From Methanofollis tationis (GTDB lineage Archaea > Halobacteriota > Methanomicrobia > Methanomicrobiales > Methanofollaceae), in NCBI RefSeq assembly GCF_013377755.1, contig NZ_JABXWR010000001.1:321104-385103 (forward strand): DNA of 64,000 nt, given 5' to 3'. Shown one piece after another: positions 1 to 64,000 of this stretch (position 1 is its first letter; each line of letters begins with the position of its first letter). Both the position numbers and the translations under genes were made by a program. The notes beneath the pieces are model-generated. The model searched no databases and was not told the DNA's origin. It saw nothing but the letters and a program-made list of their open reading frames with translations.

Positions 1-153
1 GACCAGGGAGCGATCCGGGTGGACGAGGAGGTCGTCGCCGTCGGCGGGACGATGAGCGGCGCCGACACCGTCTGCGTCATCAGGCCGGCCCACACAGCAA
101 CGTTCTTCGACCTGCAGGTGCGCGAGATCGTCGCCATGCCCAGGAACCGGTAA
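1..153 (+). CDS. C-terminal fragment, pyruvate-kinase C-terminal-domain-like protein
   Basis: Only the last 50 residues are inside the window; the frame is open from base 1 to a TAA stop. The fragment contains [17 protein letters not shown] followed by [14 protein letters not shown]. This resembles the end of methanogen proteins that carry a stand-alone pyruvate kinase alpha/beta (C-terminal) domain, in which a glycine-rich loop precedes a conserved IREI segment. The function of that family is not established. The next gene starts 1 bp after this stop, so the two are probably co-transcribed. The family assignment rests on recall of a short motif and is tentative. Confidence 0.55.
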
Positions 154-154
154 T

Positions 155-1006
155 ATGGTCTTCGCATCGTTCAGGAAGGCCCTGGGCCTCCTCGTAAAAA
201 TGCCGCTGATCTGGACGGCCGGCATCGTCGTTGGGATCACCGCAGGGCTCGACATCTATCTCGAACTCTCGGGGGAGACCTTCTTTGCCGGGAAGGTCCT
301 CCTCTTCGGGCTTCTCCTCATCCCCTTCTTCGTCGCCGGGAGTCTCGGGGCGATCAGGCGGAATGACGGGAGTCCGGCAGTATTTCTGGAGGAGGGGAAG
401 AAACACTACTTCCGGGTCCTCCTCCCCGCCGTCTTCCTCCTGTTTGCGGCGATCGTAACCATCTTCCTGGTGGCCGTGCCGCTCTCGATCATTCTCGGGG
501 AGAACGCCGTCGAAGCGGCGGGCTCGACGGCACTGGGCGTGATCCTCTCGTTCGCCCTCTTCGCGTACTTCTACGACACGGCGGCGGTCCGGGACGAACT
601 GGGCGTCTTCGCCTCCCTCCAGCGGAGTGCGGCCTTCGTCCTCACCGCCTTTACACGGACTGTTCTTTTCTATGCGGCAAATGTTGCGGCGCTCCTCCTC
701 GTCGGGTTCGGGGCGGTCTTCCTCTGGACGGCGCTGCTCTACGACCGCCTCGCCCCCCTGGCCGAGAGCGGGGAACTGGCCCTCATGGACACCGCCAACG
801 CCACGGCGGTGCAGGCGCAGTTTGCCGCCCTCCTCGGTCCCGAGGGGATCTGGGTGACCGCTCTCGTCTATGCCGTCGTGATCGCTCTCTTCCTCCCCTT
901 CGCCATCGCCTTCAAGGCCGCTTTCTATGAGAGCCGCGGTGCCGTGGAGGCTGCCGCCTCTCAGGTGGGAGAGTACGACGAGAAGGGGCGGTGGTACCGC
1001 TACTGA
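155..1006 (+). CDS. Six-span integral membrane protein, unknown function
   Basis: This 283-residue protein has about six hydrophobic segments (near residues 10-32, 47-66, 88-110, 128-142, 168-192 and 226-252) and short charged loops. It ends in a soluble tail of about 25 residues rich in acidic and aromatic residues. There is no signal peptide and no catalytic motif I recognise. It resembles the poorly characterised multi-span proteins common in Methanomicrobiales and haloarchaea (DUF7847-like; a weak impression). The start lies 1 bp behind the preceding stop, with the tail of that gene providing the translation context. It is a real gene by codon use and length, but no function can be assigned. 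Confidence 0.75.
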   Translation: MVFASFRKALGLLVKMPLIWTAGIVVGITAGLDIYLELSGETFFAGKVLLFGLLLIPFFVAGSLGAIRRNDGSPAVFLEEGKKHYFRVLLPAVFLLFAAIVTIFLVAVPLSIILGENAVEAAGSTALGVILSFALFAYFYDTAAVRDELGVFASLQRSAAFVLTAFTRTVLFYAANVAALLLVGFGAVFLWTALLYDRLAPLAESGELALMDTANATAVQAQFAALLGPEGIWVTALVYAVVIALFLPFAIAFKAAFYESRGAVEAAASQVGEYDEKGRWYRY

Positions 1007-1294
1007 GCGGCGCCGTCAGAATATACTCTTTTTCTGGTCGTTGCCCTTTCACGCGGGGATCCCGGGGCGTCGGTGTTCAGTCCGTTTACGCGAACGAGTG
1101 AGGCCCTGAAATGCCCCTGTACCTTCGCGTCATTTCGCGTCTTCGCGTGAGTTTTCCCCGAACATCGGGCAAGGGGGAGTGTGCTGTCTCCCCATATCTC
1201 GGCGCTGGAGCATGGGTCCCGCAATACCCGCGCGCACCAGCAACGAACCTGCAAAAATGGAACTCGTGATTTTCTATCATCCCTGCGGCCGGGC
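1007..1294. other. Intergenic region between convergent genes
   Basis: This region separates the + strand membrane protein gene from the end of the - strand DUF92 gene. A T-rich run (CTCTTTTTCTGG, about 1026-1037) just after the first gene could serve as its terminator. The region contains the triple TTCGCGT repeat listed separately. The open frames here have no plausible protein character. Confidence 0.5.
1124..1148. repeat. Three tandem TTCGCGT units
   Basis: TTCGCGT occurs at 1124-1130, 1134-1140 and 1142-1148, with spacers of 3 and 1 bases. Runs of this kind (CTTCGCGTC, TTTCGCGTC, TTCGCGTGA) are scattered between genes in many prokaryotes and have no agreed function. The run lies between two convergent genes. 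Confidence 0.7.
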
Positions 1295-2491
1295 TCAGAC
1301 GAGCAGCGCCAGCACCAGCGCGAAGATCCCGCCGGCAAGGGTGGCGACGAGGTTCGTCCCGGCGTTCCCGAAGACGCCCTTATTCTCCAGGGTCGCCCCG
1401 ACAAGGCTGTCCACGTTCGTCCCGAAAAACCCGGCAAGAATGCCGATGACGGCGACGTCTGGACCGACGACCCCGAGCGCCCAGGCCGAGAGGGAGATTG
1501 CAACGGCGGCTGCCAGAGCCACTCCCTCGCCGAGCACCGTCACCCCGCCGTTCGTGCCCGGGCGCACCCGTTCGAGGGTCGTGATCAGGTAGGGATCGCC
1601 GCCCATGACGCCTATCTCCGAAGCGACGGTATCTGCAGCCGCCGATGCCACGCTCCCCAGAAACAGGGCGACAAATGCCGGGTGCCCGGTGATCCCGAAG
1701 AGGACGGCCCCGGCCGTGCCCACCAGCCCGTTTGCAAAGACGTTAAAGTAGCCGCGCACCCCGCCGTGGGACTGGGCGACGCCCAGGGCGTCCTTCTCCC
1801 GGTACCGAAACTTCGTCGCCAGCGAGCCCAGCATCATGAACAGGAGCATGATCAAAAACCACCTGACGTCGGCAAAGACAATGAGGAGGATGCCGATGAT
1901 CGCCGCCGAGAAAAGGCCTGATAGGTCTGCGACCCTGAACCGGTAGGAGAGGACGACGAAGACGAGGGTGATGACGGCCGCCATCGCCAGGATGCTGAGG
2001 TCGACCGAATAGTCGATCTCGTAGAAGAGCTGCATCGCCATCGCCACCCCGAGCCCCTCGATCATCAGGGTGTCGTCCCTGCTGTTCAGGGCGGCCCTGA
2101 GGAGGACGGCGACCAGCACGCCCAGTATCACGGTGAGCGGCGAGAAGACGCCCACGTACCACATGGCGAGAACTGCCGTTGCACACGCGGTGAAGATGAA
2201 CGGGACATACGACCGGGCGCGATCTCCGCTGAGCCTGAAGGCGAACTCGCCGATGACGACGATCGCAAGCGTCGCTGCAAAGACTGCAAGGGAGAGGAGC
2301 CCCAGACCGTACAGGGCGGCGATGACGATGATGGATATGGAGGCGTAGCGCGTCCCCTTGATCAGGAGCAGCACCCCTGAGAAGAGGATCACCAGGAGGG
2401 ACAGGAGCCATGCGGGCTGGATCAGCGGCGCTATCAGGATCCCAAGAAGGGCGAGGACAGTGGCAAGCGCCGGCCCGGTTTCCCGTATCAT
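1295..2491 (-). CDS. DUF92 family membrane protein (TIGR00297-like)
   Basis: This 398-residue multi-span protein has an N-terminal half of consecutive hydrophobic helices. The C-terminal half carries the DUF92 signature: a VAQSHGGVRGYFNVFANG segment near residue 240, then SAAADTVASEIG, GTNGGVTVLGEG and FGTNVDSLVGATLE. DUF92 includes the plant/cyanobacterial phytyl-phosphate kinase VTE6, and archaeal members are suspected to phosphorylate isoprenoid alcohols or their phosphates. That role is inference here. The length of about 400 is typical for archaeal members with the extra N-terminal membrane part. It diverges from valS with about 110 bp between the starts. Confidence 0.85.
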   Translation of the reverse strand: MIRETGPALATVLALLGILIAPLIQPAWLLSLLVILFSGVLLLIKGTRYASISIIVIAALYGLGLLSLAVFAATLAIVVIGEFAFRLSGDRARSYVPFIFTACATAVLAMWYVGVFSPLTVILGVLVAVLLRAALNSRDDTLMIEGLGVAMAMQLFYEIDYSVDLSILAMAAVITLVFVVLSYRFRVADLSGLFSAAIIGILLIVFADVRWFLIMLLFMMLGSLATKFRYREKDALGVAQSHGGVRGYFNVFANGLVGTAGAVLFGITGHPAFVALFLGSVASAAADTVASEIGVMGGDPYLITTLERVRPGTNGGVTVLGEGVALAAAVAISLSAWALGVVGPDVAVIGILAGFFGTNVDSLVGATLENKGVFGNAGTNLVATLAGGIFALVLALLV

Positions 2492-2602
2492 TCAGTGTTA
2501 TGATAGGGGGTTCTCAGACATGAACTTTGTAGTGCGAAGCGGCCGCCGCCCTTCATTCTGCGGAGCGTATAATTCTTTTAAAAACTTGAAAATACAATAG
2601 GA

Positions 2603-5197
2603 ATGAAGATGTCATCCTCGCATACTATCCCAAAAAACTATGACTTCCGGGAAGTGGAGGACCGGTGGCAGCGCACCTGGCGCGACGAGGACAATTACTT
2701 CGACCCGTCTTCTCCAAAACCGCAGTTCGTCATCGACACTCCTCCGCCCTACCCCACGGGCAACTTCCATATCGGCAACGCCCTCAACTGGTGTTATATC
2801 GACTTCATTGCGCGCTACAAGCGGATGTGCGGCTATAACGTGATGTTCCCGCAGGGCTGGGACTGCCACGGCCTCCCCACCGAGGTCAAGGTGGAGGAGA
2901 TCCACGGGATCACGAAAAACGACGTCTCCCGCGAGGAATTCAGGCAGATGTGCCGGGACCTCACCATCGGCAACATCGAGAAGATGCGCGCCACCCTCCG
3001 CCGGTGCGGCTTCTCGACCGACTGGAGCCACGAGTACATCACGATGCTCCCTGAATACTACCGCAAGACGCAGCTCTCCTTTTTACGGATGCTCAATGCG
3101 GGCTATATCTACCAGAGCGAACACCCGGTGAACTTCTGCACCCGCTGCGAGACGGCGATCGCCTTTGCCGAGGTCAGCTACGAGCCCAGGGAGACGAAAC
3201 TCAACTTCTTCGACTTCGACGGCGTCGAGATCGCCACCACGCGCCCCGAGCTCCTTGCGGCCTGCGTCGCCGTCGCCGTCCACCCTGACGACGAGCGCTA
3301 CCGTCACCTCGCCGGAAAACACCTGAAGGTCCCCCTCTTCGGCCACGACGTCCCGGTGCTCCAGAACGGGGCCGTCGACCCCTCCTTCGGGTCGGGCGCC
3401 GTGATGATCTGCACCTTCGGCGACAAGCAGGACGTCCACTGGTGGAAGGAGTACGACCTCCCCTTGAGAAAGGCGATCGACCGGGCAGGGCGGATGACGG
3501 CGCTCTGCGGGCAGTACCAGGGGATGATCGCAAAGGAGTGCCGGGAAGTGATCCTCGCCGACATGGAGAAGGCCGGGATCCTGCGGAGGCAGGAGACGAT
3601 CGAGCAGCGCGTCGGCACCTGCTGGCGGTGCAAGACCCCGATCGAGATCCTCTCAGAACGGCAGTGGTTCATCAGGGTGAAGTCGGACGAGATCCTGGAA
3701 GCGGCGCACCAGGTCTCCTGGTACCCCGAGCACATGCGCACCAGGCTGGAGAACTGGGCCGGGCAGATGGAATGGGACTGGTGCATCTCCCGCCAGCGGA
3801 TCTTTGCAACCCCGATTCCCGTCTGGTCCTGTGCGCAGTGCGGCGCAATCGTGACGCCTGACGAGGCCGACCTCCCGGTCGACCCGACGACCGAACAGCC
3901 GAAGCGCCCCTGCCCGCAGTGCGGCTGCGAGGAGTTCGTGGCCGAGCACGATGTGCTTGACACCTGGATGGACTCCTCGATCTCGGTGCTGAACATCACC
4001 GGCTGGGACGGGAGCGGTACGCCGCCGATCTTCCCTGCGCAGATCCGGCCGCAGGGCCACGATATCATCAGGACCTGGGCCTTCTATACGATCCTGCGCT
4101 CGGTCGCCCTCACCGGCCAGAAACCGTGGGACTCGATCCTGGTCAACGGCATGGTGCTCGGCGAGGACGGGTTCAAGATGTCCAAGAGCCGGAACAACAT
4201 CATCGCCCCGGAGACCGTGCTCGTCGAGTACGGCGCCGACGCCTTCAGGCAGTGGGGGGCGATGGGGGCGGCCACCGGCCAGGACATCATGTTCAACTGG
4301 AACGACGTGGTCGCCGCCTCCCGCTTCCAGACGAAGATGTGGAATATCGTCCGCTTCGTGCTCACCCAGATCGAGCGCGAGCCCGTGGAAGACGGCCCGG
4401 TCACCGCCGTGCTCGACCGCTGGCTCCTTGCAAAACTCTCAGAGACCGTTGCCGAGGTGACGAACGCCCTCGATACCTACCAGTTCGACCAGGGGCTGCG
4501 GGCGATCCGTGACTTCACCAGGAACATCCTTGCCGACGACTATATCGAACTGGTGAAGGGTCGGCTCTACTCAGACGACGCCGAGCGCGCCAGCGCCTGC
4601 CGCGCCCTGACCACCACCCTCGACGTCCTCTGCCGGCTCCTGGCCCCCTATGTGCCGCACTTCGCCGAGGAATGCTGGGCGCAGTTCAGAAAGGGGAGCG
4701 TGCTCGTCCAGTCCTGGCCGGCATTTGCCTGCGAGGACGAGGAGGCCGAGCGTATTGGCGACCGCCTCGTCGCCCTCACCGCCGAGCTCCGCCGGTACAA
4801 GCACGACCTCGGGCTTGCCCTGAACGCCCCCTTCGGGAACCTCGCCATCTACGCTCCCGAAAAGGTCGATGACGCCGGAGACGTTGCCCGGGCCCTGAAC
4901 GCCGCCATCGCCTGGCGGACCGGGGAGCCGCGGCTTGAAAAGGTGCCCGCGGGCGTGGAGTTCAACATGGCAGTGATCGGTCCGGCGCTCCGCAAGGGGG
5001 CAAAGGGCTTCATGCAGGCCGTCGAGGCCCTGCCGGCCGACCAGCTCCAGAACCCCCCGGCGACGGTCATCGTGGACGGCGCCGAGGTTGCCGTGCCCGA
5101 AAACGCCTTCACTCCGAAGTTCGCCTACCAGGTGGAGGGCGAGGCGGTGGACGTCCTCACGATCGGCGAGGTCACCGTCACCCTGCGGCGGGCCTGA
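2603..5197 (+). CDS. valS: Valyl-tRNA synthetase
   Basis: Class I aminoacyl-tRNA synthetase of 864 residues, the usual size for the archaeal form. The HIGH box appears as [13 protein letters not shown] near residue 50 and the KMSKS loop as [10 protein letters not shown] near residue 527. Paired cysteines (CTRCETA near residue 173, CWRCKTP, CAQCGA, CPQCGC) are likely zinc-binding knuckles. The editing domain lies between them and an anticodon-binding helical domain follows. The start at 2603 gives [10 protein letters not shown]; a second ATG at 2609 is also possible. An A/T-rich promoter (TTCTTTTAAAAACTTG, 2573-2588) lies just upstream. It stands alone. Confidence 0.97.
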
Positions 5198-5211
5198 AAC
5201 GCCCACGCACC

Positions 5212-5218
5212 TTTTTTT
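5212..5218 (+). terminator. T-run behind valS
   Basis: A run of seven T residues lies 15 bp behind the valS stop. Archaeal termination relies mainly on such U-rich tracts. Confidence 0.5.
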
Positions 5219-5283
5219 GCGCAACCTCTATCTTCTGAGAGGGGCACACTCCTGCATGGACAGGGCCGGAAGAAGGGATTGCA

Positions 5284-5490
5284 ATGTCGCGTGATGCATT
5301 GCTCATCGGTATCGCCTGCGCCCTTGCGGGTGTCGGCGTCTGGGCGGTCTCGGGCAACGTGGCCGTCGGCGGCCTGCTCGCCCTTCTCGGCGTGGTCCTG
5401 ATCGTTATCGGGCTCGCTCCTTCGGAGTACGACGAAGAGGAGCAGCTGGACACCGAGGAGGAGATCCTGAATATCTATGATGAGGAGTGA
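5284..5490 (+). CDS. Small two-span membrane protein
   Basis: This 68-residue protein has two hydrophobic helices (about residues 5-24 and 26-45) joined by a tight turn. A strongly acidic cytosolic-type tail (EYDEEEQLDTEEEIL) follows. GGAAGAAGGGATTGCAATG precedes the start. It sits between valS and the toxin-antitoxin pair without forming an obvious operon. No family is recognised; proteins of this shape often assist membrane complexes, but nothing here shows that. Confidence 0.7.
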   Translation: MSRDALLIGIACALAGVGVWAVSGNVAVGGLLALLGVVLIVIGLAPSEYDEEEQLDTEEEILNIYDEE

Positions 5491-5533
5491 GCACCTATAA
5501 CACGTCCTCTCCCGAGAAAAACGAGGTGTTGAC

Positions 5534-5830
5534 ATGCAATCAGTGACAACAGAATCTCTCCGGAAGAAAAAGCGCTACATTGAACAGATTGCACGAAAAC
5601 ATGGTGCATACAATATCAGAATTTTCGGCTCGGTCGCGCGGGGCGAGGCGCATCCGGAAAGTGATCTCGATCTTCTCATCGATATGGAGCCTGGCCGGAG
5701 TCTTCTCGATCATGTCGCTCTCATCCAGGACCTCGAGGCATATCTCGGGTGCAGGGTGGACGTCGTCACTGAACGGTCCTTGAAAGATCGCTTGAAAAAG
5801 AGTATACTGAGAGATTCTATCCCCTTATGA
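5534..5830 (+). CDS. mntA: MNT-type nucleotidyltransferase antitoxin (MntA-like)
   Basis: This 98-residue minimal nucleotidyltransferase shows the GS-x10-DxD active-site pattern (GSVARGEAHPESDLDLLID, residues 32-50). In the HEPN/MNT family the MNT partner neutralises the HEPN ribonuclease, in characterised cases by adding AMP groups to it. The gene overlaps the next one by 4 bp (ATGA), the usual tight coupling of such pairs. The start is the first ATG of the frame and the downstream HEPN gene supports the assignment. Confidence 0.9.
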   Translation: MQSVTTESLRKKKRYIEQIARKHGAYNIRIFGSVARGEAHPESDLDLLIDMEPGRSLLDHVALIQDLEAYLGCRVDVVTERSLKDRLKKSILRDSIPL

Positions 5831-6165
5831 GAGATGATAGAGGGCGTCTTCTGGATATCGCCGATTCGATCACGCAGATCGAGCGGTATGCGCCTGTCGC
5901 AAAAGAGGACTTCCTTGAGAACGAACTTGTTCAGATATGGATTATCCACCACCTGCAGGTGATAGGGGAGGCAGCATCATCTCTTTCTCCGGATGTGCGG
6001 AGCCACACACCGGAAATTCCCTGGCAGGCGATTGTCGGCCTGAGAAATATCCTTGTCCATGCATATTTCCGGGTCGACCCGGAAGAATTATGGGTTGTCG
6101 TGGAGCGAGACATCCCGCTCCTCAAAAAAAGCGTCGGCGATCTCCTCGACGATCAGGCGACCTGA
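5827..6165 (+). CDS. hepT: HEPN domain ribonuclease toxin (HepT/DUF86)
   Basis: This 112-residue helical protein carries the HEPN catalytic motif Rx4HxY as RNILVHAY (residues 72-79). DUF86/HepT proteins are metal-independent RNases that act as toxins or in defence. The gene is translationally coupled to the MNT gene by an ATGA overlap. The convergent tmk gene ends 1 bp behind its stop. The motif is intact, so an active toxin is expected. Confidence 0.9.
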   Translation: MRDDRGRLLDIADSITQIERYAPVAKEDFLENELVQIWIIHHLQVIGEAASSLSPDVRSHTPEIPWQAIVGLRNILVHAYFRVDPEELWVVVERDIPLLKKSVGDLLDDQAT

Positions 6166-6166
6166 T

Positions 6167-6754
6167 TCACCTCGCCCGCCGCCTGATCTCGTCAGCCACA
6201 AACCCGCAGACGTCCTCCTGCGGGAGCAGGGCGTCGACCAGCACAAATCGTTCGGGCTCGGCCCGGGCAAGGGCAAGATAGTTTTTCTGCACCCGCTCGA
6301 GCACCTCTGCGTCTTCGAAGTGCTCCCTTTTCGCCTTGAGCCGTTTCTCCGCCTCACTCACGGGCAGGACGCAGAGGAAGGTGAGGTCGGGGACAAGGGT
6401 GAAGGGGGCGTGGACGGCCCTGAGCCACCCGATGGGATCGGGTATGACGCCCTCCAGGGTCACGCCCTGGTAGGCGTAGCGGCTGTCTGAATAACGATCA
6501 GAGACGACGACCCGCCCTTTGGCGATGGCCGGGCGGACGACGTGCGCAAGGTGGGCGGCATGATCGGCGACAAAGAGGAGGCACTCGGTGACCGGGTCGG
6601 TGTTCTCGGCGATCGACCGGCGCACCGCCTCGCCCACCCAGGTGGCCCCGGGCTCGCGGGTGATCACGGGGTCGAGATCGGCGAGGGCGGCATGCAGGCC
6701 GTCGACGAGCGTGCTCTTCCCGCTCCCGTCGATCCCCTCGATCGTCACGAGCAC
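6167..6754 (-). CDS. tmk: Thymidylate kinase
   Basis: dTMP kinase of 195 residues, which phosphorylates dTMP to dTDP. A P-loop GIDGSGKSTL is at residues 7-16, the DR(Y) motif is seen as SDRYSDSRYAYQG near residue 85, and basic residues of a lid region (EAEKRLKAKREHFE) lie around 130. The start overlaps the end of the upstream HisA-like gene by 10 bp, so the two are co-transcribed. The C-terminus runs to within 1 bp of the convergent hepT stop. Confidence 0.95.
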   Translation of the reverse strand: MLVTIEGIDGSGKSTLVDGLHAALADLDPVITREPGATWVGEAVRRSIAENTDPVTECLLFVADHAAHLAHVVRPAIAKGRVVVSDRYSDSRYAYQGVTLEGVIPDPIGWLRAVHAPFTLVPDLTFLCVLPVSEAEKRLKAKREHFEDAEVLERVQKNYLALARAEPERFVLVDALLPQEDVCGFVADEIRRRAR

Positions 6755-7410
6755 GTCTGCCCCTCCCGCAGCCAGGCAAGGGGGATCGTCCCCCGGTGCA
6801 CGCCGGTCGCCACGATGGCGCCGTCGAAACCTGCCCCTTCGAGGGTGTCGAGGTCGCGCACCCCCGCGACCCCGCCGCCCCAGAGGAGGCGCCCGCTATA
6901 TGCGGCCCTGAGGTCCTCGAGGTCGGTGGGAAGGCCGCACCCGGTCCCGACGCCGGAGATGTGGAGGAGGATGCAGCCGGCAAAGGGCAGGGCGTCGGCC
7001 CGCTCCAGGACCGAGAGCGGCGCCTCCCCCGAGGGGATCACCCGTCCGTCCTTGATGTCCACCGAGAGATAGCAGCCCGCATACCCGGCGAGATCCTCTC
7101 CGGCGGTCTCGGTCCCGATCACATTGACCACGCCGTCCATCAGGTCGGCAGGGGACCGGCAGCCCCGGTCTACATAGCACCGCCGCACCATCCCGGCGAG
7201 GTCTCTCACGATTCGGTCGTGGTCCCCCACCCCGCAGATCCGGTCGAGATCGGCGATATAGAGGTATTCCGGCTGCATGTCCGCAAGGTATGCCATCGGC
7301 TCAGCCGAGGCGGCCAGCCCCCAGTTGAGCGGGGCATAGGTCTCCCGCTTCCCTTTTGCCCCGTGGACGACAGCGCCGTCTTTCAGGTCCATTGCAAGGA
7401 TACATTCCAT
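6745..7410 (-). CDS. HisA/HisF-related TIM-barrel protein (TIGR00734-like)
   Basis: With the start at 7410 (MECILAMDLKDGAVVHG) this is a 221-residue beta/alpha barrel. It shows HisA-like phosphate-binding loops (YIADLDRICG near residue 55, a late LLWGGGVAGVRDL near residue 180). It belongs to the HisA/HisF-related family of archaea, distinct from true HisA and HisF, whose substrate is unknown. A start at 7446 is open but would leave only 8 bp to the divergent mfnB gene; 7410 leaves room for both promoters. Its position next to mfnB hints at a role near methanofuran synthesis, which is inference only. Confidence 0.8.
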   Translation of the reverse strand: MECILAMDLKDGAVVHGAKGKRETYAPLNWGLAASAEPMAYLADMQPEYLYIADLDRICGVGDHDRIVRDLAGMVRRCYVDRGCRSPADLMDGVVNVIGTETAGEDLAGYAGCYLSVDIKDGRVIPSGEAPLSVLERADALPFAGCILLHISGVGTGCGLPTDLEDLRAAYSGRLLWGGGVAGVRDLDTLEGAGFDGAIVATGVHRGTIPLAWLREGQTCS

Positions 7411-7454
7411 GTGTTCAACGTAATCACTATTAGGATTAAGGATCATTAATTCCT

Positions 7455-8141
7455 ATGCGATTATTGGTCAGCCCTAGCAGTATCGAAGAGGCCCGATCCG
7501 CACTCGCCGCAGACATTATCGATGTCAAAAAGCCGTCCGAGGGATCGCTTGGGGCCAACTTTCCCTGGGTGATCCGCGCGATCAAGGAGATGGCGGGAAA
7601 ACCGGTCAGTGCTGCTATTGGTGATTTTGACTATAAACCGGGCTGCGCATCCCTTGCAGCCTATGGAGCGGCCTGCGCCGGTGCCGATTTCATCAAGGTC
7701 GGGCTCATGTTCGACGGCAGGGACCGGGCCTTCGACCTCGCCAGAGCGGTTGTCAGGGCGGTCAAGGACGATTTTCCGGAAAAAACCGTTGTTATTGCAG
7801 CATATTCCGACTATGAGCGCCTTGGCACGATATCGCCCTTCACCGCAGCAGAGGCCGCGGCCGAGGCCGGCGCCGACATCGCCATGATCGATACCGGCAT
7901 GAAAGATGGTAAAAGCACCTTTGAATTCATGGACGCCGACACCCTCGCCTCCTATACCGAGGAGAACCGGAGCCGCGGCATTGCCACCGCCCTTGCAGGT
8001 TCGCTGAAGTTCGAGGACCTCTCTGCCCTCAAGACCATCGATCCGGAGATCATCGGGGTCAGGGGCATGGTCTGCGGCGGCGACCGGAGTTGTGTCATCA
8101 GGCCCGAACTGGTGGAAAAAGCACTCGCGATGATCAGGTGA
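7455..8141 (+). CDS. mfnB: (5-formylfuran-3-yl)methyl phosphate synthase
   Basis: MfnB converts two molecules of glyceraldehyde 3-phosphate to the furan precursor of methanofuran, a C1 carrier of methanogens. The 228-residue sequence matches the family: MRLLVSPSSIEEA at the start, the Schiff-base lysine region IIDVKKPSEGSLGANFPW (residues 22-39), and a later conserved lysine in DTGMKDGKSTFE (about residue 150). It is transcribed away from the HisA-like gene. guaB starts 2 bp behind the stop, so guaB probably shares this transcript. Confidence 0.95.
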   Translation: MRLLVSPSSIEEARSALAADIIDVKKPSEGSLGANFPWVIRAIKEMAGKPVSAAIGDFDYKPGCASLAAYGAACAGADFIKVGLMFDGRDRAFDLARAVVRAVKDDFPEKTVVIAAYSDYERLGTISPFTAAEAAAEAGADIAMIDTGMKDGKSTFEFMDADTLASYTEENRSRGIATALAGSLKFEDLSALKTIDPEIIGVRGMVCGGDRSCVIRPELVEKALAMIR

Positions 8142-8143
8142 TC

Positions 8144-9613
8144 ATGATGTATGCGGAAAAACTCGCTGTCCCGACGGCTCTCACCTTCGACGACGTTCTG
8201 CTCGTCCCCGCCGCCTCGTATGTGGAGCCGAACGACGCCGATGTGCACTCGATCTTCTCAAAGAACATCCCGTTGAATATCCCGCTCGTCTCGTCGGCGA
8301 TGGATACCGTGACCGAGGCGGGAATGGCGATCGCCATCGCCCGTCTCGGCGGCATCGGCGTCATTCACCGGAACATGCGGCCGGAACGTTCGGTGGACGA
8401 GGTGGTCAGGGTGAAGCGCGCCGAAGACCTGATCGAGCGCGAGGTGCTCTCGGTCGGCCCCGAGACCACCCTCTCCGAGGTTGAGGAGATGATGAACAAG
8501 CACGGTATCGGCGGCGTCCCGGTGATCGAGGACAAAAAACTCATCGGGATCGTCTCTCGCCGTGACATCAGGGCGATCGTGCACCGGCGCGGGAAAGAGT
8601 CGATCCGCACGATCATGACCCAGTTCCCGATCACGGCCCGGGAGGACGTCACCGCGGAGGCGGCGCTTGAGACGATGTACGCAAACAAGGTCGAGCGCCT
8701 GCCGGTCACGAACGGCGATGGCCGCCTCCTCGGGATCATCACGATGCAGGACATCCTGGAGAAGCGCTCGTACCCCCTTGCCAACCGCGATGCAAAGGGC
8801 AGCCTGCGCGTCGCCGCCGCCGTCGGCCCCTTCGACTTTGAACGGGCGACAATGCTCGACGAGGCAGGTGTCGACGCCCTGGTGGTGGACTGCGCCCACG
8901 GCCACAATATGCATGTGGTCAGGGCGGTGCGCGAGATCAAGGGGAGCGTGAAGGCCGACGTGGTCGCCGGCAACATCGCCACCTCAGAGGCGGCGATGGA
9001 GCTTGCCGACACCGTGGACGGGCTGAAGGTCGGGATCGGGCCTGGCTCGATCTGCACCACCCGGATCGTCGCCGGTGTCGGCGTCCCGCAGGTCTCGGCG
9101 ATCGCGAGTGTCGCCGACGTCGCCGCCCCGCTCGGGCTCCCGGTGATCGCCGACGGTGGTGTCCGCTATTCCGGGGATATCGCAAAGGCGATCGCCGCCG
9201 GTGCCAACGCGGTGATGATGGGCAGCCTCTTTGCCGGGACCGACGAGGCGCCCGGGCGGATCATCGCGATCCAGGGGCGCAAGTACAAGCAGTACCGCGG
9301 CATGGGCTCTCTGGGCGTGATGAGCCATGGCGAGTCCTCCGACCGCTACTTCCAGAAGAAGGGGATCGGCAGGACGAAATATGTCCCCGAGGGCGTTGAA
9401 GGGGCGATTCCCTACGTCGGGAACGTCTCCGACGTGATCTACCAGCTGGTGGGCGGGCTGAAGTCGGCGATGGGCTATACCGGCTCGGCCACGATCGACG
9501 ACCTGCGCACGAAGGGCAGGTTCGTGCGGATCACCGCAGCCGGGATGGGCGAGTCGCACCCGCACAATATCCTGATCACCGACGAGGCCCCGAACTACCG
9601 GCTGACCGGATGA
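8144..9613 (+). CDS. guaB: IMP dehydrogenase
   Basis: Oxidises IMP to XMP, the first committed step of GMP synthesis. The chosen start gives [20 protein letters not shown] and 489 residues, the standard size; an upstream extension inside mfnB is rejected. Two CBS domains interrupt the barrel (about residues 95-215). The catalytic cysteine lies in [17 protein letters not shown] (about residue 305), followed by [13 protein letters not shown] and the flap [17 protein letters not shown]. The gene begins 2 bp after mfnB. Confidence 0.96.
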
Positions 9614-9620
9614 TCTCCTT

Positions 9621-9654
9621 CTTTTTTATACTATTGACACTAACGTGAAGTAAA
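9621..9654 (+). promoter_or_regulatory. TATA box plus CTAAC-N5-GTAAA operator of the ArsR/Hsp20 operon
   Basis: CTTTTTTATA (9621-9630) is placed about 28 bp before the ATG at 9656, so the transcript should be nearly leaderless. CTAAC at 9640-9644 and GTAAA at 9650-9654 are five bases apart and cover the expected start of transcription. The same element with the same spacing from the TATA box lies in front of cdc48. It resembles the CTAAC-N5-GTTAG site reported for the Archaeoglobus heat-shock regulator HSR1. Confidence 0.7.
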
Positions 9655-9655
9655 G

Positions 9656-10288
9656 ATGTTTGATGATGGAGAGACCTCCCGTCTCCTTGATATCCTCGGC
9701 AACCGGAACCGGAGGCGTATCATCGATCTTCTCAGGCAGAAGCCCTGCTTTGTCACCGAGATCTCAGACAAGCTGATGATCTCGCCCAAGGCCGTGATAG
9801 AACATCTCCAGATGATGGAGGAGGAGCAGATCCTCTCCTCGTTCCATGACAACCGCCGGCGAAAATACTACAGCCTTACACGCGAGATCTGCATCGATAT
9901 CCGCTATGGCGGGGAAGACACGGCTCAGGCTGTTCAACCGGGCGGATCGCGTGAGGCGAAGTATCTCGCCGCCCTCTCGATGCTTGCCCGGATGCTCCGC
10001 ACGCGCGACACGCTCATCGCCAACCTCGAGGAGATCGAGCGCGATATCGATGCGCGGATGGACGAGGTCGTCAGGTACAGTCAGGACCTGCTCTCCAGCG
10101 AGACCGAGATGGACCTTGTGCTGGCACTCGCCCACTGCACACTCTCCCTCCGCGACCTTGAGGATTACACCGGCCTTGAGGCCGGGCCTGTGGAGCAGAT
10201 GCTCCAGGACCTGATGGTAAAAGATATCGTCGAACAGAACGGAAACCAGTACATGCTGCGTGGTCCCTATGCCGAACAACCCCTATGA
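9656..10288 (+). CDS. ArsR-family winged-helix regulator, HSR1-like
   Basis: This 210-residue protein has an N-terminal ArsR-type winged helix (residues 8-75: LLDILGNRNRRRIIDLL, then the recognition helix region ISPKAVIEHLQMME). A helical central section (residues 95-150) and a second small helical domain follow. It overlaps the start of an Hsp20-like gene by 20 bp. In Archaeoglobus a regulator of this type (HSR1) heads an operon with hsp20 and cdc48 and represses it. Here the operator-like site is present both at its own promoter and at cdc48, so a heat-shock repressor role is a good inference. No metal-binding cysteine pair is seen. Confidence 0.85.
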   Translation: MFDDGETSRLLDILGNRNRRRIIDLLRQKPCFVTEISDKLMISPKAVIEHLQMMEEEQILSSFHDNRRRKYYSLTREICIDIRYGGEDTAQAVQPGGSREAKYLAALSMLARMLRTRDTLIANLEEIERDIDARMDEVVRYSQDLLSSETEMDLVLALAHCTLSLRDLEDYTGLEAGPVEQMLQDLMVKDIVEQNGNQYMLRGPYAEQPL

Positions 10289-10679
10289 CGAGATATTCAG
10301 GAGCATTGCAAAGATCCTTGAAGACGTCCTCGGCGAGAACGGGGATCCGCCCAGAATCATCGGGTGCACGATCATCGCCTCGGGCGGTTCTCCTGGACGC
10401 GCCCCCGGACAGGACGATGCCGGCCCGGATATCTCGTACGAACTGACCGAGAGCGAACGGTGCGTCTATATCACGGCCCGGGTGCCGCCGGCCTGCGAGG
10501 GGCGGGCGTCGGCCGCGATCGGACCGGTGGCCGTCACCGTTAGGATGGGCGAACGGGAGGTGACGATCGATCTCGACGACGAGATCGATCCTGCTCAGAG
10601 CTCGGTCTCGGTGAACCATGGCGTGCTCGACGTGGTGTGCGTGAAACTACAGCCAGGGGATCCTGTAGCCTCTCTCTGA
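10269..10679 (+). CDS. Hsp20/alpha-crystallin-like domain protein
   Basis: With ATG 10269 this is a 136-residue protein; GTG 10260 is an alternative. The second half has the beta-sandwich pattern of small heat-shock proteins: ISYELTESERCVYITARVP followed by VTIDLDDEIDP and a closing NHGVLDVVCVKLQP, which parallels the usual NGVLEVxLxK strand. The first 45 residues are amphipathic. No C-terminal IxI tail is visible, so it may act as a monomer or dimer. The coupling to an HSR1-like regulator supports the assignment, but sequence similarity to Hsp20 is weak. Confidence 0.6.
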   Translation: MPNNPYDEIFRSIAKILEDVLGENGDPPRIIGCTIIASGGSPGRAPGQDDAGPDISYELTESERCVYITARVPPACEGRASAAIGPVAVTVRMGEREVTIDLDDEIDPAQSSVSVNHGVLDVVCVKLQPGDPVASL

Positions 10680-10699
10680 TGCGACACCTTTTTTGCAGG

Positions 10700-12616
10700 T
10701 CATTCTGGAAGGCCCTGATAGATCTCCAGGCCGCCCGTTGAGTAGACTCCATTGGCGGCGTCTGTGCTTAAAGAGAGCAGCTGTATGTTCTTTTCGGTCG
10801 GCCTGAATGAATAGCGGGCGTTATTCTCTTCGAATATCAGGTTATACTCCAGGAGTTGTTTATTGCGCAGTATGGTGTAGCCCTCCATCCGGGGGATCGC
10901 GATGGCACCTGGCAGAGGGCCGCTCTGGTAATAGGGGAGACCAAATTCCTCTGTAATGTCAGTTTTTTTCTGGATAAAATATCGTTTGGTGTAGTAATCT
11001 GAGTACAGTGCCGATCCATAGGGGACGCTTTGGAAAACGAAATCGAACCCCGTATGTTCTTCTGAGGTAAAGTACAGTCGCTGGGTGCCGGGATCTTCTG
11101 TAAGGACAACAGTGCCCAGCGAGAAGAAAGCAAAGCATACGAATACAATCAGGAGGATCGACCGTACAATGCGTTTGCCGACATCTCTCTTTCCCCGATG
11201 GGAATAGATCAGGAGAAATCCTGACGCCATTGCAAGGGTCATGATCGGGCTCAATAATATCCTGAACCTGTCGATCCTGAAGAGGTGGGCAAATGTTTCT
11301 GAGGCAAAAAGGGGGTTTGGCAGGTAGAGTATCAGGGTTATTAATGAAAAAAGCCCGAAAACAGCGAGATACTTTGGTTTCTGTCGCCATATCAGATATA
11401 CTGCTCCTGTTACGGCAAATGCCGCAAATATGCTTGTCGGGATATTATTGTACAGATATATCAGCACCACCTGTGTCTGATCCATTGTCGGATCTGAGAG
11501 GACGGTATGTTTTATTTCAAACTCGAAGAAGTCAATGTTCCACCTCGCTCTGCCGAACCAGGCCAGAAACTGAAGTGCAGAATAGCCCCAGTACCCAAGG
11601 AACAGGACACAGATATACAGGACAAATATCGTTGAGATATATTTCCGGTCTCTGACGATGTACTCGCAGATCATGAGAGTGAAGAGAAGGATCACGATCA
11701 GGATGATCGAGACCTGGTGTACAAGGATGATGAAGAGTGCAAGTATCACCGCCAGCCCCTGAAAGATCTGCCTGTTGCCGTTTTTGGCCTCCATCCTGAA
11801 GATCAGGTGGAGCAGAATGACAAAACCGACAAAGGCCGCACTGCGTGTTATCATCTGCACGCCCTCGGAGAGCACAACGCCCGTCATGGAAAAAACCAGG
11901 CACGTAAACAGGGAGAGACGAGGGTTTCCCGTTATACGGGTAAAAATCAGATAGATGAACACGACCGATAACGCATACGCAGGGCAGGTGACAAGAAACA
12001 GCGCTTGCTGAATGGGCAGGTTCAGAATGTGGGCTGATTCTGCGATGAATATATGATAGAGGGGGAACGAGGCGTACGAGGGGGAGAGGTCGACCGGGAT
12101 GCCATGTCCTGAGAGATAGGTAACGCTGGCCATGAATATATGGCCCATCACATCGGTGGTGCTGAAGAAGAGGGGATACGCACATGTGATCCCGTAGATG
12201 ATGTTCATCATGGTCAGGATGATCCCGCACAATGTGAGAGGGACACTGACCGTGCGTGAGAATATGCCGACGAAGAGTATCAAAAATAATCCGATTAACA
12301 TTACGAGATAATAATGGCGATCGAATCCTGCGATGAGCAGGACGATCGATACCATATATACTACTGCATAGAGCCTGTAAAGGGTGAACCTGGATACCCC
12401 GAAGAGAGGTCCATCATCCCCGATCTCCTGCGGGTGCCTGAAGAGATATGCCAGCACTGCTGCAGCAATCACAAAGGGAATTGCTATCGACAGGCCTCTG
12501 ACCGAATAGTCCCATCGGGATATGACGATTCCTCCAAAAAGAATTCCTCCTATTACGGCAAGAGAGATGAGAAATGGGAGGTATTCGGCAAATCTTTTCA
12601 GAGATGATGAATCCAT
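10700..12616 (-). CDS. Large multi-span membrane protein, likely surface-glycan related
   Basis: This 638-residue protein has about 13-14 hydrophobic helices over residues 10-500 and a soluble C-terminal part of about 125 residues. The topology is like lipid-linked-sugar glycosyltransferases or polysaccharide polymerases of the GT-C or Wzy kind. No diagnostic active-site motif is certain. It is less G+C-rich than its surroundings. It lies divergent from a flippase and close to an epimerase and a glycosyltransferase, so participation in cell-surface polysaccharide or glycoprotein assembly is inferred. It may be of foreign origin. Confidence 0.75.
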   Translation of the reverse strand: MDSSSLKRFAEYLPFLISLAVIGGILFGGIVISRWDYSVRGLSIAIPFVIAAAVLAYLFRHPQEIGDDGPLFGVSRFTLYRLYAVVYMVSIVLLIAGFDRHYYLVMLIGLFLILFVGIFSRTVSVPLTLCGIILTMMNIIYGITCAYPLFFSTTDVMGHIFMASVTYLSGHGIPVDLSPSYASFPLYHIFIAESAHILNLPIQQALFLVTCPAYALSVVFIYLIFTRITGNPRLSLFTCLVFSMTGVVLSEGVQMITRSAAFVGFVILLHLIFRMEAKNGNRQIFQGLAVILALFIILVHQVSIILIVILLFTLMICEYIVRDRKYISTIFVLYICVLFLGYWGYSALQFLAWFGRARWNIDFFEFEIKHTVLSDPTMDQTQVVLIYLYNNIPTSIFAAFAVTGAVYLIWRQKPKYLAVFGLFSLITLILYLPNPLFASETFAHLFRIDRFRILLSPIMTLAMASGFLLIYSHRGKRDVGKRIVRSILLIVFVCFAFFSLGTVVLTEDPGTQRLYFTSEEHTGFDFVFQSVPYGSALYSDYYTKRYFIQKKTDITEEFGLPYYQSGPLPGAIAIPRMEGYTILRNKQLLEYNLIFEENNARYSFRPTEKNIQLLSLSTDAANGVYSTGGLEIYQGLPE

Positions 12617-12619
12617 TTT

Positions 12620-12642
12620 AAATTATACTGTCTGTACAATTT
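12620..12642. promoter_or_regulatory. Inverted repeat at a divergent promoter
   Basis: AAATTATAC (12620-12628) and GTACAATTT (12634-12642) are near-perfect inverted arms around TGTCT. The repeat lies just before the start of the - strand membrane protein and about 65 bp before the + strand flippase, so it could be an operator for either gene. Confidence 0.4.
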
Positions 12643-12704
12643 AATAATACCTTGGCACGGATCTCAAGGATAGCCTATTATTAGGTCTGAGACTATTATG
12701 CCAC

Positions 12705-14186
12705 GTGGTCAGAGTGGCATCGACATTTGCCGGCGACATTTTCAAACTTGTCGGCGGGACAGCCATATCCCAGGCGATCGTTATTCTTGCCTCCCCCATC
12801 CTCACCCGCATGTATGGTCCTGAGGCATTTGGTCTTCTCTCTCTCTTCACCTCGGTCACCGCCATCATTGCGGTGATCGTCTGCATGCGTTATGAAATGG
12901 CGATCATGCTGCCTGAATCTGATCTTGAAGCGGCGAACCTCCTTGCCGGGTGTCTGCTTGTCACCTGCCTCATCTCCGGGCTCACGCTGTTTTTTGCCCT
13001 GAACGGGGATCTTGTGGCGGGGATGATGAATGCCCCCGAACTGGCCAGATATCTCTGGCTTGCGGCTCCTTCCGTCTTTTTCAGCGGGGTCTTTCTCTCG
13101 CTGAACTCCTGGAACTCCAGGACAAAACACTTCGGCAGACTTTCTGTTGCCACGGTGGCGAGCAAAGTGCTGGCGACGGGCACCCAGCTGGGGGCAGGCG
13201 CCGCCGGGTATGCCACTGGCGGGAGCCTCATTGCGGCAAGTGTGTTCGGCCAGATCATCGCCACCGTCGCGCTTGCCGGGCAGATCTGGCGTGAAGACCG
13301 CGATATTTTCTCCGGGGTCAGAAAAAAGGAGATCTATCTCGGATTTATTCGATATAAAAAATTTCCGCTGATCGACACCTGGTCGGCGTTGTTGAACACG
13401 CTCTCCTGGCAGCTCCCGGTATTTCTTCTTGCATTCTATTTTTCTCCGGTTGTGGTGGGATGGTACGCCCTTGGCATGCGCATGCTCCAGTTCCCGATGA
13501 GTCTCATAGGAAAGGCAATATCGCAGGTATTTTTTCAGAGGTCTGCTGAATTTCGCTCAGATGAGCGGTTTCCCCTTTTTGTGACGCAGGTGTTCCGGAT
13601 GCTGGTCGTCACCGGGATGTTCCCGATCCTTCTGGTCACCGTCTTCGGGAGCGACCTTTTTGGAGTTGTTTTTGGTGAGACATGGACTGAAGCAGGGCTT
13701 TACGCCCAGATCCTGAGCATATGGGCCTTTGTGTGGTTTATATCGTCACCTCTCAGCACGCTGTACGTGGTCTTTGAAAAACAGGGATTTGGCCTCACCT
13801 TCAATCTGCTGAATATGATCTCCCGCCTCGTCTCTCTGGTCATTGGAGGGGTGCTGGGCAGTCCGACCATGGCGTTGGCCCTCTTTGCCCTCTCTGGAGT
13901 CTTCACCTACGGTTATCTCTGCTGGAAGATGCTGGCCCTTGCCAGGGTGCCGTGGTCTGCCGTTTATGCGATTGTCTCGAAAAATCTGCTCCTCTTTATG
14001 CCGGTCGGGATCGTCCTGCTCTCTCTGAAATATTGGGGTCTCGATCCGGTGGTGCTGGTCCTGGTCGGATCGCTCTCCTGCGTCCTCTACTACCTCTACC
14101 TGATCACGACAGACCGGCAGATCCAGGGGGTGTTGATCGGTTTCGGGGCGAAAAAGTGGCTGCCCTTTCTCTTCAGGCACGGCTGA
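12705..14186 (+). CDS. Polysaccharide flippase (Wzx/MOP superfamily)
   Basis: This 493-residue membrane protein has about 12-14 helices and the N-terminal pattern typical of oligosaccharide flippases: FKLVGGTAISQAIVILASPIL, then YGPEAFGLLSLF and a basic loop RYEMAIMLPESD. Such proteins move lipid-linked sugars across the membrane. The start is GTG at 12705; an ATG at 12698 is out of frame. The C-terminus overlaps the convergent epimerase gene by 14 bp. Its neighbours (epimerase, glycosyltransferase) fit a surface-glycan locus. Confidence 0.9.
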   Translation: MVRVASTFAGDIFKLVGGTAISQAIVILASPILTRMYGPEAFGLLSLFTSVTAIIAVIVCMRYEMAIMLPESDLEAANLLAGCLLVTCLISGLTLFFALNGDLVAGMMNAPELARYLWLAAPSVFFSGVFLSLNSWNSRTKHFGRLSVATVASKVLATGTQLGAGAAGYATGGSLIAASVFGQIIATVALAGQIWREDRDIFSGVRKKEIYLGFIRYKKFPLIDTWSALLNTLSWQLPVFLLAFYFSPVVVGWYALGMRMLQFPMSLIGKAISQVFFQRSAEFRSDERFPLFVTQVFRMLVVTGMFPILLVTVFGSDLFGVVFGETWTEAGLYAQILSIWAFVWFISSPLSTLYVVFEKQGFGLTFNLLNMISRLVSLVIGGVLGSPTMALALFALSGVFTYGYLCWKMLALARVPWSAVYAIVSKNLLLFMPVGIVLLSLKYWGLDPVVLVLVGSLSCVLYYLYLITTDRQIQGVLIGFGAKKWLPFLFRHG

Positions 14187-15117
14187 TCTGCTTTCTCGAT
14201 GTCGTCTCCTCCTCGATCCAGCGCATCGTCTCTGCGAGTCCTGTCTGGATTGCATATTCCGGCCTCCAACCGAGCACCTCGCGAGATCGCGAGATCTCCG
14301 CAAGCGAGTGACGGATGTCGCCGCCCCTTGGCGGCCCGTAGCGTATTTCTACACCCTTTCCGGCCGCCTGCATCATGGTCCTGGCAAGCGTGTTCAGGTC
14401 GGTCTGCTCGCCGCGGGCGATGTTGAAGACTCCTTCTGCGTCTGAGGCCATCGCACGCAGGTTCGCCTGCACGACGTCCCTGACATAGACGAAGTCTCTC
14501 GTCTGGCCGCCGTCGCCGTGGATGGTGATCGGTTCGCCCTCCAGAATCCGGGAGCCGAAGATCGAGATCACGCCCGAGTACGGCGAGGAGGGGTCCTGTC
14601 TGGGGCCGAAGACGTTGAAGTAGCGGAGGCAGACGGTCGAAAGTCCGTAGAGCTTCGAAAAGACGGCGGCGTAATGCTCGTCCGAGAGTTTCTGGGCGGC
14701 GTAGGGGGAGAGGAGGTCGGGCGCCATCTCCTCCCTCTTCGGGAGTTCGGGGTTTTCGCCGTAGACCGCGGCGGACGATGCCATCACGACCTTCCGCACG
14801 CCGCAGTCCCTGGCCGCGATGAGGACGTTGAGGGTGCCGGTCAGGTTTACCGCGTGCGTTGCAAGGGGGTCTTCGACCGATCGCGGCACCGAGGCGATCG
14901 CCGCCTGGTGGAAGACGCCGTCGGCGCCGGCGAAGGTCTCCTGCAGGAGGGCGAGGTCGGTGATGCTCCCTTCGACGAACTCGCAGTCGATGCCCTTGAG
15001 GTTCTCGCAGTGCCCGGACGAGAGGTCGTCGATGACGACGATCTCGTGCTTTCCTGAGAGCGCCTCGGCGATATGGGAGCCGATGAATCCGGCTCCGCCG
15101 GTGACGATGTAGCGCAT
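14173..15117 (-). CDS. NAD-dependent nucleotide-sugar epimerase (GalE-like)
   Basis: This extended short-chain dehydrogenase has 314 residues from MRYIVTGGAGFIGSH, which carries the Rossmann GGxGxxG motif at the very start as usual. The 57-residue upstream extension of the frame runs towards an insertion element and is rejected. The catalytic triad is visible as SSAAVYGE and YAAQKLSDEHY (YxxxK, about residues 142-146). RYFNVFGPRQDP follows, as in UDP-glucose/UDP-GlcNAc 4-epimerases. It probably supplies nucleotide sugars for the neighbouring glycan genes. The exact substrate cannot be told. Confidence 0.9.
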   Translation of the reverse strand: MRYIVTGGAGFIGSHIAEALSGKHEIVVIDDLSSGHCENLKGIDCEFVEGSITDLALLQETFAGADGVFHQAAIASVPRSVEDPLATHAVNLTGTLNVLIAARDCGVRKVVMASSAAVYGENPELPKREEMAPDLLSPYAAQKLSDEHYAAVFSKLYGLSTVCLRYFNVFGPRQDPSSPYSGVISIFGSRILEGEPITIHGDGGQTRDFVYVRDVVQANLRAMASDAEGVFNIARGEQTDLNTLARTMMQAAGKGVEIRYGPPRGGDIRHSLAEISRSREVLGWRPEYAIQTGLAETMRWIEEETTSRKQISRA

Positions 15118-15253
15118 GGGAATGGGTGAATAGTGGAGGGGGGGTGGAGATATGCCTGTCGATTGATGTAAGATGTCCACCTTATTTGTTCCTGGCTCTT
15201 TTCCATTGAGATATTTTAGAGATTTTTGCTTCAGGTAGTTCATTCTGTCAGGG

Positions 15254-15274
15254 ATTAGTACTTCACTCATTTTG
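15254..15274. repeat. Solitary copy of the ISH3-type element end
   Basis: TTAGTACTTCACTCATTTT closely resembles the left terminal repeat of the neighbouring element (TCAGTACTTCGCTAATTTT, from 15300) and has the same orientation. It lies 46 bp outside the element and looks like the trace of an earlier insertion or deletion. Confidence 0.5.
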
Positions 15275-15299
15275 GCGCCTGGAATCAAGCGATGCAGTC

Positions 15300-16616
15300 T
15301 CAGTACTTCGCTAATTTTAGAGACCCCAAATCCCCCTCTACCGCCCGAAGCCCGCCCAAAATCGAAAGATCTATATAGATTGCAGGCTTCCCCTCATGCC
15401 TTTACTTAAATCGAGGGTGACCTGCAGAAAGAGCAACATTCTGAAACCTAAAGACTGTTGCGCCCCTGTTGTTTCGGCACTGGATCAGCATCTAACCATT
15501 CCCATTCAGGGAAAACTCACTCAAACGGACTTGATTTCTTCTTTGGTCGGCATGGCTGTAATGAATCAGTCAGTTCACTCAATCACCCACATCCTGGATC
15601 GGGTACCGTGCGAAACGTCCGTTCGCTACCACCTCAAAAAGCTCGATATGGCCGATTTGGAACAGAATAACACCTCGATCCTCACCACCCATATGCACCA
15701 CGTCCTCAAACCGGGGTACGCCTATCAGTTTGCGATTGACTTTACCAACGATCCGTACTACGGGTCAACCGATGAGGAGAATGAGGCCTATATCGTGCGA
15801 AGTAAGCGTAAAAAGTCAACAAATGAGTTTTATTCCTACATCACTCTGTATGTGACCACCAGGAACCGGCAGATGACGCTGGCCGTGTTCCCGGTGCGCC
15901 GGGATACCTCGAAGGTCGGATACATCGCGCAATGTCTCGATCGGATCACTGAACTCGGTCTTCGCATCGAAGTTCTCTGCCTGGATCGGGAGTTCTACAC
16001 CCGGAAGGTGCTCGGGTTTCTGATGGACGTCCAGGTGCCGTTCATCGTTCCTGTCAGGAAACACGGGAAAAGGATGAAACAAGTCCTCCAGGGAACCCAC
16101 TCCCGGTATGCTGAATATCGGATGCACGGAAAACCGGTGCTGGTCCTGAAGATTGCGATTGCCGTGAAGTATGCAAAAGGAAAACGGGGTAAGCGCGGCG
16201 TTGAGAATCTGGGTTACGTCGTGGGAAACCTCCGGTGGAATCCCCATCGGGTCCATCAGACCTATCGGTCCAGGTTCTCGATTGAATCGTCCTATCGGAT
16301 GCGCAACCAGGTGAAACCCCGTACGAGCACAAAAAACCCGGTCATCCGGTATCTCTACGCCATAATATCGTTCCTCCTCAAGAATATCTGGATCGATCTA
16401 CTCTGGAAGCACTTTTCCCCCGTGAAACAGGGACCACAAACCATTGAGGTGCGCGGCTTCCGGTTCAGCTCCTTCATGTGCATAATCTGGGAGGCGATCC
16501 GCACATCGATGAGGGGTGCCAGAGCCATTCCTGTGTTAAGGTATCCTGTTTAGGAAAGGGAGCGAGAAACGCCGTTGAATGAAATGAGAGGGAGGAAGGA
16601 ATTAGAGAAGTACTGA
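15300..16616. mobile_element. ISH3-type insertion sequence
   Basis: The element is about 1.3 kb. It is bounded by terminal inverted repeats TCAGTACTTCGCTAATT (15300-15316) and, on the other strand, TCAGTACTTCTCTAATT (16616-16600), which differ at one of 17 positions. It contains one transposase gene. No matching target-site duplication is evident, which fits a later deletion at one end. The right end lies inside the coding frame of a glycosyltransferase. Confidence 0.85.
15396..16553 (+). CDS. Transposase, ISH3-family type
   Basis: This 385-residue DDE transposase appears complete. Catalytic acidic residues are likely the aspartates in FAIDFTNDPYYG (about residue 115) and LCLDREFYTRKV (about residue 197) and the glutamate in SRFSIESSYRMRNQ (about residue 300). 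The C-terminal RYLYAIISFLLKNIWIDLLWK segment is typical of this archaeal family. The frame is intact and the terminal repeats are near-identical, so the element could still be active. Its last residues end about 60 bp before the right terminal repeat. Confidence 0.9.
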   Translation: MPLLKSRVTCRKSNILKPKDCCAPVVSALDQHLTIPIQGKLTQTDLISSLVGMAVMNQSVHSITHILDRVPCETSVRYHLKKLDMADLEQNNTSILTTHMHHVLKPGYAYQFAIDFTNDPYYGSTDEENEAYIVRSKRKKSTNEFYSYITLYVTTRNRQMTLAVFPVRRDTSKVGYIAQCLDRITELGLRIEVLCLDREFYTRKVLGFLMDVQVPFIVPVRKHGKRMKQVLQGTHSRYAEYRMHGKPVLVLKIAIAVKYAKGKRGKRGVENLGYVVGNLRWNPHRVHQTYRSRFSIESSYRMRNQVKPRTSTKNPVIRYLYAIISFLLKNIWIDLLWKHFSPVKQGPQTIEVRGFRFSSFMCIIWEAIRTSMRGARAIPVLRYPV

Positions 16617-17254
16617 TACCCCTGGTAGACCTCGGTGAGGGGGAGCTCGGAGAGGGCCTTCCCCGAGATCGCCGTGTAGCCGTTCTGCGGGTCCATCATC
16701 TGCCAGTAGCCCGAGGCGATTTTGGTGAGGAAGGTGAGGACGGAGTTGCCGAAACTCCGCCACCCCGGCATCCCCTTTCGGTATGTGTCGCTGATCAGAC
16801 GGTTCCCTTTGGTATAATCGGCCTTCCCATCAACGATCGGGTCGAGGAGGGAGGGTAGATAGGTGGGATCCATCTGGTTGTCCCCGGCCATCACCGCCAC
16901 GACGTCCATGCCATCCTCAACGGCCTGCAGGTATCCTGAGGTGATCGCCGCCCCCACGCCCCGGTTCGGGCGGTGGTGGATCGGGACGACTCTGGCGTCG
17001 TACCTGGCATATGCGTCAATGATCGCCCCGGTCCGGTCCTTTGAGCCGTCGTCGACAACGTACACCCGCGCCACATACCCGGGGATCGAACCCATCGTCT
17101 CGCCGATCAGCTCCTCCTCGTTATATGCCGGCACCACCACGGCGACTCGTTTTCCACGGTAATCTGGTTCCTCAACAGCGGTTTTGAACGGCAGAGTTTT
17201 CGTCGTTGATTTCGCCGATACAACTGCTGAGACCCCTGCGGCCATGGCGGTCAC
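16550..17254 (-). CDS. Family 2 glycosyltransferase, 3' end cut by the IS
   Basis: The GT-A fold catalytic domain is present: VAVVVPAYNEEELIGETM (about residue 36), YVVDDGSKDRTG, GDNQMDP (nucleotide/metal aspartates) and MDPQNGYTAISGKAL. Close relatives are dolichyl-phosphate-sugar synthase-like enzymes that add sugars to lipid carriers. After TEVYQGY the frame enters the insertion element at 16616, and the last 22 residues are translated from the element. Relatives continue with a hydrophobic C-terminal part that is missing here. GTG 17254 or ATG 17245 may be the start. It is probably non-functional or altered. Confidence 0.85.
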   Translation of the reverse strand: MTAMAAGVSAVVSAKSTTKTLPFKTAVEEPDYRGKRVAVVVPAYNEEELIGETMGSIPGYVARVYVVDDGSKDRTGAIIDAYARYDARVVPIHHRPNRGVGAAITSGYLQAVEDGMDVVAVMAGDNQMDPTYLPSLLDPIVDGKADYTKGNRLISDTYRKGMPGWRSFGNSVLTFLTKIASGYWQMMDPQNGYTAISGKALSELPLTEVYQGYQYFSNSFLPLISFNGVSRSLS

Positions 17255-17656
17255 CGCCCCCTCTCGTACATGACTGAATCGTTAAACAAAGATGCATCCC
17301 CCCGTATGCTCGTGGAATATTGCCTATATGGCGGTTGTACCTCTACCGTGTATTTTATGTGTGATATTCATTATGCTATATAATTGTTTTTACACATTTT
17401 ATTTGTGGATCTGTCAGATATATGTTTGAATTTTCAGGGCGCCACATTATCATAAATACAGATCTGTATAAAAATTTGAATAAATTTCACGCTTTAGAAT
17501 ATGCTATCCCCCTGTGAAATCAGAGGTTAATATCTGAAATGTGGTATCCCTGCGGATACGAATTCTTATAAAATATTGCGGGCCCCTGCCTGTGGGAGAG
17601 GAACCCGCCTTTCTCCTGGCGCCTGGTGGCCCTTTGGCACCTCCCTGTGCGTCTTT
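17255..17656. other. A+T-rich intergenic region
   Basis: These 402 bp separate the mgtE-like pair from the glycosyltransferase, both transcribed leftward. Most of it is A+T-rich with several TATA-like tracts. A short hairpin GTATCC-ctgc-GGATAC lies at 17544-17559, and a G+C-rich segment with self-complementary stretches (about 17580-17650) lies directly behind the transporter genes and may aid termination. No protein-coding or RNA gene is recognised. Confidence 0.45.
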
Positions 17657-18271
17657 TCAGAGGACGATCTCAATGACAGTGATGAGCGCCACGGCGCCGA
17701 GGAGGTCGATCGCTGAGGTGATCACCGGGATGCCGAAGTTGTCCGGGTCAAAACCGTAGCGAAATGAGAGCGTCGCCGTCAGGTAGGCAATGCCGTTGAC
17801 CATTGTTATTACACCGAGGCCGGCGGCAGTGGCGATCGTGACCATCGCCAGGAGTCCTGGAGACGACACGCCGAGGACGATGGCGGCGAGATGGGCAAGG
17901 GCGGCCATCAGGGGCATGAGAATCAGGGTGAAGAGGTAGGCCTGTGCGAAGTGTACGGTCACGCTCCCCTGCGGTGCGATCGCCGGAGTGATGACGCCGA
18001 GGTGCATGCCGGTACCCAGGCGCGAGCAGAGAATCCCCCCAATAGAACCGCAGATCCCGGCAAACGGCGGTATCAGGATGAGGAGAGCCCCGACACTGAC
18101 GAACCGGTCGAGAGAGGCCGAGTAGGCGATGCCGGCGAAGGCCCCGAGGACGCAGAGGGGGATCAGAAGAGGAAGGACCTCCTGCACAATGCCCCGTCCC
18201 CGTCGCCCCGCGACCCACGCGTATATGCTCATCACCCCCGCAAGGGCGAGGATGATGCCGGAGAGCCCCAC
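17657..18271 (-). CDS. MgtE-like membrane domain, second half-transporter
   Basis: This 204-residue protein corresponds to the membrane domain of MgtE/SLC41 Mg2+ transporters alone. It has about five helices and the conserved PPFAGICGSIGGILCSRLGTGMHLG segment (about residues 90-115), which resembles the ion-pore helix of MgtE. The cytosolic N and CBS domains that gate bacterial MgtE are absent. The start is GTG, directly behind the stop of a sister gene, so the two products likely form a heterodimer. The ion is inferred to be Mg2+ or another divalent cation. Confidence 0.85.
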   Translation of the reverse strand: MGLSGIILALAGVMSIYAWVAGRRGRGIVQEVLPLLIPLCVLGAFAGIAYSASLDRFVSVGALLILIPPFAGICGSIGGILCSRLGTGMHLGVITPAIAPQGSVTVHFAQAYLFTLILMPLMAALAHLAAIVLGVSSPGLLAMVTIATAAGLGVITMVNGIAYLTATLSFRYGFDPDNFGIPVITSAIDLLGAVALITVIEIVL

Positions 18272-18865
18272 TCAGATCGAAGATGGGATGGCAAGGACCG
18301 CAACCGCCGTCATGGCAAGCACCGGGATGGTGACCAGGTCGCCAAGGGTCGTCACGGCCGGGGCGGCGATCATGTCCAGGTCGACGCCCCGCCGGTAGGA
18401 GAGAACCGAGATCAGGACGGTGAACCCCATCAGGACCAGCCCTGACAGGATTCCTGCCACCAGGGAGATGAGCACCAGGTCGCCGGCACCGATCACCGGG
18501 AGGCCTGTTATTGCGCTCAGGAGCGGGGCGATGACCCCAAGGGCCGCTGCGGTGGCGATTGTGAGGAGTAAGGAGGCATGGAGGTTCCCGGCCAGCACCC
18601 CATCCTGTTCGAAGGTGCCGGAAAATTCGCCGAGGTGCATGGACGAGGAGAGCCTGGACGCAAGCACGCCGGAGATGCTCCCGCGCATGTTGATCGTCGG
18701 CGGGACGAGCACCATCAGCCCGGGGATGAGGGTGAGAAGGTCACTGATAGAGGAGAGATACGAGCCTGCAACGACGGCGACGCCCGTGCTGATGAGGAGT
18801 GCAACAAGCCCGGTCAGAAAGAGGCGCCTCTCGCGCCCCTGTACACCCGCCTGACTCATCGTCAC
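18272..18865 (-). CDS. MgtE-like membrane domain, first half-transporter
   Basis: This 197-residue paralogue of the following gene has the pore-type segment PGLMVLVPPTINMRGSISG and then LASRLSSSMHLGEF. It has about five hydrophobic helices and no soluble regulatory domain. The two genes abut (TGA followed by GTG). Eukaryotic SLC41 proteins carry two such domains in one chain; here they are separate chains encoded side by side. RNase Z ends 20 bp upstream of its start on the same strand. Confidence 0.85.
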   Translation of the reverse strand: MTMSQAGVQGRERRLFLTGLVALLISTGVAVVAGSYLSSISDLLTLIPGLMVLVPPTINMRGSISGVLASRLSSSMHLGEFSGTFEQDGVLAGNLHASLLLTIATAAALGVIAPLLSAITGLPVIGAGDLVLISLVAGILSGLVLMGFTVLISVLSYRRGVDLDMIAAPAVTTLGDLVTIPVLAMTAVAVLAIPSSI

Positions 18866-18885
18866 ACTCCCCTGTCATGCTCACT

Positions 18886-19809
18886 TCACTCCCTGAAGGG
18901 GATCTCGACCATCGTCAGGTCGGACGGTGCGAGTACCTCTCCCTCAAATCTCTGCCCTGCATCCTGTATATGGTTTGCCGTGGACGTATAGCGCGAGCTG
19001 ATATGGACGAGGGCGAGCGTCTGTGCTCTGAGCGCCGCCGCCGCCTCTCCTGCCTCGCCGGCGGTGGAGTGGAAGACTTCGCCGGCACGGTCCAGCTCGG
19101 TGTCGTCGAAGGTGGCGTCGTGGATGAGGAGATCGGCGTCTTCGAGCCCTGATATCGGGCCGTGATGAAGCGGCCTGGTGTCGCCTGAGTAGATGACCAT
19201 CCGGCCGCGCCGCGGCGGGCCGAGGATCTCGTCGGGCGTGACGGTGACATCCTCTCCGTCCCGCACAACCGTGACCGCCTCGCCCCGCTGGAGGCGGCCG
19301 AAGAGCGGGCCTGGCTGAACACCGAGGGAGATCGCCTTTTCCCGGTCGAAACGCCCCGGACGGCTGTCCTCTCTGAGGACGTAGCCGATGCTTGTCATGC
19401 CGTGGCAGGTGGCGAACGCCTCTACCCCATAGCCGTCGAAACGGACGATCGATCCCGGCGCCAGCGTGACCGGCTGGAGGTCGAAGCTGAGTCGGGTTCT
19501 GCCGATCTTGAGTGTGTAATCCACAAAATCATGGACCCCTTCGGGCCCGTAGACGGGAAGGGGTTCGGTCCGGCCGTTGAAGGCGAGGGTCTGGACAAGA
19601 CCGGGGACGCCGAGGAAATGGTCGGCGTGCCAGTGGGTGATGAAGATGGCGTCGACGAGAAACCCGGTCCTCGCCCGCATCATCTGCTGCTGGGCCCCTT
19701 CGCCGCAGTCGAAGAGCAGGGTGTCGGAGCCCCGCCTGATCATGACGCAGGAGGGGTTTCGGTTCGGCGTGGGCAGGGCCCCGGCCGTTCCGAGGAAGTA
19801 CACCTGCAA
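18886..19809 (-). CDS. rnz: Ribonuclease Z (tRNA 3' processing)
   Basis: Metallo-beta-lactamase fold nuclease that cuts tRNA precursors behind the discriminator base. It shows the zinc motif THWHADHFLG (about residue 58), FDCGEGAQQQMM, YSGDTRP and a late HISSRYT. The preferred start is TTG 19809 (MQVYFLGTAGALPTPNRNPS, 307 residues). It has GGAG five bases upstream and matches the family N-terminus. GTG 19833 would add eight unusual residues and overlap the upstream gene. tRNAs in this window lack an encoded CCA, consistent with need for this enzyme. Confidence 0.93.
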   Translation of the reverse strand: MQVYFLGTAGALPTPNRNPSCVMIRRGSDTLLFDCGEGAQQQMMRARTGFLVDAIFITHWHADHFLGVPGLVQTLAFNGRTEPLPVYGPEGVHDFVDYTLKIGRTRLSFDLQPVTLAPGSIVRFDGYGVEAFATCHGMTSIGYVLREDSRPGRFDREKAISLGVQPGPLFGRLQRGEAVTVVRDGEDVTVTPDEILGPPRRGRMVIYSGDTRPLHHGPISGLEDADLLIHDATFDDTELDRAGEVFHSTAGEAGEAAAALRAQTLALVHISSRYTSTANHIQDAGQRFEGEVLAPSDLTMVEIPFRE

Positions 19810-19820
19810 TGTCTCTCCGG

Positions 19821-20597
19821 CTATACAAACCACCTCTTAAAGACATCGAGGCTCTTTTTTGCCTCTTCGATGCTCCGTCCCTCGATCACCGCCACCTCGC
19901 CCTGATATCCCGCCGCAATGGCATGGCCGACTTTTTTCCAGTTGATGGTGCCGTCGCCGAGGGCGAGGTGTTCGTCAGAGCTGCCATGGTTGTCGTGGAT
20001 ATGGAGGTGGCTGGCGTTTTTGATCTGGGCGAGGAAACTGTCGACTTTCCTCACGGTGTTTGCATGGCCGATATCGAAGGTGATTCCGATCCCCTCGATC
20101 CCCTCGGTGATCCCGAGGAGTTCAAAGGGGTCGTGGCAGAGGAATTCCGGAATGTTGATCATGTTCTCCAGGCAGGCTACAACGCCGTGATCGCTTGCGC
20201 ACCGCCCGATCACCCGCAGCGCCTCCTTCTGCTGCTCCCATACCTTTTCGGGCAGGAGTTTTCCGGCCGGGGAGAGGTAGCCCGGATGCATGGTGACCCG
20301 ATCGGTGAGGTCGGCGGCGTGCTCGATGCAGGAGCAGATCTGCCTGACCGATTCCCGCCAGATGGGGTCGTTGATGGAGGCGGGGTTGAGATCGGCATAC
20401 GGGGCGTGCACGGTCACGGCAAGGCCCGTGCTCTCGATCACGTCACTGATTACCTGTTTGTTCGCCGGTTTTTCCAGGCGGTACTTGCCGTCCGCCGAGA
20501 TCTCCCAGCCGGGAAACCCTGCCTCTTCTATTCCAAACACCCATTCGGGCGATTCCCATACCTTTGACGATGAGGAAAAATACGGTTTGACGCTCAT
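19821..20597 (-). CDS. Sugar phosphate isomerase/epimerase-like TIM barrel (AP endonuclease 2 fold)
   Basis: This 258-residue protein has the metal-site residues of the xylose-isomerase-like barrel: VTVHAPYADLN, MHPGYLSP, ACLENM, FDIGHAN, HLHIHDNHGSSDEHLALGDGTINW and IEGRSIEEAKKSL. The family includes endonuclease IV, IolE/IolH and other sugar isomerases; the substrate is not predictable. ATG 20597 is preferred: GGAGG sits six bases upstream and the ATG overlaps the upstream stop as ATGA. Confidence 0.85.
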   Translation of the reverse strand: MSVKPYFSSSSKVWESPEWVFGIEEAGFPGWEISADGKYRLEKPANKQVISDVIESTGLAVTVHAPYADLNPASINDPIWRESVRQICSCIEHAADLTDRVTMHPGYLSPAGKLLPEKVWEQQKEALRVIGRCASDHGVVACLENMINIPEFLCHDPFELLGITEGIEGIGITFDIGHANTVRKVDSFLAQIKNASHLHIHDNHGSSDEHLALGDGTINWKKVGHAIAAGYQGEVAVIEGRSIEEAKKSLDVFKRWFV

Positions 20598-21142
20598 TCG
20601 CACCCTCCGACGGCGTCGAGGAGACGGGCGACCCGTCTGCCGTACTCCTCTACGGTGGCTTCATTCTCGATATATATGTCTGCCGTGGCAAGGGCGTCGC
20701 CAAGCCCCCACCCGAGTTCGCGCTCGTCCCTCCGTCTCAGGTCCTCGGCCGAGTGCGGATCGTCCGAGCGGCCGCGGCTGCCGAGGCGGCGGAGCCGTGT
20801 TTCGAAGGAGGCCCTGACCCCGACAAGCAGAAATGCGGGAAAACGCTCCCTGAAGATCGCCACCTCGGCCCCGCCCCTGATCCCGTCGATGAGGGCGACT
20901 GGTGCGCCGGTCTCCTCCACCGCCGGGACCGTGAGGTGAGCGACGGCGTCCATGCCGTAGGTCGCCCTCAGTTCGGCTGAAACTCTGCCCATATTCTCGT
21001 CGGTCAGCGGGAGGCCGGCACCGGCAACGGCACGCCTGATCATGTCTCCCATCACCACGACCGGGATGCCCCGGTCCGCTGCTATCCGTGAAAACTCGCC
21101 TTTCCCGCTTGCCGGCATGCCGACAACACCGATGACTTTCAT
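20594..21142 (-). CDS. UPF0200 family nucleotide kinase-like protein
   Basis: This 182-residue P-loop protein begins MKVIGVVGMPASGKGEFS (Walker A at residues 8-15). It has a lid-like basic region RRLGSRGRSDDP and ERELGWGLGDALATADIYIEN, characteristic of UPF0200, an archaeal family related to dephospho-CoA and adenylate kinases. The true substrate is unknown. It overlaps both neighbours by 4 bp (ATGA on each side), so radical SAM gene, kinase and isomerase form one operon. Confidence 0.88.
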   Translation of the reverse strand: MKVIGVVGMPASGKGEFSRIAADRGIPVVVMGDMIRRAVAGAGLPLTDENMGRVSAELRATYGMDAVAHLTVPAVEETGAPVALIDGIRGGAEVAIFRERFPAFLLVGVRASFETRLRRLGSRGRSDDPHSAEDLRRRDERELGWGLGDALATADIYIENEATVEEYGRRVARLLDAVGGCE

Positions 21143-21891
21143 ATGCGCCGCTCCTGCTCAATCCTGCTCATATCGATGCTCCCCCCGCGCACAATGCGCC
21201 GCCCCTCATAGACCACCTCGCCGTTCTCGCGGGTGCGGATCTTCACCGTCCGTCCGATCCGGTCGGCGATCTCTGAGAACTCCCCGAACGTGAGGGGAGA
21301 GACGCCCCTGACGATCCCCTGCTGGAGGACCAGATCGACACCTTCTGTCTCTTTTGAGATATAGGGGATATCATCCTCACACCCCCGGAATACGGTCACG
21401 ACAACCTCGAACTCCGGGAGAACGCCGGTCTTATGCGCCTCGATGCAGAGCGCAAGCGACTCTTTCACCCGGTCTGCATAGTCCACCTTGAAAAGGTTGC
21501 GGTAATGGCTCCACCGGGTCTTGATGTCGAGGGAGATCTTGTCGGCGAGGCGCTCTGCCAGAAGGGCGCGGATGGTCCCGGGAAAAACGCCGTTCGTCTG
21601 GAGCCCGACGCCAAGCCCCATCTCTTGTACGCCGCGTGCAAGGGCGACGAGGGCCTCTTTCTGCATCGTCGCCTCTCCGCCTGAAAAAACCGCCCCGGTG
21701 GTGAGGAGGGTGGTGTCCCTGATCATGGCGAGAATTTCTTCTATATCGCGCTCGTCCCGGCCCTCCTGCAGGGCGACGTTCTGGCAGTAATGGCACCTGA
21801 CCGGGCAGCCGCGCAGAAAAATCGTGCAGACTGCCCTGCCTCGCCAGTCCACGGTGCTGAGTGGTATAAATCCTCCGAAATTCGCCTTCAA
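21139..21891 (-). CDS. Radical SAM activating enzyme (NrdG/PflA-like)
   Basis: The CxxxCxxC cluster motif is RGCPVRCHYCQN (about residues 24-35). The protein continues with TGAVFSGGEATMQ and VGLQTNGVFPG, as in anaerobic ribonucleotide-reductase or pyruvate-formate-lyase activating enzymes. The target glycyl-radical protein is not nearby, so the partner is open. TTG 21891 gives MKANFGGFIPLSTVDWRGRAV, the family's usual N-terminus, with GGTG seven bases upstream. The ATG at 21951 would add 20 residues and overlap a likely TATA box (TATAAA near 21930). Confidence 0.85.
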   Translation of the reverse strand: MKANFGGFIPLSTVDWRGRAVCTIFLRGCPVRCHYCQNVALQEGRDERDIEEILAMIRDTTLLTTGAVFSGGEATMQKEALVALARGVQEMGLGVGLQTNGVFPGTIRALLAERLADKISLDIKTRWSHYRNLFKVDYADRVKESLALCIEAHKTGVLPEFEVVVTVFRGCEDDIPYISKETEGVDLVLQQGIVRGVSPLTFGEFSEIADRIGRTVKIRTRENGEVVYEGRRIVRGGSIDMSRIEQERRI

Positions 21892-22050
21892 AAACCCACC
21901 GTCGTTATATCTTGGGTGAGGAGTTTTATAGAATCTATCTTGCAGGAACATGTGAGCGGGGGGTAGGTGATGATTTTGCCCTGACGTGGGTGAACGGATG
22001 GTTGCAGGTCATGCCGTGCCGGGGGGCCGGCCGCCCCGCGAAACTGCGAT

Positions 22051-22126
22051 TGGAGAAGGGATGGGTGCAGCCCATCTGGTATCGTACCTCTACGTTCCCC
22101 GATCCAATCCTCACGCGGGGGTCAGG
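22051..22126 (+). repeat. Interspersed intergenic repeat, copy A
   Basis: This copy shares two blocks with a segment near 57.5 kb on the other strand. The first is TGGAGAAGGGATGGGTGCAGCCC versus a related block with GTGGGTGCAACCC. The second is around CCAATCCTCACGCGG, with 24 of 26 bases identical over 22101-22126. Copy A has about 22 extra bases between the blocks. It may be a member of a genome-wide repeat family. Confidence 0.65.
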
Positions 22127-22240
22127 CGGGCAGCATGAGGAAAGGCTGCTGGAGACCGGCAGGTGCCGGGGAGGCTAACAATGTGAATGGGCGAATAAAC
22201 CCGGCAAAAACGGCCTGAGCCATCTGATAAATCCCTCTTG

Positions 22241-22315
22241 CACAAACGTAAACAAATTTACTTGTGGGGCGATCAAGCACATTTGTGCCGAAAAATGGAA
22301 ATACAAGCCTTTATC
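22241..22315 (+). promoter_or_regulatory. thiC promoter with inverted repeats
   Basis: Two nested inverted arms lie at 22241-22266: CACAA/TTGTG outside and GTAAA/TTTAC inside, with loop CAAA. A second palindrome, GCACA-TT-TGTGC, occupies 22277-22288. CTTTATCT at 22308-22315 sits about 28 bp before the thiC ATG and can be the TATA box, which makes the mRNA leaderless. The palindromes lie just upstream of it, where activators or repressors bind. Confidence 0.5.
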
Positions 22316-22340
22316 TGGTTATTTTCCCTACGAGATAGGT

Positions 22341-23615
22341 ATGAGTCTCTTAGAGGATGCCAGGCGTGGCGTCATCACCGAAGAAATGAAGATCGTGGCG
22401 GCACAGGAAGGGGTCACCGAGGAGTTTGTCAGGCGCGGCGTTGCCGAGGGCCATATCACCATCCCGGTCTCGCCGTATCGCAAGGTCAAGATCTGCGGGA
22501 TTGGCGAAGGCCTGCGTACCAAGGTGAACGCCTCCATCGGCACCTCGACCGATATCGTGGACGTGGACCAGGAGATTGAGAAGGTGCGGATGGCCGAGAA
22601 GGCCGGCGCCGACACCCTGATGGAGCTCTCGACCGGCGGCGACTTCCTCGAGATCAGGCGCCGCGTCATCGAGAACACCTCGCTCTCGGTCGGTTCGGTG
22701 CCCCTGTACCAGGCCTTCATCGAGGCGGCCAGGAACAAGGGCGGCGTTGTCTTCATGAACCCCGACGACCTCTTCAGGATCACCGCGGAGCAGGCGAAGC
22801 TCGGCACGAACTTCATGGCCATTCACACTGGCATCAACCTGGAGACGATGAAGCGGCTGAGGAACCAGGGTCGGCACGGCGGCCTCGTCTCCCGCGGCGG
22901 CGCATTCATGACGGCGTGGATGCTGCACAACGAGCAGGAGAACCCGCTCTATGCTGAGTTCGACTACCTGCTCGAGATCCTCAAGGAGCATGAGGTCACC
23001 CTCTCGTTCGGGAACGGCATGCGCTCAGGCGCCGTCCATGACGCCACCGACCGGGCGCAGCTCCAGGAACTGATCATCAACGCCGAACTCGCCGATAAGG
23101 CGAACGACTATGGCGTCCAGACGATCATCGAAGGACCCGGCCACATCCCGCTCGACGAGATCGAGGCGAACGTCATCGTCCAGAAGCGGGTCACCAACAG
23201 GAAGCCCTTCTATATGCTCGGCCCCCTGGTCACCGACATCGCGCCGGGCTACGACGACCGCGTCGCCGCCATCGGCGCCTCCCTCTCCTCGGCCTACGGC
23301 GCCGACTTCATCTGCTATGTGACGCCGGCCGAGCACCTTGCCCTGCCCACCCCGGAGGAGGTCTATGAAGGCGTGATGAGCTCCCGCATTGCCGCCCACG
23401 TCGGCGACATGATCAAACTGAAGAAGCGCGACGCCGACCTCGAGATGGGCCATGCCCGCCGCGACCTCGACTGGGGCCGCCAGTTCGCCGTGGCCATGAA
23501 CCCCGAGCGCGCAAAAGCGATCAGGGACGAGCGGATGCCCGCCGACACCGACGGCTGCACGATGTGCGGCGACTACTGTGCGCTGAAGATCGTGAACAAG
23601 AACTTCCACTTCTAA
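22341..23615 (+). CDS. thiC: Phosphomethylpyrimidine synthase
   Basis: ThiC rearranges aminoimidazole ribotide to HMP-phosphate in thiamine synthesis. This is the short form (424 residues) that lacks the N-terminal extension of many bacterial ThiC. The [4Fe-4S] ligands lie in the C-terminal [11 protein letters not shown] motif, as in non-canonical radical SAM ThiC. Other conserved stretches are [30 protein letters not shown] and [13 protein letters not shown]. It is monocistronic. The thiN gene at 43.2 kb acts later in the same pathway. Confidence 0.97.
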
Positions 23616-23915
23616 ATCTTTTTTGTTCTTCCTCCTTTCGCCCCGAAAATTCCCTCTCTTGAGTCAGCCCCCTTCGCGCGTAAATAGCGTGAGATTCTCG
23701 CGATATCCTGGCCGATGCCCTCACGCAAAGAAACGAAGCCCGAAAACCCTCCCCCCTTTGCAGCCTATCCTGTGAGATCAGCCCTCCCATCCCGAGTCGC
23801 CTGAGCGGCTTCAGACGAAGGTGGCCCGGCGCAGTTCTTTCACCGCCCTGTACCGTAAATCTCCCCTGCAGGAGAGAGGGATAGGCCCATATGGGAGGCG
23901 GTCGAAAATCCTCCT
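23616..23915. other. Intergenic region behind thiC
   Basis: A T-run (23619-23624) right after thiC is the likely terminator. The remaining 290 bp are C-rich, with short reading frames of no coding character. I see no tRNA, stable long hairpin or repeat. Confidence 0.45.
23619..23624 (+). terminator. T-run behind thiC
   Basis: TTTTTT begins four bases behind the thiC stop and is followed by GTTCTTCCTCC, a pyrimidine tract typical of archaeal termination. Confidence 0.5.
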
Positions 23916-24350
23916 GTGAAACCCGAAAACCAGAAGACCATCGATGAATTCCTCTCTCATGCAGACGAGATGGGGGACGACATCATCGCAGAGACAGAGG
24001 AGTGGCTCGGCGTCGTGCCCTTTATTTTCACGCTGATGCGCGAACGCCCCGAAGCCTTCGCCCTCTCCGTGCTCGGCGATTACCACACCGCCCGCCCGGC
24101 AAGCCTCGACCCGAAGACCGCGGAACTGGTGGCGATCGCCGCCGCCGCAGGTGCCGGCGCCGACAGCTGCGTGTGGGTGCATATCGGGACGGCCCTGAAG
24201 GAAGGGGCGACCAGAGACGAGATCCTCGACGCCATCCTCATCGCCGGCATCATCGGCAAGACCCGCGTGCTCGCCCCGGCCCTCAGGGCATTCAGGGACA
24301 GGCTGCCAGAGACGGATTCTTTATCCACGAGTCCGAAGAATAGATCGTGA
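23916..24350 (+). CDS. Carboxymuconolactone decarboxylase/AhpD-fold protein
   Basis: This 144-residue all-helical protein carries the CMD core ELVAIAAAAGAGADSCVWVHIGTALKEGAT, followed by DEILDAILIAGIIGKTRVLAPALR. AhpD-type members use CxxCxxxH for disulfide chemistry. Here only the second cysteine and the histidine (CVWVH) are kept and the first cysteine is replaced. A peroxidase-type disulfide cycle is therefore doubtful. The start is GTG with no clear ribosome binding site. It overlaps the next gene by 4 bp. Confidence 0.85.
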   Translation: MKPENQKTIDEFLSHADEMGDDIIAETEEWLGVVPFIFTLMRERPEAFALSVLGDYHTARPASLDPKTAELVAIAAAAGAGADSCVWVHIGTALKEGATRDEILDAILIAGIIGKTRVLAPALRAFRDRLPETDSLSTSPKNRS

Positions 24351-24937
24351 TGAATACCGCGCCCGTAGGGAAGGCCCAGATAAAGCAGGTGATGCGGCTT
24401 GAGGCGAAGGCCCGCCGGTGTGCCCTCTCCCCCGAAGCGATCGAGGAGAAAAGCCGGGCGATCACCGGCCGCCTCCTCGCCCTCGCCGACGGCGCGGGGA
24501 CGGTGATGGTCTATGTCTCAAAGCCCCCTGAGGTCGAGACTGCCGGGCTGATCGACGCCCTCCTTTCCGCCGGAAAGCGGGTTGTCATCCCGATCATCGA
24601 GAAGGAGCGGCGAACGCTTCGCCTCTCCTATCTGACCGATAGGTCGGTCCTCGTCGAGAGCACCTTCCATGTCCCCGAACCGATCGGCAGTGAGGTGCCG
24701 GCCTCCGCCGACGACCTCGACCTGATCGTCGTCCCGGTCGTCGGGTTCGACCGGACCGGCAGCCGCATCGGCTACGGCGCCGGTTATTATGACCGCTTCC
24801 TCTCCCGGGCGCCCGATGTCCCGGTGGTCGGCGCTGCTTTTTCGTGCCAGGAAGTGCCGTCCGTCCCCTGCGAAGCCTTTGACCGCCGGATGGACCTTGT
24901 CGTTACCGAGGACGAGGTCATCGCCTGCACCTGTTAG
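24347..24937 (+). CDS. 5-formyltetrahydrofolate cyclo-ligase family protein
   Basis: This 196-residue ATP-grasp-like ligase family member contains the hallmark DLDLIVVPVVGFDRTGSRIGYGAGYYDRFL (about residues 122-151), including the G(x)GxGYYDR nucleotide-binding stretch. Bacterial and eukaryotic homologues turn 5-formyl-THF into methenyl-THF. Methanogens mainly use tetrahydromethanopterin, so the true substrate may be a related formyl-pterin or something else. GTG 24347 overlaps the upstream stop; ATG 24350 is the alternative. Confidence 0.88.
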   Translation: MMNTAPVGKAQIKQVMRLEAKARRCALSPEAIEEKSRAITGRLLALADGAGTVMVYVSKPPEVETAGLIDALLSAGKRVVIPIIEKERRTLRLSYLTDRSVLVESTFHVPEPIGSEVPASADDLDLIVVPVVGFDRTGSRIGYGAGYYDRFLSRAPDVPVVGAAFSCQEVPSVPCEAFDRRMDLVVTEDEVIACTC

Positions 24938-24950
24938 TGCCGCATTGTGA

Positions 24951-24985
24951 TCTTTTATATATTGGTATCACTAACTTTGAGTAAA
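24951..24985 (+). promoter_or_regulatory. cdc48 promoter with CTAAC-N5-GTAAA operator
   Basis: TCTTTTATATATT (24951-24963) is a strong TATA box. CTAAC at 24971-24975 and GTAAA at 24981-24985 are five bases apart. They sit about 14 bp behind the TATA centre, the same arrangement as in front of the ArsR/Hsp20 operon at 9.6 kb. A GGAG ribosome binding site precedes the ATG at 25009, so there is a short leader. Confidence 0.7.
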
Positions 24986-25008
24986 TCCCATTCACTGGAG
25001 ATATACTC

Positions 25009-27441
25009 ATGCAGAAAGATCAGATTGAAGTAACGGTGAAGGAGGCCTACCACGAGGATGCCGGTCGGGGGATCGCACGCCTCGGCATGGACGTGATGAA
25101 GGCCCTCAACCTCGTTTCCGGCGATGTGATCGAGATCCAGGGCAAGCAGAAGGCCGCGGCCATCGTCTGGCCCGGCTATCCCGAGGACATCGGGAAAGGC
25201 ATCATCAGGATCGACGGCAACATCCGCGGCAACGCCCATACCGGCATCGACGACACTGTCAAAATCCGGAAGGTAGAGGCAAGCTACGGCCAGAAGGTCG
25301 TCTTCCAGCCGACCCAGCCGATCCGTCTCGTCGGCGGCGAACAGTACCTCAAGAGACTGATGAACGGCAGGCCGGTCGTCGAGGGGCAGACCTTCAGGAT
25401 CAACGTCCTGGGCAACCCCTTAACCTTCGTCGTCGCAAAGGTCTCGCCCAGGGGCATCGCGATCATCAACGACTCGACCGAGATCGAGCTGAAGGAGACG
25501 CCGTACAAACCCGAGGAGGGGAAGCGCAAGGAAGTCTCCGACGTCCACTACGAGGACATCGGCGGCCTCGGCCGCGAGCTCGACATGGTCAGGGAGATGA
25601 TCGAACTCCCGCTCAGGCACCCCGAGATCTTCGAGCGGCTTGGCATCGAGCCCCCGAAGGGCGTGCTCCTCTACGGCCCGCCGGGCACGGGCAAGACCCT
25701 GATCGCAAAGGCCGTCGCAAACGAGGTGGATGCCAACTTCATCTCCATCTCAGGCCCAGAGATCATGGGCAAGTACTATGGCGAGTCAGAGGAGCGGCTG
25801 CGCGAGGTCTTTGAGAAAGCGCAGGAGAACGCCCCGACGATCGTATTCATCGACGAGATCGACTCGATCGCCCCCAAGCGCGAGGAGACGAAGGGCGAGG
25901 TGGAGCGGCGGGTCGTCGCCCAGCTCCTCTCCTTGATGGACGGGCTCAAGACCCGTGGGCAGGTCGTCGTCATCGCGGCGACGAACATCCCTGACGCCAT
26001 CGACCCGGCCCTGCGCCGCGGCGGCCGGTTCGACCGCGAGATCGAGATCGGCATCCCTGACCGGAAGGGGCGGCACGAGATCTTCCAGGTGCACACCCGC
26101 GGCGTTCCCCTCGCGGAGAACGTCGACCTCCAGCACCTCGCCGATGTGACCCACGGCTTCGTCGGCGCCGACATCTCCCTCCTCGTAAAGGAGGCGGCGA
26201 TGCACGCCCTGCGGCAGGTGATCCCGAAGATCAAGATCGAGGAGGAGATCCCGGCCGAGTTGATCGAGAAACTGCGGGTCACCGGCGAAGACTTTGACGA
26301 GGCCAGAAAGCACGTCGAGCCCTCGGCGATGCGCGAGGTGCTCGTCGAGGTGCCGAACGTCTCCTGGGAGGACGTCGGCGGGCTCGAAGACGTGAAAGCA
26401 GAGCTCACCGAGGCGGTGGAATGGCCGCTGAAGTACCCCGAGGTGTTCACCCGGATGCAGACCAAACCGCCGAAGGGCATCCTTCTCTTCGGCCCGCCCG
26501 GGACGGGGAAGACCCTGCTCGCCAAAGCGACGGCGAACGAGAGCGAGTGCAATTTCATCTCGGTAAAGGGGCCTGAGCTCCTCTCGAAGTGGGTCGGCGA
26601 ATCTGAAAAGGGCGTGCGCGAGATCTTCCGCAAGGCGCGGCAGGCCTCTCCGTCGATCATCTTCTTCGATGAGATCGATGCCCTCGTGCCAAAGCGCGGC
26701 TCGTATGCGAACTCCTCGCACGTGACCGAAAGCGTCGTCTCCCAGCTCCTCACCGAGCTCGACGGGCTTGAGGAGCTCAAAAGCGTCATGGTCCTCGGTG
26801 CCACAAACCGCCCTGACATGCTCGACGACGCCCTCCTGCGCCCGGGCCGCCTCGACCGGATCGTCTATGTCCCTCCCCCTGACCTGGAGAGCCGGAAGAA
26901 GATCTTCGAGGTGTACCTGAAGGGCACCGAGGAGATGATGGCATCTGACGTCGGCATCGACGATCTTGTCGCCCGGAGTGACGGCTACGTCGGCGCCGAC
27001 ATCGAAGCGGTCGTCAGGGAGGCGAAACTCGCGGCGATGCGGGAGTTCATCGCGGCGATGAAGGGCAAGACTGCCGAGGAGCGCACCGATGCCATCGGCA
27101 ATGTCAGGGTCACGAAGAAGCACTTCGACACCGCCTTCGGAAAGGTGAAGGGCTCGCTCTCGCCTGAGAGCCTCGAAGAGTTCGAGCGGCTCTCCTGGGA
27201 GATCCTCTACTCCCACGAACAGCGTTCGGCCCTCGAAAAGGCCGCCGCCCTCGTCAAACGGGCCGGACTTGCGGCAGGGAAAGGTGGCGATGAGGTCGCA
27301 ACCCTCGCAGGAGATCTCAGGAAGGCGGTCTACGCGAGAACAAAAGATCTCGCCGGGATCAGGGCCCTCTCAGAAAAACTTGAAGCAGCACTCGAGAAGA
27401 AGAGGCCGGCAACCATTCCCGCGCCCATGCACGGGAGCTGA
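25009..27441 (+). CDS. cdc48: Cdc48/VAT-type AAA ATPase
   Basis: This 810-residue hexameric unfoldase moves proteins for degradation. It has an N-terminal double-psi barrel domain (about 1-180) and two AAA domains. D1 has Walker A GPPGTGKT at about residue 222 and Walker [12 protein letters not shown]2 has GPPGTGKT at about residue 494 and [10 protein letters not shown]. Arginine fingers are expected in RRGGRFD and RPGRLD. The C-terminus ends in PAPMHGS without an HbYX motif, so docking to the proteasome is not obvious. Shared promoter elements suggest control with the Hsp20-like operon. Confidence 0.97.
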
Positions 27442-27449
27442 CCTCCTTC

Positions 27450-27456
27450 TTTTTTT
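27450..27456 (+). terminator. T-run behind cdc48
   Basis: Seven T residues lie 9 bp after the cdc48 stop, preceded by a pyrimidine-rich CCTTC, which fits archaeal termination. Confidence 0.5.
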
Positions 27457-27603
27457 GCGGCGATGCCCCTGAAGCGAATCGCCCTGTCCGGATGCGCCCA
27501 AATGCTGTCATTGTCCCTGAGGTGCCATTCGATTTCGTATTCGCCACAATGTGGCAGAGTGAAAAAAGAATACCTTTATCATTGAGCGACATATTGTGTC
27601 TCG

Positions 27604-28380
27604 ATGAAGTTGAAGTGGATCATCCTGATCCTGCTGGTCGCCGCCGCCTCCTGGGTCTATATCTCGGACAAAACCTCAAAAGACCCGGAGTTCATCGACT
27701 CGGCGATCGCCAACACCAGCACTGCCGCCGCCGGCGCACTGATCTCGGTGGGTCAGTACGACGCCGCGATCGTTTTTGCCGACCTGGCCCTCCCGGTTGC
27801 GACGGCCGATTGTGATCTTCTCATGGAGAAGGGGAAGGCGCTCTCGGCGCTGGGAAGAAACGAGGAGGCTTCGGCCTGCTATGACCTGATCCTCGCGAAA
27901 GACCCGGACGCCGCCGGCGCTCTTGCCGGCAAGGCGACGGCATTGTTCAGGATGGGAGATATGGCGAGTTCGTATGCGTATGCGATGGACGCACTCGCGA
28001 TCGACGGCACCGATCTTACCGCCCTTGAACGTGCCGGTGCTGCCAGCCTCAACCTCGGCAATTATGCGGAGGCTGCAGACTATTATGACCAGATTGTAAC
28101 GCTCAGGCCCGGCGATGCGGCTGCATGGATCAGGAGGGGAGACGCCCTCCTCTCCATCTCGATTCTTATGGAAGAGGAGATGAAAACACGATTCTCCACC
28201 CTGGGGAAACCCGGTGCGACGATGGGCACCCTGAATATCGATCCCTATATGGAGGCGATGGAGTGCTACAACCGCGCCATCAGCCTTGACCCGATGGTTG
28301 CGCCCATGCTTGCGACCAGAATGATCGCCAGGTCTCAGATGACGATCAATACCTGTCAGGATATCGTGGAAAACCTCTGA
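27604..28380 (+). CDS. Membrane-anchored tetratricopeptide-repeat protein
   Basis: This 258-residue protein starts with one hydrophobic helix (residues 5-20) that can act as an anchor or uncleaved signal. It is followed by degenerate TPR units: GQYDAAIVFADLAL, GRNEEASACYDLILAKDPDAAGAL, GDMASSYAYAMDALAIDG, GNYAEAADYYDQIVTLRPGDAAAW and YMEAMECYNRAISLDP. TPR stacks mediate protein contacts. No enzymatic domain is present. It stands alone between cdc48 and fba, with a TATA-like tract upstream (about 27567-27580). Confidence 0.88.
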   Translation: MKLKWIILILLVAAASWVYISDKTSKDPEFIDSAIANTSTAAAGALISVGQYDAAIVFADLALPVATADCDLLMEKGKALSALGRNEEASACYDLILAKDPDAAGALAGKATALFRMGDMASSYAYAMDALAIDGTDLTALERAGAASLNLGNYAEAADYYDQIVTLRPGDAAAWIRRGDALLSISILMEEEMKTRFSTLGKPGATMGTLNIDPYMEAMECYNRAISLDPMVAPMLATRMIARSQMTINTCQDIVENL

Positions 28381-28478
28381 ACCGGCCTGATCGCCACCCC
28401 CCCCTGTTTTTGTTTCTGCACCGTCCCCCGACGCCTTTCCAGTAAAACATAAGTACCGGGTGAAATGATTGAGTCTGT

Positions 28479-29396
28479 ATGTCTGCGAACGTTTCCGTAT
28501 TTGTCCCTGCCGACGTCCCTGACGAGGTAAGGGAGACCTATATCGATAACTTTTCGACCATCACCAGGGGAACGGGCCGTCTCATGCTCTTTGCCGGCGA
28601 CCAGAAGATCGAACACCTCAACGACGATTTCTACGGCGACGGGATCCACCCGGACGACGCCGAACCCGAGCACCTCTTCAGGATCGCAAGCCAGGGGCGC
28701 ATCGGTGTCTTTGCGACCCAGATCGGGCTGGTCGCCCGCTACGGCCGGGACTATCCCGAGGTGCCGTACCTCGTCAAACTCAACTCCAAGACGCACCTGG
28801 TCAAGACCGCCCAGAAAGACCCGGCCAGCCCGATGATCACCACGGTGGCCCAGGTGGTCGCCCTCAGGAAGCAGACCGGGCTGAAGATCGCCGCTGTCGG
28901 CTATACCATCTATCTCGGGTCGGAGTTTGAGGCCCAGATGCTTACTGAGGCTGCACAGGCGGTGCTTGAGGCGCACCAGCACGGTCTTGTCACGGTGCTC
29001 TGGATCTACCCCCGCGGTGCGGCAGTCAAGGACGAGAAGGACCCGCACCTGATCGCCGGGGCGACCGGCGTCGCCGCATGTCTCGGCTCGGACTTCGTCA
29101 AGGTCAATGCCCCGAAGAAAGAGGGGACGGCGTCGGCTGTCCTTCTCAAAGAAGCCACCCTCGCTGCAGGGCGGACGAAGGTCGTCTGTGCTGGCGGATC
29201 GAGCGTCGACGAGGGGAAATTCCTCAAGGAACTCTACGAGCAGATTCACACCGGCGGCTGCTCCGGAAACGCCACCGGGAGAAACATCCACCAGAAGTCC
29301 CTTGAGGAAGCGGTGCGGATGTGCAACGCGATCTCGGCGATCACCATCGATGGTGCGTCCCTTGAGGATGCCCTGGCCCTTTTGAAGGGCAACTGA
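28479..29396 (+). CDS. fba: Archaeal-type class I fructose-bisphosphate aldolase
   Basis: DhnA/FbaB-type aldolase of 305 residues that joins DHAP and glyceraldehyde 3-phosphate in gluconeogenesis. The Schiff-base lysine is expected in SDFVKVNAPKKEG (about residue 208). An early LMLFAGDQKIEHLN and a phosphate-binding CAGGSSVDEGKFL with GGCSGNATGRNIHQ are present. The related enzyme of aromatic amino acid synthesis (ADH synthase) is shorter. The directly following class I FBPase supports the gluconeogenic role. Confidence 0.9.
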   Translation: MSANVSVFVPADVPDEVRETYIDNFSTITRGTGRLMLFAGDQKIEHLNDDFYGDGIHPDDAEPEHLFRIASQGRIGVFATQIGLVARYGRDYPEVPYLVKLNSKTHLVKTAQKDPASPMITTVAQVVALRKQTGLKIAAVGYTIYLGSEFEAQMLTEAAQAVLEAHQHGLVTVLWIYPRGAAVKDEKDPHLIAGATGVAACLGSDFVKVNAPKKEGTASAVLLKEATLAAGRTKVVCAGGSSVDEGKFLKELYEQIHTGGCSGNATGRNIHQKSLEEAVRMCNAISAITIDGASLEDALALLKGN

Positions 29397-29472
29397 ATCA
29401 TATTTTTCCGTCCTGAAGAGAGGGGGCGCACTCTATAAGGGACGGAGTTGAGAATCACAGGGAGAGGATATT

Positions 29473-30378
29473 ATGACGACATTGAATGAGTATCTGGAGT
29501 CTATGGGTTGTGAAACCGACCTCTGCACACTGATAGAATTGATCGCAGAGCAGGCGCAGCCGATCAGGGAGGCGTTCATCACCCATCAGGCATATGCCGA
29601 ATCCGAGAACGTCTATGGCGAGCGGCAGGCTGCGATGGACACCTGGTCTGACGAACTGATCACCCGCGTCCTCGGGGAATCCGGGCTTGTACGCGCCCTC
29701 TCGTCCGAGGAGCAGGACGAGGTCAGGATATTTCCCGGGGCGAAAGCCGAGTATGCCGTGGTGATGGACCCGATGGACGGGTCGTCCCTGATCCAGACGA
29801 ACCTCGCCGTCGGGACGATCGTCGGCATCTTCGGCGGCGGCGACGTCCTCCAGCCCGGGCGGGACCTGAAGGCGGCGCTCTATATGCTCTACGGCCCGAT
29901 GACCACTCTCACCCTGACGGTGGGGAAGGGCGTCTGCATCTTTGCGATGGACCATGGGGGCATCTACCGCCTCCTCGAACGGGACGTGCGGATCCCTGAC
30001 GGAAACCTCTATGGCACCGGCGGGGGGAGACCTGACTGGATCGATCAGCACGCCGCCTTCATCACCACCGTCGAGGCGGACGGGGCAAAACTCCGGTACA
30101 CCGGATCCTACGTTGCCGATTTCCATCAGATCCTCAAATACGGCGGGATCTATTGTTACCCGGCCCTGAAGGGAAAACCGAAGGGAAAACTCAGGCTCCT
30201 GTACGAGGCGATCCCGATCGGTTTTATCGCGGCGCAGGCCGGCGGTGCGATCACCGACGGCCATATAGATCTCCTCGACCTCAAACCGGCCGAACCGCAC
30301 CAGCGCACGCCCATCTATGTCGGGTCGATGAACATGATCAGCCTGGTGAAGGAGACTTTCGAACGGTCAGGGGCATGA
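29473..30378 (+). CDS. fbp: Fructose-1,6-bisphosphatase class I
   Basis: This 301-residue phosphatase shows the metal-binding signature VVMDPMDGSSLIQTNLAVGTI (about residues 95-115), YTGSYVADFHQILKYGGIYCYP and EAIPIGFIAAQAGG, all typical of class I FBPase. Class I enzymes are less usual in archaea than the bifunctional class V (FBP aldolase/phosphatase); a decayed class V relative is the next gene. GGGAGAGG precedes the ATG. The stop overlaps the next start (ATGA). Confidence 0.95.
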   Translation: MTTLNEYLESMGCETDLCTLIELIAEQAQPIREAFITHQAYAESENVYGERQAAMDTWSDELITRVLGESGLVRALSSEEQDEVRIFPGAKAEYAVVMDPMDGSSLIQTNLAVGTIVGIFGGGDVLQPGRDLKAALYMLYGPMTTLTLTVGKGVCIFAMDHGGIYRLLERDVRIPDGNLYGTGGGRPDWIDQHAAFITTVEADGAKLRYTGSYVADFHQILKYGGIYCYPALKGKPKGKLRLLYEAIPIGFIAAQAGGAITDGHIDLLDLKPAEPHQRTPIYVGSMNMISLVKETFERSGA

Positions 30379-31157
30379 TCACCCTCACGGTCCTGACGGC
30401 CGATTTCGGCGGTTTCCCTGCAGGACTGCGGGCCCACCCTCTCGTCGTGGAGAAGGCGGCAAAACTGCTCAGGGCCGAGCACGGTAAGCGGATCATCGAT
30501 TCGTTCACCACCAGGGCGGGCGGGAGAGTTGCCTGCGTCTTCACCTCAGCAGGGGAGGGCAAAGCCGCTCCTCTCCTTGACGACCTCTGTGCGGCATGCA
30601 GGGGCGTTTCAGGTGAGATCGGACTATCCGGGAGCGGCAGCGTCGAAACGGTCAGCCTCACCTTTGAAGAGCGGCCCGGAGAGGCGGTGCTGGTCTTCCT
30701 CTCTGCCGGTGCCGCCCCGAACGCCTGGTGCATGCCCCTCTGCCGGATCTTTGCCGACCCCTTCACCTCCCCGGCTCTGGTCAGGGAACCCCTGATGCGC
30801 GAGGGTTTTTCGTTCATCTGCGACGACGGGTCGGTCTTTGCCACTCCTGCTGAGACCTGCGGTCTCCTCAGTCACCTCGAAGGCGGGCGCCTTCCGGTCA
30901 GGGTCGAACGGCAGGACCGCCTGCCGGCGGCCGCGGCCGGCCGCGGCCCTGACCCGGCGCTCGTCCTCAGGGCAGGGGAAGGGCTGCCGGTCGTCGGGGA
31001 GGTCCTCGCCGCCGCGGCCGGAAATGGCCTCATGGCAGTCAGCCTCTGCGATATGAGTCCGATTTATCCGAAAACGGCGTGCCTGGGCTTCAGTATCCAT
31101 GACGGCATGCTCATCGGGCCTGCCGACCTCTATGACGACCCGGTCTTTGGCCGCTGA
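30375..31157 (+). CDS. Degenerate FBP aldolase/phosphatase (class V FBPase) paralogue
   Basis: With ATG 30375 the product has 260 residues against about 365-400 for the active enzyme. Clear family stretches are TVLTADFGGFPAG..HP at the start, CMPLCRIFADPFTSPALV, ATPAETCGLLSHL, LPVVGEVLAAA and CLGFSIHDGMLIGPADLYDDPVF. Catalytic parts are missing: the CGDD metal site reads AGGR, GAGQD is gone, the DKTEPGA loop reads SAGAAPNA, and the segment with the RGSH motif is deleted. It is coupled to fbp by ATGA. A structural or regulatory role is possible; enzymatic activity is unlikely. Confidence 0.85.
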   Translation: MITLTVLTADFGGFPAGLRAHPLVVEKAAKLLRAEHGKRIIDSFTTRAGGRVACVFTSAGEGKAAPLLDDLCAACRGVSGEIGLSGSGSVETVSLTFEERPGEAVLVFLSAGAAPNAWCMPLCRIFADPFTSPALVREPLMREGFSFICDDGSVFATPAETCGLLSHLEGGRLPVRVERQDRLPAAAAGRGPDPALVLRAGEGLPVVGEVLAAAAGNGLMAVSLCDMSPIYPKTACLGFSIHDGMLIGPADLYDDPVFGR

Positions 31158-31278
31158 CAGAGAAGCTGCGTTGCCGCAGAAGGCCGGAGATCGATGAGGT
31201 ATCTGCAGGATCGTGGCTGATTGAAGGATTCCGGGCTGATGGAAAGATTCAATACCTTCGACCGCCACATAACCTCAG

Positions 31279-31515
31279 ATGGTCAACAGTATTGTTCTGC
31301 CGGTCAAAAAGGTATATTCTCTTGTTGATTCCAGGATTAATGTTGAAATCAAGGACGAGGGAAGGAAGCTGCAGGGCAGGCTTGTTGCGGTGGACGAACA
31401 CCTGAACCTGCATATGGAAGAGACGATCGAGTACACCGGCGAGCAGCGCGGGCGCAGCCTTGGCACGGTCGTTATCAGAGGGAACAATATTCTGACGATC
31501 TCGCCTCTTGTCTGA
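31279..31515 (+). CDS. LSm (Sm-like archaeal) RNA-binding protein
   Basis: This 78-residue Sm fold protein has the Sm1 region (VYSLVDSRINVEIKDEGRKLQGRLVAVDEHLNLHMEE in outline, residues 12-48) and the Sm2 motif VVIRGNNILTISP near the end. Archaeal LSm proteins form heptameric rings that bind U-rich RNA. The following gene starts 8 bp behind its stop, so they are co-transcribed. Confidence 0.95.
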   Translation: MVNSIVLPVKKVYSLVDSRINVEIKDEGRKLQGRLVAVDEHLNLHMEETIEYTGEQRGRSLGTVVIRGNNILTISPLV

Positions 31516-31522
31516 TAGGATT

Positions 31523-31864
31523 ATGCCGTCCGTTGAAGACGAAGCCCTGAAGATCATCCAGTCAAGGCCCGACGGGGTTCTCCAGAGCGAGCTCTGGAAA
31601 CTCCTCGACATCGACAGCCGGAAGTGCTCGCGCGTCGTTAAGAAATTATTCGATGCCAGCCTCATCGACCGGATTGAATTCAGGGAAGAGGGCATCAAGA
31701 CCTATCAGCTGAAGGCCCGGCAGCAGGCGGTCGACCCGGCGCTCCTGATGGCCGGCGAAGAGCTGATCCCCTGTATCGCCTGCGAACTCGACTGCATTGT
31801 GGAGCAGTGCCCTCTGCTCCTCGACTGGATGTACGAGCTCGCAATAAACGAGGTCAACGAGTAG
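31523..31864 (+). CDS. Winged-helix protein with a C-terminal cysteine cluster
   Basis: With ATG 31523 the product has 113 residues; TTG 31508 would overlap the LSm stop. Residues 5-65 form a winged helix: EDEALKIIQSRPDGVLQSELWKLL, then KCSRVVKKLFDASLIDRIEF. The C-terminal part holds four cysteines as CIACELDCIVEQC (Cx2Cx3Cx4C), suited to binding zinc or an Fe-S cluster. A redox- or metal-sensing regulator is a reasonable guess. Co-transcription with LSm could also point to RNA-linked work. No target operator could be picked out. Confidence 0.8.
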   Translation: MPSVEDEALKIIQSRPDGVLQSELWKLLDIDSRKCSRVVKKLFDASLIDRIEFREEGIKTYQLKARQQAVDPALLMAGEELIPCIACELDCIVEQCPLLLDWMYELAINEVNE

Positions 31865-32087
31865 CCCCCGGGATTTTCCGCGCCTCATGCCCCTGATCCT
31901 TTTTGATCGGGGTGCCTGGGGCGCCCTGTCGGATCGATTTCCTGCCGACAGGATGGATGTTCATCTTTTATCCTGGTGTTTTTGAGAAATTCTTCCTGTT
32001 TCATCCGGGGGGCCTGGCGAACTGGTTTCCGGCCTCCTCCGGCGATGATCGCAACTGACTTACCGCCCGCCGCCCCTATTGAAGGAC

Positions 32088-32660
32088 ATGAAGCAATCGA
32101 TAGGCGCAAAAACGCTCCTCTACCCGCACCCGGTCCTGATCGTCTGCACGTACGACGCCGCGGGCACCCCGGACGCCATGACCGCCGCCTGGGGCGGCAT
32201 CTGCTCGTCCGACCCTCCCTCAGTTGCCGTATCGGTCCAGAAAGCGCGAAAGACCTACGAGAACCTGATGGCGAGATCCGCCTTCACCGTCTGCATCCCG
32301 CCAGCCCGCTATGTGGCCGAGGCGGACTACTTCGGGATCGAGTCCGGGAGAAACGTCGACAAGATCAGGGCCGCAGGGCTGACCACCGTGCAGAGCGATG
32401 TGGTGGACGCCCCCTTTATCGAAGAGTTCCCGGTGGTGCTCGAATGCAGGGTCTCGCAGACCGCCGAGATCGGCATCCACACCCAGTTCATCGGGGAGAT
32501 CCTCGACGTGAAAGTGGACGGATCCGCCCTCGGATCTGACGGGAAACCAGACGTCGAGAAAATCGCCCCCTTCATCTACGACTCTGCCGCCCGGACCTAC
32601 CGTGCGGTGGGGCCAGAGATCGCACGCGCCTTTTCGGCTGGACTCACCCTCAAGAAGTAA
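32088..32660 (+). CDS. Flavin reductase/flavoredoxin-like FMN-binding protein
   Basis: This 190-residue split-barrel flavoprotein has conserved stretches YPHPVLIVCTYDAAGTPDAMTAAWGG, SVQKARKTYENLMARSAFTVCIPP and a mid-protein DYFGIESGRNVDKI. This pattern matches the flavoredoxin/FMN-binding flavin reductase family found in anaerobes. The partner electron carrier is unknown. ATG 32088 is chosen over TTG 32079. About 220 bp upstream hold no other gene. Confidence 0.9.
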   Translation: MKQSIGAKTLLYPHPVLIVCTYDAAGTPDAMTAAWGGICSSDPPSVAVSVQKARKTYENLMARSAFTVCIPPARYVAEADYFGIESGRNVDKIRAAGLTTVQSDVVDAPFIEEFPVVLECRVSQTAEIGIHTQFIGEILDVKVDGSALGSDGKPDVEKIAPFIYDSAARTYRAVGPEIARAFSAGLTLKK

Positions 32661-32778
32661 GGTCTGGTGCTCCGGCCCCGCGGAGATCAGGGCCTCCCCC
32701 CTTCCCTGGTGCAAGGGGATAAGAGGGCAGAAGGGCAAGTCTATAGCGGCACCCCAACTTCCCCGCGGAGGATCCATC

Positions 32779-34395
32779 ATGAATAAGGTCTATGTGATCG
32801 GGCACAGGCACCCTGATACCGACAGCATCTGCAGCGCAATCGGCTATGCCGAACTCCTCAACTCTAGAGAGCCAGGAAAATATGTCCCGGCCCGGTGCGG
32901 CGATATAAACCCGGAGACCAGGTTCGTTCTGGAACGGTTCGGCGTCGAAGCCCCTCTCTTCATCGAGAGCGTCGAGCCGAACGTTTCTGATCTCCCTTTC
33001 ACCTATCCGCTGAGCGCGCGCGCCGACGTCCCGACGATCGAGGTCGTCGCCATGATGGACGAGCACGGCGTGCGGAACATGCCGATCGTCGATGACGAAG
33101 GGCGTCTTCTCGGTCTGGTGAGCGAGCACGGCCTTGCACGCGCCTACGTGACGCGTACGAAGATCCAGCAGCTCTCGATCACGCCGATCAAACTCGAAAC
33201 CCTTGCAAAGATCCTGGATGCCCGGATCGTCGTCCCGGGCAAGGACCTCCTGGAAGGGAGGGTGCATATCGCCATCGACGCCCTCCATGTCTCCCTCTCC
33301 CGCCTCACCTCCAGCGACGTCGCCATTGTCGGCGACAACGAACCGGCGCAGCTGGCCCTGATCTCCGCGGGGATCGCCGCCCTGATCATCGCCGACGGTT
33401 CGCCGATCGGCGACCGGACGATCAACGCCGCCGTCGCCAGGAACGTCGCCGTCCTGGCCACGTCCCTCGACGCCTTCGGCGTCGGCAAGATGATCAACCT
33501 CTCCCTTCCGGCGAGCATGGTGATGGCGACCGATGTTCCGCGGATCGCGATCTCCGACCCGCTGGAATATGTCAAGGACGTCGTTTCGAACTCCAAGTAC
33601 AGGACGGCCTGCGTGGTCGAGGGGGACAACCGTCTCCTCGGCATGGTCTCCAGGAACACCTTTGTCGACGACATCCACAAGTCGGTGATCCTGGTCGATC
33701 ACAATGAGTACTCGCAGGCCGTGGACGGGATCGAGAAGGCCGACGTCATCGAGATCGTCGACCACCACCGCCTGGGGGCGATCACCACCTTGAAGCCGAT
33801 CCGCTTCCTCAACGACCCGGTAGGCTCGACATCGACGATCATCACCCGCAAGTTCATAGAGAGCGGGATCGAGCCGACGCCCTCGACGGCAGGCCTTCTC
33901 CTCTCGGGTGTCCTCTCAGATACCCTTGCCCTGAAGATGTCCACGACCACGCCTGAAGACGAGCGGGCGGTGAACTACCTCGCCGGCATCGCCGGCGTCG
34001 ATCCGATCGCCTTCGGGATCGAACTTGTCCAGCAGGGGATCGAGCTGGAGAACGTGCCCCTCCACGAACTCCTGCTCAGGGATACGAAGCACTATAACCT
34101 CTTCGAGAAGAGCGTGGTCATATCGCAGGTCACCGTCCCTTCCTTTGAGTTCTCCGCCGCCCATGCAGAGGAGATCAGGGCAAAAGTGGGGGCGCTCCGC
34201 GAAGAGACCGCCGCGGATTTTTTCGTCGCCCTCTTCACCAACGTCTTTGAAAATGCAAGCGACCTCTTTGCGGCGGCGGACGAGGTGAACCTTGCAAAAA
34301 TGGGCATGGCCGAGCAGCCGAAGAGGCTCGACGGCGTGATGTCGCGGAAGAAGGATTTTCTCCCCCAGTTCGGGAACATGCTCAGGCGCCTCTGA
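32779..34395 (+). CDS. Manganese-dependent inorganic pyrophosphatase with CBS domains
   Basis: This DHH-family (family II) pyrophosphatase has 538 residues from MNKVYVIGHRHPDTDS; GCGGAGGATCC is a good ribosome binding site. The N-terminal DHH part carries metal residues in GHRHPDTDSICSA. It is split by a CBS pair and a DRTGG-type domain (about residues 70-305). The enzyme then resumes with VDHNEYSQA and IVDHHRLGAI (about 327) and the DHHA2 end. CBS-containing enzymes of this class are controlled by adenine nucleotides. The upstream extension of the frame is not coding. Confidence 0.95.
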   Translation: MNKVYVIGHRHPDTDSICSAIGYAELLNSREPGKYVPARCGDINPETRFVLERFGVEAPLFIESVEPNVSDLPFTYPLSARADVPTIEVVAMMDEHGVRNMPIVDDEGRLLGLVSEHGLARAYVTRTKIQQLSITPIKLETLAKILDARIVVPGKDLLEGRVHIAIDALHVSLSRLTSSDVAIVGDNEPAQLALISAGIAALIIADGSPIGDRTINAAVARNVAVLATSLDAFGVGKMINLSLPASMVMATDVPRIAISDPLEYVKDVVSNSKYRTACVVEGDNRLLGMVSRNTFVDDIHKSVILVDHNEYSQAVDGIEKADVIEIVDHHRLGAITTLKPIRFLNDPVGSTSTIITRKFIESGIEPTPSTAGLLLSGVLSDTLALKMSTTTPEDERAVNYLAGIAGVDPIAFGIELVQQGIELENVPLHELLLRDTKHYNLFEKSVVISQVTVPSFEFSAAHAEEIRAKVGALREETAADFFVALFTNVFENASDLFAAADEVNLAKMGMAEQPKRLDGVMSRKKDFLPQFGNMLRRL

Positions 34396-34400
34396 GACGC

Positions 34401-36098
34401 CTACTTTTTCTCGCCGATCCGGTAGTGCTTTTTGAGGAACTCCCTGACCTTCTCGGACTCGATATAGCCCCGGTCGAGCTGGTTCACGAGGTCGTTGATG
34501 ATCTCGACCTGCGTCAGGACGGATTTTGCCTCTTTGCAGGAGTCCATCTCGACAATGGCCTGAATGACCTGGAGGGGGTTTCTGATCTCGTCGTTTAATA
34601 TGGCGAACTGTTCGAGGTTCTGCTCGATCTGGCCGAACGCCTCGTTTTTGAGCCTCTCCATCTCGAGCCGTTCGGTGATGTCGCGCCCGATGACGAGCAG
34701 GTACGCTCCCGAACCCAGGTCGAACCTGTTCGCCGTGATCTCGGCGTTCCGGTGCGTTCCGTCTGCGATCTGATACTCCCACGAAAAACTGAGGGACTCG
34801 CCGGCATACGCCCTCCTGATGTACTCCCTGATAAGGTCGGCAGAGCGCTGGCCGTCGGGCTGGTATGCCGGGGACAGGATCTCGATCGGCGCCCCGACGA
34901 TCTCTTCCCGGGTGCGTCCGAGGACCTCCAGGGCGCGGGCGTTGCAGTCTTCAAAGCGGTCCCCTCTGACGATGAAGATGCTGTCGTTTGCCGAGCGGAA
35001 GAGCGTGGAATATTTCTCCTCCGATTCCCGGAGGCGTGCTTCGTACTCTTTCTGCCCCTCGATCGAAGACTGGAGAGACAAAAACAGAGCGTTCATCGAT
35101 GTTGAAAGAGTCTCGATCTCGGCGACTCCTCCTTTGCGCATGCGGCGGGAATAATCCTGATCCCTCCTGATGGCGGTGACCGTGCCGCTCATCATCTCGA
35201 GAGGGGATATGAGGGTTCTGTTGAGGGAGATGATGAGGACGATCCCTGCCGCCGCGCAGATCCCGATGATAATGAAAATATAGGAATAGACGGCCTCCAG
35301 GCCCTGGAGGTAGAGGCCGCGCGTGAGGTCGATCCTGGTGGTGAAGGCGGGCATTCCATTGATATCGGGGATGGTAATGATCCCTGAGACGATCGTCCCG
35401 TTCTCCGAGGGTGCGATGATGATCGGTGTGCCCTCTTCTGACCCCGGGTTCTGGGAGAGGCCGTTGTAGATGGAGGTGTCTCCTGCAGGCAGGATCGTGA
35501 CCGGCATCCGGGTGATGTCTGAGATCGCTCCGGTCAGATCGTCGTCGATATACCGCCCCATGATCAGGGTGCCGACGGCTGGCCCCTCGCCGGTGCTCTG
35601 CAGCACGGGTTCTGCGGCGACGATCATCGGCCCTTCGGGGAAGACGATGATCCCCTCGACGGTGTCGGAGCGTTGAGCCCCCAGGGATTCTTCGATCCGG
35701 GTGAGGAAACTCTCCGGGATTTGAACGGCGGTCTGGTTTTCGTGATCGAATATCCTCCCGTAGACCGGCAGCCCTGTGCTGTTCAGGATGAGGAAACAGT
35801 CCAGGCCGGCATTGATATAGGTCTCGTCGACGAGGTTGGAGTCGATATATGCCTGATCCCTGTTCTGGACAAAGAAATAGGTGTCGTCCCACGTCGCCCA
35901 GTCCCTGCCGATGACTCCCAGCGTGTTGATCTCACGCTGGATGGTGTGGTTCACCAGATTGCAGGACTCTGTCACGGCGTTATATTCGGTATTTTTGAGA
36001 TTCTGGATGAGAAGATAGTCTGAGGCGAAAAAGACGCCGCCGATCAGGGCAGAAGCCACCAGGATCATAACAAGAACGACATGCGTGAGCAGTTTCAT
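34401..36098 (-). CDS. CHASE4-HAMP-PAS sensor protein without kinase domain
   Basis: This 565-residue membrane sensor has an N-terminal helix (residues 5-28), an extracellular CHASE4-type domain (about 30-260, with GRDWATWDDTYFFV near its start), a second helix (about 262-285), HAMP (about 285-340) and a PAS domain (about 360-480). The C-terminal helical part reads FAILNDEIRNPLQVIQAIVEM. This has the layout of a histidine-kinase H-box, but the histidine is replaced (ND instead of SH), and no ATPase domain follows. It may signal by dimer contacts rather than by phosphorylation. Convergent with the pyrophosphatase gene. Confidence 0.85.
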   Translation of the reverse strand: MKLLTHVVLVMILVASALIGGVFFASDYLLIQNLKNTEYNAVTESCNLVNHTIQREINTLGVIGRDWATWDDTYFFVQNRDQAYIDSNLVDETYINAGLDCFLILNSTGLPVYGRIFDHENQTAVQIPESFLTRIEESLGAQRSDTVEGIIVFPEGPMIVAAEPVLQSTGEGPAVGTLIMGRYIDDDLTGAISDITRMPVTILPAGDTSIYNGLSQNPGSEEGTPIIIAPSENGTIVSGIITIPDINGMPAFTTRIDLTRGLYLQGLEAVYSYIFIIIGICAAAGIVLIISLNRTLISPLEMMSGTVTAIRRDQDYSRRMRKGGVAEIETLSTSMNALFLSLQSSIEGQKEYEARLRESEEKYSTLFRSANDSIFIVRGDRFEDCNARALEVLGRTREEIVGAPIEILSPAYQPDGQRSADLIREYIRRAYAGESLSFSWEYQIADGTHRNAEITANRFDLGSGAYLLVIGRDITERLEMERLKNEAFGQIEQNLEQFAILNDEIRNPLQVIQAIVEMDSCKEAKSVLTQVEIINDLVNQLDRGYIESEKVREFLKKHYRIGEKK

Positions 36099-36367
36099 TT
36101 TGTATCGGATCCTGTGTCTGGTGCCGGCGTGCTGCTTGAAGCGTGAGGGTCGACAGCGGTGGTCTGACCTTTTCCCCCTGATCGGGCAGGGTCAGGTTGA
36201 TGTAATTTATTTTATTATTTCTTATTTAAATGATCCTTTTTTTATCCAGAAATGAAATTTTGAGTTCTTATAAATATGTTCAAATTTTGATGTCAATTGG
36301 GTTCCCCTAACTGCCTGCGAGGTCCGATAAAATTTCCTTGAATTGAAAGAACATGAAAAAAGGAAAA

Positions 36368-36439
36368 CGCCCCGGCCGGGATTTGAACCCGGGTCAAAAG
36401 CTCCGCAGGCTTCTAGGATGTCCACTACCCTACCGGGAC
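36368..36439 (-). tRNA. tRNA-Arg(GCG)
   Basis: On the - strand the acceptor arms GTCCCGG and CCGGGGC pair, followed by discriminator G. The T arm is CCCGGGTTCAAATCCCGG. The anticodon stem GAAGC/GCTTT encloses loop CTGCGGA, giving anticodon GCG (arginine CGC/CGU). The D arm is short. CCA is not encoded, and a T-rich tract follows the 3' end as terminator. The intergenic stretch around it has no other feature I can name. Confidence 0.93.
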
Positions 36440-36509
36440 ACAATGGTTGTGCCTAAAAAAATAGGTGTTCATCCCATATAATCGTTCCTCATCCTCCCTG
36501 CCGCCGGGG

Positions 36510-37172
36510 TCAGGCGGACACGGCGTTTTCACCCTCGATCTTACCGATTTTGATGGAAATGTCGGCAACAATCGCAGTGCCGCGCAGGTCTACCTGGTAG
36601 ACCCCTCCCCTGAGCACCAGCAGTTGTTTGGATTTCCCGACCGTGTACTTCCCGTTGAAACCGTCCTGTGCTACAATATTCCCGTCTGCGTCCCGTATCG
36701 TCACCTCGAGATGACTGTTCGGGCTGATGCGCGTCACCGTCGATTTCTCTTCGTCCCTGTCGCCGTAACTGCTCTGATAGACGATCGTCCTCGTTTGCGT
36801 TTCCGGCTTCACAACGAAATCTACGATCAGGGGGGGATATGCGGCATTGATCGTCCAGGCGTGGGCTTCACCCTTCAGATCGATCGTCTCACGAAGCACT
36901 TCGGGGTACACCGGTTTATCCTGGATATTCTCAGGCACCTGGCGGGTGGACGGGATTGTGGCCGGTGTCGTTGTCGCTGGATAGGGCGTTGCCGGGCTCA
37001 CATACTCGCTATCCAGTATCGCCGTGGTCGTTGGCGTGCCGACCGGTGCCGTCGTCTCTTTGACCCAGAAGGGAGTGTCCGAACCTCCCTCTCCTGGCGT
37101 CGCCTCAACGCACCCTGCCGCCAGCAGGGCGATGCCGGCGAATATTACGAGGCCCACCTGCAGAAACTTCAT
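36510..37172 (-). CDS. Secreted lipoprotein-like protein
   Basis: With ATG 37172 the product has 220 residues. It starts MKFLQVGLVIFAGIALLAAGC, a signal peptide with a lipobox-like cysteine, so the mature protein is probably lipid-anchored outside the cell. A low-complexity Thr/Pro linker follows (about residues 40-75), typical of methanogen surface proteins. The folded part after it is beta-rich (TVTRISPNSHLEVTIRDADGN, GVYQVDLRGTAIV). No enzymatic family is recognised. Confidence 0.8.
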   Translation of the reverse strand: MKFLQVGLVIFAGIALLAAGCVEATPGEGGSDTPFWVKETTAPVGTPTTTAILDSEYVSPATPYPATTTPATIPSTRQVPENIQDKPVYPEVLRETIDLKGEAHAWTINAAYPPLIVDFVVKPETQTRTIVYQSSYGDRDEEKSTVTRISPNSHLEVTIRDADGNIVAQDGFNGKYTVGKSKQLLVLRGGVYQVDLRGTAIVADISIKIGKIEGENAVSA

Positions 37173-37298
37173 CAAATACCAATATATCCTTCAGATATTT
37201 ATTGGTTTATGGGATGCAAAAAACGGATTGTTTATATATCTGGTTCATCTTCCCGGATTTCAAATTATATAGATTTCTCACACTGCGATCGTGCCTGA

Positions 37299-38465
37299 TC
37301 AGCAATAGGAGAGGATAACATCCTGATAAATCTCTTCGGCGCACTGCAGGGAGCAGATCGAGACCCGCTCATCGATGCCGTGGATCGTCGTCACCTCTCC
37401 TGGCCCGTACTCCACCGCCGGAAAACCGGCCTTCCTGAGGTGGCGGGCATCGCTTGCCGCCCACTGGAAGATCGGCACGGGGTCGCCCGCGTACACCCGC
37501 CTGATCGCACCGCAGAGCCGCTGTACGATCGCCGACGAGGGCGAGGTGCAGGAGGGATCGGAGACCGCCGTTACCTTCATCCCGGCCGAGGGGACGCGCG
37601 ATGCGATCTCGGAGACGATCTCCCCCGCGCTGCACCCCCACGGGATCCTGAGGTCGAGGTCGAGGTCGCAGTGTTCGGCGACGATATTCGCCTTCTCACC
37701 GCCCCGTATCACCCCCGGGTTGAACATCACCCTCCTGAGGATGTGGTTGAGCCCCTGTATGCCAAAGAGATCCTCGAGCACCAGAGAAGAGCGCGCGATC
37801 ATCCCCTCCATCTCGCGGCTGACCCGATACTCCCGCTCGTGGATCTCCTGGAGGAAAGAGATGAGATTGTGCGCCTCCATGATCGCGCTCCTCCCGACCG
37901 CCGGGTAGAGGGAACTGTGGCCGGGCTCGCCATGAAAGGTGAAGGATATCCGTGCAAGCCCTTTCTGGCCGATGCACGGGGAGAGCGGCGGTGTCGGTTC
38001 GGCGATGAGGGTGTCGCAGGGGCGCAGCACGTCTTTTGCGAGCAGATACTCGATCCCGTGCCCGGTCCCGGTCTCCTCGTCGCAGACAAATACAACCTCT
38101 GCCCGGGGTTCGGCTCCGGCGTCGACGACCTTTCCGAGGGCGGCAAGAAGAGCGGCGCACCCACCTTTCATATCGCTGCTCCCCCGCCCCCAGATGTAGC
38201 CGCCCTCCTCGACCCCTTCAAAGGGGGGATGGCGCCACCCCTCAGGGATCGCCGGGACCACATCGATATGGCCGCAGAGGAGGAGGGACGGGTTCTCGTG
38301 CCTGGTGATCAGGTTGCACCGGCGCCCGTCCCTGGAGACGACGGCGCTCCTGATCCCGATCCCTGCAAGCACGGCCCCGATATACTCGGCGGCGTCCCGC
38401 GTGTCGCCTGGCGGGTTCTCGCTCCTGATCCGCACCAGATCCCTGCAGAGAGCGGCAACATCCAT
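37299..38465 (-). CDS. M20 family metallopeptidase (ArgE/DapE-like deacylase)
   Basis: This 388-residue two-zinc amidohydrolase has metal ligands in CGHIDVVPA, GRGSSDMKGGCAALLAAL, DEETGTGHG and a late EYGPGEV/HGIDERV. A dimerisation domain lies in the middle (GHSSLYPAVG). Members include succinyl-diaminopimelate desuccinylase and acetylornithine deacetylase. Because dapA, dapB and asd are in this window a role in lysine synthesis is possible, but many methanogens use DapL and do not need DapE. Substrate unresolved. Confidence 0.88.
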   Translation of the reverse strand: MDVAALCRDLVRIRSENPPGDTRDAAEYIGAVLAGIGIRSAVVSRDGRRCNLITRHENPSLLLCGHIDVVPAIPEGWRHPPFEGVEEGGYIWGRGSSDMKGGCAALLAALGKVVDAGAEPRAEVVFVCDEETGTGHGIEYLLAKDVLRPCDTLIAEPTPPLSPCIGQKGLARISFTFHGEPGHSSLYPAVGRSAIMEAHNLISFLQEIHEREYRVSREMEGMIARSSLVLEDLFGIQGLNHILRRVMFNPGVIRGGEKANIVAEHCDLDLDLRIPWGCSAGEIVSEIASRVPSAGMKVTAVSDPSCTSPSSAIVQRLCGAIRRVYAGDPVPIFQWAASDARHLRKAGFPAVEYGPGEVTTIHGIDERVSICSLQCAEEIYQDVILSYC

Positions 38466-38476
38466 GGCAGGCCTCT

Positions 38477-38992
38477 TCAGGCGCCGATGCTCTTTCTGTA
38501 CTCCTCGAAGAGGGAGGCGAGAGAGGCGCCGTTGTAGATGCTCTTGAAGAATGCCGGGGTGAAGAACTCCTCAAGGGCGTCATGGAAGAACGAGGCCGGG
38601 ATCGGACTGAGACTGGTAGGGTCGAGCGAGATCCTGAAACTCCGGTAACTGGCCGGATTCTCTCTGTCATAGATGACCCTCCAGAGGATCGGCAGGCTTT
38701 CGAACTTCTCCGGGTTCTCTTTCTTGAGCCAGTTGATGAAACCCGGGAAGAGTGGTCGCTCGTCCTTCTTCTCCTCATCGATCCGCCACCGCATGTACTC
38801 CCGGTTCATGATGTTCTTTGGCGACTGGTAATTGAAGGCGAAGGAGTTGAGCGTGTACTCGATATGCGCAAGCGAGTCAAGGAAATAAAAGTAGATAACG
38901 GGATGAAAGTCGGCGGGATCTTCAAGGATGATGGATTTTCCGTAGAAGCTCTTCAGCACCCTGAAATATTCGTCTTCGTCGAGGGCGTTCAT
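38477..38992 (-). CDS. Uncharacterised 171-residue protein
   Basis: I do not recognise this family. The product is soluble, rich in aromatic residues (Phe/Tyr clusters such as YFRVLKSFYG, PVIYFYFLDSLAHIEYTLNSFAF) and appears mostly helical. It has no cysteine pattern or nucleotide motif. It lies 11 bp upstream of the M20 peptidase on the same strand and is probably co-transcribed with it. Confidence 0.65.
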   Translation of the reverse strand: MNALDEDEYFRVLKSFYGKSIILEDPADFHPVIYFYFLDSLAHIEYTLNSFAFNYQSPKNIMNREYMRWRIDEEKKDERPLFPGFINWLKKENPEKFESLPILWRVIYDRENPASYRSFRISLDPTSLSPIPASFFHDALEEFFTPAFFKSIYNGASLASLFEEYRKSIGA

Positions 38993-39092
38993 ATCATCCT
39001 GTTTGCCCGTCCTCCAGATATATCATTGTATTCTGGCACCGCGGCGCCGACAGAGGGCCCGGTCGAGGCTGCAATAAAAACAGTATAGGGTG

Positions 39093-39971
39093 TTATTTAA
39101 AAAAGGGCTCCCTGGCCTTCACTGCCTGCTCGAAGAGCGCCTCCAGCTCAGCGCCCTTCTTGCCCCTGATATCGACATGGTTGTCGGTACGGAGGAGGCA
39201 GGGTTTCAGGTATCCGTCAGACGTCACCCTGAGACGGTTGCAATAGGCGCAGAACTCGGTGTTGTGCAGGGGGCGCACGACCTCGACCTCGGCACCGTCC
39301 ATACAATATTTTTTGCGGTGGTGCATCCGCCTGGTCATAATCTCCTGCGAATGCTCTGCGATCTCTTTCTCAAGCCTGTCGACATCGCCGTGCATCTGGC
39401 ACTCGTTGAACTCCATGAGTTCGATGACCTGCAGGATCAGGTTCTTGTTCTCCCGGACAAGGGCGAGAAACTCGTCGATCTCGTCTTCGTTCATGCCCTT
39501 CAGGAGCACCATGTTCAGTTTCACCGGCGTCAGACCGGCGTCGATGGCGGCCTGGATCCCGTCGAGCACCTTCGGGAGGAGATCCTTGCCTGCAATCTCC
39601 TTGTAGCGCTCCGTTCTTAAGGTGTCGAGGCTGATGTTCACCCGGGAAAGCCCTGCCTCCTTGAGGCCCTGGGCGAGGCCGCCAAGCAGGGTGCCGTTGG
39701 TCGTGAGGGAGGACTCGATCCCCGGTGGCACGGCCCTGACGATATCAAGGATATCCCGGCGCATCAGGGGCTCACCGCCGGTGAACTTCACGCTCTTGAT
39801 CCCGAGTTTTGCAGCGACCCTGAGGATCTCCCTGATCTCATCGAGGCTCATCTCATCTCTGGGAGCCACCTCGCCTTCGGCATGGCAGTAGATGCAGTTG
39901 AGGTTGCAGCGCGGGGTGAGGCTGATCCGCAGGTTTGTCACCGGCCGCCCATAGTCGTCACAGAGCACCAT
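39093..39971 (-). CDS. moaA: GTP 3',8-cyclase, molybdopterin biosynthesis
   Basis: Radical SAM enzyme of 292 residues that starts molybdopterin synthesis from GTP, needed for tungsten/molybdenum formylmethanofuran and formate dehydrogenases. The N-terminal cluster is CNLNCIYCHAE (CxxxCxxC, residues 18-25). The C-terminal second cluster has EFCAYCNRLRVTSDGYLKPC. VKFTGGEPLMRRDI and TTNGTL complete the pattern. Slightly shorter than bacterial MoaA (about 330) and without a clear GG tail. Its start overlaps the end of rlmE by 14 bp. Confidence 0.93.
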   Translation of the reverse strand: MVLCDDYGRPVTNLRISLTPRCNLNCIYCHAEGEVAPRDEMSLDEIREILRVAAKLGIKSVKFTGGEPLMRRDILDIVRAVPPGIESSLTTNGTLLGGLAQGLKEAGLSRVNISLDTLRTERYKEIAGKDLLPKVLDGIQAAIDAGLTPVKLNMVLLKGMNEDEIDEFLALVRENKNLILQVIELMEFNECQMHGDVDRLEKEIAEHSQEIMTRRMHHRKKYCMDGAEVEVVRPLHNTEFCAYCNRLRVTSDGYLKPCLLRTDNHVDIRGKKGAELEALFEQAVKAREPFFK

Positions 39972-40560
39972 CTTTCTCCCTCCTGAAGTTTTTTGCGATA
40001 ATGTAGGTTTCCCGGCTTCCCCGGCGGGAGGAGACGGGCCGAAACGTCTTGACCGAGAGGAAATGTTTTTTCACGTCTGCAAAAAGCTCGGGAAAATCTT
40101 CTCCCTGGAACGTCTTGCAGATGAAGTTTCCTCCATCTTTCAGCACGGAGACTGCAAAATTGAGGGCTTCCTCCCCGAGGCCGATCGCCCGCGCCTGGTC
40201 ATAGGTTGTCGCCCCAGAGAGTTTCGGGGATGCATCGCAGGTCACGATCGAGATCGTCCCTCCGGCGAGCTCCTTCACCTGTTCCTGTACTTCAGGGGTT
40301 GTAAAATCTCCGACGACGGTGGTGACTCCTTCCAGCGATGCGATCGGGTTGAGGTCGACACCGATGATCGTCCCCTTCGTCAGTGTCCTGAGCACCTGCA
40401 GCCAGCTCCCTGGTGCCGCACCCAGGTCGACGACGGTGTCGTCCTCCCTGATCACCGGGTGCCGGTTCTGGATCTCAAGCAGTTTGTAGGCGGCCCGGGC
40501 TCTGAAGCCCTCTCTCTTCGCCTTATTGGAGTATTTGTCCCGTGTCCACTGTGATGTCAT
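39958..40560 (-). CDS. rlmE: 23S rRNA 2'-O-ribose methyltransferase (RlmE/FtsJ family)
   Basis: This 200-residue Rossmann-fold methyltransferase has the SAM-binding DLGAAPGSWLQVL (residues 46-58). K-D-K-E catalytic residues are expected at AYKLLEIQN, TCDASPKLSG, NFICKTFQGEDF and SRETYIIAKNF. Bacterial RlmE modifies U2552 of 23S rRNA. Archaeal members are of this size and probably act on rRNA too. It lies upstream of moaA in one transcript. Confidence 0.93.
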   Translation of the reverse strand: MTSQWTRDKYSNKAKREGFRARAAYKLLEIQNRHPVIREDDTVVDLGAAPGSWLQVLRTLTKGTIIGVDLNPIASLEGVTTVVGDFTTPEVQEQVKELAGGTISIVTCDASPKLSGATTYDQARAIGLGEEALNFAVSVLKDGGNFICKTFQGEDFPELFADVKKHFLSVKTFRPVSSRRGSRETYIIAKNFRREKDGAL

Positions 40561-40659
40561 GTTCTGTTCCTGTTATGTTCGACAGGGCTTTGCTGCATAC
40601 CAGATAGAATAAAAAATATCATGATATAATGTATAATAGAGTCTTATAAGGGGTTTGTA

Positions 40660-41403
40660 ATGTTAAAAGCAACGATTGATACAGAGACGTTCAGGGAGTC
40701 TATAGATGCTGTGGCGGCGTTGGTGACTGAATGCAGGCTCCACATCGACGGAAACGGGGTGCGGACCCGCGCCGTGGACACGGCGAATGTTGCCATGGTG
40801 TCCCTCCAGCTGGACCGGGATGCGTTCGAGACCTACGAGGCAACCCCTGAGGATATCGGTCTTGATATCGCAAAGATGAAGAATATTATCGGGATGATGG
40901 GCAAAGACGATCTCCTCTCCCTCAGCCTTGCCGAAGGCAGTCACAAACTGGAACTCTCCTTCGGGAGCTACCAGTACTCGGTGACCCTTCTTGATGTCAA
41001 CACCATCAGAAAAGATCCGAACCCGCCCACCATCGAACTCCCCGGCAGGGTGGAACTTGCAGGCAGCGCCCTTTCCTCTGCGATCAAGGCCGCCGACGTG
41101 ATCTCCGACAAGATCGCTCTTGGCATCGACTCAAAGGCCGACCTGTTCTTTATGGCTGCCGAAGGAGACACCGATCATATCAAGCTGGAGCTCAACCGGG
41201 ACCAGCTCATCGCACTCGATGCCGCCGAAGCGCGCTCGCTCTTCTCGCTGGACTATCTCAAGGATATGGGAAAGGTGATGGGGCGCGCCGATCGGATCAC
41301 CATCGCCATCGGGGTCGACCACCCGGTGAAGTTCATCTTCGATCTCGCTGAAGGAAAGGGCCACGTCGAGTACCTGTTAGCCCCGCGCATTGAAGCGGAT
41401 TAA
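40660..41403 (+). CDS. pcn: DNA polymerase sliding clamp (PCNA)
   Basis: This 247-residue protein is collinear with archaeal PCNA: MLKATIDTETFRESIDAVAALV, VDTANVAMVSLQL, MKNIIGMMGKDDLLSL, an interdomain connector around RKDPNPPTIELPGRVEL, and a closing VKFIFDLAEGKGHVEYLLAPRIEAD. It forms a trimeric ring that tethers polymerases and other PIP-box proteins. TATAATGTATAAT (40625-40637) and TTATAAG (40645-40651) are promoter candidates. priL follows after 2 bp, forming a replication operon. Confidence 0.97.
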   Translation: MLKATIDTETFRESIDAVAALVTECRLHIDGNGVRTRAVDTANVAMVSLQLDRDAFETYEATPEDIGLDIAKMKNIIGMMGKDDLLSLSLAEGSHKLELSFGSYQYSVTLLDVNTIRKDPNPPTIELPGRVELAGSALSSAIKAADVISDKIALGIDSKADLFFMAAEGDTDHIKLELNRDQLIALDAAEARSLFSLDYLKDMGKVMGRADRITIAIGVDHPVKFIFDLAEGKGHVEYLLAPRIEAD

Positions 41404-41405
41404 GC

Positions 41406-42389
41406 ATGGTCGATGTCCAGGACCTTGCAAAATACCCTTTTCTTGAAGAGGCCCAGGACTATGTGAGACGTGAGTCCGGAACGCTGGACATCCTTCTGAA
41501 ATCGGAAAGGGGCCGTTCTCTCTCTGATGCTGCCGCCAACCGGGTCGTAGATGCCCTCTCTCGAAAAAACCCTCAGGAGTGCCGGACCTACGGCCGCGAT
41601 GCCCAGGAAGATCTCTTTTCGTACGTCATCGCCCGGATGCTGGTCTCCTGCCTCAACGATCGCCTGCTTATCGAGCGCTTATCACAATTTGAGGCGCAGA
41701 AGGCTTATCTATCGTTTATCGAAGAGGAAAAAGCGGAGAAAGAGGAGATCGCGCGGGCGCTGGGCATTGATATCGGTGAGCGCTCCCTGCCGGTCCTGAC
41801 CTATGTCCCTCTGGTCAGCGGGCTGCACGAGGACCGGTGGAAACTGGTGAACCGGAGCGTGAAGGGCGGTCGTGTCCTTCTGCTCAGGATCGAAGCGGAA
41901 GAACTGATCAGGGAACGGATGCGGGAGATCATCAGGGAGCGCCTCCCTCTCTCTGTCCCTGAAGAGGTCTGCAGGCAGTTTTTGCCCTATACCGAAGCGA
42001 TCGCCGCCGCCGCCCAGCAGCAGGCGCTCGAGGAGTTCGGGGCGGTGGATGAATCATCGTTCCCTCCCTGCATCTCCGCCCTGATCACGGCGGTCACGGC
42101 CGGGACCAACCTCCCTCATGTCGGGCGGTTCGCGCTCACCGCATTCCTGAACAACATCGGCCTCTCCACCACCCAGATCGTGGAGGTCTTCCAGCGGGCG
42201 CCTGACTTCGACCTCTCGATGACGATGTACCAGGTCGAACATATCTCAGGACGGTCGGGAACGGAGTACACCGCTCCTGCCTGCGCCACGATGCGGACGC
42301 ATGGCCTGTGTGTCCGCCGGGACACCATCTGCGAGAAGGTCAACCACCCGCTCACCTATTACAAAAGAAAAAAGAAGATGCGTGAGTGA
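41406..42389 (+). CDS. priL: DNA primase large subunit
   Basis: This 327-residue protein begins with a helical N-terminal domain (about 1-210). Its C-terminal [4Fe-4S] domain carries four conserved cysteines: FPPCISALIT, APACATMRT, GLCVRRD and TICEKVNHPLTYYKRK. PriL supports the catalytic small subunit in primer synthesis; the small subunit gene is not in this window. It is coupled to pcn. Its stop lies inside the arm of a strong hairpin terminator. Confidence 0.96.
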   Translation: MVDVQDLAKYPFLEEAQDYVRRESGTLDILLKSERGRSLSDAAANRVVDALSRKNPQECRTYGRDAQEDLFSYVIARMLVSCLNDRLLIERLSQFEAQKAYLSFIEEEKAEKEEIARALGIDIGERSLPVLTYVPLVSGLHEDRWKLVNRSVKGGRVLLLRIEAEELIRERMREIIRERLPLSVPEEVCRQFLPYTEAIAAAAQQQALEEFGAVDESSFPPCISALITAVTAGTNLPHVGRFALTAFLNNIGLSTTQIVEVFQRAPDFDLSMTMYQVEHISGRSGTEYTAPACATMRTHGLCVRRDTICEKVNHPLTYYKRKKKMRE

Positions 42390-42413
42390 ATCGAGACTCA
42401 CGCGATTTTTTTA
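42380..42413. terminator. Hairpin terminator shared by convergent genes
   Basis: GCGTGAGT (42380-42387) and ACTCACGC (42396-42403) form an 8-bp stem with an 8-base loop, followed by GATTTTTTT on the + strand. On the - strand the same stem is followed by ATCTTCTTTTTTC. It can stop both priL and the facing 60-residue gene, and it overlaps both stop codons. Confidence 0.8.
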
Positions 42414-42580
42414 TTGATGATGTAGCCGGCGCCGCTCATCGTGATCAGGAAGAGCACAAAGGCGAGAATATACGCGATGCCGATGCTCTCCTTCATCAGA
42501 TCGGGCAGGACGATCAGCAGCAGGATGAAGACCAGCAGGCTTGCAACGCCGGTCAGCACGTCAAGTACGCGTGAATCCAT
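42398..42580 (-). CDS. Small two-span membrane protein
   Basis: This 60-residue protein has two hydrophobic helices (about residues 9-26 and 34-53) and a basic C-terminal end (INKKIA), which suggests both termini in the cytosol. No family is recognised. It faces priL and shares a hairpin terminator with it. Start MDSRVLDVL at 42580. Confidence 0.65.
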   Translation of the reverse strand: MDSRVLDVLTGVASLLVFILLLIVLPDLMKESIGIAYILAFVLFLITMSGAGYIINKKIA

Positions 42581-42660
42581 GTAGTATTCTCTTTTGCCCT
42601 CCCCCTATATCTCTTCTCCCTCGCCGTCACGTATTTCCGGCATGGGGTCCTTCATCCGCT

Positions 42661-43209
42661 ATGGACCGGGAGGACGCATGTGAGTTTCTCAGACGATATG
42701 TCGAGTCCGACTCCCTGAGAAAACACTGCATCGCAACGGCGGCGATCATGCGGGGTCTTGCCGTGCATTTCGGGGAGGACGTCGATCTCTGGGAGGCGAT
42801 CGGGATCCTCCATGACGTCGATTACGAGACGGTGGGCGGAGACATGACCAGGCACGGCGTCGAGGGGGCGGCGCTCCTCAGGCGAGAGGGATTTCCTGAG
42901 GAGATCTGCCGCGCGGTGGAGCGGCACAACCATCTGCTCTCCGGGCCGTACACGCAAACGGTCGATCGCTCTCTCCAGTCGGCCGACAGCATCAGCGGTT
43001 TTCTGATTGCATGCGCCCTTGTCAAGGGCGGGGCGATCACCGATGTCACGCCCGGAACCGTGAAGAAGAAACTGAAAGACCGCACCTTTGCTGCCGGGTG
43101 CGAGCGGGACCGGATCGCATCGGTGAACGGGCTTATCGATCCGACGCTGTTTTATGAGATTGCGATTGCGTCGCTTGCCGGTAGAAGGGATGAGCTTGGA
43201 TTGCGTTAG
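42661..43209 (+). CDS. HD-domain hydrolase-like protein
   Basis: The start MDREDACEFLRRYVES gives 182 residues; the 40-residue upstream extension is not coding. The metal-binding HD pattern is complete: RKHCIATAAIMRGLA (first histidine), GILHDVDYE (HD pair) and a later AVERHNHLLSG. Members hydrolyse phosphate esters, often nucleotides. The substrate cannot be deduced. thiN begins 32 bp downstream, so they may share a transcript. Confidence 0.88.
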   Translation: MDREDACEFLRRYVESDSLRKHCIATAAIMRGLAVHFGEDVDLWEAIGILHDVDYETVGGDMTRHGVEGAALLRREGFPEEICRAVERHNHLLSGPYTQTVDRSLQSADSISGFLIACALVKGGAITDVTPGTVKKKLKDRTFAAGCERDRIASVNGLIDPTLFYEIAIASLAGRRDELGLR

Positions 43210-43241
43210 GATTATGCCTCTTCCGGGTGAGTGGATCTGCC

Positions 43242-43814
43242 ATGAGTGATGATGAGCGGGAGCAGGTGCTCAAGGGTCTTGGGGCCGCCGTCGATCTCCT
43301 GGTCGGGGAGATGGATCCGCGCCTCATTCCTGAGGTCGGCACCAACATCGCCTATGCCCTCGAAAAGGCGAAAGAGCCATCTGACGTTGCGGCCGTCGAG
43401 GGGCGGATCGTCCGGGTGGGCGGGAGGGCGCACGCGGTCGGCGGGGTGGCCTTTGGGGCGAGCGACCATGTGGCGCGGATCGTGCTGACGGCGATGCGCT
43501 TTGACCGGAGGGTCAGGTCGGCCGCGAACATCAGGTTTGCCGATCCGATCCTGGAAGCGCTGGAGGAGATGATGCTCGACATCAGGTACTTCGACCGGGC
43601 GCAGGAACCGCCCGGGATCAGGACGATGGACTGGGGGGTCGCATCCTGCTGCAAGACCGGCGTACCCGACGTGATCTATGACCGCGGCGATCTCGGCAAG
43701 GAACCGATGATCAGGATCCTCGGTGAAAATCCCTCTGAGGTCGCACACAATATTCTTAAACTGTCAGGACGCATTAAAAATACAAATTCGTGGGAAAGGT
43801 GCACATGGGAATAA
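43242..43814 (+). CDS. thiN: Thiamine-phosphate synthase, ThiN type
   Basis: This 190-residue protein matches the ThiN domain: VGGRAHAVGGVAFGASDHVARIVL, FDRRVRSAANIRF, FDRAQEPPGIRTMDWGV and PDVIYDRGDLGKEPMIRILG. Archaeal ThiN joins HMP-PP and thiazole phosphate and replaces ThiE. It usually is fused to ThiD or to a DNA-binding domain (ThiR); here it stands alone without a helix-turn-helix, so it should be the enzyme. ATG 43242 has GGTGAG ten bases upstream; GTG 43227 is the alternative. Confidence 0.88.
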   Translation: MSDDEREQVLKGLGAAVDLLVGEMDPRLIPEVGTNIAYALEKAKEPSDVAAVEGRIVRVGGRAHAVGGVAFGASDHVARIVLTAMRFDRRVRSAANIRFADPILEALEEMMLDIRYFDRAQEPPGIRTMDWGVASCCKTGVPDVIYDRGDLGKEPMIRILGENPSEVAHNILKLSGRIKNTNSWERCTWE

Positions 43815-43999
43815 AACCGACGTATATTAAAAGCCTTGGTCAGGAACTGATGACGAAAAACCCGAAACACTTCACCGGAGACTTTACCGAGAACAAGTTG
43901 GTCGTCTCTGAGGTTGCCGTCATTGAATCCAAGCGCGTACGGAACAGAGTTGCCGGCTACATCACCAGAAAGCAAAATACTAAAAAGCCTTTGGTGTAA
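43805..43999 (+). CDS. rps17e: Ribosomal protein S17e
   Basis: This 64-residue protein begins MGIKPTYIKSLGQELM and contains KHFTGDFTENKLVV and VRNRVAGYITRKQ, diagnostic for S17e, a small-subunit protein of archaea and eukaryotes only. The start lies 10 bp inside the end of thiN, so translation is coupled. dapA follows after 11 bp. Confidence 0.95.
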   Translation: MGIKPTYIKSLGQELMTKNPKHFTGDFTENKLVVSEVAVIESKRVRNRVAGYITRKQNTKKPLV

Positions 44000-44010
44000 A
44001 CACCTTACTC

Positions 44011-44886
44011 ATGTTTGAGGGTGTTTACCCAGCGATAATAACTCCTTTTATGCGGGGTCCGGACTGCGGTCTCGACCTCGTCGGTCTCCGCTCCAATATC
44101 GAGTACCTCATCTCCCGGGGAGTTGACGGTATCGTACCCTGTGGTTCTACCGGGGAATCTGCGACGCTGACCTTTGAGGAGCACGAGCAGGTGATCGGCG
44201 TGGCGGTCGATGCGGCCCGCGACCGTGTGCCGGTGCTTGCCGGGACCGGTTCGAACAACACTGCTGAAGCGATCAGGTTCACTCGTGCAGCCTCGGATCT
44301 CGGTGCCGACGGTGCGCTGGTGATCAGCCCGTACTACAACAAGCCGAACCGTTCCGGGCTTGTGAAGCATTTCACCATGCTTGCCGACCTCGACCTCCCG
44401 ATCGTGCTCTACAATGTGCCGGGGAGGACCGGGCAGAATCTTCAGCCCGACCTTGTCATCGAACTCGCCGACCACCCGGGAATTGTCGGGATCAAGGAGG
44501 CGAGCGGGAACCTCGAGCAGGTCTCGCGGATCATCGAAGGCACCCGTGACAAGGACTTTGTGGTGCTCTCTGGCGACGATGCCCTCACCCTGCCGATGCT
44601 CGCCCTTGGTGCGGGAGGTGTGATCTCGGTTGCCGCCAATATCGAGCCTGCGCGGATGGTGGCCCTGTATGGAGCGTTTATGGAGGGCGATCTGGCTGAG
44701 GCTCAGAGGATCCACTATGAGCTCGCCCCGCTCTTCAGGGCGCTCTTCATCGACACGAATCCCATCCCGGTAAAGACGGCTGCGGCCCTGCGCGGTATGG
44801 CCGCAGGCCCGGTCCGCCTCCCCCTCGACGCCCTGGACGCCGCAAAGGCGGCAACGCTTGCGGAGGTGCTCAGGGGCTATGATTAA
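44011..44886 (+). CDS. dapA: 4-hydroxy-tetrahydrodipicolinate synthase
   Basis: Condenses pyruvate with aspartate semialdehyde in diaminopimelate/lysine synthesis. The 291-residue barrel has the Schiff-base lysine in VGIKEASGNLEQ (about residue 160), the tyrosine in LYNVPGRTGQNL, and GTTGES-type loop CGSTGESATLTFEEH near residue 45. Its stop overlaps the dapB start by 8 bp, and both belong with rps17e to one run of genes. Confidence 0.97.
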   Translation: MFEGVYPAIITPFMRGPDCGLDLVGLRSNIEYLISRGVDGIVPCGSTGESATLTFEEHEQVIGVAVDAARDRVPVLAGTGSNNTAEAIRFTRAASDLGADGALVISPYYNKPNRSGLVKHFTMLADLDLPIVLYNVPGRTGQNLQPDLVIELADHPGIVGIKEASGNLEQVSRIIEGTRDKDFVVLSGDDALTLPMLALGAGGVISVAANIEPARMVALYGAFMEGDLAEAQRIHYELAPLFRALFIDTNPIPVKTAAALRGMAAGPVRLPLDALDAAKAATLAEVLRGYD

Positions 44887-45643
44887 GGTCGCGGTCTGCG
44901 GGGCGCTCGGGCGGATGGGCACGGCGATCGGCCGCCTTGTTTCGGAATCTTCGGATCTGGATCTGGTTGGGGGCGTCGACGTCAAGGCCGGCAGTTTCTA
45001 TGGCGTCCCTGTCGTCGAGGCGGCGCGTCTTGACGCCTTCCTCGAAGAGACAAAACCCGACGTGCTGATCGACTTCACCATCGCAAACGCTTCGGTCGGG
45101 AACATCAAGGCGGCGGCCGCGCACGGCGTGGCGCTCGTCGTCGGGACGACCGGGTTCTCTCCTGAGCAGCGCGAGGAGATCCGGTTGGCCGTGGAGGGGC
45201 ACGTCCCGGCTGTGATATCGAGCAACTACAGTGTGGGCGTGAACATCTTCTGGACCCTGATCAGGGAGGCCGCCAGGCGCCTTCCAGAGGGCTATGATAT
45301 CGAGGTGACCGAGGCCCACCACCGCTACAAGAAGGACGCCCCGAGCGGGACGGCAAAGACCATCCTCGAGATCCTCGACGAGGAGGTCGGACCCCGCACC
45401 CATCTCCACGGGCGTCAGGGGATGACGGAGCGGGGGGACGAGATCGGCGTCCACGTGATCCGCGGCGGCGACATCGTCGGCGATCATGCCGTGCTCTTTG
45501 CCGGGAATTACGAGGTGCTGGAACTCTCGCACCGCGCCTATGACCGCGCTGTCTTTGCGAGCGGGGCCGTGCGGGCGGCGGCATGGGTGATCGGCCGCAA
45601 GCCCGGGGTCTATGGGATGGCCGACGTTCTCAATCTCTCCTGA
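44879..45643 (+). CDS. dapB: 4-hydroxy-tetrahydrodipicolinate reductase
   Basis: This 254-residue enzyme acts directly after DapA. The NAD(P) motif VAVCGALGRMG is at the start. The catalytic region EAHHRYKKDAPSGTAKTILE (about residues 149-168) and GVNIFWTLI are typical. ATG 44879 is preferred over an earlier in-frame ATG inside dapA. A T-run follows 30 bp downstream. Confidence 0.97.
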   Translation: MIKVAVCGALGRMGTAIGRLVSESSDLDLVGGVDVKAGSFYGVPVVEAARLDAFLEETKPDVLIDFTIANASVGNIKAAAAHGVALVVGTTGFSPEQREEIRLAVEGHVPAVISSNYSVGVNIFWTLIREAARRLPEGYDIEVTEAHHRYKKDAPSGTAKTILEILDEEVGPRTHLHGRQGMTERGDEIGVHVIRGGDIVGDHAVLFAGNYEVLELSHRAYDRAVFASGAVRAAAWVIGRKPGVYGMADVLNLS

Positions 45644-45670
45644 GTTTGCCTGTATCGAAACCTATTTCTC

Positions 45671-45678
45671 TTTTTTTT
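45671..45678 (+). terminator. T-run behind dapB
   Basis: Eight T residues preceded by TATTTCTC lie about 30 bp behind dapB and before the ferredoxin start. They probably end the dap transcript. Confidence 0.5.
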
Positions 45679-45704
45679 AGAAATACATGGGAAGGAGAAC
45701 TACT

Positions 45705-45878
45705 ATGGTAGCAGTTGTTGACCCTGATCTCTGCGTCGGTTGTGAAACCTGTGTTGATGAGTGCCCGTCTGAAGCAATCACCATGGAGGACGGCATCGCC
45801 GTGGTTGATAAGGATAAGTGCGTTGACTGCGGGACCTGTGTCGATGTCTGTCCCTCGGCCGCCATCCATATGGAGTGA
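45705..45878 (+). CDS. 2[4Fe-4S] ferredoxin
   Basis: This 57-residue electron carrier has two classical cluster motifs, [12 protein letters not shown] and [12 protein letters not shown], in the usual clostridial-type duplication. GGAAGGAG lies nine bases upstream of ATG 45705. It is a free-standing gene; such ferredoxins link hydrogenases and oxidoreductases in methanogens. Confidence 0.95.
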
Positions 45879-46068
45879 AGACTGACCGAAAGGGTATGGA
45901 GCCGGCCTCTCTGCCCTGATTTTATTTTTTCCATCCTGGACCGTTGCTGCAGGCATACGCGCGTCTGTGCTTTTTCAACCCCTTACGATCCTCTCCAGCC
46001 ACTTCTTCCTGCTCTTTCGACCGGTTTTTGATCGCGCGCGCGGTATCGCGCGATGCTCCCTTTGATCC

Positions 46069-46109
46069 GTGAAAGAAACTGGCATATTCGTGAAAGCAAC
46101 CTTTTAATA
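46069..46109 (+). promoter_or_regulatory. asd promoter with direct repeats
   Basis: CGTGAAAG occurs at 46069-46076 and 46089-46096, 20 bp apart (two helical turns on the same face). TTTTAATAAACC (about 46101-46112) is a TATA box roughly 28 bp before ATG 46136, which suggests a leaderless mRNA. The repeats are candidate regulator sites. Confidence 0.45.
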
Positions 46110-46135
46110 AACCTCTGGCTATAGTAATGCTATCC

Positions 46136-47152
46136 ATGATTAATGTAGGTATTCTTGGTGCCACCGGAGCCGTAGGGCAGAGATTTGTCCATCTCCTTGC
46201 AGATCACCCCTGGTTTTGCCTCCATACCCTGACCGCTTCAGAACGCAGCGCCGGCAAGCGGTATGCCGACGTGGTGAACTGGCGGCTCGACGTCCCGTTT
46301 CCTGAATCGGTCGGCGATCTGACGATAAGCCCCACCACCGCCGACGCGGTGAAGGACTGTGATATCGTCTTCTCTGCACTCCCGGCCGATGTGGCGCAGG
46401 GCATTGAAGAGGAGGTGGCCGCGAAAGGTGTCGGCGTCTGTTCGAACGCAAGTTCGCATCGCATGGATCCTGATGTGCCGCTCGTCATCGCGGAAGTGAA
46501 CCCGGATCATCTCGGGCTCATCGATGTGCAGCATGACCGCGGGCGGGACGGTTTCATCGTGACCAACCCGAACTGCTCGACGATCATGCTCACCCTCGCC
46601 CTCGAGCCCCTGCGGAAGTTTGGCTTCTCGTCGGTTCAGGTGGCGACGATGCAGGCGATCTCAGGCGCCGGTTTCAATGGCGTGGCCGCGATGGATATCT
46701 ATGACAACGTCGTCCCCTTCATCAGAAACGAGGAGGAGAAGATGGCGACGGAGCCGCGAAAGATCATGGGTTCTTTTGACGGCTCAGGTGTGGAAATGGC
46801 ACCCTTCCTGGTGAGTGCATGCTGCAACAGGGTGCCGGTGATCGACGGCCATACCCTTTCCGTGTGGGTGGATATCGACCGCCCCCTCGAAGAGGTCAGA
46901 AAGGCGTTCTCTGAGTATGCGGCCCCGTTCTCAGGGCTGCCCACACAGCCTGCAAAGTCGGTCGAGTACTTTGATCAGCCCGACCGCCCGCAGCCCAGGC
47001 TCGACCGCAACCGGGGCAGGGGCATGACGGTTTCTGTCGGGAGGCTGCGTGAAGGGGTGCGTTTTACGGCGCTCGGCCACAACACCATCCGCGGCGCGGC
47101 CGGGGCCTCGGTCCTGAACGCTGAATTAATCTATATGAAGAAGTATCTCTGA
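46136..47152 (+). CDS. asd: Aspartate-semialdehyde dehydrogenase
   Basis: Reduces aspartyl phosphate to aspartate semialdehyde, the substrate of DapA and the branch point to threonine and methionine. This 338-residue archaeal/fungal-type enzyme has INVGILGATGAVGQRFV, the catalytic cysteine in TNPNCSTIMLTLAL (about residue 148), and ISGAGFNGVAAMDIYDNVVPFI. The active-site histidine lies in GHTLSVWVDID. ATG 46136 fits the TATA spacing better than 46127. Confidence 0.96.
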   Translation: MINVGILGATGAVGQRFVHLLADHPWFCLHTLTASERSAGKRYADVVNWRLDVPFPESVGDLTISPTTADAVKDCDIVFSALPADVAQGIEEEVAAKGVGVCSNASSHRMDPDVPLVIAEVNPDHLGLIDVQHDRGRDGFIVTNPNCSTIMLTLALEPLRKFGFSSVQVATMQAISGAGFNGVAAMDIYDNVVPFIRNEEEKMATEPRKIMGSFDGSGVEMAPFLVSACCNRVPVIDGHTLSVWVDIDRPLEEVRKAFSEYAAPFSGLPTQPAKSVEYFDQPDRPQPRLDRNRGRGMTVSVGRLREGVRFTALGHNTIRGAAGASVLNAELIYMKKYL

Positions 47153-47179
47153 TAGACTATCAGCAGAGAGAGGTGGACA

Positions 47180-47458
47180 ATGTTGAAGGACAACACAGTA
47201 TTCGTTGGAAACAAACCGGTCATGAACTATGTGCTTGCAGTCGTCACCCAGTTCAACAACGGCGCAGATGAAGTGGCCATAAAAGCCAGGGGCAAGGCAA
47301 TCTCCCGGGCTGTCGACACGGCCGAGATAGCAATCAACCGTTTTCTTGAGGGAGTTGCAAAAAAAGAGATTCTTACCGGGACCGAGATGATCGACACTGA
47401 CACCGGAAAGACCAATGTGTCCAGCATTGAGATCGTGCTCTCCCAGCAGCTCCGCTGA
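47180..47458 (+). CDS. albA: Alba DNA/RNA-binding protein
   Basis: This 92-residue chromatin protein contains [20 protein letters not shown] with the DNA-contact lysine, [25 protein letters not shown], and the closing [12 protein letters not shown] pattern. Alba dimers coat DNA and RNA in many archaea. AGAGAGGTGG lies upstream of the start. It follows asd after 27 bp. Confidence 0.96.
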
Positions 47459-47525
47459 GGGGAGAAAACCGACCCTTTTTTCCTGACCAGAAAGGATATA
47501 TGATCTCCTTCAGAGAAGATCGTAT

Positions 47526-47972
47526 ATGCAACATCTGACGCGCTGCTTTGTGATCCTGCTCTTCATCGCGGCACTTGCCGTTCCTGCGGCTGCTGCGGAG
47601 AACAGGTACGGTTATATCACAGTCCAGAGCGTCGATATCGCGCTTGCCAATCAGGATGCCACGGTGACGCTGAATTACACGATCGACGAGGGTGTCCAGC
47701 TCCTTGTACAGTTCCTTGGCATGAGCGATCTCCGCACGAAGGTGCTCTCGATCGCAAACTTCGAGAACGCCGAGATCATGGCGATCGATATGGATCATGC
47801 CGTCATCCGGGTGGCCGGGGCAGGCCTCGACTACGGCGACGGGGCGTACTGGTTCCCGAAGCATGATTTCGGCGCGGTAATCCCCCTTATGACGGTGAGT
47901 TCGCCTCAGGACTCCCGCACTTTTGTCAACATGAGCGCGTTCCCCCGGGGAATGGGGTATTTCAGGGCGTAA
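47526..47972 (+). CDS. Secreted protein of unknown function
   Basis: This 148-residue protein has a clear signal peptide (CFVILLFIAALAVPAAAA, cleavage near residue 25). A beta-rich mature part follows (YGYITVQSVDIALANQDATVTLNYTI in outline). No cysteine or membrane anchor follows, so it is released or cell-wall associated. The family is not recognised, though small secreted proteins of this form recur in Methanomicrobiales. Its 3' end overlaps the convergent DUF373 gene by 11 bp. Confidence 0.78.
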   Translation: MQHLTRCFVILLFIAALAVPAAAAENRYGYITVQSVDIALANQDATVTLNYTIDEGVQLLVQFLGMSDLRTKVLSIANFENAEIMAIDMDHAVIRVAGAGLDYGDGAYWFPKHDFGAVIPLMTVSSPQDSRTFVNMSAFPRGMGYFRA

Positions 47973-49098
47973 ACGCGTTTCTGATAACTTCTTCCTCTTT
48001 TTCCTTCTTTTCAATCCAGCGGTTGACGACCGACTGGATGTAGACGCCGGCGAAGGCAAGGACAAGTCCGCCGATCATCGCAAAGACGGCGTACTGGATC
48101 CCGATCACGTCCTTGAACGGGAAATTTTCGATATCTGAAAGGGAGAGCATGTAGATGCTGATCCCATAGATGATGATCCCGATGGCGCTGATAAAGAAGG
48201 GGAGGACGATCACCCTGCCAAGGTCGTGGGTCTCGTTGAGGTAGACGTCGATGATCCGCCCGATCGAGCTGATGAGCCCGGCCGCCGTGAACCACCCAAT
48301 CGCCCCGTAGGCGAAGGTAAGGACGTAAAAAAGGAGCCCTTCGTCAGAATAGTAGACAAGGAGGCTATAGAGCCCGATGATGATGCCGACGATCACAAAG
48401 AGGATCGCCGTGATATAGGAGACAAAGGTGACCCTGCCCCGGCGCAGGGCGACCTGGAGGGAGGTGATGGTGTAGCCGAAGAACTCGTCGAAGCCGAGAC
48501 CTTTGAAGAGGAGGTAGAATCCAATCGCCCCGACGACGACAATCGTCGCTCCTTCTGGATAACCGATGAGGTAGGCGATCGCGTAGATGAGCATGCCGAG
48601 CCCGACCGGGATCAGGACCGTCCGCGCGACCTTCGGGTCGTCGAGGAGTTTTTTTATGATATAATAGGTGCCTTCGAGGTTTGGCATCTGGGCGACGATC
48701 ACCCGCCTAATCCCGCTCACCTGAAGGCGCGACTGTATGATCGGCAGGACATACTCGTCTTCGACGCCGTCTGATATGAGGATGCAGGATGAAACGCGGG
48801 TCTTTTCCAGGATTCTGTCGAGGTCGTCGCCGATCTTGCGATCGCCTTCGAGCATATGCATGTGGTTTCCGGTCAGGATGACAACCTCGACCTCTTCTCC
48901 CCGTCCCGCAAGTTCGTCGTGGGTCTTTACGGCCTGGAAGATGGCATTGACGTCTGAATCCTCTGGATCAGCCAGAGCGAGCGTGCTTGCTGCATCGAGA
49001 CATGCCTCTCGCCCGATTATCGGGCTCCTGACGCCTGCCTTGTAGCCGAGGTCGTCGTCCCGATCGATACAGAGGATAAGAGTCCTGCCGATAACCAT
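47962..49098 (-). CDS. DUF373 family membrane protein
   Basis: With ATG 49098 the product has 378 residues. It has a soluble Rossmann-like N-terminal domain (RTLILCIDRDDDLGYKAGV, then LADPEDSDVNAIFQAVK, VVILTGNHMHMLEGDRKIGDDLD, SCILISDGVEDEYVLP) and about six membrane helices after residue 170. DUF373 is an archaeal family with no known function. TTG 49119 is an alternative start. The coiled-coil gene lies directly upstream on the same strand. Confidence 0.88.
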   Translation of the reverse strand: MVIGRTLILCIDRDDDLGYKAGVRSPIIGREACLDAASTLALADPEDSDVNAIFQAVKTHDELAGRGEEVEVVILTGNHMHMLEGDRKIGDDLDRILEKTRVSSCILISDGVEDEYVLPIIQSRLQVSGIRRVIVAQMPNLEGTYYIIKKLLDDPKVARTVLIPVGLGMLIYAIAYLIGYPEGATIVVVGAIGFYLLFKGLGFDEFFGYTITSLQVALRRGRVTFVSYITAILFVIVGIIIGLYSLLVYYSDEGLLFYVLTFAYGAIGWFTAAGLISSIGRIIDVYLNETHDLGRVIVLPFFISAIGIIIYGISIYMLSLSDIENFPFKDVIGIQYAVFAMIGGLVLAFAGVYIQSVVNRWIEKKEKEEEVIRNAFTP

Positions 49099-49157
49099 CT
49101 GATTAGAAATTATCTTCAAACTAATAAATAATTGCTAGAAGGTCGAAAAAAAGATTA

Positions 49158-50024
49158 TTAAAGAAGTTTGGAGCGCTGCAGGAGAAGGATGTCGTCGGTG
49201 GTGAGCTTCTCGCCGCCCTTGAAGAGCTGGAAGATCCGTTCGGCTTCCTGGCGGACTTCCCGCTGCTCCTTGGTGACCTTCGTCTTCTTCTTCTTCTTGT
49301 TGCGCAGTCCGGAGATGACTTTGTCATAGTCCCGCAGCTCTTTCTGGCAGGTGATGAAGGCCTGGTGCTCTTCGTCAGCCGCCTCCTGTGCTTCTACGAA
49401 ACTCTTGTGCTCGGCGTCGGCCGCCTCGCGCGACTGGTCTGCCTTGCGGTAGAACTCCACCATCAGGTCGTGATGCTTCTGTGCGAGTTCAGCGATATTG
49501 GTGACGGTGTCGTGGATGTCGGACGCTTCTTTTCTGAGGTCGCGGGCTGTCTGGAGTTTGGTCTTGAGCTCTTTATTCTGCTCAAGTTCGTCTTCCTGCT
49601 CCTTGATGGCGGCCTTCATGTGCTTGATCTTGTCGATCAGCTCGCGCTCTTTGTCGGTGGAGAATACTTCGGTCTGCTGCCGGAATTCCATCAATTCGAT
49701 CTGCCGCTGGATTTCCTTGATGCTTGAACTCTTCTGAAAGGCCGAGTGGTCCTTTTTAAAAGACTCTATCTCTTCAAAATATTCGTTGGCCTTCGCGTTG
49801 AGTTCGTTTCTCTTCTCCTTGAGCGCCTGGACCTCGTTGTTGTATTGGTCGCGGAGCTCCTTGTTTTTCTGCGCTTCCTCGACGAACTCCCGGGTCTGAC
49901 CGTTGAGTTTATTTCGCTCTCGTGCGTGGGTGCTGGCCGCAGCATTCAGTTCATTACGCCTGTTTTTGTGTTGTTCAGACTCAGAAAGTGCTTTTTTTCT
50001 CTTTTCGATCAGTTCGTCCAACAT
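49158..50024 (-). CDS. Archaeal coiled-coil protein (COG1340-like)
   Basis: Nearly all of the 288 residues are charged heptad-type helix: long runs of Lys/Glu/Gln with repeated RNELNA, ERNKLNG and KRNELNAKANEYFEEIE. This is the pattern of the conserved archaeal coiled-coil family COG1340. A basic patch NKKKKKTKVTK (about residues 240-250) precedes a short C-terminal helical segment. Such proteins may act in chromosome or ribosome-related scaffolds; no function is proven. The DUF373 gene follows. Confidence 0.85.
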   Translation of the reverse strand: MLDELIEKRKKALSESEQHKNRRNELNAAASTHARERNKLNGQTREFVEEAQKNKELRDQYNNEVQALKEKRNELNAKANEYFEEIESFKKDHSAFQKSSSIKEIQRQIELMEFRQQTEVFSTDKERELIDKIKHMKAAIKEQEDELEQNKELKTKLQTARDLRKEASDIHDTVTNIAELAQKHHDLMVEFYRKADQSREAADAEHKSFVEAQEAADEEHQAFITCQKELRDYDKVISGLRNKKKKKTKVTKEQREVRQEAERIFQLFKGGEKLTTDDILLLQRSKLL

Positions 50025-50421
50025 GCTCTACCAATCCTCAAATTTCAATACCAGTGTATATGCGCCATCGGGCTCTGATGCACGGGAACACCTGCAGGAA
50101 GATGAGGTAATACAGAGGAAAATGATACAACAAAAGATACCTTCCGGACCAGGGGTGTGTATCCTCTGATTCGTGTGGTCACAACGCTGTTCATAGTGTT
50201 CAACTCCGATACCCTCAGGAGGCGACCGGCGAAGCCGGCGTGTCCAATTGCACCGTGGTGATCCGCGATGGGTTATACCAGGATTTCTAACAAATTGGGG
50301 TTTTCTACGTATTAATGTTTTCGCAGGGCCCCGGGCGATCCGGCCGTCTCAGCGGGGTTTTGCGGGCATGAGCCTACGCTCTCTGCCGCGCCCGGGAGAA
50401 AACCCTGTTCTCAAAAAAAGA
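50025..50421. other. Intergenic region between coiled-coil gene and ftsZ
   Basis: These 397 bp hold the promoter of the leftward coiled-coil gene and the end of the ftsZ transcript. A tight hairpin CCGGC-gaa-GCCGG is found at 50226-50238. The 12-mer ATGGGTTATACC (50268-50279) is also found at 63288-63299 before the DUF167 gene. Reading frames on both strands lack coding character. I cannot assign an RNA gene. Confidence 0.45.
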
Positions 50422-51561
50422 TCAGAGGAAGTCGATCAGGTGCCCGCTGGTGCGATCGCCTGCCATGTTCCGCTGTTGACCGCCGCGTCCTGTCGCCATC
50501 GGCTGTGCCACGGGCTGATAATTGCCGCGGTGACCGCCGAGGATCTGAGCGCTCTTGACGCCGGTCATGATTGCCATCACCCTGACCTTGCCCTCGTAGT
50601 CGTTGTTTACGCGCGCACCCCAGATCACGTCGGCGTGCGGGTCGAGCTCGTAGGTGAGCGAGCTTGCGATCTCCTCGGCGTCCTGGAGGGTGAGGTCGCT
50701 GCCGCCGGTGATGTGGATCAGGCTGCCGGTCGCCCCGCGGTAGTCGATGTCCAGGAGCGGGTGGGAGAGGCACTCGTGGACGACGCTCTCAGCCTTGTTC
50801 TGCTGTTTGCTCTCGCCCACAAGCATGCAGGCGACGCCGCCCTTGCTCATGATCGCCCTGACATCTGCATAGTCGATGTTGATCAGGGAGGGCTGGGTGA
50901 TCGTCTCTGAGATGCCCTTGACCGTTTCGGCGATGAGCTGGTCCATCACCGAGAATGCCTGCCCGAGGGGGAGGTTGGGGACATAGTTGATGAGCCTGTT
51001 GTTGTCCAGGACGATGACCGAGTCCGCGCTGCTGCTGAGCTGCTGGAGCCCCTCCTCTGCACGGAGGAGTCTGGCCTTCTCAACCTGGAAGGGGTAACTG
51101 ACCATGCCGACGACGATAGCGCCCTGCTCTTTGGCGATCTGCGCCACAACGGGGGCAACGCCGGTGCCGGTGCCGCCGCCCATGCCTGCCGTGATGAAAC
51201 AGAGGTCTGCTGTCTCGAGGAGCTTTTCCAGAGTTGGCCGTGCCATCTCGGCCGCCCTCTTGCCGACGTCGGGGAATCCGCCGGCACCAAGGCCCTTGGT
51301 GAGGGACTTGCCGATGAGCACGCGCTTGTCGGCCTGGATCATGTCCAGGTGCTGCTTATCGGTGTTGACCGCAATGGTCTCCGCTCCTGACACCTGCATG
51401 TGATAGAGCCTGTTGATCGTGTTGTTGCCGGCGCCGCCGCAGCCGACGATGACGATGCGCGGCTGGCCGAGGAAATCGTCCTCATCGCCAATGATGCCGT
51501 CCCTGTTCTTTCCTCGTTCGATCTCTGCGTTTTTCATCGCTTCGTTTATGATGGTCTGCAT
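50422..51561 (-). CDS. ftsZ: Cell division protein FtsZ
   Basis: This 379-residue tubulin homologue has [14 protein letters not shown] (about residue 38), the GTP-binding signature [16 protein letters not shown] (about 122-137) and VDFADV-like T7 loop [16 protein letters not shown] (about 230). It polymerises at midcell. The C-terminal tail is Gly/Gln-rich and ends HLIDFL, a likely anchor for partner proteins. GGAGG is eight bases upstream. It is co-transcribed with the small RHH gene 10 bp upstream, as in haloarchaeal cdrS-ftsZ2. Confidence 0.97.
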
Positions 51562-51571
51562 TCATTGCCTC

Positions 51572-51748
51572 CTAAACCTTGAATGACACCTGGTCGCTTT
51601 CCCTCATCGCCCGATCTCCGCGCCTCTCGACTAACTCACGTACCGCGTGTCGTACCGCCTCTGACACGGTGGGGAATTCGCCACTATCGACAAGTCGTTG
51701 AAGCATTTCGACCTGCTGCCGGGGGAGTCTGATCGTGATCCGTTCCAT
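51572..51748 (-). CDS. cdrS: Ribbon-helix-helix regulator, CdrS-like
   Basis: This 58-residue RHH protein begins MERITIRLPRQQVEMLQRLVDSGEFPTVSEAVRHAVRELVE, where the first strand (RITIRL) should contact DNA. Haloarchaeal CdrS has the same start and sits directly upstream of ftsZ2, whose expression it controls. ATG 51748 has GAGG seven bases upstream; TTG 51772 would add eight residues. The leader in front of it contains inverted repeats that may be its operators. Confidence 0.88.
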   Translation of the reverse strand: MERITIRLPRQQVEMLQRLVDSGEFPTVSEAVRHAVRELVERRGDRAMRESDQVSFKV

Positions 51749-51776
51749 CTTCTGCCTCGGGGGATCTGACAAATGG

Positions 51777-51824
51777 CTGGCAATTGTCTGCCAATTGTCA
51801 GACAGAATGATGCCTTCTGTCTGA
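51777..51824 (-). promoter_or_regulatory. Overlapping inverted repeats in the cdrS-ftsZ leader
   Basis: A perfect 10-bp inverted repeat TCAGACAGAA (51798-51807) / TTCTGTCTGA (51815-51824) has a 7-base spacer. It overlaps a second imperfect one, CTGGCAATTG (51777-51786) / CAATTGTCAG (51792-51801). The likely TATA box (TTTATAAA near 51861-51868) lies upstream. The repeats therefore cover the transcription start and leader and can act as operators or as an RNA structure. Confidence 0.65.
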
Positions 51825-51916
51825 TCGGTGCGCCAGACTAATCAACTAACTCCTGTATTGTTTATAAATATTACTATTTTATTTTCTATGAAAGAGTATT
51901 GTTATATGCGATGGAC

Positions 51917-51930
51917 TCGCAAATTTGCGA
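51917..51930. promoter_or_regulatory. Palindrome before cobD
   Basis: TCGCAAATTTGCGA is a perfect 14-bp palindrome that ends 12 bp before the cobD ATG. A TATA-like TTATATG (51902-51908) precedes it, so the palindrome lies at the expected transcription start. It is a candidate repressor site. Confidence 0.55.
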
Positions 51931-51942
51931 TATACTGATTCT

Positions 51943-52938
51943 ATGTCCAGAAATAACCCCGGCAAGGTGATCCATGGCGGTACGGTGCGCTGGCATCAGA
52001 GGCACTCCACGGAAAAGATCCTCGATTTCAGTGCGAACCTCAATCCCTTTCCTCCCAATGTCCCTCTCGAGCTTGATGCAGGTGCCATCGGCGCCTATCC
52101 CGACGACCGGTATGAAACCCTCAAAGAGGCGATATCCGAAGTATTTCGGCGCGATGTCGAAGAGATCGCCGTCGGAAACGGATCGGTGGAGGTGATCCGC
52201 ACCTATTGTACCTCGACACTTGGCGCGGGGGACCGTGCAGCCATTTTTGAACCGACGTTTGGCGAGTACGGGATGGCCGTCCGCCTCTGCGGGGGCGAGG
52301 TCACATCAGATCCTGCCGGTGTTGCGGTCAGGTTCCTCTGCAATCCCAACAATCCTGACGGTGCGCTCACGCCGCGCACGGCTGTGCTGGCCCTTCTCGA
52401 CGAACTTGGACCGGCCCAGAGGCTTTTTGTGGACGAGGCCTTCATCGAACTCTCCGACCCCGCGGCGAGCGTCTCCGACATCAGAGATCCGGCCCTCTTT
52501 GTTTCACGCTCCATCACCAAATCTTTTGCCGTCCCTGGCATTCGGTTCGGTTTCGGTTTCGGCGACCCCGACCTTGTTGCCGAGATGGAGACGAGGCGTC
52601 TCCCCTGGACGGTGAACGCATGCGCAGAGAGTTTTACGATCGCCGCCCTCGCGCATTACCATGACCTCGAGGAGTCGAGGCGCCTGATCCGCATCGAACG
52701 TGCATGGCTTGAAGGCGCCTTCAAGCGCATCGGTCTCTCACCTCTCCCCTCCTCGGCGAACTATCTCCTCGTTCCCCTGCCCTGCGAGGCGGCGGCGGTC
52801 TGTGCCGCTCTCTCCGCACACAGGATCCTTGTGCGGGACTGCGCCTCGTTCGGGCTTCCGCAGGCGATCAGGGTGGCGGTGCGGACCCGTGAGGAGAACA
52901 GGATTCTGATGGAGGCCCTCCCTGCATGCTTGCCCTGA
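51943..52938 (+). CDS. cobD: Threonine-phosphate decarboxylase (cobamide aminopropanol)
   Basis: This 331-residue PLP enzyme of the aminotransferase fold family resembles HisC. It has the CobD-typical start VIHGGTVRWHQR and ILDFSANLNPFPP. PLP contacts are visible in CNPNNPDG, FVDEAFIELSDP, and the lysine in SITKSFAVPGIRFGFGFG (about residue 203). It makes aminopropanol phosphate for the nucleotide loop of B12. The following cobY gene overlaps its end by 13 bp, which favours CobD over HisC. Confidence 0.9.
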   Translation: MSRNNPGKVIHGGTVRWHQRHSTEKILDFSANLNPFPPNVPLELDAGAIGAYPDDRYETLKEAISEVFRRDVEEIAVGNGSVEVIRTYCTSTLGAGDRAAIFEPTFGEYGMAVRLCGGEVTSDPAGVAVRFLCNPNNPDGALTPRTAVLALLDELGPAQRLFVDEAFIELSDPAASVSDIRDPALFVSRSITKSFAVPGIRFGFGFGDPDLVAEMETRRLPWTVNACAESFTIAALAHYHDLEESRRLIRIERAWLEGAFKRIGLSPLPSSANYLLVPLPCEAAAVCAALSAHRILVRDCASFGLPQAIRVAVRTREENRILMEALPACLP

Positions 52939-53549
52939 TCCTTGCCGGGGGGCTTGGTTCACGTCTTAATATGGGGGAAAAACCCCTGGTCCAGGTCTGT
53001 GGGACGCCGATGATCGAGTACGTGATCAGGGCCTTCTCGGGCGGCGGGCACCGGGTGATCGTCGTCAGTTCGCCAAAGACCCCGTTCACCCGGAACTGGT
53101 GCCGGGCGCATGGCATCGATATCTATCCCGCTTCTGGCCGGGGATATGTGGAGGACATCGTGGAGGCCGTCACCGAGATCGGCGAGGACGGGCCGGTCTG
53201 CACCTCGGTGTCAGATATACCCTGCATCGATCCCGGTATTGTGGGGCGTATCATGGCTGCCTATCTGGAGGCAGGCACACCTGCGCTCTCAACCTGGGTG
53301 CCGTCTTCCCTCTGCCGCGGTTCGGCCCTCAGGTGTTCGTACCGCGAATCCATCCTGGGCGTGCCCGCATGCCCTGCAGGGGTGAACATCCTCAAGGGCG
53401 ACCTGATCGAAGAGGAGCAGGCAGAGCACCAGCTCCTTCTTCAAGAACCCGCCCTCGCCCTCAATGTGAACGCCCCGGAGGACCTCGCCCTTGCGGCGCG
53501 CATCCTCTGCCCGGGTGCTGGCGGACCGGGTGGCGGTCAGGGGCACTGA
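52926..53549 (+). CDS. cobY: GTP:adenosylcobinamide-phosphate guanylyltransferase
   Basis: This 207-residue nucleotidyltransferase begins MLALILAGGLGSRLNMGEKPLVQV with the GTP-binding loop. It continues with a signature acid pair in VCTSVSDIPCIDP (about residue 95). CobY replaces bacterial CobU in archaea and activates cobinamide phosphate with GMP. It is translationally coupled to cobD. Confidence 0.92.
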   Translation: MLALILAGGLGSRLNMGEKPLVQVCGTPMIEYVIRAFSGGGHRVIVVSSPKTPFTRNWCRAHGIDIYPASGRGYVEDIVEAVTEIGEDGPVCTSVSDIPCIDPGIVGRIMAAYLEAGTPALSTWVPSSLCRGSALRCSYRESILGVPACPAGVNILKGDLIEEEQAEHQLLLQEPALALNVNAPEDLALAARILCPGAGGPGGGQGH

Positions 53550-53603
53550 TCCTGATTTTTATCCCGACGAAATCATATTATCCTCTTAAACCGACATTTC
53601 TCT

Positions 53604-54842
53604 ATGCAAACGTCCCGCGAGATCGAACTTGAAGGACATATCATCGACTCCGGCATCATGACGCTCGTCTTTGACCGGATCATGGATATGGGCGGGAATT
53701 TCGAGATCCTGATCTTCGAGGTCGGGAAGAAGAAGACGGATCCGAGTTATGCCAGACTCAGTGTGAACGCCCCTGACGAATCCCGCCTGGAGGGGATCCT
53801 CAGCGAACTCTACCGCCTTGGCGCTCACCTCCCGGTGGTGGCCGACGCAACGCTGGCCCCTGCAGAGGGGGATCGGATCGTCCCGAAGGGGTTCTACTCG
53901 ACGACCAACCACCCGACCTGGGTGAAATACGAGGGCGAGTGGATCCCGGTCGAGGACATTGAGATGGACTGTCTCCTCGTCGTGGACCCGGAGGCGCGGC
54001 GGGCGCGCTGCCTGCCGATCTTCAAACTGAAAAAGGGCAGCCTCGTCGTCGTCGGTGAAAACGGCGTCAGGGTCGCTTACCCCGAGCGCCCGCGGGAGAA
54101 GAGCGAGTTTGAGTTCATGCACGGGACGGTCTCGCCTGAACGCCCATCAGAAACCCTGATAGAGCAGATTGCGGCAGAAATCCTTGAGATTAAAAAGTCA
54201 GGCGGCAGGATCGTCCTCGTTGGCGGTCCGGCGATCATCCACACCGGCGGGGGCCCGGCGCTTTCCCGGCTCATTCGGGACGGGTATATTCACGTCCTCT
54301 TTGCCGGCAATGCCCTCGCCACCCATGACATCGAGTCGAACCTCTTCGGGACCTCCCTGGGAATGGACATCAAGACCGCAAAACTTGTCACGGGCGGGCA
54401 CAAGCATCACATCATTGCCATCTCCGAGATCCTGCGGGCGGGATCGATCAAAAACGCCGTTGAACAGGGTGTCGTCACCGGCGGGGTGATGTATGAGTGC
54501 GTCAGGCACGATGTTCCTTTCGTGCTCGCAGGGTCGATCAGGGACGACGGCCCGCTCCCTGACGTGATCACCGACGTGATGGAGGCCCAGGATGCGATGC
54601 GCTCACATCTCAAGGGCGTGAAGATGGTCCTGATGGTGGCCACTCTCCTCCACTCGGTGGCGGTCGGCAACTGCCTGCCCTCCTCGGTAAAAACGATCTG
54701 CGTGGACATCAACCCGGCCTCCCTGACCAAACTGATGGACCGCGGGACGTCGCAGGCGATCGGGATCGTCTCCGATGCCGGGACGTTCTTCCCGATGCTT
54801 GCCAGAAAACTCGAGATTCTCTCGAGAAAAGTCAGCGAGTGA
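53604..54842 (+). CDS. Archaeal ornithine cyclodeaminase (LOR/SDH domain, TIGR00300)
   Basis: This 412-residue protein of the LOR/SDH bifunctional-enzyme family begins IELEGHIIDSGIMTLVFDRIMDMGG. It has the mid-protein FYSTTNHPTWVKYEGEWIPVE and a Rossmann half with VLVGGPAIIHTGGGPALSRLI. Members characterised in methanogens convert ornithine to proline with NAD. This gives the organism a route to proline without ProABC. It is separated from cobY by 54 bp. Confidence 0.88.
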   Translation: MQTSREIELEGHIIDSGIMTLVFDRIMDMGGNFEILIFEVGKKKTDPSYARLSVNAPDESRLEGILSELYRLGAHLPVVADATLAPAEGDRIVPKGFYSTTNHPTWVKYEGEWIPVEDIEMDCLLVVDPEARRARCLPIFKLKKGSLVVVGENGVRVAYPERPREKSEFEFMHGTVSPERPSETLIEQIAAEILEIKKSGGRIVLVGGPAIIHTGGGPALSRLIRDGYIHVLFAGNALATHDIESNLFGTSLGMDIKTAKLVTGGHKHHIIAISEILRAGSIKNAVEQGVVTGGVMYECVRHDVPFVLAGSIRDDGPLPDVITDVMEAQDAMRSHLKGVKMVLMVATLLHSVAVGNCLPSSVKTICVDINPASLTKLMDRGTSQAIGIVSDAGTFFPMLARKLEILSRKVSE

Positions 54843-55824
54843 GGGGCATGCACCAGGGCCGCTCGTTCGCGAGGACGAACTCCCACTCTTTTTTACAGCC
54901 GCACTCGATCTCGGCCAGGGCCCGGATCAGTTCCACGTCGCCGGTCAGGGCGTATTCGTTGATGCCCGCGACGATCTCGCGGTCGTGGGTTCCACAGTTG
55001 TGCGGGCCCCTGATGTAGCCGCCGCCGACCGGATCGCAGAAGACCGGGACACCCGGGTCCACGTTGCCGAGCACCTCAAGAATACTCCAGAGGTACGGCG
55101 GCCGGTAGGCCCCGTCCCGCCAGAACCGTTCGAGCTCGGTCCGTTTCTGGACGGTGCAGGCGTTCATGGAGATCATCCCGCAGTATGGCGCCACCGCAGC
55201 GATGGACTGTTTCATATCGTCTATTGCTTCCTGTTCGGTCAGGAACAGGGGTTTTAAGAGCAGGTATGCCTTGACGCCTGCACCGGCGGCAGAGGCGCGC
55301 TGCCATGCGGCGATGTAGTCTGCAAAGGAGAAGCCCTTTCTGATCGACTTCTCCCTGATGGCGTCGTCCGTGGTCTCAAGCCCCATGGCGACGTGGAAGG
55401 GGGTGTCGATCGCTCCGGTGTCGAGTCCAGTGACCATCGCCTCCACCGCATCTCCATCCACATATTCGGGGCGGGTCTCGACGATGACGACCTTCCCGGC
55501 GAACGCCCGGGCGACGTCTTCCCTGAACGCCGGCGGCACTTCGACGGGGTCGAGGAAACTCCCTGAGGTGAAGATCTTCACCATGCCGATCTGCGTGAGG
55601 TCGAAGGTGTCGAGCACCCACGAAAGCTGGCCGCGCAAGGATGTGAGCAGTTCGTCAGGCGAGGCCCCGAACGAGCCGTCGAAACGGTAGCCGCACATGA
55701 GGCACCGGCGGTACGAGCACCCGCCGCTTTTGAAGATGATGGTGAGGGAACCCAGGACCTCCCCCTCGTACCGGTCGTTTCCGGTCCATGAAGCCAGTGG
55801 TTTGATCGGTGCAACAGATATCAT
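54832..55824 (-). CDS. raSEA: Archaeosine synthase radical SAM partner (RaSEA)
   Basis: With the start MISVAPIKPLASWTGNDRYEG at 55824 the product has 330 residues; a 54-residue upstream extension inside the divergent gene is rejected. The radical SAM motif is GGCSYRRCLMCGYRF (CxxxCxxC, about residue 38). It continues with VKIFTSGSFLDPVEVP and VIVETRPEYVDGDAVE, the signature of the TIGR01210 family. RaSEA works with ArcS to make archaeosine at position 15 of tRNA. Convergent with the ornithine cyclodeaminase gene (11 bp overlap). Confidence 0.92.
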   Translation of the reverse strand: MISVAPIKPLASWTGNDRYEGEVLGSLTIIFKSGGCSYRRCLMCGYRFDGSFGASPDELLTSLRGQLSWVLDTFDLTQIGMVKIFTSGSFLDPVEVPPAFREDVARAFAGKVVIVETRPEYVDGDAVEAMVTGLDTGAIDTPFHVAMGLETTDDAIREKSIRKGFSFADYIAAWQRASAAGAGVKAYLLLKPLFLTEQEAIDDMKQSIAAVAPYCGMISMNACTVQKRTELERFWRDGAYRPPYLWSILEVLGNVDPGVPVFCDPVGGGYIRGPHNCGTHDREIVAGINEYALTGDVELIRALAEIECGCKKEWEFVLANERPWCMPLTR

Positions 55825-55852
55825 TAACACCTCATTCGTTGATCTCCTCAGT

Positions 55853-56938
55853 ATGAAAAGGATTGGATTATCCCTGTTCTGCCTCCTCTGCCTCCTCCTT
55901 GCAGGGCAGGCCTCGGCAGCACAGGTGTATCTGAATGTTCCGGCTTCGGTCAACGCCGGCCAGCCCCTTGAGGTGACCGGGACCACCTCAGGTGCGAATC
56001 CTGGGTATGCGTTCGATCTCGTCTTCTACGACGCCACGTACACCAAGACGGAGCTTGCCCGGCAGCAGGTGGTGTTGCAGAAGGACGGAACATTTTCGGC
56101 GACGTTCTCGACCGACGGCCTGACTGCCGGCCAGTACTCGATCGAGATCCAGGAGCAGGGCGACGGCATCTTTGGCAGCACGAAAAAACCGGTGCTCCTT
56201 AAGATCGTGAACAGGACGGCTGATCTTACCGTATCCTCCCCACTGACCCAGGCGTACGACGGCACCCTTCTGGTCGCAGGCTCGATCAAAAATTATGGCA
56301 GTGAGGGCGTGCAGCTGACGGTGAAGACCGCGGCCGGGGACTCCGTCTTCTCTCCGCGCTATATCTCTACATCAAACGGTGCGTTCTCGCAGAAGGTGCC
56401 GATCCATGCAGGGGGTCAGTATGTCGCCGAGATCATGGACAACACCAGCTATGTCTGGACGATCAGGTACACGGTGACCGGCGGCGTGGCGACGACGGCG
56501 ACCACAGAACCGTCCGTCGACGAGGGTCGGACTTATTCAGCCTCAGCGACGGCGTCCAGGACTGCACCTGCCTATTTTGCGGTGGCGACCCTCGGCGGGG
56601 CGGTGACGATCACCACCTCCTCGGGGATCGACTGGGTGCTCGAGTACATCGATGAGAACGGTGTGCGGACGACGGTAAACAACCAGGGGACATCGGCGCC
56701 CGAACGCGTCACCTTCCCGGCTGGCGGTGGCACGGTCTATGTGAAGGTGGCCCCGCAGCTCTATACCGATTCCGGGCGTGTGACCCTCACGGCCAGCAAT
56801 GTGGCGTCGGTGGCTGTCGATGCCTCTGTGGCGGCGAAGTTCGGGGATCCGGTGCCGACGACGACACCGGCGAGTCCTCTTCCCCTCTGGGTCGTGCCTG
56901 CGGCGCTCGGGGCCCTCTTCCTGCTGCGGCGGCGCTGA
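55853..56938 (+). CDS. Surface-anchored S-layer-like protein
   Basis: This 361-residue protein from MKRIGLSLFCLLCLLLAGQ has a signal peptide (cleavage near ASAA), two immunoglobulin-like beta domains (about residues 25-125 and 125-215), and a Thr-rich linker. A third beta domain and a C-terminal sorting-type end follow: TTTPASPLPL, one hydrophobic helix and RRR. This end resembles archaeosortase substrates with a PGF-CTERM anchor, without the PGF motif itself. Likely a cell-envelope protein. Only 28 bp separate its start from divergent raSEA. Confidence 0.85.
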   Translation: MKRIGLSLFCLLCLLLAGQASAAQVYLNVPASVNAGQPLEVTGTTSGANPGYAFDLVFYDATYTKTELARQQVVLQKDGTFSATFSTDGLTAGQYSIEIQEQGDGIFGSTKKPVLLKIVNRTADLTVSSPLTQAYDGTLLVAGSIKNYGSEGVQLTVKTAAGDSVFSPRYISTSNGAFSQKVPIHAGGQYVAEIMDNTSYVWTIRYTVTGGVATTATTEPSVDEGRTYSASATASRTAPAYFAVATLGGAVTITTSSGIDWVLEYIDENGVRTTVNNQGTSAPERVTFPAGGGTVYVKVAPQLYTDSGRVTLTASNVASVAVDASVAAKFGDPVPTTTPASPLPLWVVPAALGALFLLRRR

Positions 56939-56988
56939 ACGGTATATCCCACATCTTTTTTAAGCGCCAGAACAATTATTTATGGCGT

Positions 56989-57072
56989 GCCGAGATAGTC
57001 TAGTCCGGGAAGGCGGCGGCCTTGAAAGCCGCTGGTGCTCGCACCTCGGGAGTTCAAATCTCCCTCTCGGCG
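56989..57072 (+). tRNA. tRNA-Ser(TGA)
   Basis: The acceptor stem is GCCGAGA/TCTCGGC with discriminator G. The anticodon stem GCGGC/GCCGC encloses CTTGAAA, giving anticodon TGA. A long variable arm (TGGTGCTCGCACCTC region) is typical of serine tRNA. The T arm is GGGAGTTCAAATCTCCC. CCA is not encoded. No intron is seen. Confidence 0.95.
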
Positions 57073-57074
57073 TT

Positions 57075-57097
57075 AAGAATTCAAGTTCAATTCTTTT
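57075..57097 (+). terminator. Hairpin terminator behind tRNA-Ser
   Basis: AAGAATT (57075-57081) pairs with AATTCTT (57089-57095) over a 7-base loop and runs into TTTT. It lies 2 bp behind the tRNA and fits its terminator. Confidence 0.65.
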
Positions 57098-57632
57098 GGG
57101 GTCGATTTCAATCGCGCCCGTTATGCATCTCTTTTCACCCGGGGGTTACCATGAAATATATTTCATGGGTATGTTCCCGTACCCTTCCGGACTCACCTGC
57201 GATTCACCCTGCCCGTGTCGATTGGGTCAGAAGATAACACGTGACTCCGAAGAAGTGATCCCGTTCACTTCCTATTGCACCCGGCCGCGGAGCAAAGTCC
57301 TGCCGATCCACCGCCTTCTCGGTGTCCGCGTGCCGGCGGTGCACCCGACCGTGTGGATTGATCCGGGATGGCAGAGGTGCGATCCTTAAGAGGCTGCACC
57401 GATCTCCTTCTAATCGCAATCGGCAGGGGGTCCGGGGGGCGGCAGGCCCCCCGGTACGGGCGCACTGATCCGCTGCCTTCTCCACACTCACGCGCCCGCA
57501 CTCCCTGACCACCGCGTGAGGATTGGACCGGGAAGGGTTGCACCCACTCCCTCGCCATCGAACCCGGCAGGCCCGCCAGACCGGCACACCTATACCGCCA
57601 TCCGTGAATACCTTCCCTGAGTGTGAACCAGC
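57098..57632. other. Long non-coding region with repeat copy B
   Basis: These 535 bp contain no believable gene. Copy B of the interspersed repeat lies at 57504-57557. A G+C-rich inverted repeat, GGGGGGCGGCAGGCCCCCC (57434-57452), can form a strong hairpin. The rest shows no protein character in six frames. Confidence 0.5.
57504..57557 (-). repeat. Interspersed intergenic repeat, copy B
   Basis: Read on the - strand this segment has GTGGGTGCAACCC and then GGTCCAATCCTCACGCGG, matching copy A near 22.1 kb (24 of 26 bases over the second block). The segment between the blocks is shorter than in copy A. Confidence 0.65.
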
Positions 57633-58103
57633 GTGCCTGATAAGTCGGTGAATGATGTGACAGAAGAGGCGCCCCCCACAGAAGTGATGGAGCGGTGCGT
57701 GGAACAGGACCTTGATGGCCTCGTCGACCTCCTCTTCAATGGCGGGTCCAGAAACGTACGGGAGGACGCCGCCCTCGCGATCGGGATTCTGATGGGGGAC
57801 GACGCCATTGAGCCGTTTATCGGTCTCTTTGCCCACGACGACCCCGAGATCAGGATGGTGGCGTCCTGGGGCCTCAACGCCATCGGTGCGCCGGCCGTCG
57901 GCGGACTTGTCGCTGCTCTCTCAGACGAAGACGCCATCATCAGAAAATGGGCAGTCTATACGCTCGGGTTCATCGGGGGCTGCAGGGCCGAGAGGGCACT
58001 CGCGCAGATGGTGGACGACGAGGATCCAGATGTCAGGTGGTGGGCGGCATGGGCCCTCGACCATATCCTGGAGATGCAAGGCACCTGCTGCTCGGGATGC
58101 TGA
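57633..58103 (+). CDS. HEAT-repeat protein
   Basis: This 156-residue protein is built of HEAT/PBS-lyase-like repeats: VREDAALAIGILMGDDAIEPFIGLF, PEIRMVASWGLNAIGAPAVGGLVAAL, DAIIRKWAVYTLGFIGG and DPDVRWWAAWALDHIL. Repeats of this kind form a curved helical stack for protein binding. The C-terminus ends in a cysteine pair CCSGC of unclear meaning. GTG 57633 is the start. It stands alone. Confidence 0.88.
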   Translation: MPDKSVNDVTEEAPPTEVMERCVEQDLDGLVDLLFNGGSRNVREDAALAIGILMGDDAIEPFIGLFAHDDPEIRMVASWGLNAIGAPAVGGLVAALSDEDAIIRKWAVYTLGFIGGCRAERALAQMVDDEDPDVRWWAAWALDHILEMQGTCCSGC

Positions 58104-58182
58104 TGTCTCTCCCTCCCATCCTTTGAAACACTTTTGTTTTCTTTTTTTCCATCTCTATTCTCAGGATCAAAAAAGAAATGTA

Positions 58183-58194
58183 TTAAGTACTTAA
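58183..58194. promoter_or_regulatory. Palindrome at the promoter of the PAS gene
   Basis: TTAAGTACTTAA is a perfect 12-bp palindrome whose position (25-36 bp before ATG 58219) is that of the TATA box. A dimeric regulator bound here would block TBP. Confidence 0.45.
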
Positions 58195-58218
58195 ATGGAG
58201 TTATTTTAACAGAGACGC

Positions 58219-59232
58219 ATGCGCGCGATTGATGAGGGCAGATCTCTGGAGGCACTTGAGGAGCGATCCGGGGAAGACCTCTGGCAGAGGGTCTTCGATG
58301 CGATCGAGGACCCCATTTTTATCCAGAACGCCAGTGGCGTCATCCTCCGGGCCAACCGGGCTGCCGGCGCCCTGCTGGGACTGTCTGCCGAAGCACTTGT
58401 CGGCAGGTTCTGCTATGAGGTCGTCCATGGCACGGCGAGCTTCATCGAAGGGTGCCCTTTTGTCAGGTCATGGGCGTCGCGCTGCAGGGAGAGCTACACC
58501 CTCTTCATGCATGAACGGTGGTATCGGGTCACCATCGATCCCCTCCTCGATGCGAAACAGAACGTCGTGGGGGCAATCCATATCATCACCGATCTGAGCG
58601 AGATCAAACGGATCGATGAGTTAAGGTCACATCTCGCCGCAATCCTCGAGACCAGCGAGGACGCCATCGTCGGCACCGCCCTGGACGGGCGGATCCTCTC
58701 CATGAATGCATCGGCAGAACGTCTCTTCTGCTTTGATGGGGCAGAAAGCCAGCAGGTCACCGATTTCGTTCCTGACACACGAAAAGACGAGTGGAACGCG
58801 GCGATTTCGCGGGTGATCGGCGGCGATGCCGGAAAGCGTTTCGAGTCCGAGATCGTCGTCGGCGGAGAACGACTGGATATATCGGTCGGAATATCTCGTG
58901 TCCTCGATGAGAGAGGAGTTGTCGGCGGCATCTCCTTCATAATCCACGATCTGTCGGCGCAGCGGAGGGCCGAACGCGCCCTTGTGGCGTACGTGACCGA
59001 GGCGTCGCTGAGGATGAAGGTCCCGCTCGGCGCCGTTTCAGAGGAAGTTGACCGGGTGACCGCCCTCCTTGCCCGGGGAGCGATCACGCCCCTGGAGGCG
59101 GTCGCTATCCTGAAGGTCCAGAAAACTCATCTCGACCAGATCGCCCGGAATCTCGCCGATCTCGATCGCGCCGTCGCTCGCTCTGACGGAGAGATCCCTG
59201 AGGCGTACCGGCGATTTTTTGCCGGAGAATAG
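58219..59232 (+). CDS. Cytosolic two-PAS protein with degenerate dimerisation module
   Basis: This 337-residue soluble protein has two PAS domains (about residues 18-130, with [26 protein letters not shown], and about 140-250, with [22 protein letters not shown]). A C-terminal helical module ([20 protein letters not shown] to [15 protein letters not shown]) resembles the end of the sensor at 34.4 kb but has no H-box histidine and no ATPase domain. The stop codon lies exactly where the insertion element begins, so the natural C-terminus may differ by a few residues. Confidence 0.85.
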
Positions 59233-60169
59233 TGGTATCGACCCGTTCACACCCTATTATTGTGCATATGGCTTTGTTGAATCCCTCGACCACTACAAGA
59301 ACCACGATCGCCTGAATCGCCTTGGTGAGGTTATGGAGTATCAGTTTGATCTTGATCTCCTTGATCTGGTACCAAAATATTCGTGCTTTCAGCCCCTCTC
59401 CAAACTTTCTTTTCATGACCGAAAACGCTGTTTCGACCTTGTTTCTCTCAGCATACCGTTCAGCGTCAAAGGAGGCATACATCTCCTGCCTATATTTGCC
59501 CGAATAGATCTTTCCCTTCCATGTTCTGACTGGTATCACTGAATCAGCTCCAATCTCTTCCCGGATCTGGCGATGAAGTTCCTCTGAATCGTATCCTTTA
59601 TCCATCACATAGCACCCGGTCTTTCTCGTCCTCCGGCACTGCCTGAGAAGTGGTGTTGCATGTTTTACGTCATGCACGGGTTTGAGCGAGATCTTGAAGG
59701 AGATGATCACTTGCTTGAGCGTATCTATCGCTATCGTGGTTTTCACGAAGTTTTTCCGCATCTTTCCAGTCCGCCAGGAATAATAATGACTGGCGTACGA
59801 ACTGGTGAAACCTGAAGAATCGATGGCAGTTATTGGAATGATTTCACCCCAGGAATAGAAAGATTTCAGGGTTTTATTCAGGAGTATCGAGAAGATAGCA
59901 GAAGGAATCCGGGCCATGAACTTATGAATGGTCGAGTAGTGGGGAACCTGATCGAGCTGAAGGATCTCTTTGATCCCATCCATCAGATCGATGAGCTCAA
60001 CGGTCGAGCGATAGTCAGTGCGAAGAGCTTCTCGAAAGAGAAGAATGGCCATGAGTTGATGCTGAGTATACGTTTTCCGGGAGTATTTGCAGGAATAAAG
60101 AGGCAGATGGGAAGATCGGAGTACTGAACAGATGCTTTCGATAAGGTTGATATACCGGTTCGTTGACAC
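59105..60169 (-). CDS. Transposase, IS5-type
   Basis: This 354-residue DDE transposase has aspartates in [16 protein letters not shown] (about residue 115) and [13 protein letters not shown] (about 195). The YREK signature is complete as [15 protein letters not shown] (Y-x2-R-x3-E-x6-K, about 247-261). GTG 60169 lies in the terminal repeat. The frame has no stop inside the element and runs about 41 residues past the left end into the antisense of the PAS gene. This adds a foreign tail (after DTTIL). Confidence 0.85.
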
Positions 60170-60172
60170 TAT
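59229..60172. mobile_element. IS5-type insertion sequence
   Basis: The element is about 0.94 kb with imperfect terminal inverted repeats: ATAGTGGTATCGACCCGTT at 59229-59247 and, on the other strand, ATAGTGTCAACGAACCGGT from 60172 inward. It contains one transposase gene on the - strand. No target duplication is evident. It is inserted between the PAS gene and the hyp operon. Confidence 0.75.
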
Positions 60173-60176
60173 CTCT

Positions 60177-60213
60177 GCTCCTTGGGTTTTGTTTGGTCAC
60201 ATACACAAGGAGC
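60177..60213. repeat. Inverted repeat flanking the IS
   Basis: GCTCCTTG (60177-60184) and CAAGGAGC (60206-60213) are perfect inverted arms with a 21-base spacer, just outside the element end. It may be an old terminator or part of the insertion target. Confidence 0.4.
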
Positions 60214-60344
60214 AACGATTCTTATAGATCTTTGCTTGAGCGCGGAACCGGACTACTGGAGGGTTTCAACGAAGCCGTGCATATGTAATTTCGGAAGGTG
60301 TTTTTACTTTCAGCGCACAAACTCCCTACCTGAGGGAATGCTGA

Positions 60345-60569
60345 ATGTGTGTTGCAGTTCCGGCTGAAGTAATCGAGATCAAGGACGGCAATATCGGCGT
60401 CGTTGATTATGGCGATCTCAGACAGGAGGTCAGGCTCGACCTGGTCGATGTCGAGATCGGCGAGTTCGTCCTTGTTCATGTCGGCTTTGCCATCCAGAAG
60501 CTGAGTCGTGAGGAGGGTCTGTCCACCAGAGAACTCTTCAAGGAAGTCTACGCGGCGATGGAAGAATAA
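60345..60569 (+). CDS. hypC: Hydrogenase maturation factor HypC
   Basis: This 74-residue chaperone begins MCVAVPAEVIEIKDGN with the essential N-terminal cysteine. It continues with VLVHVGFAIQKLSREE, as in HypC/HupF. It carries the Fe(CN)2CO group to the large subunit of [NiFe]-hydrogenases. The stop overlaps the hypA start by 1 bp. TTCTTATAGA (about 60216-60225) is a possible promoter, now directly beside an IS. Confidence 0.95.
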   Translation: MCVAVPAEVIEIKDGNIGVVDYGDLRQEVRLDLVDVEIGEFVLVHVGFAIQKLSREEGLSTRELFKEVYAAMEE

Positions 60570-60910
60570 TGCACGAGTATAGCATCGCATACGACATCGC
60601 CGCCACGGCGCGGCGTGCCGCTCTTGAAAACCACGCCTCGCAGGTGAAAAAGGTCTGGGTCGACATCGGCGAGATCGCCATGGTCAACCCCGACCAGGTG
60701 AAATTTCTTTTTGATGCCATTATCGAGGACGATCCCCTCTTCAAAGGCGTTGTGATGGTCTGCCGTGAGATAAAAGTTACAAGCCGGTGTGACTGCGGGT
60801 ATGAAGGCAATGAACGTTTTGTTTGTCCGCAGTGCGGCGGCCTTCCCAGGATCGTCGGAGGAAAAGAGATCGTTGTTTCCAACATTGAAATAGAAGTGGA
60901 TGAGTCATGA
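60569..60910 (+). CDS. hypA: Hydrogenase nickel-insertion protein HypA
   Basis: This 113-residue protein begins MHEYSIAYDIAATARRAAL, where the conserved His2 binds nickel. The structural zinc site has CDCGYEGNERFVCPQCGG (two Cx(1-2)C pairs). It hands Ni to hydrogenase with HypB, whose gene is not in this window. It overlaps hypE by 4 bp. Confidence 0.96.
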   Translation: MHEYSIAYDIAATARRAALENHASQVKKVWVDIGEIAMVNPDQVKFLFDAIIEDDPLFKGVVMVCREIKVTSRCDCGYEGNERFVCPQCGGLPRIVGGKEIVVSNIEIEVDES

Positions 60911-61902
60911 AAGTCAACCTGATGCATGGTGCGGGCGGCGAGGTGATGGGCGAACTCCTCGGCGTTCTTACTAAATTTACCCACAAAAACGCCGGCGGGA
61001 TCGGTCTCGAATCCCTGGACGACGGCGCAGTGATCCCGATTGGAGGCCTGAATATCGTGTTCACGACTGACAGCCATGTCGTCCAGCCGATCTTTTTCCC
61101 GGGCGGTGACATCGGCAGGATCGCCGTTTCAGGCACCATCAACGACCTGGCGATGATGGGCGGCCGGCCCATCGCCCTCTCCTGCGGCATGGTCATCGAG
61201 GAGGGGTTTGAGGTCGCCGACCTCGAGCGGATCGTCGCCTCGATGGACGGCGCCCTGGGAGAGGTCGGCGCCTCGATCGTCACCGGCGACACCAAAGTCC
61301 TCGAAAAGGGCGCTCTTGACGGGATCGTGATCAATACCGCGGGGATCGGCGTCGCGGAGAAGATCGTGCGGGACAACGGTCTCCTGCCCGGCGACGTGAT
61401 CATCGCAAGCGGCACCATCGGCGATCACGGCATCGCCATCATGTCCCACCGGGAAGGCTTCGATCTCGGCGAGCAGATCAGGTCAGACGTCTCCCCTCTC
61501 TGGGGGATGGTGGAACGGGCGCTCGCCGCCGGGGAGATCCACTCGATGAAAGACCCGACGCGCGGCGGGTTTGCAAACGCGATCAACGAGATGGCGAGCA
61601 AAAGCCGTGTGCATGTCGAGATCGAGGAGGAGGCCCTCCCGATCAGGACGAGCGTCCGGAGTGCCGCCGCCATGCTCGGCATCGACCCGCTCGAAGTCGC
61701 CAACGAGGGCAAGGCGATCATGGGCGTCGCCGCGGAGGATGCCGAAGCAATCCTCGCCGCCCTGCGGTCCCATCCCTATGGGCGGGACGCCGCCATCATC
61801 GGGAGAGTCGTTGAAGGGCGTGATGTCGTGATGAAGACAAAGATCGGCGGCGAGCGCTATATCGAACCGCCGGTGGGCGACCCGGTCCCCCGGGTCTGCT
61901 GA
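60907..61902 (+). CDS. hypE: Hydrogenase maturation factor HypE
   Basis: This 331-residue PurM-like ATPase dehydrates the thiocarbamoyl group on its own C-terminal cysteine to form cyanide for the [NiFe] centre. The last residues are DPVPRVC, the required PRVC end. LMHGAGGEVMGELLG, TDSHVVQPIFFPGGDIGRIAVSGTINDLAMMGGRP and DPTRGGFANAINEM are typical. It is the third gene of hypC-hypA-hypE. Confidence 0.97.
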   Translation: MKVNLMHGAGGEVMGELLGVLTKFTHKNAGGIGLESLDDGAVIPIGGLNIVFTTDSHVVQPIFFPGGDIGRIAVSGTINDLAMMGGRPIALSCGMVIEEGFEVADLERIVASMDGALGEVGASIVTGDTKVLEKGALDGIVINTAGIGVAEKIVRDNGLLPGDVIIASGTIGDHGIAIMSHREGFDLGEQIRSDVSPLWGMVERALAAGEIHSMKDPTRGGFANAINEMASKSRVHVEIEEEALPIRTSVRSAAAMLGIDPLEVANEGKAIMGVAAEDAEAILAALRSHPYGRDAAIIGRVVEGRDVVMKTKIGGERYIEPPVGDPVPRVC

Positions 61903-61913
61903 AGGCCGGTCAT

Positions 61914-63182
61914 ATGAACGTTCGGCCATCGTGCGTGCTGAAAAACGTCACCCTCCCGGGCGGGCGGGTGACCGACCTCACCCTCGACGGAGGGCAGGTG
62001 CTCCATGCCGGTGCGCCGGGCCGGGCCGAGGAGACGATCGACACCGCGGGTCTGGTCTGCGTCCCTGCGGCGGTGGATATGCACACCCACCTCAGGGGCG
62101 GGGGCCAGCGCCAGAAGGAAGACTGGCGGAGCGGGACGACGAGCGCTCTTTTCGGCGGGGTGACGGTCGTTGTCGACCAGCCGAACACCGTCCCGCCGCT
62201 GACGACGCCCGACGTCTTTTCCGCGCGGGTGCGAGAGGCAGAAGAGGAGGCCGTCTGCGCCTTCGGGATCAACGGTGGCGTCGTTCCCGGCGCAGACCTC
62301 GCCGGCCTCTGGCATGCCGGGGCCCTTGCCTTCGGCGAGATCTTTGCCGGCCCTTCCAGTTATGGCGCCGCCGTGCCCCCAGATATCCTTCGTGAGGCGC
62401 TGATCGCCCTGCGTGACCTCGGCGCCCTCGCCACGGTCCATGCCGAGGATCCCCTGCCCGGAGCGCCCGCGGACCTGCCAGACCACGACCGCCTCAGGCC
62501 GGCCCTGACCGAGGCGGAGGCCGTGAGGGCGGTCTGTGCCCTCCTGTCCCCGGGCGGGCGAGTCCACTTCTGCCATATGAGCACCGCCGCAGCCGTGGAC
62601 GCCGCCTGCGGCACCGTCGAGGCGACGCCGCACCATCTCTTTCTCTCATGGGAACGCTTCGACCGGGACGACACCCTGGCGCGGGTCAACCCTCCTCTCC
62701 GCACAGAGCGGGAGCGAAAAGCACTCTGGAGCCGCTGGGAAAGGATCGACGCCGTCGCCTCCGACCACGCGCCCCACACAGCTGCCGAGAAGGGCGCTCC
62801 TTTCCCCGATGCCCCCTCGGGCATGCCGGGTGTCGAGACGATGCTACCCCTCCTCATCGCGGAGGTTTTTGCCGGGAGGATCACGCTGGAATCGGTGATC
62901 GAGAAGACTTCCTCCAGCCCGGCCCGGATCCTCGGCATCCCGAAGGCCGGGTTTGAGCCCGGCGACCGGGCGGACTTCGCCTTCTATTCCCGAAAGACGG
63001 TGCGGATCGATCCCGATGCGCTCCACGCGAAATGCCGGTGGACGCCGTTCGAGGGTATGCCGGCGTCGTTCCCGGAGATCGTGGTGATGGGCGGGCGCTG
63101 TGCCGTGAGAGGCGATGATCTCCTCTCCTCCCGCGGGCGGTGGATCCCGGGGAAGGGCTATTTATCCCTGAGCGCCCAATAG
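61914..63182 (+). CDS. pyrC: Dihydroorotase
   Basis: This 422-residue amidohydrolase of pyrimidine synthesis has zinc histidines in VDMHTHLRGGGQRQKEDW (about residues 57-74), a mid-barrel histidine in ATVHAEDPLP and HFCHMST, and the catalytic aspartate in VASDHAPHT. This is the class I (allantoinase-like) form. The allantoinase alternative is unlikely in a methanogen. It follows hypE after 11 bp, probably in the same transcript. Confidence 0.93.
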   Translation: MNVRPSCVLKNVTLPGGRVTDLTLDGGQVLHAGAPGRAEETIDTAGLVCVPAAVDMHTHLRGGGQRQKEDWRSGTTSALFGGVTVVVDQPNTVPPLTTPDVFSARVREAEEEAVCAFGINGGVVPGADLAGLWHAGALAFGEIFAGPSSYGAAVPPDILREALIALRDLGALATVHAEDPLPGAPADLPDHDRLRPALTEAEAVRAVCALLSPGGRVHFCHMSTAAAVDAACGTVEATPHHLFLSWERFDRDDTLARVNPPLRTERERKALWSRWERIDAVASDHAPHTAAEKGAPFPDAPSGMPGVETMLPLLIAEVFAGRITLESVIEKTSSSPARILGIPKAGFEPGDRADFAFYSRKTVRIDPDALHAKCRWTPFEGMPASFPEIVVMGGRCAVRGDDLLSSRGRWIPGKGYLSLSAQ

Positions 63183-63365
63183 ATCTGTGCCGATACATGC
63201 ACATCCATAGGTCCCCGGGCGATCGACTGGCAGAGCCTGGATATGAGCTTCGGGACAACCCGGATGTGCGACAGGCGCGCCCGGCGCATGGGTTATACCG
63301 GTGAGGTACGGCACAAGCCACCGATGAACAACGGTTGTTAGCGCCGGGCGACACGGAGATGACCG

Positions 63366-63686
63366 ATGCCTCTTCTTGAAGATGCCGTTTCCGGTTCAGA
63401 CGACCATGCCGTGATAACGCTCGACGTTTCGGCCGGTTCGAAAAAAGACTCTTTTCCGTCGGGCTATAATCCCTGGCGCAGTGCCGTCGAGTGTCATGTC
63501 TCAGCCCCGGCCGTCGGCGGAAAGGCGAATAAAGCAATCATCGGCCTTGTAGCAGAGGCATTTGGGGTACAGAAATCGGCGGTGCATATCCTTTCGGGCG
63601 CCACCTCGACAGTCAAAAGAGTGGAGATCACGGGTCTATCGAGGCTCCGGGCCATCACAGTGTTAAAAGGCTGCATTTCTGTTTAA
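63366..63686 (+). CDS. DUF167/YggU family protein
   Basis: This 106-residue protein has VITLDVSAGSKKDSFPSGYN, CHVSAPAVGGKANKAIIGLVAEAFGV and VHILSGATSTVKRVEI, the DUF167 pattern (strand, PPVEGKAN-like loop, GxxSRxK-like end). The family is widespread and uncharacterised. GGAGATG precedes the start. The 183 bp before it contain ATGGGTTATACC (63288-63299), which may be a promoter element. Confidence 0.88.
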   Translation: MPLLEDAVSGSDDHAVITLDVSAGSKKDSFPSGYNPWRSAVECHVSAPAVGGKANKAIIGLVAEAFGVQKSAVHILSGATSTVKRVEITGLSRLRAITVLKGCISV

Positions 63687-63816
63687 TACTGGAATATCCT
63701 CGGTTTTTGCAGATTTTCCCGTGGGGTGCATGTATAAGTACTTGGGGAATATATCTACTATTGTTATCTATGGGCTGTCATAGTATTACTGGTATGACAT
63801 ATCCTGGAGGCTTATT

Positions 63817-64000
63817 ATGTATTCATCAGATACGACCAAGTATCTCATTCACATCAATCTTCATGCAGAGGGGGTGGTCGAGAAACCTGATGTAGTCGGC
63901 GCTATATTCGGCCAGACTGAAGGGTTGCTCGGCGAAGACCTCGACCTGCGCGATCTCCAGCGCACCGGGCGGATTGGACGGATAGACGTCCACATAACGA
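63817..64000 (+). CDS. dnaG: DnaG-type primase (5' part)
   Basis: The window ends within this gene. The visible 61 residues read [20 protein letters not shown], then [23 protein letters not shown] and [11 protein letters not shown], the invariant start of archaeal DnaG. Archaeal DnaG is linked to the exosome and RNA degradation and can also synthesise primers in vitro. CTGGAGG lies 6 bp before the ATG. A TATA-like TGTATAAGTA occurs near 63730. Confidence 0.95.

Follow-up and report, generated by a model that had tools for sequence, protein, structure and literature searches.

A predicted HSR1-type heat-shock regulon in three separate units in Methanofollis tationis and its conservation across the Methanomicrobiales

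INTRODUCTION

To our knowledge, archaeal heat-shock control rests on two characterised proteins, Phr and HSR1. Phr has the operator TTTA / TGGTAA / AAAA and acts by blocking the recruitment of RNA polymerase, and HSR1 of Archaeoglobus is reported to bind CTAAC-N5-GTTAG and to autoregulate (PMC9133787). Both proteins have been placed in one orthologous group, arCOG01684 (PMC5852551). Our literature searches, with subscription journals mostly outside their coverage, did not turn up a description of such a regulon under HSR1 in the order Methanomicrobiales.

Here we analysed a stretch of 64,000 nucleotides from the genome of Methanofollis tationis (contig NZ_JABXWR010000001.1, positions 321,104 to 385,103), referred to below as the window. 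A first-pass annotation of this DNA had proposed an HSR1-type heat-shock site at the promoter of an ArsR-family gene, and this proposal is supported by the rarity of the motif, its conservation at orthologous promoters and a comparison with Archaeoglobales. Judged from sequence, the site at 9640-9654 is very probably the autoregulatory operator of an HSR1-type heat-shock repressor, within a regulon that is split into three units.

RESULTS

Predicted HSR1-type operators at the regulator, cdc48 and hsp20 promoters

Direct reading of positions 9622-9656 bore out the claim of a CTAAC-N5-GTAAA site behind the TATA box of the ArsR-family gene. The promoter has the forward-strand layout TTTTTTATA-N9-CTAACGTGAAGTAAA (9622-9654), with the TATA box TTTTTTATA at 9622..9630 and the HSR1-type operator CTAACGTGAAGTAAA, CTAAC-GTGAA-GTAAA, at 9640..9654; the operator was located by pattern search and is kept in orthologous promoters. 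A single base separates its end at 9654 from the ATG of the regulator gene at 9656. The left half-site CTAAC and the N5 spacing match the HSR1 site exactly, and the right half-site, GTAAA, differs in two bases from the GTTAG reported for Archaeoglobus, a form that several relatives do carry. The upstream neighbour on the same strand is guaB, encoding IMP dehydrogenase (8147..9613; identified from its open reading frame and sequence), whose stop codon ends 26 bases 5′ of the operator. The operator is predicted to cover the transcription start region of the regulator gene and to serve as its site of autoregulation.

The same element had also been proposed at cdc48, and we found it there as CTAACTTTGAGTAAA, CTAAC-TTTGA-GTAAA, at 24971..24985 on the forward strand, again by pattern search and again kept in orthologues. 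This promoter repeats the layout seen at the regulator, TTTTATATA-N9-CTAACTTTGAGTAAA (24953-24985), with the TATA box TTTTATATA at 24953..24961 and the gene start at 25009. The cdc48 gene (25009..27441, forward strand) encodes a VCP-like AAA ATPase of 810 aa that matches the TIGR01243 CDC48 model with 1051.9 bits, above the cut-off.

The strict pattern CTAAC-N5-GTWAR occurred twice in the window (at 9640 and 24971), compared to 0.07 occurrences expected from shuffles. The full palindrome CTAAC-N5-GTTAG, allowing up to two mismatches, showed no enrichment (6 in the window, with 8.45 expected), and the case therefore rests on placement and conservation and not on raw count. Frequent occurrence of the motif elsewhere had been named as a possible refutation. 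We scanned the whole genome and found CTAAC-N5-GTWAR at five distinct places (six when strands are counted) in 2.25 Mb, compared to 35 matches for a reversed control pattern, which indicates that the motif is rare and that its placement is not due to chance. Three of the five places were linked to a TATA box, namely those at the hsr1-type regulator, cdc48 and hsp20, and a relaxed TATA-linked pattern likewise returned only these three promoters in the M. tationis genome. The remaining two places (L003 and L005) showed no recognisable TATA box or gene start at promoter distance.

The third TATA-linked site, at C1:1928151 outside the window, has the sequence TTTAC-TCTCT-GTTAG and lies in reverse orientation directly behind the TATA box of a true hsp20 gene (G000:C1:1928200-1928661, in L004; PF00011, E 3.6e-15). 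The first-pass annotation had recognised two units, the ArsR gene and cdc48; both of these sites are real, but this third unit was missed.

Two further observations concern these places. The site in L005 (G000:C2:9303-9317) is a perfect palindrome, CTAACTTAAGGTTAG, located on a 31-kb second contig, where it lies near the apparent 3′ end of a tRNA gene and has no clear promoter context. A predicted membrane protein (L004:722-1426, minus strand), for which no Pfam match was found, is encoded divergently from hsp20 across the operator and might share its control; a similar gene is present at this place in genus g16 (L329, L344).

Conservation across the order

The regulator was present in 114 of the 120 genomes of the order, and in 98 of 98 good genomes. 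Absence of the site at orthologues was another outcome that had been said to speak against the proposal. In promoters of the order that were gathered by protein search only, none being selected by motif, an N5 site departing from CTWAC-N5-GTWAG at no more than one base was kept at 54/64 regulator, 28/29 cdc48 and 28/30 hsp20 promoters. The numbers expected from shuffled promoter sets were 0.50, 0.20 and 0.15, respectively, and N4 and N6 spacing controls on the same promoter sets gave no sites in five of six cases and one site in the sixth. Across orthologous promoters the half-sites were near-invariant and the spacer was variable. At cdc48 and hsp20 the site lay 20-54 bases from the start codon, with its distance to the TATA box kept. 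In a set of relatives that includes loci fetched by the motif itself, the distance from the TATA start to the beginning of the site was mostly 15-18 bases, and at the regulator mostly 15 or 17, both where the start codon followed after 1 base and where it followed after 50. In this set the C-terminus of guaB (DEAPNY) preceded the regulator in at least 51 of 77 cases.

Among the 118 TATA-linked sites listed from the 120 genomes, 94 were directly 5′ of the regulator (46), cdc48 (31) or hsp20 (17). The other 24 included another cdc48 (L196) and another hsp20 (L209), both missed by coordinate matching, as well as TATA-linked sites at genes for ClpB (L212, in G096; TIGR03346, 1094 bits on an open reading frame cut by the locus end) and for the proteasome-activating nucleotidase, PAN (L053, in G024). 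The sequences of the latter two loci suggest lineage-specific additions to the regulon. Separately, in two genomes of genus g17 (L039, L197), a TATA-linked CTAACATAAAGTTA was seen before the gene for a conserved predicted membrane protein of 112 aa.

In genus g16, the site takes the form of the palindrome CTTAC-N5-GTAAG at both the regulator and the hsp20 promoters, and a shift at both would fit operators that track changes in one protein. We also note CTTAC-N5-GTAAG about 20 bases before the gene for a conserved 84-85 aa protein of winged-helix appearance in this genus (L326, L343, L333); this gene is possibly a further target there.

The regulator protein

The regulator gene (9656..10288, forward strand) encodes an ArsR-family protein of 210 aa (PF01022, E 3.4e-10) with N- and C-terminal winged helices, both of which are present in its structure model. 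For comparison with HSR1 we used Archaeoglobales other than A. fulgidus DSM 4304. By hhalign, the profile of the order's regulators matched this HSR1 set with a probability of 99.9% (E 1.6e-34), and the 187 aligned columns take in the C-terminal winged helix. Searched against the M. tationis genome, the Archaeoglobales profile gave 79.2 bits for the regulator and 17.4 bits for the next protein, and the match was reciprocally best; the genome has no second protein similar to HSR1 along its whole length. By homology, the regulator is of the HSR1 type and would act as a heat-shock repressor.

The nearest solved relative by sequence is Phr 2p4w (E 2.5e-14; E 3.7e-21 in a profile search; second in the fold search), and the sequence match to it stops at residue 145-149. 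Identity as Phr was rejected, as the match to NCBIfam NF053602 (Phr_regulator; E 6.6e-19) reached 68.2 bits compared to a cut-off of 320. By inspection, the Phr operator TTTA / TGGTAA / AAAA does not occur as such at 9640-9654.

A CS-domain gene beside the regulator

The gene that follows (10269..10679, forward strand) shares 20 bases with the regulator gene and is probably co-transcribed with it. Its product was assigned to the CS domain (p23/alpha-crystallin fold) with a PF04969 match of 19.4 bits, below the cut-off, and the domain was matched weakly in 9 of 35 orthologues (best E 6.8e-5). A profile search identified the alpha-crystallin domain (ACD) of Hsp20.1 (4rzk, E 2.1e-6), and Foldseek, run with a model whose pLDDT is about 90 or more in the CS domain, returned the CS domain of Sgt1 (E 9.3e-5), the Hsp20.1 ACD (E 9.5e-4) and also Hsp16 structures. 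There was no match to Pfam HSP20 (PF00011), and a single-sequence search of solved structures found no relative. The weak CS matches, together with the ACD profile match and the Sgt1 and Hsp16 fold matches, point to a protein of the Hsp20 fold that is CS/p23-like. The product of the gene that the first-pass annotation described as Hsp20-like and coupled to the ArsR gene is a CS-domain protein and neither a Pfam HSP20 member nor the main Hsp20.

In most of the order the CS-domain gene comes next after the regulator, but no such neighbour was found in genus g16. The protein might be dedicated to HSR1 as a co-chaperone, sensing unfolded protein and controlling release of the repressor, although we regard such a role as unlikely. 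If true, it would constitute a feedback loop that the Archaeoglobus operon, with cdc48 at this place, does not have.

Gene order in more distant archaea

When named genomes were searched with a profile of the distant family f9, the matches fell in Archaeoglobales and, at greater distance, in Methanosarcina and one Methanocellales genome (L256). TATA-CTAAC-N5-GTTAG was found directly 5′ of the regulator in nearly all Archaeoglobales loci and in the Methanocellales locus. In these loci the regulator is followed by cdc48, with hsp20 after cdc48 in most. This site is the one reported for HSR1 (PMC9133787). The gene order that the first-pass annotation gave with it, hsp20-cdc48, is corrected to hsr1-cdc48-hsp20. 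We note that the operator in Archaeoglobales (L216-L247) is usually extended as GTTAGTAAC, so that TAAC is repeated once more behind the right half-site. The distant families f16 and f19 have the site before a linked regulator-cdc48 pair, and guaB-like sequence lies upstream of the site. The regulator-cdc48 linkage is also kept in Methanosarcina (L258-L281), but CTAAC-N5-GTTAG is absent at these loci. The site is thus not universal among homologues, and in Methanosarcina it must have changed or been lost.

An hsr1-cdc48-hsp20 operon is not present in the M. tationis genome, where the three genes occupy three separate loci. The suggestion that the heat-shock regulon exists here in split form gains support from the single operator that Archaeoglobales and Methanocellales carry before hsr1-cdc48-hsp20. 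Since the signal is found at three promoters and is kept across the order, the ancestral operon seems to have broken up into separately placed genes, each piece with its operator, which is the economical reading of these sequences. We infer the direction of change, from operon to split units, from the distribution, and the split layout is treated here as derived and not as a defining feature of the HSR1 protein family.

DISCUSSION

What we observed directly on the genomes is where the sites lie, how rare they are, that they are conserved and that the protein is a homologue of HSR1. Binding, repression, release upon heat shock and any role of the CS-domain protein are what we infer, in the following form. 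A repressor dimer would occupy the CTAAC and GTWAR half-sites, N5 apart, between the TATA box and the transcription start. At normal temperature, the bound repressor would prevent RNA polymerase from joining the TBP/TFB promoter complex, as for Phr. Its release upon heat shock would then allow expression of three units, the first comprising hsr1 and the CS-domain gene (9656-10679), the second cdc48 (25009-27441) and the third hsp20 (G000:C1:1928200-1928661).

Sequence gives no direction of control, and the protein could instead activate, or toggle between repression and activation, with the site helping to recruit polymerase upon heat shock. Archaeal repressors usually act between the TATA box and the start codon, where activators rarely do, and the site described here lies in just this interval, mostly at the spacing of 15-18 bases after the TATA start noted above. 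Phr, in a similar layout, blocks polymerase recruitment (PMC9133787). We consider activation, or such toggling, improbable on these grounds.

Autoregulation is an assumption carried over from Archaeoglobus, so that the sites might be real proteostasis operators on which another transcription factor acts, with the adjacent ArsR-family protein as a target only. This is very unlikely, since regulator gene and operator are linked in Archaeoglobales and Methanocellales as well as in the order studied here, and since the M. tationis genome has a single full-length HSR1-like protein; moreover, binding of this sequence by Archaeoglobus HSR1 has been reported (PMC9133787). That the motif serves the lineage as a general element of promoters or start regions (initiator, leader or ribosome-binding), a notion to which the abutment of the regulator site on the start codon lends some appeal, is rejected with near certainty by the count of five places in 2.25 Mb, by the cdc48 and hsp20 sites that lie 20-54 bases from the start at a constant TATA distance, and by the occurrence of both orientations, the hsp20 site of M. 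tationis being reversed.

With an HSR1-type repressor as the preferred reading, a whole order gains a predicted HSR1 regulon with precise operators. It also clearly exemplifies the apparent break-up of an operon with every fragment keeping an operator. Within one lineage (g16) operators appear to drift together, and some genomes would have added proteostasis targets (ClpB, PAN).

The protein encoded at 10269-10679 resembles the Sgt1, p23 and Hsp20 alpha-crystallin domains in its predicted beta-sandwich, but falls below the Pfam CS cut-off. The system as a whole resembles that of Phr of Pyrococcus furiosus (2p4w) in its regulon, which pairs a small heat-shock protein with an AAA+ ATPase, and in having its operator at the start site, whereas the sites themselves differ, TTTA / TGGTAA / AAAA for Phr and CTAAC-N5-GTWAR here. 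With the HSR1 regulon of Archaeoglobus fulgidus it shares an ArsR-type regulator that carries another winged helix at its C-terminus, an operator behind the TATA box of the regulator's own gene, and regulator, Cdc48 and Hsp20 as its three functions, joined into a regulon here at the level of sites. It differs from that regulon in the GTAAA right half-site in the window, in the CS-domain gene that stands where Archaeoglobales have cdc48, and in its arrangement as three separate units with one site each, where Archaeoglobus has one operon.
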